A stretch of 20,120 nt of DNA from a virus. Position 1 is the stretch's first letter; every line of letters begins with the position of its first letter. Of this stretch, positions 1 through 20,120 are shown piece after piece. A program made the position numbers and the translations under genes. The DNA lies in IMG/VR virus record IMGVR_UViG_3300001097_000101, positions 1-20,120 of that record, one strand, 5' to 3'. The notes below the pieces were generated by a model, which saw only the letters and a list, made by a program, of their open reading frames with translations, was not told the DNA's origin and ran no database searches.

Positions 1-977
1 AAGGCTTTCTTACCCATAGCAGTTGCTATCGACATCGCTTCAAACCAGGTCAGTGAGCCGAAAGTCGTAGAGCCATTGCCCCCTAGTGTTAAAGGGATAA
101 TAGGTGGACTAGAGCCATCTGCGATTGTTGCGCCGTATTTAGACGTACCATACACATCAGGAGCAGTGTTTAAAAAGTAAATATCTGACCAGAACCCGCC
201 CGCAACCAAAGTCATGCCGCGAGGATCATCACAAGCGGGTCTAAAACTTAAATCCCAGAATGAGTACTCGTTGATTTGCGGTGTAGAGTTTCCGCCTGAC
301 TGAGCAGCAGCATTGCCGCCGGGCGCGTAGTGGAAGCCGCCGATTTTCCGCGCATTAGTTGCAGGCGGTGATGTAAAGCTAGTGGTTGCTTCAAGCGTGC
401 CATCTGTTTTTAGCCATATCGCGTAGTCAGTACCCGTGGTCGCTGTTGGCATCGTGATAGCTGTGCCTGCCGCGATCGTTAATACTGAGCCGCCAGCTGC
501 TGCATAAAACTCTTGGCTCGTGTCTACTGTGAAATTACCTGTCTTTGTGAAAATGACGGCTGATGAATCTGTTTTTTTGAATAAATTAAACGATGCGGCG
601 GACGCAGCACTAAGATTAGTTATTTCTTCCCACTGCACCGAAGGCGGCGCAGTATTAGTAACCACCACCGCCCGGTAATAAGCATCAACAGACCAGACAA
701 TGCGGCCAATCTGATAACTCAAAGGCGAGCCGGTTCCATCATCAGATACAAACTCAGGGTAGCCGTAATCCTGAATCTGTTTCAGGTTGCCGGTGACGTC
801 ATACAGTACGCCATTGTATGGCTGCCGGTCAATATTGCGCCGTGCTGGATTGTCTTTTGCCAGCGCATAATCCGGTGTATATCCAGTCGCATAACTAACG
901 GCAGTACCAGCAGTTTCGTCCGGGACTGCCGTTTTGTCGCCACTTTCCGCAAATGGGTATTTAAAATATTTTGTCAT
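1..977 (-). CDS. Mtd-like receptor-binding tail fibre, 3' end beyond window
   Basis: I translated this by hand from the ATG at 977. It stays open to the left edge, giving 325 complete codons. The start follows the stop TAG of the DUF2612 gene directly, with GGAG 8 nt upstream. Residues 1-~120 (PFAESGDKTAVPD, DRQPYNGVLYDVTGNLKQIQ, SYQIGRIVW) look like the N-terminal baseplate-attachment region common in phage tail fibres. From ~130 on the protein matches BPP-1 Mtd as I remember it: SAVIFTKTGN, AITMPTATTGTDYAIW, ARKIGGFHYAPGGNAAAQ (209-226), INEYSFWDL, DPRGMTLVAGGFWSDIY (251-267), GTSKY and ATIADGSS. In Mtd this part forms a beta domain and the beginning of a C-type lectin fold, whose C-terminal ~45 residues are diversified by a retroelement to change receptor choice. 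That variable part would lie outside the window. The likely role is host-receptor binding at the baseplate. The Mtd relationship rests on recall of the family sequence, not on a search. Confidence 0.9.
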   Translation of the reverse strand, partial: MTKYFKYPFAESGDKTAVPDETAGTAVSYATGYTPDYALAKDNPARRNIDRQPYNGVLYDVTGNLKQIQDYGYPEFVSDDGTGSPLSYQIGRIVWSVDAYYRAVVVTNTAPPSVQWEEITNLSAASAASFNLFKKTDSSAVIFTKTGNFTVDTSQEFYAAAGGSVLTIAAGTAITMPTATTGTDYAIWLKTDGTLEATTSFTSPPATNARKIGGFHYAPGGNAAAQSGGNSTPQINEYSFWDLSFRPACDDPRGMTLVAGGFWSDIYFLNTAPDVYGTSKYGATIADGSSPPIIPLTLGGNGSTTFGSLTWFEAMSIATAMGKKA

Positions 978-1631
978 CTAGATTTCTCCATCGTAAAAAT
1001 TGCCATTGCTAAAGTTTTCAAAACTTTCACCGAAGCCCCATGCGTTTGTGTTTTCATCCAATACCGATCTAATGGCAACGGCAGCTGGGCGCGGTAACAA
1101 GTCTCGTGCTTTTATCTCTCGTATAAAACCGACAAGCTCAGTTGAGCCTATGAGGTATACAAAATTCATGTCCAGCGCGTCGAGACACCTGATCTTACCC
1201 TCGCCAAATATTCGCGCAAGGGAATCATTGATGCTCGGCACCGTGCCACTCATGTGCAAAATATACGCTTTGAGCTTTAGTAATATCCGCTTTTGCTCAA
1301 GAGTGAAATTATAACCCACATCCGAGTTGGTTCCAAATGACCCAAACCCGAAAACCTCGTCATCGCTTGTAAAGCCCCATGACGGATAATCCGCCGGCGA
1401 CGCTTGCGTTATGCCAAACAATGGTTCGTTAAGAATAATCGCCCAGACCGATAATCCAAACTCGTTGGCAGTGTCAAGATTAAAAACATCGACTGTCCAA
1501 TTATTCCAGAAGTCGCAAAAGTTGGCCTCGTACCATGCCTGTTTTTTCTGGATAATCGCTTTTAGAATCGGCGCTTTGCTTCGCTGCCAGTCTAAAGCTT
1601 TTTCTAGATCAACGGTGCACTCGTACGTCAT
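978..1631 (-). CDS. DUF2612 tail/baseplate protein
   Basis: This 217-residue protein has the pattern of the DUF2612 phage family: KAIIQKKQAWYEANFCDFWNNW near residues 25-46, then VFNLDTANEFGLSVWAIIL, and EQKRILLKLKAYILHMSGTVPSIND-type sequence in the middle. DUF2612 proteins occupy the slot that P2 protein I fills, between baseplate J and the tail fibre. They probably complete the baseplate wedge and anchor the fibre. The last ~25 residues are rich in G, F and N (WGFGESFENFSNGNFYDG). The ATG overlaps the stop of the baseplate J gene by 4 nt (ATGA), and its stop directly touches the fibre ATG, so translational coupling is likely. Family assignment is from pattern recognition. The wedge role is inferred from position. 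Confidence 0.8.
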   Translation of the reverse strand: MTYECTVDLEKALDWQRSKAPILKAIIQKKQAWYEANFCDFWNNWTVDVFNLDTANEFGLSVWAIILNEPLFGITQASPADYPSWGFTSDDEVFGFGSFGTNSDVGYNFTLEQKRILLKLKAYILHMSGTVPSINDSLARIFGEGKIRCLDALDMNFVYLIGSTELVGFIREIKARDLLPRPAAVAIRSVLDENTNAWGFGESFENFSNGNFYDGEI

Positions 1632-2824
1632 ACGGAGACCACTACAACGTCAACCTCTAAAAGCGATGCTTTTTCGTATATCTCGTTATCAATCGTGTCG
1701 GTACTGTAAGCTACAGCCCCCGCTGCCTTTGTCGCCAACTCGCATTTGAGAATAAACACATCAGCAAGCTGCGCATTAACGCCCGCTGCTACTTCAAACG
1801 GGCTTGAATCTTCGCCCAGATAAAATCCCAGCTCGCCGTTTATTTCGCCGTTTGCGTATTGCACTGCGGCTTTTTTTATATCGTCAATACTACTTACTGA
1901 TCCGCCCACTCTTGCGGTCACTCTGCAAATTAAAGGCTTGTCAGTTGGACGGTCAAACTGTACCGGTATTGTTTGACCGCTGGACGGCTCAACATAGCTG
2001 ACCGTTACCGCGCCATTAAAGCCGCTGCCACCAGTCCTTGAAGTGAAATAACCCGCTGCAATCTGCGTATCAACGCCGCCGTCTACAGCGACCCACGTTG
2101 AATGTGGCTTAAGCGTTACGCCCTGAATGACCTGCTCTGTGCTTTCAAAGTTTTCAAGAAAGCGAACACCTGCCACGTTTTCTACTTCACTGACGGCGGC
2201 AAGAATTGAGAACGCATTGGATCGTGAATTGCCGCCTAATTCTAAGCGGCGCTGTCGTCTTGCGCTAACGTCGCCCTGTTGAAACTTGCCGGGTACTGCG
2301 GCAGCCGGGTTATTGATTGTCTCCCAGCCCACAACGCCCGTGGAGATTTTTGTGATTGAGCCAATGACGGCGTCAACCGGTCCCGGCACCAGGGCGCGGA
2401 ATGTAGCCGTGGCCAAGCCTGCCGCGCTCAAGGTCACTGATGAAGCAAGCTCCCACAATTCCCTATTATCGTCTTCTGCGTATTGCCCGGCTGGTATTGG
2501 TGTGCCCGGCACACCGGTTAAATCACAGTCGACCGTGGAACGCTCTGCACCGTCACGCGCGGATCCGATAAGCGCGAGATGAGCGTCAAGAAACGTGCCA
2601 GTTGATAGGTTTGGATTCTGCTGATTGGCTAATAATGCGTTATTTCTGGCAACGGATATGCGCGAAGTAACTTCCGCATCTATTAATCTGCCCTCTGCGC
2701 TGGACGGGTCAGGAGCGCCTGACAGACCAAGAGCGCCTATCCATTCCTGTTCGACATCAGATTTTATCTTAGCAGTATCGGGTACGATGGTGCCGTTTTG
2801 TGTGATGTAACTATATGTCGCCAT
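1628..2824 (-). CDS. Baseplate J-like wedge protein
   Basis: The 398-residue product has the layout of the baseplate J/gp47 family (PF04865). An N-terminal segment carries IKSDVEQEWIGALG and SSAEGRLIDAEVTSRIS. A region with STGTFLDAHLALIGSARDGA follows, then a beta-rich PIPAGQY...VPGPVDAV segment. Next comes the typical GKFQQGDVSARRQRRLELGG helix near residues 180-199, and the C-terminal half is beta-rich. Proteins of this family form the wedges that ring the central hub in contractile tails and transmit the contraction signal to the sheath. The start overlaps the end of the gp25-like gene by 14 nt, and the stop overlaps the DUF2612 start by 4 nt. The length is within the usual range for P2-type J proteins in compact baseplates. 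Confidence 0.92.
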   Translation of the reverse strand: MATYSYITQNGTIVPDTAKIKSDVEQEWIGALGLSGAPDPSSAEGRLIDAEVTSRISVARNNALLANQQNPNLSTGTFLDAHLALIGSARDGAERSTVDCDLTGVPGTPIPAGQYAEDDNRELWELASSVTLSAAGLATATFRALVPGPVDAVIGSITKISTGVVGWETINNPAAAVPGKFQQGDVSARRQRRLELGGNSRSNAFSILAAVSEVENVAGVRFLENFESTEQVIQGVTLKPHSTWVAVDGGVDTQIAAGYFTSRTGGSGFNGAVTVSYVEPSSGQTIPVQFDRPTDKPLICRVTARVGGSVSSIDDIKKAAVQYANGEINGELGFYLGEDSSPFEVAAGVNAQLADVFILKCELATKAAGAVAYSTDTIDNEIYEKASLLEVDVVVVSV

Positions 2825-3167
2825 TCACGTTCCCCACGCCATAATCAGTTTGTATTTCGGCGCTGTAAGATAACAGCCCGCTTTGCACAGTATAACTTAA
2901 TGACAGCACGCGGACTACACCGGAGACGGACTCTAATTCTTGGATGGCTTGAAATCTGAACAGCTGATAATTTGGCGTCCCATTAAACACGTTGTCAAAA
3001 TATTCAATGCCTTTCGTTTGGTCGTATCTCAATTCGCCAATTTGCTGACGCATTGCATGATCGCAATTTTGCAGGACTGAATCAATGTTATTAGCAAACT
3101 GTAGAGCGCCTCCTAACACAATAATGTCCCGCGTGATTGGGTCTACTTTTATGGATTTTCGCTGCAT
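2811..3167 (-). CDS. gpW/gp25-like baseplate wedge protein
   Basis: This 118-residue protein matches the gp25-like/DUF2634 type of small baseplate wedge protein. It has an N-terminal KVDPITRDIIVLGGALQFAN segment, a central helix with CDHAMRQQIGELRYDQTKG, a segment GIEYFDNVFNGTPN and a C-terminal beta hairpin ending in SYSAEIQTDYG. In contractile systems gp25 joins the sheath-initiating wedge to baseplate J, and the gene usually sits directly upstream of J, as here. It begins 9 nt after the spike gene stops and overlaps the J start by 14 nt. I see no unusual feature. Confidence in the family is good; the exact subfamily is uncertain. Confidence 0.8.
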   Translation of the reverse strand: MQRKSIKVDPITRDIIVLGGALQFANNIDSVLQNCDHAMRQQIGELRYDQTKGIEYFDNVFNGTPNYQLFRFQAIQELESVSGVVRVLSLSYTVQSGLLSYSAEIQTDYGVGNVNGDI

Positions 3168-3176
3168 GTCTAACCT

Positions 3177-3872
3177 CTATTCTGTGGGCACGGTGACAGA
3201 TGTGTTTTGTTGCACGTTGTTGGCGCTGTCATTTAGCTGGGTGTGGAAGTGGTTTTCAACGCTGGCACCGGTAGGCGTAACGAAATCACCCGCTGGCGTT
3301 ATCTGCGCACCGTTGAAAAAGAACCCTCCCGGCGCTATGCCGGTTACCTTACTCCCATCAATAACAATATTCACTGATTGATTTGTGATTCTGATCTCCC
3401 CGGCATCCAGCGCAATCTTGACCGTACCCGCTCGATCCTGAATCACCACTGCTGCGGCGTCTTCCCCGGCAATCTGGAAATTGGTCATCATGTCAGGAAT
3501 AAACCGGGCATCTCCAAAAGAATGCTTTCGGCGCGTAGGTGGTCTTGAGTCTGCGTATGTCTGTAAGAAAAGGCTGATGTCTCTGTCTGCTGTGTCTATC
3601 CAGCCGATGTCACCGGCCTTAACCGGGAATGACATAACAATATCGCCCGCGCCCGCCTGATACACGGGCAAGCCTTCAATAACGCTGCGGCTGGTGTCGG
3701 TACCGTCCACACTAACAATGCGGATCAGGGGCTTCACCGTGACGCGCTGACGATCATCCGACACCGATACAACAACACATGGCAAGGACTTCTCGCAGCG
3801 CTTTAGTATGCTGTCGCTAAGCTCGGCTAAAAGCCCCTCCAGGCTGTCGTTGCGTGTGCTGTCGTTTATCAT
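3177..3872 (-). CDS. Gp138-type central spike protein
   Basis: This 231-residue protein resembles the phage Gp138 N-terminal domain family (membrane-piercing spike). An OB-like N-terminal part (CVVVSVSDDRQRVTVKPLI, GLPVYQAGAGDIVMSFPVKAGDIGWIDTADRDIS) is followed by repetitive beta segments (AAAVVIQDRAGTVKIALDAGEIRITN, NIVIDGSKVT), as expected for a trimeric beta-helix. Near the C-terminus lies H208-F-H210 (VENHFHTQLND). In P2 gpV and phi92 gp138, HxH motifs from three chains bind an iron ion at the spike tip, so a metal-binding tip is inferred. The protein would cap the hub and puncture the outer membrane. The ATG overlaps the hub gene stop by 4 nt. Not seen: any lysozyme domain fused to the spike. 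Confidence 0.85.
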   Translation of the reverse strand: MINDSTRNDSLEGLLAELSDSILKRCEKSLPCVVVSVSDDRQRVTVKPLIRIVSVDGTDTSRSVIEGLPVYQAGAGDIVMSFPVKAGDIGWIDTADRDISLFLQTYADSRPPTRRKHSFGDARFIPDMMTNFQIAGEDAAAVVIQDRAGTVKIALDAGEIRITNQSVNIVIDGSKVTGIAPGGFFFNGAQITPAGDFVTPTGASVENHFHTQLNDSANNVQQNTSVTVPTE

Positions 3873-4702
3873 TTAATCGGATTCCCTTCGACAATCAGAT
3901 AAAACGGATCAGCCCGGTTTGCTACGTGATAGTCAGATCTGAAAACCACGTACGAGCCGTTGATTGACGGGTTTAAGCTAGACTCAAGGTCGAACTGGCT
4001 TTTCATGGTTGTTACGGGATCGTAAAGCATAGTCACGCGCACACCAGATTCTGTGCTACCGGCTTCAAGCAATCCATTAGTCACGTTGACAATACGCACA
4101 GCTTTGCCGCTAGCCGGTTTGCCCGGATCAGTTACATACATCACGTCGTCATCAACAAAAACTTCCGCGTTTGCCAAGTCTTCCAGCTGGTTTAGCTGCG
4201 ACTGCGCAGAGCCGGCAAACGAATAACTTTTAATATTTTGATCGTCTATCTCAAACGATAGCCCGTACCCGCAGTCAGTGGCTACCCACTGAGCTATGCT
4301 TGACAGCTTTGTCAAGTCGCTACCTGACCGGGTGACAATCGTCCGCTTATTATAAAACCCAGTCTTGCAGATCAATTGTAGACCGGTATCTGGCTTGCCG
4401 ATAATCTGGCTGCGGAATACGTCCCCCCGGTACCGTGTATGCGTCCCGTAGCTTTCCCGCCCCACTTCCAGCACTACCGATATCCGCGTTGCGTTTGGTT
4501 CTAATGGTTTAGTGTTTTGCAGAATAAAGTCGCGAACGTCTTTTTGCAGACCGAGAACAGTTATATCACAGTCGCCCATGCTCGGATTAGCAAATCCACG
4601 CCCTTTGGCTTCTATGTACAGCGGCGAATTTAAACCGCCGTACCATCGAATTTGATCGTTTATGCTGATGCCGAGATTGATTATTCTACGGTCAATTGCC
4701 AT
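3869..4702 (-). CDS. Baseplate hub protein (gp27/gpD-like)
   Basis: The 277-residue product lies between the plug and the spike, which is the slot of the central hub in simple contractile baseplates. Visible segments are an N-terminal strand region (DRRIINLGISIND), a mid-part CDITVLGLQKDVRDFILQNT, then LSSIAQWVATDCGYGLSFEI, which resembles the LysM-like/hub segment of gpD and gp27 relatives, and SQLNQLEDLANAEVFVDDDVMYV. The C-terminal GLLEAGSTESGVRVTMLYDP and SYVVFRSDYHVANRADPFYL are typical of the hub's final beta domain. The protein probably trimerises, docks the spike and forms the channel top for the tape measure. The start overlaps the plug stop by 11 nt. Function is inferred from context and general pattern more than from a diagnostic motif. 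Confidence 0.75.
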   Translation of the reverse strand: MAIDRRIINLGISINDQIRWYGGLNSPLYIEAKGRGFANPSMGDCDITVLGLQKDVRDFILQNTKPLEPNATRISVVLEVGRESYGTHTRYRGDVFRSQIIGKPDTGLQLICKTGFYNKRTIVTRSGSDLTKLSSIAQWVATDCGYGLSFEIDDQNIKSYSFAGSAQSQLNQLEDLANAEVFVDDDVMYVTDPGKPASGKAVRIVNVTNGLLEAGSTESGVRVTMLYDPVTTMKSQFDLESSLNPSINGSYVVFRSDYHVANRADPFYLIVEGNPIK

Positions 4703-5012
4703 TTCGTAGCTCTAACATTTCATCAGCGTTTAAATAATAAAGAAACTGGCTTTGCCCAAATTGGACATAGTCGGGTAGCTCGCCAGAAGGAACGTACAGA
4801 TAAAAATTCCCGTCTTTTTCTTGGTATTGGTACGGCATAAAAAATTGGCCAACTATTATGCGTTGCCCTTGAATAACCGGAACCTCGTCAATGCTCAGAT
4901 CATAAGACATAACGCCAGGCTCAATATACCTCAGCGCTATGTCGTACCTAAACGCGCCGATGTTTACCGTAAATTTCTGATTGGGCACTGATTGAATGGT
5001 TATGTTTTTCAC
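4692..5012 (-). CDS. Baseplate plug protein, Pam3 gp18-like
   Basis: This is a small 106-residue, almost entirely beta protein. It has NQKFTVNIGAFRYDIALRYIE at the start, GVMSYDLSIDEVPVIQGQRIIVGQ in the middle, then YLYVPSGELPDYVQFGQSQFLYY and a terminal DEMLEL. The pattern (short beta protein with a YDLS...I.G.RI..G element and a DP.Y..FG.T..L-like motif) matches the family named after the plug of cyanophage Pam3's simple baseplate. That plug seals the hub channel until infection. The gene sits between the Dit-like and hub genes, as in other phages with this compact baseplate. Its start overlaps the Dit-like gene stop by 4 nt. The assignment is by pattern and position, without a search. Confidence 0.72.
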   Translation of the reverse strand: MKNITIQSVPNQKFTVNIGAFRYDIALRYIEPGVMSYDLSIDEVPVIQGQRIIVGQFFMPYQYQEKDGNFYLYVPSGELPDYVQFGQSQFLYYLNADEMLELRNGN

Positions 5013-5533
5013 AGCAGGCCACCCAGAAGTTCGTTAAGAAGGGTTGTTTTAGTATCACTTGGCCGTTTATTGCCCGCGTTTTGGCTGTCAGAGTCTGCTT
5101 GATTAGCTACGGCGCTGGCGGGCAAAGTATCAATTTGCACTGACTGAAACCGCTGCTGAACAAAGTCCAGGCTCAGCATTACAGTGTTCTTGGCGTCCTC
5201 TTCGTGCGGCAATGTCTCGATGTATAGGTTGCTGTAGGTCTCTACTTTAGTTTGGATAATAAACGCAGCAGATTGCCGGAACGCTTTCTTGATGCGCTGA
5301 TACACATCAACGTAATCGTCAGGACTTAACACGCAGCGCAAAGTGACCCGATCCTGCAAGTCGAACTCATGGTCAGTAATCGCTACGCCGTTTTCAAGCG
5401 TGTGCTGCGGGTAAACTTTACTTGATGCGGCAGACAATGACAGCACACCCACTGTCTCAAAAATCTGATTTGCGCCGCTGTCGAGTATGGCAGTGACAGG
5501 CGCAAAGCTGTTGTCATCTGAAAAGTTAGACAT
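5009..5533 (-). CDS. Dit-like distal tail / baseplate protein
   Basis: The 174-residue protein has the features of Dit-like N-terminal domains found after tape measure genes in contractile-tailed phages. AILDSGANQIFETVGVLSLSA is followed by ENGVAITDHEFDLQDRVTLRCVL, where the phage inserts a tail-ring beta sandwich, and then by an adenine-rich coding tail with low-complexity ADSDSQNAGNKRPSDTKT. Such proteins form the ring that joins the tail tube to the hub. The start overlaps the tape measure stop (TAATG), so the two are likely translationally coupled. The final ~30 residues (S, D, N, K, T-rich, then LLNELLGGLL) look flexible with a short amphipathic end. Family confidence is moderate. LysM-type baseplate initiator is the main alternative. 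Confidence 0.7.
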   Translation of the reverse strand: MSNFSDDNSFAPVTAILDSGANQIFETVGVLSLSAASSKVYPQHTLENGVAITDHEFDLQDRVTLRCVLSPDDYVDVYQRIKKAFRQSAAFIIQTKVETYSNLYIETLPHEEDAKNTVMLSLDFVQQRFQSVQIDTLPASAVANQADSDSQNAGNKRPSDTKTTLLNELLGGLL

Positions 5534-7287
5534 TAGTAAGCTACTCCATCATCAAGCTGGCCCTTAGCTGTTGCTACGCTTCTGCTCATCTCGTCTCCGT
5601 ATATCGCCCGGGCTTGCTCAGGCGTCTGCCCGCGCGCGTCAACTGTAGTGCTAAAGCTGTTGCTCTGGTTAATAAATGATGTTCGAGACCCTGCCGCCCC
5701 AGCGCCGCTGAGCATAGGATTAGCGTTTGCGGTTTTTGATGCAGCTATGGCCAATACGCTTTGATTCATAAGTTGATCAAGGCTAGATGCACCATCGCCT
5801 TTATCATCTAGTCTTTTAATTCGCACCAGTTTTTCTTCATCGCCGATGGCTTCTGAGTCTTCGTCATCCTCCCAGAACTTCAAAAAATTAACGGTATCGT
5901 CGAACAATTCGCCCATGTCTGGGATGGAGCCAACTAGATCCTCAATAAGCTTTTTTGTGGTCTCAATCGGTGAAGCAATGAAGCCAAGAACCGAGCTGAT
6001 GATTTCCCCTAATAGCTTAAATGCGGCTATAACGCCGTCTACGACATCCCCCGAATCCACACCAAACCCGCCGAGCAGATCCCCTATCCATCCGAATATA
6101 GTACCGAAAATATCTCCAAGAAAAGATAGTCCGTTTCCTAGGTTTTCAAACATCTCTCCAGCGAATTCTGAAAACTCACGAAACAAAAACTTAGCGCCGG
6201 ATATTACACCATTAAGCAGTTTTCCAAACCATTCGTACTTTTCTGCTAAATCACCAATAAACGATTCTTGACCACCAAGGTACGCTTTAACGTCTTCGTA
6301 AAGCAGGCCGAATGCAATGCCAGCAGCGACGGCCAAGGCGGCGATTAGAAGAAATGGAGCGGCTGCAATAAGCGTAGCGGCTGCGGCTGCAAGTATTGCT
6401 GGCAGATAGACAGCAGTTATAATTCCGGCAATGCCGATGAAAAACCCTTGAACAAATATTTTATGCTCACGAGCCCATGCGACAATATCTTGAAACATTT
6501 CTAATACTTTTGTGAGTACCGGTAAAATAGTCTGGTTAGCTGAATCAGAAATACCGGTGAACATGCGGCTGGTGTTAGATAATTCATTGTTAAATTTAGC
6601 TGATGCCTCATAGCCTTCTTTTGTTCTTCCGCCAAGCTGACGTTGCTGCTCAACAACGGCCTCCACAGCCCCCCGCCCCTGCTGCAATAACAAGATTGTG
6701 CCTTGATCTAGTCCTAGTTTTTCGCCAAACGCGACGGATTCCCGATTACTGAGATTCTGGAATGAGTCGGCCAGCTGAGGAAGTAAATCAGTAACGGATT
6801 TTATTCGCCCGCTTGAGTCCAGCGCCGAGACGCCAAGGCGGCCCAGCACTTCGGCAATGTCGCCACCACCGCCGAGGGCAATGTCACTCATTGCCGAGTT
6901 CAAGGATTTGACAGAGCCACGGAATGAATCAGCGCTGCCGCCGTTTAGCTCGACAGCCGCGCCCCATGCGTCCACCGTCTCGATTGACATGCCAACGGTT
7001 TCTGAAAACTTGCCCACTTGATCTGTAGCCAGGGCTTGTCCGAAAACCGCAGCGCTCACGGCACCAAATGTTAGGTACGCGGCAACGAGCCCGCCCACGG
7101 TTTTGGCCATGCCGTCAAACGATTCCGACCCACGCTGTGCTGCTTTCGATGATTCGTCTACGCCTGCCGCCGCAACCCCGCCAGCATCCCCGGCACCGTC
7201 CAGCTCGTCAGAAAGGCGACCGACATCATCGGCAGCTTCTCCGGCGTCAGTTTCAAAAATTAGGCTGAAAGTATCAAGAAGGCTCAA
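5533..7287 (-). CDS. Tail tape measure protein
   Basis: This 584-residue protein is the longest in the module and lies directly after the tail assembly chaperone. It has a helical, Gly/Ala-rich N-terminus (FETDAGEAADDVGRLSDELDGAG), a first hydrophobic patch near 62-85, and a long helical body. A strong hydrophobic stretch runs at ~281-330 (IGIAGIITAVYLPAILAAAA onward), followed by amphipathic glycine-rich helices (~345-460). Tape measures set tail length and enter the cell membrane on DNA ejection. At the usual ~1.5 Angstrom per residue this predicts a tail of roughly 85 nm. The start is TTG at 7287, preceded by GAGGA at 7301-7297 with 9-nt spacing; no in-frame ATG fits better. A terminator lies just upstream, so expression is probably held low. 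It overlaps the Dit-like gene as TAATG. Confidence 0.9.
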   Translation of the reverse strand: MSLLDTFSLIFETDAGEAADDVGRLSDELDGAGDAGGVAAAGVDESSKAAQRGSESFDGMAKTVGGLVAAYLTFGAVSAAVFGQALATDQVGKFSETVGMSIETVDAWGAAVELNGGSADSFRGSVKSLNSAMSDIALGGGGDIAEVLGRLGVSALDSSGRIKSVTDLLPQLADSFQNLSNRESVAFGEKLGLDQGTILLLQQGRGAVEAVVEQQRQLGGRTKEGYEASAKFNNELSNTSRMFTGISDSANQTILPVLTKVLEMFQDIVAWAREHKIFVQGFFIGIAGIITAVYLPAILAAAAATLIAAAPFLLIAALAVAAGIAFGLLYEDVKAYLGGQESFIGDLAEKYEWFGKLLNGVISGAKFLFREFSEFAGEMFENLGNGLSFLGDIFGTIFGWIGDLLGGFGVDSGDVVDGVIAAFKLLGEIISSVLGFIASPIETTKKLIEDLVGSIPDMGELFDDTVNFLKFWEDDEDSEAIGDEEKLVRIKRLDDKGDGASSLDQLMNQSVLAIAASKTANANPMLSGAGAAGSRTSFINQSNSFSTTVDARGQTPEQARAIYGDEMSRSVATAKGQLDDGVAY

Positions 7288-7345
7288 AGCGTACCATCCT
7301 CAGAAATGGGTGTCTCTGCATTATACGCGGTTACGAGCCAAAATG

Positions 7346-7370
7346 AAAAAAAGGGACGTTTACCGTCCCT
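7346..7370 (-). terminator. Intrinsic terminator between chaperone and tape measure
   Basis: On the minus strand the sequence reads AGGGACG, loop GTAAA, CGTCCCT and then a run of T to position 7346. The 7-bp stem pairs 7364-7370 with 7352-7358. The stop codon of the -1 chaperone frame (7362-7360) lies inside the loop. No T-run follows on the plus strand, so it acts on the minus strand only. It would lower transcription into the tape measure gene. Confidence 0.8.
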
Positions 7371-7943
7371 GTTTATCTTGCGCCTCTTTATGCGCGTGAT
7401 ATTCGTTCATTTTGGGGACGATCGCGGCTTCGTAGAGGTCGAGCGCGTCTTCGTAGTCGTAGACTTGCCGGAGCTCCCAGAGCTTGGCTTGCTTTTCGGA
7501 GATAATGAACCCGAGAACTGGCTCAATGTTTGCGTAATCTGTGCTTTGGCTTGATCCAATAATGACCGGGACGTTGCGAAGAGACGCCCGGTGTTCATAA
7601 AATTTGAGTTATGATCGTGCACCTCGCGCATGAGCATCAGGAACATATCACCGTCAGTAATATGCGCGTCGATCATGTGCTCACTGCTGAGCGGAGTGAA
7701 CTCACCGTTCGGCATCTGTGCCTCGACAAACTTGCACATGTCAATGCCCAGCTTTTGAAATGACTTTGAGTATTGCTCGGAGCTGGCCGGGTTACCTTTT
7801 ACCGCATCACGCAGCAGAGCAGCGCCACGGGTAATCATCTCGATAGCCTGAGTCGCCGGGTATCGACCAATCTGAAAAGTTTTTTCTACTGGCTCGCCAA
7901 CGCTCGATTTTAGCGTGACTTCTTTGGGTTTAATTAATGACAT
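7360..7943 (-). CDS. Tail assembly chaperone, -1 frameshift (long C-terminal) form
   Basis: In the -1 frame relative to the chaperone gene, the sequence is open from just after a TAA at 7611-7609 to TAA at 7362-7360. This frame has no ATG or GTG start until codons near its end, so it needs frameshifting. Its sequence looks much more like a protein than the overlapping zero frame: FIISEKQAKLWELRQ, then VYDYEDALDLYEAAIVPK, then MNEYHAHKEAQDKQGR. The zero frame there is a string of S, T, K and P. A slip at A_AAT_TTT (7605-7599) would join 115 zero-frame residues to 79 -1-frame residues, 194 in all. Such G/GT-type frameshifts are conserved in tail chaperone genes just before the tape measure, which is where this lies. 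The extended form typically binds the tape measure and recruits tube subunits. The exact slip position is inferred. Confidence 0.72.
7407..7943 (-). CDS. Tail assembly chaperone, zero-frame product
   Basis: The 178-residue zero-frame product starts MSLIKPKEVTLKSSVGEP. It has a helical core (ATQAIEMITRGAALLRDAV, SKSFQKLGIDMCKFVEAQMP, DGDMFLMLMREVHDHNSNF) that resembles other contractile-phage chaperones. Its final ~33 residues are low-complexity S/T/K/P/R, probably because that DNA mainly codes in the -1 frame. Position between tail tube and tape measure defines the role: it should coat the tape measure during tail assembly and be absent from the virion. The ATG at 7943 has AGGAG 7 nt upstream and lies inside the end of a 22-codon ORF, so coupling is likely. 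TGA at 7409-7407 follows a second possible slippery heptamer, C_CCA_AAA. No enzymatic motif is visible. Confidence 0.75.
   Translation of the reverse strand: MSLIKPKEVTLKSSVGEPVEKTFQIGRYPATQAIEMITRGAALLRDAVKGNPASSEQYSKSFQKLGIDMCKFVEAQMPNGEFTPLSSEHMIDAHITDGDMFLMLMREVHDHNSNFMNTGRLFATSRSLLDQAKAQITQTLSQFSGSLSPKSKPSSGSSGKSTTTKTRSTSTKPRSSPK
7410..7416 (-). promoter_or_regulatory. Second possible slippery heptamer, C_CCA_AAA
   Basis: The last two sense codons of the zero-frame chaperone (CCA AAA) with the preceding C form a canonical X_XXY_YYZ heptamer directly before the stop TGA. Slipping here would add MNEYHAHKEAQDKQGR and also give 194 residues. The nearest downstream hairpin is the terminator ~40 nt away, too far for classical stimulation, although the adjacent stop codon could cause pausing. 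It is less well supported than the upstream signal. Confidence 0.35.
7565..7605 (-). promoter_or_regulatory. -1 ribosomal frameshift signal: slippery heptamer plus stem-loop
   Basis: Minus-strand 7605-7599 reads A AAT TTT in the zero frame (codons 113-115), an exact X_XXY_YYZ heptamer. A 6-nt spacer (7598-7593) is followed by a GC-rich stem-loop. ACCGGG (7592-7587) pairs with CCCGGT (7570-7565) and CGT (7586-7584) pairs with ACG (7574-7572), with a single-base bulge at 7571 and a 9-nt loop. Heptamer, spacing and structure fit the standard -1 frameshift model. The -1 frame's upstream stop is only a few bases before the heptamer, so this is nearly the earliest point at which the shift can happen. 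Confidence 0.68.
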
Positions 7944-7998
7944 TAATAATCTCCTGCACTGCTAGTGCGTGTCTTGCTAGTAATTGTGATCTGTTCAT
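7930..7998 (-). CDS. 22-codon mini-ORF leading into the chaperone gene
   Basis: The ORF MNRSQLLARHALAVQEIINVIN begins at 7998-7996 with an excellent Shine-Dalgarno (GGGAGGTG, 6 nt between GGAGG and ATG). Its ATG overlaps the stop of the upstream hypothetical gene (ATGA). Its stop TAA at 7932-7930 lies 11 nt inside the chaperone gene, whose ATG (7943) is in another frame. This arrangement would deliver ribosomes onto the chaperone start. The peptide is amphipathic and helical in pattern. It may be a real small protein or only a coupling leader; the strong ribosome site is what supports translation. Confidence 0.5.
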   Translation of the reverse strand: MNRSQLLARHALAVQEIINVIN

Positions 7999-8303
7999 TT
8001 TGCACCTCCCTTATTCGCTGCAAGCAGGCTTTCAATAGCCGCGTCAATCTGCCCGGCCTTGGCGTTGGCACCGTCGATTATATTGCGCTTTGATGCTTGG
8101 AGTTGTCCAACTTGATCGTCGATAAAGCCAGTGCTGTCGAGCGGAATATCGACGTCAACCGAGGCCAGAATGACACGGTCGTCATTTTTTATTGGACCGA
8201 TCAGCGAAACCTCTATCATTCCGTACAATGAGCTCGTCGGGTCACTGTACGCGTACACGTAAATAGTTCTTTTAAAGCGATCTGGTATCTTCATTTCTTT
8301 CAT
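7995..8303 (-). CDS. Hypothetical phage protein between tail tube and chaperone
   Basis: I do not recognise a named family with confidence. The 102-residue product has a beta-rich N-terminal half (FKRTIYVYAYSDPTSSLYGMI, VSLIGPIKNDDRVILASVDVDIPL) and a helical C-terminal third (QLQASKRNIIDGANAKAGQI, DAAIESLLAAN). Neither a signal peptide nor a membrane segment is visible, and no enzyme motif stands out. The ATG at 8303 has AAGGA 7 nt upstream; a second in-frame ATG three codons later has poorer spacing. Downstream it is coupled through ATGA to the 22-codon ORF and then the chaperone. Its place in the tail operon suggests a minor tail or tail-assembly role, but a cargo gene is equally possible. 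Confidence 0.6.
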   Translation of the reverse strand: MKEMKIPDRFKRTIYVYAYSDPTSSLYGMIEVSLIGPIKNDDRVILASVDVDIPLDSTGFIDDQVGQLQASKRNIIDGANAKAGQIDAAIESLLAANKGGAK

Positions 8304-8345
8304 TTTGATTTCCTTTTGATTGTGTAAAGTGTGCCGTTGACTTTA

Positions 8346-8373
8346 GTTAAAGGCTGCCTGTGCGGCAGTTAAC
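8346..8373. repeat. Inverted repeat in the spacer between two small genes
   Basis: GTTAA (8346-8350) and CTGCC (8354-8358) pair with TTAAC (8369-8373) and GGCAG (8364-8368) around a TGTGC loop, giving a 10-bp stem with a 3-nt bulge. It sits in the ~100-nt spacer between the stop of the 8404-8721 gene and the start of the 7995-8303 gene. There is no T-run on either side, so it is not a typical terminator. It may be an RNA processing or stability hairpin, or an operator. Nothing else is evident in this spacer. Confidence 0.45.
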
Positions 8374-8403
8374 TTGCCGGTGTATTGCTACTTGCTTCCG
8401 CGT

Positions 8404-8721
8404 TCAAGCGTAGCCCTCCAGATCTGCCCTCATCTCCGCAACGCGACTGAAATTGCGCTCTTGTTCTATTGCACCCATCACTGACTCAATCGAGGATCGA
8501 GCAATAGCGGAGCTATACACATTGGCGCAAATAACCCTGCGAGCAATGCGTGAACGCTCGGTCTTTCCGTCGAGCATCTCGCGAGCAAATGCCGCACGGC
8601 GTTCGTGGGCTGCTTGCATCTCAACGGCTATATCACCATCAGGGTTGCCGTTCGCCAGGACTTCTGCGGCAAGCTCGGAAAGGTAGGTAGCGGTGCGGGT
8701 ATTAATTGTTAATCTGGTCAT
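8404..8721 (-). CDS. Hypothetical small helical protein
   Basis: I do not recognise this 105-residue protein. It is predicted by eye to be almost all helical and rich in A, E and R: ATYLSELAAEVLANGNP, AVEMQAAHERRAAFAREMLD, GKTERSRIARRVICANVYSS and SVMGAIEQERNFSRVAEMRA. It has no membrane segment and a single cysteine. It is the first gene after the tail tube terminator and has a plausible sigma-70 promoter of its own just upstream. This unlinks it from the tail operon and makes it a candidate moron, meaning an extra gene added to a phage operon. The alternative is a small tail accessory protein. The start ATG at 8721 follows a GGAG-containing leader (CCGGAGCAAGAAAAA). Confidence 0.6.
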   Translation of the reverse strand: MTRLTINTRTATYLSELAAEVLANGNPDGDIAVEMQAAHERRAAFAREMLDGKTERSRIARRVICANVYSSAIARSSIESVMGAIEQERNFSRVAEMRADLEGYA

Positions 8722-8762
8722 TTTTTCTTGCTCCGGTGTGGTTAGTATCTCTTAATGAGTTA

Positions 8763-8791
8763 ACAATAACACACCATTTGCAGCATTGCAA
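8763..8791 (-). promoter_or_regulatory. Candidate sigma-70 promoter for the small-gene pair
   Basis: On the minus strand, TTGCAA (8791-8786) and TATTGT (8768-8763) are 17 nt apart. The -10 is preceded by TGT, an extended -10 element. Each hexamer matches consensus at 4 of 6 positions. The site lies directly after the tail tube terminator and ~40 nt before the ATG of the 8404-8721 gene, a logical place for re-initiation. It could also be used by a phage-modified polymerase, or be chance. Confidence 0.4.
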
Positions 8792-8802
8792 CACCTATAA
8801 CC

Positions 8803-8827
8803 AAAAAAAAGCCCTCAATGCGAGGGC
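8803..8827 (-). terminator. Intrinsic terminator after the tail tube gene
   Basis: Minus-strand GCCCTC, loop GCATT, GAGGGC is followed at once by eight T. The 6-bp, GC-rich stem pairs 8822-8827 with 8811-8816. It begins ~25 nt after the tail tube stop codon and is one of the clearest terminators in the window. Confidence 0.88.
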
Positions 8828-8852
8828 CATTCAAACCACTAACTCCTAATCC

Positions 8853-9323
8853 CTACTGAGCCAGCTCAATCACCGGCGGCGTCTCGCTCATTTTGCCGAA
8901 CATGAACTTGTACGTCGGCGTGTTAATTCGACCGCTTGAAGACTGACTGGCAGCGGGTGAGCCCTCTATCAACTTTCCGGCTTCGCACAATAGCACTGAG
9001 CCGTTCGGCATGACCCGCGTTAAAGTGATGATGTCGTTGTTCGAGCGCTTCCCTTTCTCCGGTGTGTTGAGCTGTACCAGCTGCTGCATAAACACATGGT
9101 CTAAAGTGTTCGGGATGACAGCCAGCGTCAGCTCTTTCGGCGTAGCTACTGACCATGTGATGGGATCGCCGTTCGTGCCGATCTCCATACTGCCCAGCGT
9201 CACGTTCGGGATGCTAACCGGGTCAGTATCTTTCGGAAACGCGGTCATCGGAATCGGCGCATTGCCGGTCGTGTTGCTTGCGGAGATAGTGACGACCGCG
9301 CCTAAGTGTGAAATATCAGTCAT
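8853..9323 (-). CDS. Tail tube protein
   Basis: From the ATG at 9323 the product has 156 residues (MTDISHLGAVVTISASNTTG...). An 11-codon extension upstream (MEIGTNLKDIT) is in frame, but it belongs to the neighbouring duplicated fragment, and AAAGGA lies 8 nt before the inner ATG, so the inner start is chosen. The protein is beta-rich with a short helix (NTLDHVFMQQLVQLN), and contains KELTLAVIP, NNDIITLTRVMPNGSVLLCE and TYKFMFGKM. It is the only candidate between sheath and chaperone, and its length and beta pattern fit contractile-phage tube subunits, so the tube role is mainly positional. It is followed by a strong terminator, in keeping with a gene expressed at high dosage. Confidence 0.78.
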   Translation of the reverse strand: MTDISHLGAVVTISASNTTGNAPIPMTAFPKDTDPVSIPNVTLGSMEIGTNGDPITWSVATPKELTLAVIPNTLDHVFMQQLVQLNTPEKGKRSNNDIITLTRVMPNGSVLLCEAGKLIEGSPAASQSSSGRINTPTYKFMFGKMSETPPVIELAQ

Positions 9324-9338
9324 AGTTATGTCCTTTAA
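9171..9338 (-). repeat. Direct repeat copy B (inside the tail tube gene)
   Basis: This segment holds the ribosome site and first ~51 codons of the functional tail tube gene. It abuts copy A (9339-9523), which carries the same leader (TAAAGGACATAA) and a diverged version of the same codons. The two copies form a head-to-tail direct tandem repeat. Confidence 0.8.
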
Positions 9339-9523
9339 ATTCGTGCCAATTTCCATGCCGCCAAGGAGGTGACATTTGGAATTCTCGCCGAGTCAGTATA
9401 TTTAGGAAACGCGGTTAAAATGATCGGAGCGCTTTCGGTTGTTTCGCTTGTGGAGATAGTGACGACTGTCTCCAAATGCGAAAAATCTAAATGTGAAATG
9501 TCTGTCATGATTATGTCCTTTAG
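9335..9523 (-). pseudogene. Truncated, diverged duplicate of the tail tube gene start
   Basis: An ORF of 57 codons begins at ATG 9508 with its own AAAGGA site. It reads MTDISHLDFSHLETVVTIS, then APIILTAFPKYTD, then IPNVT, against MTDISHL, VVTISAS, APIPMTAFPKDTD and IPNVT in the real tube gene. About 30 of 43 aligned residues are identical, apart from a 5-codon insert (DFSHL type) that itself repeats the preceding motif. After IPNVT a net 2-nt insertion shifts the frame, so it ends at TAA 9337-9335. In the other frame the homology goes on (MEIGTN) and runs straight into the leader of the real tube gene. It lacks two thirds of the tube protein and is probably a non-functional recombination or duplication scar. 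Confidence 0.75.
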
Positions 9524-11016
9524 ATTAGCACGTGACGGCCCTGGACGCGATCAACAGAATCGCGCTTGGCATAAATAACGGTGTAATCCATGTAATACGT
9601 GGTCACGCCGCTAGTGTCGGTTTCCTGTGCAATGTTCACAACGCGCCACCAGCCTTTGCTCGACACATCACGCCATGCGTTATCATCTGCGGTTATCTGC
9701 GTGATGAATCCGATTTGAGTGGTTGTCAGCTGCTTACCGGTTGCAATAGATCCGTTGAACTTGCCTCGGGCAATGGCTGCGTCAATGTAGCTGTAGCCGA
9801 TAGCCTGTCCAGTTTCGTCTGCCGGAACCTGGTTAAACGCAAGAAACATATTCAAGAACGAGGCTTTAACATCGGCCTTGAACCACTGTTCGTTGGCATA
9901 GACTCCCATCGCCGTTGGTGCCGTTTGTCCGCCCATCAACTGGCCGCGCTGGTAGAAGTCGAGCATCGTTCCAGCTTCTTGCGTAACGCCGTAATAGTTC
10001 ACTCGGATAGCGTCGTACGTGTCTGCCAGTGCGTCGGTGCTAACGGTAGGAACAAGCCTGCCATCACGCTGGTAGTTGTAGTTCGCGCTCGCGGCTGGCT
10101 TGTCCCATTGCTGACTCGCTAAAATCGCGCAAGGTAACAGCCAAGGGTAATCGCCGTTTGCGGAGTCGTACAAAGTAACACCGGTGCCGGTAAAGCCCTT
10201 TAGCGCATCAAAATATGCCTGTGCGTTTTCGCTGCCGACGCGCTGATGGAATTGAAACTCAACGTTTCGAGAGTTGTTCCAGCTCGCGGCTTCCACCACT
10301 TGCGATTCGGTCAGTTCGTCAATAAACGAAAACGAGCCGTAGTTGTTGTTGATCTGAGTAGAGCCAGACACAACATCTGTAATGCTCTGCTCGGTTGCGC
10401 CGTCGCTGATGATAGCCTGACTGCCCCAGCCTAAATCAGCCAGAAGGCCAGCGGTGCCGGAGGTAATATCAAGCGTGCCGTCTGCCGCAACGTTGCTGTC
10501 AAACTCAACCGCTGTGCGGCCAGCGTTATAAACAACAGTCGCTGTTGCCAGTGGTCCGGCTGCGGTCGTCATTGCGGTCTGAATTGCTGTGGCAACATCA
10601 GCGTAAGAAGCTGCGGCGCTAAAGTCCAATGCGGGTACAGCTGTGCTAACGCCGCCGATGATGACGGCAAGAGAGCCAGCGGCGTAGGTCTTTAAAGTGT
10701 CAAGCGCGGCTACTTTAGAGCCAAAAATCTGAGCGCTGGTGTCGCTGTCTGCCCATCGGGCGAACTGAATGTTTTGTGGCTTGGTGATGACTTTAGACAC
10801 AAAGCCAAAGTAATACAAAGCTTGTTTGTATTCTTCGCCATTGCTATCGCCAAAATAATCAAGCACAGCATTATCGTTGCGAAAGTTTACGATACCGCCG
10901 GTCGGCACTAGCTCATTTGTAGTATAAAGCCGGAGCTTTAACTCCCGAGTACCTACCGCTGCTGCGCCGCCTACGCCGGACGTGATGTCGACGTAGCGAT
11001 TGGATGAAATTGGCAT
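9520..11016 (-). CDS. Tail sheath protein (DUF3383 family)
   Basis: The 498-residue product has the pattern of the DUF3383 sheath family: PISSNRYVDITSGVGGAA at the start, FGDSNGEEYKQALYYFGFVS and PQNIQFARW near residues 55-90, FHQRVGSENAQAYFDALKG mid-protein, and a conserved C-terminal domain (NYYGVTQEAGTMLDFYQRGQ, GKFNGSIATGKQLTTTQIGF, ITQITADDNAWRDVSSKGWW) that forms the contractile core. It wraps the tube and shortens on infection. ATG 11016 is chosen because GAGGA lies 9 nt upstream (11030-11026); the in-frame TTG two codons earlier is only 3 nt from that site. Its stop lies 11 nt before the ATG of the duplicated tube fragment. It establishes the myovirus morphology of the phage. Confidence 0.92.
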   Translation of the reverse strand: MPISSNRYVDITSGVGGAAAVGTRELKLRLYTTNELVPTGGIVNFRNDNAVLDYFGDSNGEEYKQALYYFGFVSKVITKPQNIQFARWADSDTSAQIFGSKVAALDTLKTYAAGSLAVIIGGVSTAVPALDFSAAASYADVATAIQTAMTTAAGPLATATVVYNAGRTAVEFDSNVAADGTLDITSGTAGLLADLGWGSQAIISDGATEQSITDVVSGSTQINNNYGSFSFIDELTESQVVEAASWNNSRNVEFQFHQRVGSENAQAYFDALKGFTGTGVTLYDSANGDYPWLLPCAILASQQWDKPAASANYNYQRDGRLVPTVSTDALADTYDAIRVNYYGVTQEAGTMLDFYQRGQLMGGQTAPTAMGVYANEQWFKADVKASFLNMFLAFNQVPADETGQAIGYSYIDAAIARGKFNGSIATGKQLTTTQIGFITQITADDNAWRDVSSKGWWRVVNIAQETDTSGVTTYYMDYTVIYAKRDSVDRVQGRHVLI

Positions 11017-11052
11017 ATTCAAAAATCCTCTAATTAGGGGTTGTGAGGTAAA

Positions 11053-11580
11053 TTATACTCTATTTATTTCTCCTGTCACATCATCAAATAATGAGACAGG
11101 CTTAATGTATTCTGTGTTATAGCTCACGACAATATCAAAGCTCGGCTGTGACTCCCAATTATCGCCTTCATTAACTTCAAACGAGGGGCGCACGTTGCCG
11201 CATTCCTGCACGTCGACGCCCTTGCCCTTGAGCGTCCGAACGCTATCCGGCTGCTGAATCATGTCGTTAACAATCTGCACAAGATCGTGCGCTGGTATGC
11301 TTGCCGCGTCTGTCGGGTCGAAATCAGCCAAGGCGCTTATTTGATAGCTTTTTTGTTTAACGTGGTTTATTTTTAAGTCGTTATCAACGTACTTTCTGCT
11401 CCAGCCAACTTGAGTATTTGAAACCGGCGTGATGAATACTTGATACTTTGCCCTTCGTGCGTTTTGAGCTGTGGGCTGGTTGCTTCTTGACACGATTAGA
11501 TCAGCTGATGCAATGCCGTATATGACAAGCTGTGTTTTGATCTCTGAAATAAGCGCTGCAACGATCTGGCCATCAAGCAT
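11053..11580 (-). CDS. Tail/neck terminator-like protein
   Basis: This 175-residue protein shows an alpha/beta pattern expected of gp12-like neck or tail terminators. An N-terminal helix (LDGQIVAALISEIKTQLVIYG) is followed by strands (AKYQVFITPVSNTQVGWSRK, SYQISALADFDP), a second helix (PAHDLVQIVNDMIQQPDSVRT), strands, and a final beta segment (SQPSFDIVVSYNTEYIKP). Terminators cap the tube-sheath stack and bind the neck. It lies directly upstream of the sheath gene, where the terminator gene normally sits. Its ATG overlaps the stop of the preceding neck gene by 8 nt. Family recognition is moderate and the role is supported mostly by gene order. Confidence 0.62.
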   Translation of the reverse strand: MLDGQIVAALISEIKTQLVIYGIASADLIVSRSNQPTAQNARRAKYQVFITPVSNTQVGWSRKYVDNDLKINHVKQKSYQISALADFDPTDAASIPAHDLVQIVNDMIQQPDSVRTLKGKGVDVQECGNVRPSFEVNEGDNWESQPSFDIVVSYNTEYIKPVSLFDDVTGEINRV

Positions 11581-11953
11581 TGTAAGGCTCCAGCTTTACA
11601 GCCAGTACCTGGTTCCATCCACCCGAGGGTTGCCAGTCGTTTGAAGTTGGCAGCGCCCGCCATAAGTACCCATTGAACACTAGCTGGTCAGCGTTGTTTC
11701 CTCTCGATAGCAGGCGCACAAGTTCAGTGTCGAAAATCTGGATGTACTGTTTATCAAAGTCCAGTCCGTTGCGCTGAATAGATTCCCTGTTCATCGGATA
11801 AATTCCAGCCTGCCGGTCTATCGGGTCTGACCACGAATCGACGTTATAACCCTGATCGTTAGTCGCCGTGCCCAGCCACTCGATGTATTGGTACGCCTGC
11901 CGGCCAATCACTGACTGCGTAACCGATAGCAGATTAAAACCAAAGTTGCTCAC
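11573..11953 (-). CDS. Neck protein, head-closure candidate
   Basis: The 126-residue, mainly beta protein contains SVIGRQAYQYIEWLGTATND, then YNVDSWSDPIDRQAGIYP, then DKQYIQIFDTELVRLLSRGN and a C-terminal LVFNGYLWRALPTSNDW...NQVLAVKLEPY. This resembles small neck proteins that cap the connector (stopper or head-closure type). It lies between the HK97-gp10-like protein and the tail terminator, as expected for a neck component. Its start overlaps the previous stop by 4 nt (ATGA), and its end overlaps the next gene by 8 nt. I cannot name a family with confidence. Confidence 0.5.
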   Translation of the reverse strand: MSNFGFNLLSVTQSVIGRQAYQYIEWLGTATNDQGYNVDSWSDPIDRQAGIYPMNRESIQRNGLDFDKQYIQIFDTELVRLLSRGNNADQLVFNGYLWRALPTSNDWQPSGGWNQVLAVKLEPYNA

Positions 11954-12498
11954 GATGTAACCTCGTGCGTTAGCGTTGCAATCATGTAACCGGTTTCCCT
12001 GAGCGGGTCTTGATTTGCGAAAGGCTCGCCAAGTTCGCCCGCGCCCGTCTTCCCTTCTGCAACAGCTGCGGCAACACTGCCAACAACTTTTCCGCCTATC
12101 TTTACGCCGTCGTTTCTGAGTTTTCTCAGTGCCAGAGTGACGGGAGAAAGCGCAAGGTGATCGCCGCTAACAATCGCGTCTTTAACATCTGCTTCGGCAG
12201 CGAGGCCAACGGTTCTTAGTACGCCTTCATAATCGCCACTGCCGTTTATCCATTGCTTAGCTCTGTCCTCGAACACCGATGACCACTTGTCTTTGTTGTC
12301 AGCAATCGCTGGACGGAAGAAAGGTCTAGCCGGTGCGGTCTTTGATCCAAATTCGTTCAACGCCGCAACGCCTGCAACGGGCGTATTGTCATCGTACTTG
12401 GCACCCTCAAACCAGCCCACTTGCAATTGTTCATTAGCGGCTCTTAGCTTTTCTGCAAGCCCTCGAACATTGCTTGAGTCGATACGAATCGTGGACAA
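11950..12498 (-). CDS. HK97 gp10-like / virion morphogenesis protein
   Basis: The 182-residue protein contains the hallmark VAALNEFGSKTAPARPFFRPAI segment (near residues 43-64) of HK97-gp10 and phage virion morphogenesis families, followed by helices and a C-terminal DPLRETGYMIATLTHEV. In the family, a PxRPF/L element is followed by a terminal L.dTG.m..SI pattern, both seen here. These proteins work at the head-tail joint or in tail completion. The gene directly follows the DUF4054 adaptor and overlaps the next gene by 4 nt. There is no stray motif or truncation; the length is typical for the Gram-negative phage members of the family. Confidence 0.78.
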   Translation of the reverse strand: MSTIRIDSSNVRGLAEKLRAANEQLQVGWFEGAKYDDNTPVAGVAALNEFGSKTAPARPFFRPAIADNKDKWSSVFEDRAKQWINGSGDYEGVLRTVGLAAEADVKDAIVSGDHLALSPVTLALRKLRNDGVKIGGKVVGSVAAAVAEGKTGAGELGEPFANQDPLRETGYMIATLTHEVTS

Positions 12499-12906
12499 TT
12501 AAAACCTCCGGTATGCCTGTAGGGCATTTGTTCCGCCGTAGTAATCGCCGATTGAGTTGATGGATAGCAGGGCTGAAATCTCGTTACCGTAGGGCGTGGT
12601 CGCAAGCCAGAACGAGAAGTTGCTTCGGTTAGGTGGCTCGGCAAAAGACACGTTAACCGGGCCTTCTGTTGCTGACGTTACCAGCCGCCCAGGTTGGCCT
12701 TGCGCAACCTGCGCCGCAATAGCAAGCAAGTGCGCTACCATGAGCTGATAAACGTACTGCCGACAGTCATCGCTAAACGTTAATTGATTGTCTTCGATGT
12801 AACATTTAGCGACAACCATTTTTCCATTCAGCATGGCGTCTGGATACAGTGCAACATCCGCAAAAGCGGGGAACGCTGCACGGAACGAAGCAATATCCAG
12901 ATCCAT
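12499..12906 (-). CDS. DUF4054 head-tail adaptor protein
   Basis: This 135-residue helical protein starts with DIASFRAAFPAFADVALYPD, followed by a helix-rich core (CRQYVYQLMVAHLLAIAAQVA), then GRLVTSATEGPVNVSFAEPP and a C-terminal ATTPYGNEISALL...YYGGTNALQAYRR. This is the textbook layout of DUF4054: F...FP.F.....yp, a long YlMVAHLL helix, and TpYG..y..L near the end. These proteins act as adaptors attached to the portal ring. It lies 3 nt after a hypothetical gene and touches the HK97-gp10-like gene. Family recognition is good; structural role is from family knowledge. Confidence 0.85.
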   Translation of the reverse strand: MDLDIASFRAAFPAFADVALYPDAMLNGKMVVAKCYIEDNQLTFSDDCRQYVYQLMVAHLLAIAAQVAQGQPGRLVTSATEGPVNVSFAEPPNRSNFSFWLATTPYGNEISALLSINSIGDYYGGTNALQAYRRF

Positions 12907-12909
12907 TAT

Positions 12910-13278
12910 TTAGCTCTCTTCTGCGTCAGTGTTCAATCGAACTTCAACGCCTTTCTTACCGGCTTTGTCCTTCAATTCCTTTTCAGTTTTAGGAGATGCT
13001 AAGTCGCGCTTATCGCCGTGAGGCTTGTTCTTGCCCAGAAATCCGCGCTGCATTAATCGCTTGAACGAAGCGTTTTCTTCCAGCGTTTTCAGTTCTTCGG
13101 CGCTCACTTCCGTAGCGACAAACTTCTGAGTCTGGTAATGCTTGTCCGCGACGTTTGCTCCACCTTTAATCAAGATGGCAGAGCTGTAACTGTGGCGCGT
13201 TAATCGTGCGCCTTCTTTCGCCGCTTTGTAGCGAGGGAACGAACGATCATTTGATAGTGTTGAATAAATAGTCGGCAT
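12910..13278 (-). CDS. Hypothetical structural-module protein
   Basis: I do not recognise this 122-residue protein. It begins with a positively charged, beta-leaning part (MPTIYSTLSNDRSFPRYKAA, LTRHSYSSAILIKGGANVAD, YQTQKFVATEVSAEELKTL). The second half is lysine- and glutamate-rich and probably disordered (KNKPHGDKRDLASPKTEKE, LKDKAGKKGVEVRL). Genes at this site, between major capsid and adaptor, often encode small head-associated proteins. It is preceded by the capsid terminator, and there is no good promoter that I can see. The ATG at 13278 has AAGGTAACC upstream as a modest ribosome site. Confidence 0.65.
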   Translation of the reverse strand: MPTIYSTLSNDRSFPRYKAAKEGARLTRHSYSSAILIKGGANVADKHYQTQKFVATEVSAEELKTLEENASFKRLMQRGFLGKNKPHGDKRDLASPKTEKELKDKAGKKGVEVRLNTDAEES

Positions 13279-13298
13279 ATCGGTTACCTTGAATTATC

Positions 13299-13328
13299 AA
13301 AAAAGAATAGGCGGGTGTTACCCCGCCT
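13299..13328 (-). terminator. Intrinsic terminator after the major capsid gene
   Basis: Minus-strand AGGCGGG, a 6-nt loop, CCCGCCT pairs 13322-13328 with 13309-13315. It is followed by ATTC and six T (13304-13299). The T-run is offset 4 nt from the stem, so termination may be partial. It lies within 10 nt of the capsid stop codon. Confidence 0.65.
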
Positions 13329-13336
13329 TGCTTATC

Positions 13337-14464
13337 TTAAGCCCCGGAAGCGCGGTATACCGCATATCCACGCTTAACAAAACAGCCTGCCGAAGCGCTG
13401 GTGTAACCTTCGCTGACGCCTCGCATAGTCTGCACCGTATTTAGTGCAGTCATCTTGCTGGGCACGGCTTGAATAACAGTCTCGCCGCCGTCCGTGCCGC
13501 TACCGTCAACTGTTTCAGGGTAAAGGTAAAACACGTTCTCGCCACCGTCCGCACCGTCGAATTCTGGGATAGCTTCGACTGTGATGTTCGGGTAGTTTTT
13601 GGACAGCCACTCGCTAACAGTCATGCCGTTAGTGAATGAAGAGTCTGATTCGTTCATCAGGTCTTTAACACTTGCAGCAATGGCCAGTTTCAGGCTCATA
13701 GCTTCGGGGTCAACTTGACTTCCCGACTGAGTTCGTAAAGTTGATACCGCAGTAACGATGTCAGCAATGCGCTCAGCAACGGTCTTGCTTGCCCATGTAG
13801 TGTCGGCGCTAACACCGTTTGCCAGAGTCACAAAGGCGGGCAGATTGGGATCGTTTAAGAATCCATAAGTCCGATTAAGTCCGCCATTAAATCCGTAGAA
13901 AAAGATTTCGTTTCGCAGGATTTCAAACGCCAGCGCAACCGCTGCGCGCTTTTCGTCCATTGAATTGAAGCCTGCTTTTGCGCTGCGCTCTTCGTCGAGT
14001 TTGGTCATCTCTGCGCCAAGCTCAAAGCGCACGATGGTCCGGCGTTCGTATGTAGAGTTCCATGCCGAGATCGGAATATCGCCATGGTCTTTGTAAAGAC
14101 CAGGCTGTCCCAAATGCTCGAGAATAGTCAGTACAATCTCTTCGTCAGACCAATCGCCAACAGTCATGACCTGCGCCAACACGTCGCCGCGTCGAGCTGT
14201 GGTCAGAATATGGACAACGCCCTGCAAGAAGTTTTGCAGGAACTGAACCGGTACGCCACCGCTCGCGGTAGTTACGGGCTGAGTCAGCCCGGCGTCCATT
14301 GCAGCAGACAAGGCGTTACGAGCAAAGCCCGTATCCACGCCGATTCCCAAACGGCGCATAGCAACTTGACTGCCTGCCAGCGCTTTAATCTGATCGCCCT
14401 TAAATGTGACGCCGCCCATTTTGCCAGAGGCTCGGATTTTTGTTACGTGGTGAATTTTGCTCAT
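13337..14464 (-). CDS. Major capsid protein (DUF2184 family)
   Basis: The 375-residue protein carries the DUF2184 major-capsid pattern: QFLQNFLQGVVHILTTARRG, RRTIVRFELGAEMTKLDEER, AVALAFEILRNEIFFYGFNG, RTYGFLNDPNLP and a C-terminal RGVSEGYTSASAGCFVKRGYA. DUF2184 proteins adopt the HK97 fold and form the icosahedral shell. Position just after the protease/scaffold and cement genes supports this. The N-terminus (SKIHHVTKIRASGKMGGVTF) is a possible site of protease trimming. GAGAG lies ~9 nt before the ATG. A terminator directly follows the gene, which would raise its mRNA relative to downstream neck genes. Confidence 0.9.
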   Translation of the reverse strand: MSKIHHVTKIRASGKMGGVTFKGDQIKALAGSQVAMRRLGIGVDTGFARNALSAAMDAGLTQPVTTASGGVPVQFLQNFLQGVVHILTTARRGDVLAQVMTVGDWSDEEIVLTILEHLGQPGLYKDHGDIPISAWNSTYERRTIVRFELGAEMTKLDEERSAKAGFNSMDEKRAAVALAFEILRNEIFFYGFNGGLNRTYGFLNDPNLPAFVTLANGVSADTTWASKTVAERIADIVTAVSTLRTQSGSQVDPEAMSLKLAIAASVKDLMNESDSSFTNGMTVSEWLSKNYPNITVEAIPEFDGADGGENVFYLYPETVDGSGTDGGETVIQAVPSKMTALNTVQTMRGVSEGYTSASAGCFVKRGYAVYRASGA

Positions 14465-14477
14465 GATTTATACTCTC

Positions 14478-14990
14478 TTATACGCCAGTTGAGTCGGACT
14501 TGTCGCCCGCGTGATCTAGATAGATCACAGCGATACCGGCAGCCGTTACGTTGAAAATTTCTACAGTGCCACCGGGCAAGCGTGTAGCGCCCGCAGGTGA
14601 TACAGCGGTTGGCGCAACAGTTGAGATAACGCCTGTAGTGTTTGAGTAGTAGACAAAATCGCCCTTGGCTGCTACGGCTGCCAAAGTCACAAGCACGTAA
14701 CCTCGGTTGATCAGCTCAGCTGCAACGCCGTTGTCGATGCTTGTTACGTTTTCCAGGGTTGGACGAACCAATGTCTTCGGAAAGCCAATGATACCGGCGA
14801 ACCGAGTAGAAGCTGCAATGCCTGCCTGGTCGTCTTCGCCAGCAACGTAAGTCGCTACAACGCCGACCTTGTTCAGAGCAGCGTTGGCAGAGTTAAGGAC
14901 AAACGAACGGGAGCCCTGAGGCTCGGTTGAATAAAACTCACCCGGCAAGCCGTTTGAGAGCTGAGTGTTAACTACTGTTTTCTGTCCCAT
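14478..14990 (-). CDS. Capsid cement / decoration protein
   Basis: The 170-residue, Gly/Ala/Val/Thr-rich beta protein begins TVVNTQLSNGLPGEFYSTEP, continues NKVGVVATYVAGEDDQAGIA and RFAGIIGFPKTLVRP, and ends with LPGGTVEIFNVTAAGIAVIYLD. This is the pattern of the structural cement protein Gp24-type family, which binds the outside of the capsid lattice and stabilises it. It lies between the protease/scaffold and major capsid genes, the usual place for decoration proteins. It starts 2 nt after the protease stop. A head fibre base is the main alternative. Confidence 0.75.
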   Translation of the reverse strand: MGQKTVVNTQLSNGLPGEFYSTEPQGSRSFVLNSANAALNKVGVVATYVAGEDDQAGIAASTRFAGIIGFPKTLVRPTLENVTSIDNGVAAELINRGYVLVTLAAVAAKGDFVYYSNTTGVISTVAPTAVSPAGATRLPGGTVEIFNVTAAGIAVIYLDHAGDKSDSTGV

Positions 14991-14992
14991 CT

Positions 14993-16141
14993 TTAAAGCC
15001 CCGCTTCATCAAGTTGTTTAAGTACAGCAAGTGATGCTGCTGAATCTTGTGCCGTGCCACGGTCAATCGTGCTGGCCGGTTTGCTGTGTGCGTGAAGGTA
15101 TCCGCGCACTGATGCTAACGCTGAACCGGAGTCGCAAGCAATGCCCAAAACGGCTACCGCTTTCTTTGCAACGCCATCAGCGTCTAGGCCAGTGCCGTCG
15201 ATCTTGCCCACGACTGGCTCAAGATCTTTTAACAAGCTGTTCTTGTCGTTGATGTGGCGCTCAATGGTAGCAGCGTCAAGTGCTTTTCCGGACAGGGCTT
15301 TAATCTGACCTTCTAAGCGCTTGATTATTTTGGACATTGCGTCCATTGCTGCCTTGGGCTTGTCGTCTTCTTCTGCATCCATGGCCGCGTCTTCTTCGTC
15401 CATAGCTTCGGCTTCGGGATCAGCTTCGGGGTCAACCGCGTCTTCACCTACAGGCTCAGGTTCAACATCAACCTCTGCGTCGTCGCCAAGCATGGCTTTA
15501 ATTTCGTCAAAAAGTTTTCGCAGCTCTTCCTTTGCAGGTTCGGCCTCGCGTACTTTCGCTAGCATTTCGTCGAGTGTCATAGTTTCATCACCATCGTTAA
15601 GTTTATCAAGCGCAATACACGCTCTGTCCATCGCGACCGAAACACCGGCCCCCATTCTACCTTCTTCAACACTCGCAAGATGATTGCCGCGAATGTTTCG
15701 CTGAATTACATCGTATCTTACACCATCTTTAGTAATACCGCTAACTACATCCCAACTGCACCGAAAACCGCATGACAGCTCTTTCATGCCCGAGCGGATC
15801 GCGGCTTTTAATCGTGTGCCGAATGTCTTTACTGTAGCGACCAGACCCTGCCCGTCAACGTACCGCACGTCTTGCCCGGTGGTTCCTTGCACACCGATTT
15901 CCTCGGCAGAAGTGAATTCATCACCCGCCATTTCGTGTCGCGGGAACCATGGCGACAGCTTAAACGATTCGATTGTCTCCTCATTGTTAAGCTCTGACTC
16001 AGGTCTGTACACGTTGTAAATCTTGTCAGGCTCAAGATCTGGGCCAATCTCGCGGCCTAGGTACGGGAAAACGCCAGGCTTGCTTAGCGGCGTGTCTGGA
16101 AAAGTTACGTAACCATTTTGGTCTTCTATGTATTTTGCCAT
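14993..16141 (-). CDS. Prohead protease (DUF2213) with acidic scaffold-like C-terminus
   Basis: Residues ~1-170 match DUF2213: NVYRPESELNNEETIESFKL, PWFPRHEMAGDEF, AAIRSGMKELSCGFRCSWD and QRNIRGNHLASVEEGRMGAG. H69, S123 and H154 sit where the His, Ser and His of an assemblin-like protease would be; this catalytic reading is inference. The rest is scaffold-like: helices (TLDEMLAKVREAEPAKEELR), a very acidic stretch (~213-260, DAEVDVEPEPVGEDAVDPEA and onwards) and a coiled-coil-like piece (AMSKIIKRLEGQIKALSGK). Such a single chain can direct capsid assembly and then cut itself out. It lies between the minor head and cement genes, and no separate scaffold gene is visible, which supports the fused arrangement. 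Confidence 0.85.
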   Translation of the reverse strand: MAKYIEDQNGYVTFPDTPLSKPGVFPYLGREIGPDLEPDKIYNVYRPESELNNEETIESFKLSPWFPRHEMAGDEFTSAEEIGVQGTTGQDVRYVDGQGLVATVKTFGTRLKAAIRSGMKELSCGFRCSWDVVSGITKDGVRYDVIQRNIRGNHLASVEEGRMGAGVSVAMDRACIALDKLNDGDETMTLDEMLAKVREAEPAKEELRKLFDEIKAMLGDDAEVDVEPEPVGEDAVDPEADPEAEAMDEEDAAMDAEEDDKPKAAMDAMSKIIKRLEGQIKALSGKALDAATIERHINDKNSLLKDLEPVVGKIDGTGLDADGVAKKAVAVLGIACDSGSALASVRGYLHAHSKPASTIDRGTAQDSAASLAVLKQLDEAGL

Positions 16142-16159
16142 TATGTAGCTCTTTAATGT

Positions 16160-16180
16160 GCGTATAGTTTAATCATACGC
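16160..16180. repeat. Short inverted repeat before the protease gene
   Basis: GCGTAT (16160-16165) and ATACGC (16175-16180) face each other across 9 nt, in the 42-nt gap between the minor head protein stop and the protease start. It has no T-run, so it is not an obvious terminator. Its function is unknown; it may only be an mRNA hairpin. Confidence 0.3.
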
Positions 16181-16183
16181 TTA

Positions 16184-17077
16184 TTAATCTGGATTACCAA
16201 AAGTAATTAGCGGAACCTTGAAGCATTTGCAATTGATGGCTTCCCCCGGCTGCCCCCGCTCACCGGTAGACTGGTCAATTATCGGAGGATCATCAAGGCT
16301 AAACACTTGCCCATTAAGCACGTTTTTGTGATACGGCCTCGGCTCCTGTGACCCGCCAGCATGTCGCCACGTGTATTGTGTTATTCCAACTGAGCGCATA
16401 CGGCTATCTGTAATAGTGCTGTATGCTTTCCTCGTCTGATCAAGAGTGACGTTCTTTGCTTTGTTCTTGTAGCGCTTAAATCGTCCCTGCAACATCTCAT
16501 CAATGGATTTCATTGTGTCCGTAAAATTACCTTTAGGTGACGCAATAGACCGCATTAACGCTTCTTGCACCTCTCCCATGTACTCGCCGCTTATTGACTT
16601 GATCAGGCTGGTGGACTGTTGCGTCCCCGCTGCGATAACGTCCTTTGTCGCGCTGGTGATTGACGAAGAGTTAATGGTAGCGCTGCCGGTCATCTTTTTC
16701 ATCGAGCGACGCATGTCCTCGCCGGTCTGGTCTGATATTTCAGCAAACAGGCTGTCACTAAACTCTTTGGCAAACAGGTTAAATTTCTGCCCCCACTCGC
16801 GCATAAGTCTGTTCGTGAGGATTCGTGCCTGACTGGTGATGGACGCATCCATGGCTATATCTTGGATCGTCTCTTTAGCTAAGGGTGTGTGGAACAGCGC
16901 TTTCACCTGCTTGCTAACGTCAAGATGCATTTTCCTGACCTCGCGCATAGCCGCCGCTGCCTTGCGGTTTGCGTAAATCTCGTTAACACGCAAAGGCTCG
17001 CCCACCAAGTGAGTGTCCCGGTTATTTGCCCAGTCATACTTCTGGCGGGTTAGCTTAACTTTCCGTTTCTTCGCCAT
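16184..17077 (-). CDS. Minor head protein (SPP1 gp7 / Mu gpF-like)
   Basis: From ATG 17077 the product has 297 residues beginning MAKKRKVKLTRQKYDWANN. A longer in-frame start at 17131 would place 18 residues deep within the portal gene; the inner start leaves a 23-nt overlap and is preceded by an AAGAAG-rich purine stretch, so it is preferred with moderate certainty. The N-terminal two thirds are helical. The C-terminal domain carries the PF04233 signature (QYTWRHAGGSQEPRPYHKNV, NGQVFSLDDPP, GERGQPGEAINCKCFKVPL). In the family this protein enters the head with the portal and helps DNA exit. It is located directly after the portal gene as in most family members. Confidence 0.88.
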   Translation of the reverse strand: MAKKRKVKLTRQKYDWANNRDTHLVGEPLRVNEIYANRKAAAAMREVRKMHLDVSKQVKALFHTPLAKETIQDIAMDASITSQARILTNRLMREWGQKFNLFAKEFSDSLFAEISDQTGEDMRRSMKKMTGSATINSSSITSATKDVIAAGTQQSTSLIKSISGEYMGEVQEALMRSIASPKGNFTDTMKSIDEMLQGRFKRYKNKAKNVTLDQTRKAYSTITDSRMRSVGITQYTWRHAGGSQEPRPYHKNVLNGQVFSLDDPPIIDQSTGERGQPGEAINCKCFKVPLITFGNPD

Positions 17078-18506
17078 CGTCTTCTTCTTCGGGCATCTCA
17101 AGAGCATTAAATCCGCTGTTCGGGTCATCAATCAATCGTTGGCGTACTTCAAAGTTATCTATAGCCCGCATCTCATACAGAAGCTGATCAGCCTGGCGGT
17201 TTTTCAGATTGATGTCAGCCACGTCGCCATCACTCATTACACGGAGCGGCAACCACTCTGGATAAATGCTGGCGTCTGGCTCCATCTGTAAATCGGCAGC
17301 GTATGAAGGTATCAGCCTGCGATAATGCGCATCAACTATATCTGTCATCTCGTTAGCTTGCAGCTCTTCCAGTGTCTCTATGCGGTAATCAATATCCGCG
17401 TCACCGGTGCTAAAACCTTGGCTGCCTGTGCCCATTAACTTACTTGCAGGCTCTCCAAAGATTGAGCATACGAGCTGATACTGGCCCATGATAACGGCGT
17501 CAAGGTCTGTTAAGGACGTGTCAAGCTGCCCCATGTCCTCTTCCTTGCCTAATAGCTGAACGCCGTAGTTGTTACGAAACTCCACCAACTTCTGCATGGC
17601 GCGGCCGAACTTTTCAGGCTTTGCGGCCATTTGGTCGAGATCTGCCTTTCTCCAAACTAGACGCTTAGTCATCGCAAGTTGTGGGGCCTCGTTTGCAGTT
17701 CTCTCAGATGCGTACACGCGCTCGAATGCTTTCTGTACCATGCTCACGCCGCCGTATCTATACGTAGGCTTTAGCAGATCTGGCACCATGTCGCCGGTCA
17801 ATATTGCCATGTGGCTTTTGTGAATCTTCTTGCCGTTTACAATCCACCATGTCGGCTCCATGTAAGTGATCGACATAGGATCAATGAGGTCGTCGTTTTT
17901 CAGCTCAGGCGTTAACCGAAGCGCGTCGATCTGTGACATGCCAGCATAGCCGCCACGGCGGAACTCATCGGGGTTGAATGGTTTTGAATAATCAAAATCC
18001 GGGTTAGTGTGTTTGAACAGAATATGCCGAACGCCAAAAATGTTGTTGAACGTGCAGCCTTCGATGATGTTGTTTTTTAACCCAAACTTTCGATCAAGTT
18101 TTTCAATCGATTTGATTTGTTCGGGCGTCAGTTCACCGCCGTCAGCCGCTATGTCATACCACTTGCGCACAGCATCCCGTGGTTTTGACTCGCAGCCTTT
18201 GCGGATTAGCCATTGCTGAGCCATTATGGCCATGGCTGGGTAGCCGATGAATTGTCCGGTGGAAACGTAGTGCGCGAAAATGACAGGGTTAACAGTCCCG
18301 TAGTTAATCGACGATGAGTGGATGGAATCAACGCTGTCCATTGCGTGCCCTTCAACGTGAGGAGCTTCCATTGGTACAGCGTTCTCTTCAATGTACGTCC
18401 GCAGCATGTCCGCAGAGTCCGCGCCCATTCCGTTCATCATGCTGTAAATGTCGGCGGGCGCTTTTGCCTTTCGTACCGGCTTGGCTTTCTTTTTGTTCCA
18501 GAACAT
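17055..18506 (-). CDS. Portal protein (DUF1073 type)
   Basis: The 483-residue protein matches the DUF1073 type of phage portal. It has NPVIFAHYVSTGQFIGYPAM (~73-92), QQWLIRKGCESKPRDAVRKW, GGVSMVQKAFERVYASERTA and the strongly conserved FGEPASKLMGTGSQGFSTGD (near residue 360) followed by DIDYRIETLEELQ. Portals form the dodecameric ring at one capsid vertex through which DNA is pumped. It is between large terminase and minor head protein, as expected. The Pfam family is now associated with Acb1-like anti-CBASS fusions, but there is no additional nuclease domain: the protein ends in an acidic tail (EMPEEEDDGEETES). GAGG lies 5 nt before the ATG. Confidence 0.9.
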   Translation of the reverse strand: MFWNKKKAKPVRKAKAPADIYSMMNGMGADSADMLRTYIEENAVPMEAPHVEGHAMDSVDSIHSSSINYGTVNPVIFAHYVSTGQFIGYPAMAIMAQQWLIRKGCESKPRDAVRKWYDIAADGGELTPEQIKSIEKLDRKFGLKNNIIEGCTFNNIFGVRHILFKHTNPDFDYSKPFNPDEFRRGGYAGMSQIDALRLTPELKNDDLIDPMSITYMEPTWWIVNGKKIHKSHMAILTGDMVPDLLKPTYRYGGVSMVQKAFERVYASERTANEAPQLAMTKRLVWRKADLDQMAAKPEKFGRAMQKLVEFRNNYGVQLLGKEEDMGQLDTSLTDLDAVIMGQYQLVCSIFGEPASKLMGTGSQGFSTGDADIDYRIETLEELQANEMTDIVDAHYRRLIPSYAADLQMEPDASIYPEWLPLRVMSDGDVADINLKNRQADQLLYEMRAIDNFEVRQRLIDDPNSGFNALEMPEEEDDGEETES

Positions 18507-18557
18507 GGCTGCCTCTTTAGTTATTGCTTGCGGAAGTATAGCGTTTTTAGTGGGTGG

Positions 18558-19934
18558 CTACCAGTCTAGGTCTAGGAAGCCCGACGCTGTGCTGCTAATT
18601 AAGTGTGGGCAAGCGCCCATAATAAATGCGTCGGCAAGGTTAGGTGACTTGATACCACGCTTCGCCAGTTCAATTTTTGACTCCACCATGTCCAGTCCTT
18701 TTTTGCTGTAGCTATTACGCGGACTGGCCAGCTCGGTCATCAGTCGCTGGATATGCGGCAAGGTTCCGCGCAACGCTATTAGCTCGCTTGTCGGATAGGT
18801 CATGCCCTTGTTGACTGCATTATACGTGTTTCGCAAACGGTCTGATACATCTTGCCATGCTTGCGCCTTTACGTTCTCGAACTTTTGCTTGTTTGTTATT
18901 CCCGGCGCATATTCTCTATCTGGGCTAATGACCGCCCCTCCGGCATTGAATTTATGATAGCCAGAATGTATATCCATTTCCTTCATGGTCGAACCAACGT
19001 GAGCGCCAACACCGATGGAGTCGTACAGCATTCTCCCGTTTCTGACATGAGCCCATGCACGCTTCGTTGATTTTGTCAGCTCATCCGCTGGCGCTTTCCA
19101 TTCGTCTATGTCTTCGCAGATTGCGCCGTCGAACATGGCCGTGGCGTTTTTGTCTTCGCCGCTGTCTGCCACGTCATAGCCAACACACCTTGCTCCAGAT
19201 AGGTCGAGATCAAGCTTTATGTCAGCGTCTATTGCAGCCTCTAGCCATGAGCGTTTTATTACGGCTGAGTCGTCGTCTGTTAGGGGTACGCCAAGGTATA
19301 TATGCTGATACTCGTCTTCGTCTTCTTCGCGCTTGGCCTCTATAACAGCGCGCATTGTGTCGGACAAAAATCCGTTTTCTGTATAGTTTATTAATCGTAT
19401 GCGGGTACTAGGCGGCGGATCAACAACAAAACGCTGATAGATAAAATCTGTCATCAGCTTGGGATTGAAGCTTATCCAAACCTCGCTCCCCTGTTTACGG
19501 ATTGTCGGCTCGAGAATGTCCCACTGGTCTTTAGTGAGATTGTGCGCTTCTTCGATCCATAATATATCAGCGCCCTCAAACGACTTGATCTCGTCTGTGT
19601 TGCGCTCGATGCCGTAGAAAGTAAAGTCTGTCCCGTTAGCATGTCGTATCTCGTTGACTAGAGCGCTGTAGCCTGGCGTCTTAAAGTTTTCTATCTGCAA
19701 ATTAATTAGCGTGTAAACAGAATCTTTGATCTTGTTCTGGAAGCGACGGACGCACAAAAACCGGGTTCGGTACTGAGCTCCGATGGACTGAGCCATGCCC
19801 GCAAATTCCCATGATTTTGAGCTAGAGCGCCCGCCATACAGCACGCGGTTACGAACCTTGATGAAGTTTGCAGCGCATGGATCGCCGTCGAACCAGAAAT
19901 CTTGGAGCGCCGGATTTAGGCTTGCCCTCGCCAT
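18558..19934 (-). CDS. terL: Terminase large subunit
   Basis: This 458-residue packaging motor is full length. The ATPase half shows Walker A VLYGGRSSSKS (31-41), Walker B ADILWIEEAH (122-131) with the catalytic Glu, and the coupling motif WISFNP (153-158). The nuclease half shows D254 in CVGYDVADSGEDKNAT, D305 in RMLYDSIGVG and D435 in NLADAFIMGA, the expected metal-binding Asp triad of the RNase H-like fold. It cuts concatemeric DNA and pumps it through the portal. It starts 1 nt after the stop of the small subunit. The closeness to Terminase_3/Sf6-type enzymes could suggest headful packaging, but the type cannot be decided from the sequence alone. Confidence 0.95.
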   Translation of the reverse strand: MARASLNPALQDFWFDGDPCAANFIKVRNRVLYGGRSSSKSWEFAGMAQSIGAQYRTRFLCVRRFQNKIKDSVYTLINLQIENFKTPGYSALVNEIRHANGTDFTFYGIERNTDEIKSFEGADILWIEEAHNLTKDQWDILEPTIRKQGSEVWISFNPKLMTDFIYQRFVVDPPPSTRIRLINYTENGFLSDTMRAVIEAKREEDEDEYQHIYLGVPLTDDDSAVIKRSWLEAAIDADIKLDLDLSGARCVGYDVADSGEDKNATAMFDGAICEDIDEWKAPADELTKSTKRAWAHVRNGRMLYDSIGVGAHVGSTMKEMDIHSGYHKFNAGGAVISPDREYAPGITNKQKFENVKAQAWQDVSDRLRNTYNAVNKGMTYPTSELIALRGTLPHIQRLMTELASPRNSYSKKGLDMVESKIELAKRGIKSPNLADAFIMGACPHLISSTASGFLDLDW

Positions 19935-19935
19935 T

Positions 19936-20120
19936 TTATTTTTCGGCGTCTGGGTCTGGCTTGCCGTACATACCCGAGAAGGCGGGCGACATGCTGCCGT
20001 CTTCGGATGTGTGGTTAAGATCGGTTTTTTCGCGGAATCCAGCCTGAGTCTTCATCCAGAATATCATAGCCGCCGTGTCCCCGCCCACCGCTTTGTTAAA
20101 CAGCGCGCCGCCGACTGTCG
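19936..20120 (-). CDS. terS: Terminase small subunit, C-terminal end (partial)
   Basis: The right edge cuts this gene; 60 residues and the stop TAA (19938-19936) are visible. The frame begins TVGGALFNKAVGGDTAAMIF, continues WMKTQAGFREKTDL and ends MYGKPDPDAEK. The GGALFNKAVGGDTAAMIFW segment resembles the oligomerisation helix of Terminase_2/Sf6 gp1-type small subunits (eALyk.A.GGd..A.iFwLK.raGw.e). The small subunit recognises phage DNA and delivers it to the large subunit, whose ATG follows 1 nt downstream. The DNA-binding N-terminus lies beyond the window. Confidence 0.82.
   Translation of the reverse strand, partial: TVGGALFNKAVGGDTAAMIFWMKTQAGFREKTDLNHTSEDGSMSPAFSGMYGKPDPDAEK

Follow-up and report, generated by a model that had tools for sequence, protein, structure and literature searches.

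The truncated gene at the left edge of the window (the whole 20,120-base stretch of DNA analysed here) is best explained as the tail fibre of an E217/PB1-like contractile phage, in which a baseplate anchor is joined to an Mtd-type head, within a subclade that has often lost the accompanying diversity-generating retroelement (DGR) cassette; we consider this explanation as a whole likely. The protein would act as the receptor-binding fibre of the phage, its N-terminal module would anchor it to the baseplate wedge encoded by the neighbouring gene and the rest would form an Mtd-type head with a C-type-lectin C-terminus ending in a variable repeat (VR). A downstream cassette of Avd, template repeat (TR) and reverse transcriptase (RT) would be ancestral to the lineage of the head, because it is widely spread. 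Should no intact cassette adjoin the gene, the head would most likely be a variant that arose by earlier adenine mutagenesis and has since been frozen.

An anchored fibre with an Mtd-type head

The record is classed as a linear fragment and its end is the left edge of the window. The structural genes are all read from the minus strand, with the terminase rightmost and the fibre leftmost (Table 1).

Table 1. Positions of the fibre gene, its parts and the structural genes in the window
Feature	Position	Strand	Evidence
Fibre ORF, open at left edge	3..977	-	325 aa, no stop before window edge
Fibre, Mtd-type region (residues 132-325): intermediate domain and start of C-type-lectin domain	3..584	-	phmmer Mtd PDB chains E 6e-58; PF21916; phrog_11262 E 2e-71
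Fibre, N-terminal baseplate-anchor module (residues 1-119)	621..977	-	phmmer 9b45 'gp47 Tail fiber' E 1e-6; phrog_26622 and phrog_4900 (tail fibre); tblastn
Baseplate wedge protein (DUF2612), directly upstream of fibre gene	978..1631	-	PF11041 E 3e-32; phmmer 9b45 gp46 'Baseplate wedge 2' and 8env gp45 E 3e-16
Baseplate J-like wedge protein	1628..2824	-	phrog_6 E 2e-34
Contractile tail sheath	9520..11022	-	DUF3383 E 3e-93; phrog_205 E 2e-52; phmmer gp31 (8env, 8fuv) E 3e-90
Major capsid protein	13337..14464	-	PF09950 E 2e-14; phrog_264 E 1e-64
Portal protein	17055..18506	-	PF06381 E 6e-66
Terminase large subunit	18558..19934	-	PF04466 E 2e-33

Fibre residues 132-324 align to residues 56-251 of Mtd with a single 3-residue gap (phmmer against PDB chains 1yu0-1yu4 and 2iou), and the head is 52% identical to BPP-1 mtd over 193 residues (tblastn). 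The close and nearly gapless match of ~190 residues reported by the first-pass annotation is thus borne out, and every Mtd motif quoted there is found in the translation. The intermediate domain of Mtd-type receptor-binding proteins was also detected (Pfam PF21916, 'Mtd second domain', E = 3e-16). Mtd has 381 residues, with an annotated VR from about residue 336 (locus L081); the fibre is cut off at the equivalent of Mtd residue ~252, i.e. ~130 residues short of the C-terminus and ~84 codons short of the VR. Since the gene runs off the record at this point, no part of the VR is visible in the window. Complete close relatives possess a C-terminal C-type-lectin domain ending in a VR, and the unseen C-terminus of the fibre almost certainly has the same form. 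Part of gene 17 in two records that bear the name Escherichia phage T7 (LR745708.1, 36023-36289; LR745707.1, 36006-36263) is 49-52% similar to the Mtd head region.

Residues 1-119, passed over in the first-pass annotation, constitute a separate module in which phmmer and the phrog profiles detected no Mtd N-terminal domain. As this module matches baseplate-anchored fibres instead of Mtd, the gene is a fusion bearing an Mtd head and not a full-length Mtd. It matches gp47, the tail fibre in PDB entry 9b45, at its N-terminus (phmmer), and tblastn relates it to numerous fibres from Pseudomonas phages and from phages of the Wifcevirus type. The wedge gene beside the fibre matches gp46 of 9b45 and gp45 of 8env/8eon, and the sheath matches gp31 of 8env/8fuv (phmmer; Table 1). 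The PDB entries matched by the fibre, wedge and sheath proteins are those of phage E217 and a PB1-type relative. The order DUF3383 sheath, DUF2612 wedge, anchored fibre is that of E217/PB1-like phages, and the match of the sheath to E217 gp31 confirms the contractile tail proposed earlier.

A sister phage (L082/L091) is collinear with the window at 80-83% nucleotide identity and has the same fused fibre; its contig, IMGVR_UViG_3300039188_000001, likewise ends within the head. The search for other carriers of the anchor module returned only this sister phage and three relatives (L083, L123 and L124), on whose available stretch no Mtd head was detected; anchor and head therefore appear exchangeable. 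The head itself is found at 82-90% identity across tail types: in podovirus-like phages with a T7-type internal virion protein (L002 and L006), in L007, whose tail genes (tape measure, tail tube and NlpC/P60) are siphovirus-like, and in baseplate-J phages (L001 and L005). Judged by this comparison of gene content, the head behaves as a module circulating among podo-, sipho- and myo-type phages. Its presence on the fibre of a contractile phage is well supported and ordinary in kind.

The DGR cassette among relatives of the fibre

The RT search of the whole 20,120-base record found none, and the side on which an RT is expected is beyond the left edge. An exact 31-mer from that edge identified no overlapping contig in IMG/VR, a search for the missing half with the C-terminal part of the head yielded no further close relative, and bacterial and archaeal genomes, screened for a prophage in a host, gave two weak partial matches only. 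Relatives, namely 80 loci retrieved from IMG/VR with the fibre, were used as a proxy for the unseen left side. The searches for RT and Avd used models that had Brt and Avd of BPP-1 as seeds; the TR/VR scan recovers the BPP-1 control pair (22 mismatches, 18 of them at template A).

An Avd-TR-RT cassette adjoins the Mtd-like gene in 43 of the 80 loci (40 with an RT and 3 on contigs that stop in the TR), 16 loci have no cassette, 1 has a relic, 3 have Avd only and the remainder are too short, so that the cassette is present in 43 of ~62 informative relatives. Their TR/VR mismatches are nearly all at template adenines. The whole-record RT search agrees (33/50 in one batch), and cassette-less records of up to 62.8 kb have no RT anywhere on them. 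Some loci show other arrangements. The 98-kb record L048 has several tandem Mtd-like genes beside a single DGR (10001-13410) and encodes a contractile sheath (PF04984) as well. Repeated Mtd-like sequence in L053 (3138-5982; also in L054, L056 and L058) suggests two tandem fibre genes, with no RT on the record. An Avd-like gene and a hairpin lie beside the Mtd gene in L040 (5522-6022) and L055 (6281-6787), where RT was not detected on the record.

Within the subclade of the window (82-90% identity) the picture is different from this 43/80: only one of six informative members (L002) has a cassette, four have none and one has a relic. By tree distance, the nearest loci are L007 (absent), L004 (absent), L002 (DGR), L001 (relic) and L005 (absent), although the placement of the window beside the cassette-less L007 and L004 has moderate support only (81/87 and 83/55). 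L002, 87% identical, has every part: VR (1048-1167), Avd (1209-1556; PF22296), TR (1565-1684) and RT (1731-2789; PF00078, YMDD), followed by a DUF4376 gene, and 15 of its 17 TR/VR mismatches are at TR adenines. In L001, a truncated Avd (PF22296) is joined to the last 40 RT residues (313-352, 85% identical; 4252-4640), the TR and the body of the RT being gone. Deletion scars of the cassette are seen beside the Mtd genes of L004 (4081-4137), L005 (8250-8306) and L006 (1706-1761), where the same downstream gene follows the fibre within ~60 bases and its ATG is preceded by CTTAATCTGGAGGATTAA, the last RT codons of L002. This stretch doubles as the ribosome-binding region of the downstream gene, and selection for a ribosome-binding site may alone account for its retention. 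In L007 there is neither cassette nor hairpin, and the fibre frame is interrupted. The deletion scars show that the cassette has been lost within the subclade of the window itself, and more than once among these relatives.

The first-pass annotation had taken homology to Mtd to imply an adjacent DGR. The homology is genuine and the predicted cassette is common just downstream of related genes, but the composition of the nearest relatives and the scars among them show that the one does not entail the other. That the fibre is under active diversification by a complete DGR (VR, Avd, TR and RT) situated within ~2 kb beyond the left edge is plausible, if somewhat short of probable: the same arrangement recurs among the informative relatives at large and in L002, whereas five of the six informative members of the subclade have lost it wholly or in part, the nearest tree neighbours of the window have no cassette and the window itself bears no sign of one.

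The ends of contigs bear on these counts. Twenty-eight relative contigs stop no more than 2.5 kb from the visible part and 9 of them break inside the VR (expected 1.6; p = 1e-5, for a span picked after inspection); 3 further contigs end in the TR. Breaks at the VR fit assembly failure driven by repeats or variation, which suggests that several loci scored as unknown carry a DGR. One of the nine is L003, a member of the subclade of the window; true carriage there may thus exceed one in six. The break in the window falls ~250 bases before the VR and is hence uninformative on the presence of a DGR. In L010 and L114 (IMGVR_UViG_3300005613_000250) one contig end lies inside the VR and the RT is near the other end, a layout that would result from opening a circular map at the VR.

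Variable repeats and hairpins after cassette loss

The VRs of the subclade were compared with the L002 template over 96 aligned positions (25 adenines and 71 others). The VR of L004 differs at 12/25 adenines and 1/71 other positions (p = 9e-8) and that of L005 at 10/25 and 0/71 (p = 3e-7), whereas L001, L006 and L007 show 10, 11 and 6 differences at non-adenine positions. Directly upstream of the VR, L005 and L002 are mismatched at 18 of 60 bases; the match is therefore confined to the VR, as expected from retrohoming. The VRs of L004 and L005 were probably rewritten recently by a template of the L002 type, and those of L001, L006 and L007 look older. The Mtd genes of these members of the subclade were thus DGR targets in the past.

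Guo et al. (PMC3240598) showed that retrohoming benefits from a hairpin that follows the VR and has a GRNA loop. A hairpin with a 4-nt loop follows the VR in 36 of 37 distinct cassette-bearing relatives versus 3 of 12 cassette-less ones (Fisher p = 1e-6, kinship ignored); the ordinary form has a chance rate of ~2% per 62-base piece. All three cassette-less genes that keep it belong to the subclade of the window, whose hairpin is a variant form with two G.A mismatches in the stem (e.g. ACGAGC-GAAA-GCGAGT). The variant is retained in L001, L004, L005 and L006, and in L008 its outer stem is compensated (GTGAGC-GAAA-GCGAAC); since it was defined after inspecting the sequences, it is a lead and not a test. 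Just after the fibre stop codon of L002, L008, L009, L011 and L037, the hairpin is of the variant form, its stem having two G.A mismatches and its loop being GNAA, in place of the usual perfect GC-rich stem.

We regard it as close to an even chance that the cassette of the window's phage was deleted after diversification, so that one variant of the head became fixed and is inherited like an ordinary fibre. The scars and the surviving adenine-biased VR signature in L001, L004, L005 and L006 point in this direction, as do the absence of the hairpin from nine of the 12 cassette-less genes (against one of 37 with a cassette) and its loss from L007. However, nothing of such a loss is visible in the window, and the element has been kept by L002 and possibly by L003.

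The head might also be a target diversified in trans, its VR and hairpin being kept and the DGR supplied by a co-infecting phage or a resident prophage. The deletion junction is common to L004 and L005, but their VRs differ from each other and match the L002 template at 70/71 and 71/71 non-adenine positions; this allows diversification in trans, and the variant hairpin persists in L001, L004, L005 and L006. Between the VR end and the scar, however, L004 and L005 are almost the same, so that recent deletion together with recombination accounts for the pattern equally well. We consider diversification in trans improbable. It is similarly doubtful that the window's phage is one of a guild in which the heads would be written by the DGRs of other phages, with cassette deleted, VR and hairpin kept and diversity restored either in trans or through recombination with relatives that have a cassette. 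These weightings of an adjacent, a deleted and a borrowed element are judgements from the relatives, not measurements.

Homology to Mtd, taken by itself, thus predicts an active DGR poorly: the head module shifts between tail types, and the mutator is often deleted, leaving recognisable scars. The preferred explanation, an anchored Mtd-type head with a cassette prone to loss, makes a question testable, namely whether the mutator is kept only while receptor switching is needed or can be borrowed.

Comparison with known systems

Tropism switching in a contractile morphotype had been put forward as a novelty, which it is not: the antireceptor of the contractile-tailed phages ACA1/ACA2, a relative of the one in VHML, was reported in 2023 to be diversified by a DGR (PMC10612066), and L059 (IMGVR_UViG_3300010965_000492) and L061 (IMGVR_UViG_3300047288_000038) each combine a contractile sheath with a complete Mtd-DGR cassette on one record, their baseplate and other structural proteins being only distantly related to those of the window. 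According to a work cited in PMC10743442, Faecalibacterium myoviruses have mtd-like DGR targets. Burkholderia phage KS5, contractile and with an RT, was dropped as a precedent, its authors judging the RT unlikely to act like Brt (PMC3091744).

Pseudoalteromonas ACA1/ACA2 and Vibrio VHML resemble the arrangement considered here in having a DGR beside the antireceptor of a contractile-tailed phage; they differ in that the tail is P2-like, the antireceptor is only distantly homologous to that of BPP-1, and anchor and antireceptor are separate proteins (PMC10612066), whereas the two are fused in the window's fibre. E217 and the PB1-type phages (Pbunavirus) share with the window a homologous sheath, DUF2612 wedge and fibre N-terminus, with the fibre after the wedge in both, but in the window the distal fibre is replaced by the Mtd-type head. 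In BPP-1, the head is 52% identical and the order target-Avd-TR-RT is the same as in the relative L002; there, however, the Mtd N-terminus stands where the window's fibre has a contractile-baseplate anchor, and the tail is podoviral, while the tail of the window's phage is contractile and the cassette is often deleted in its subclade.
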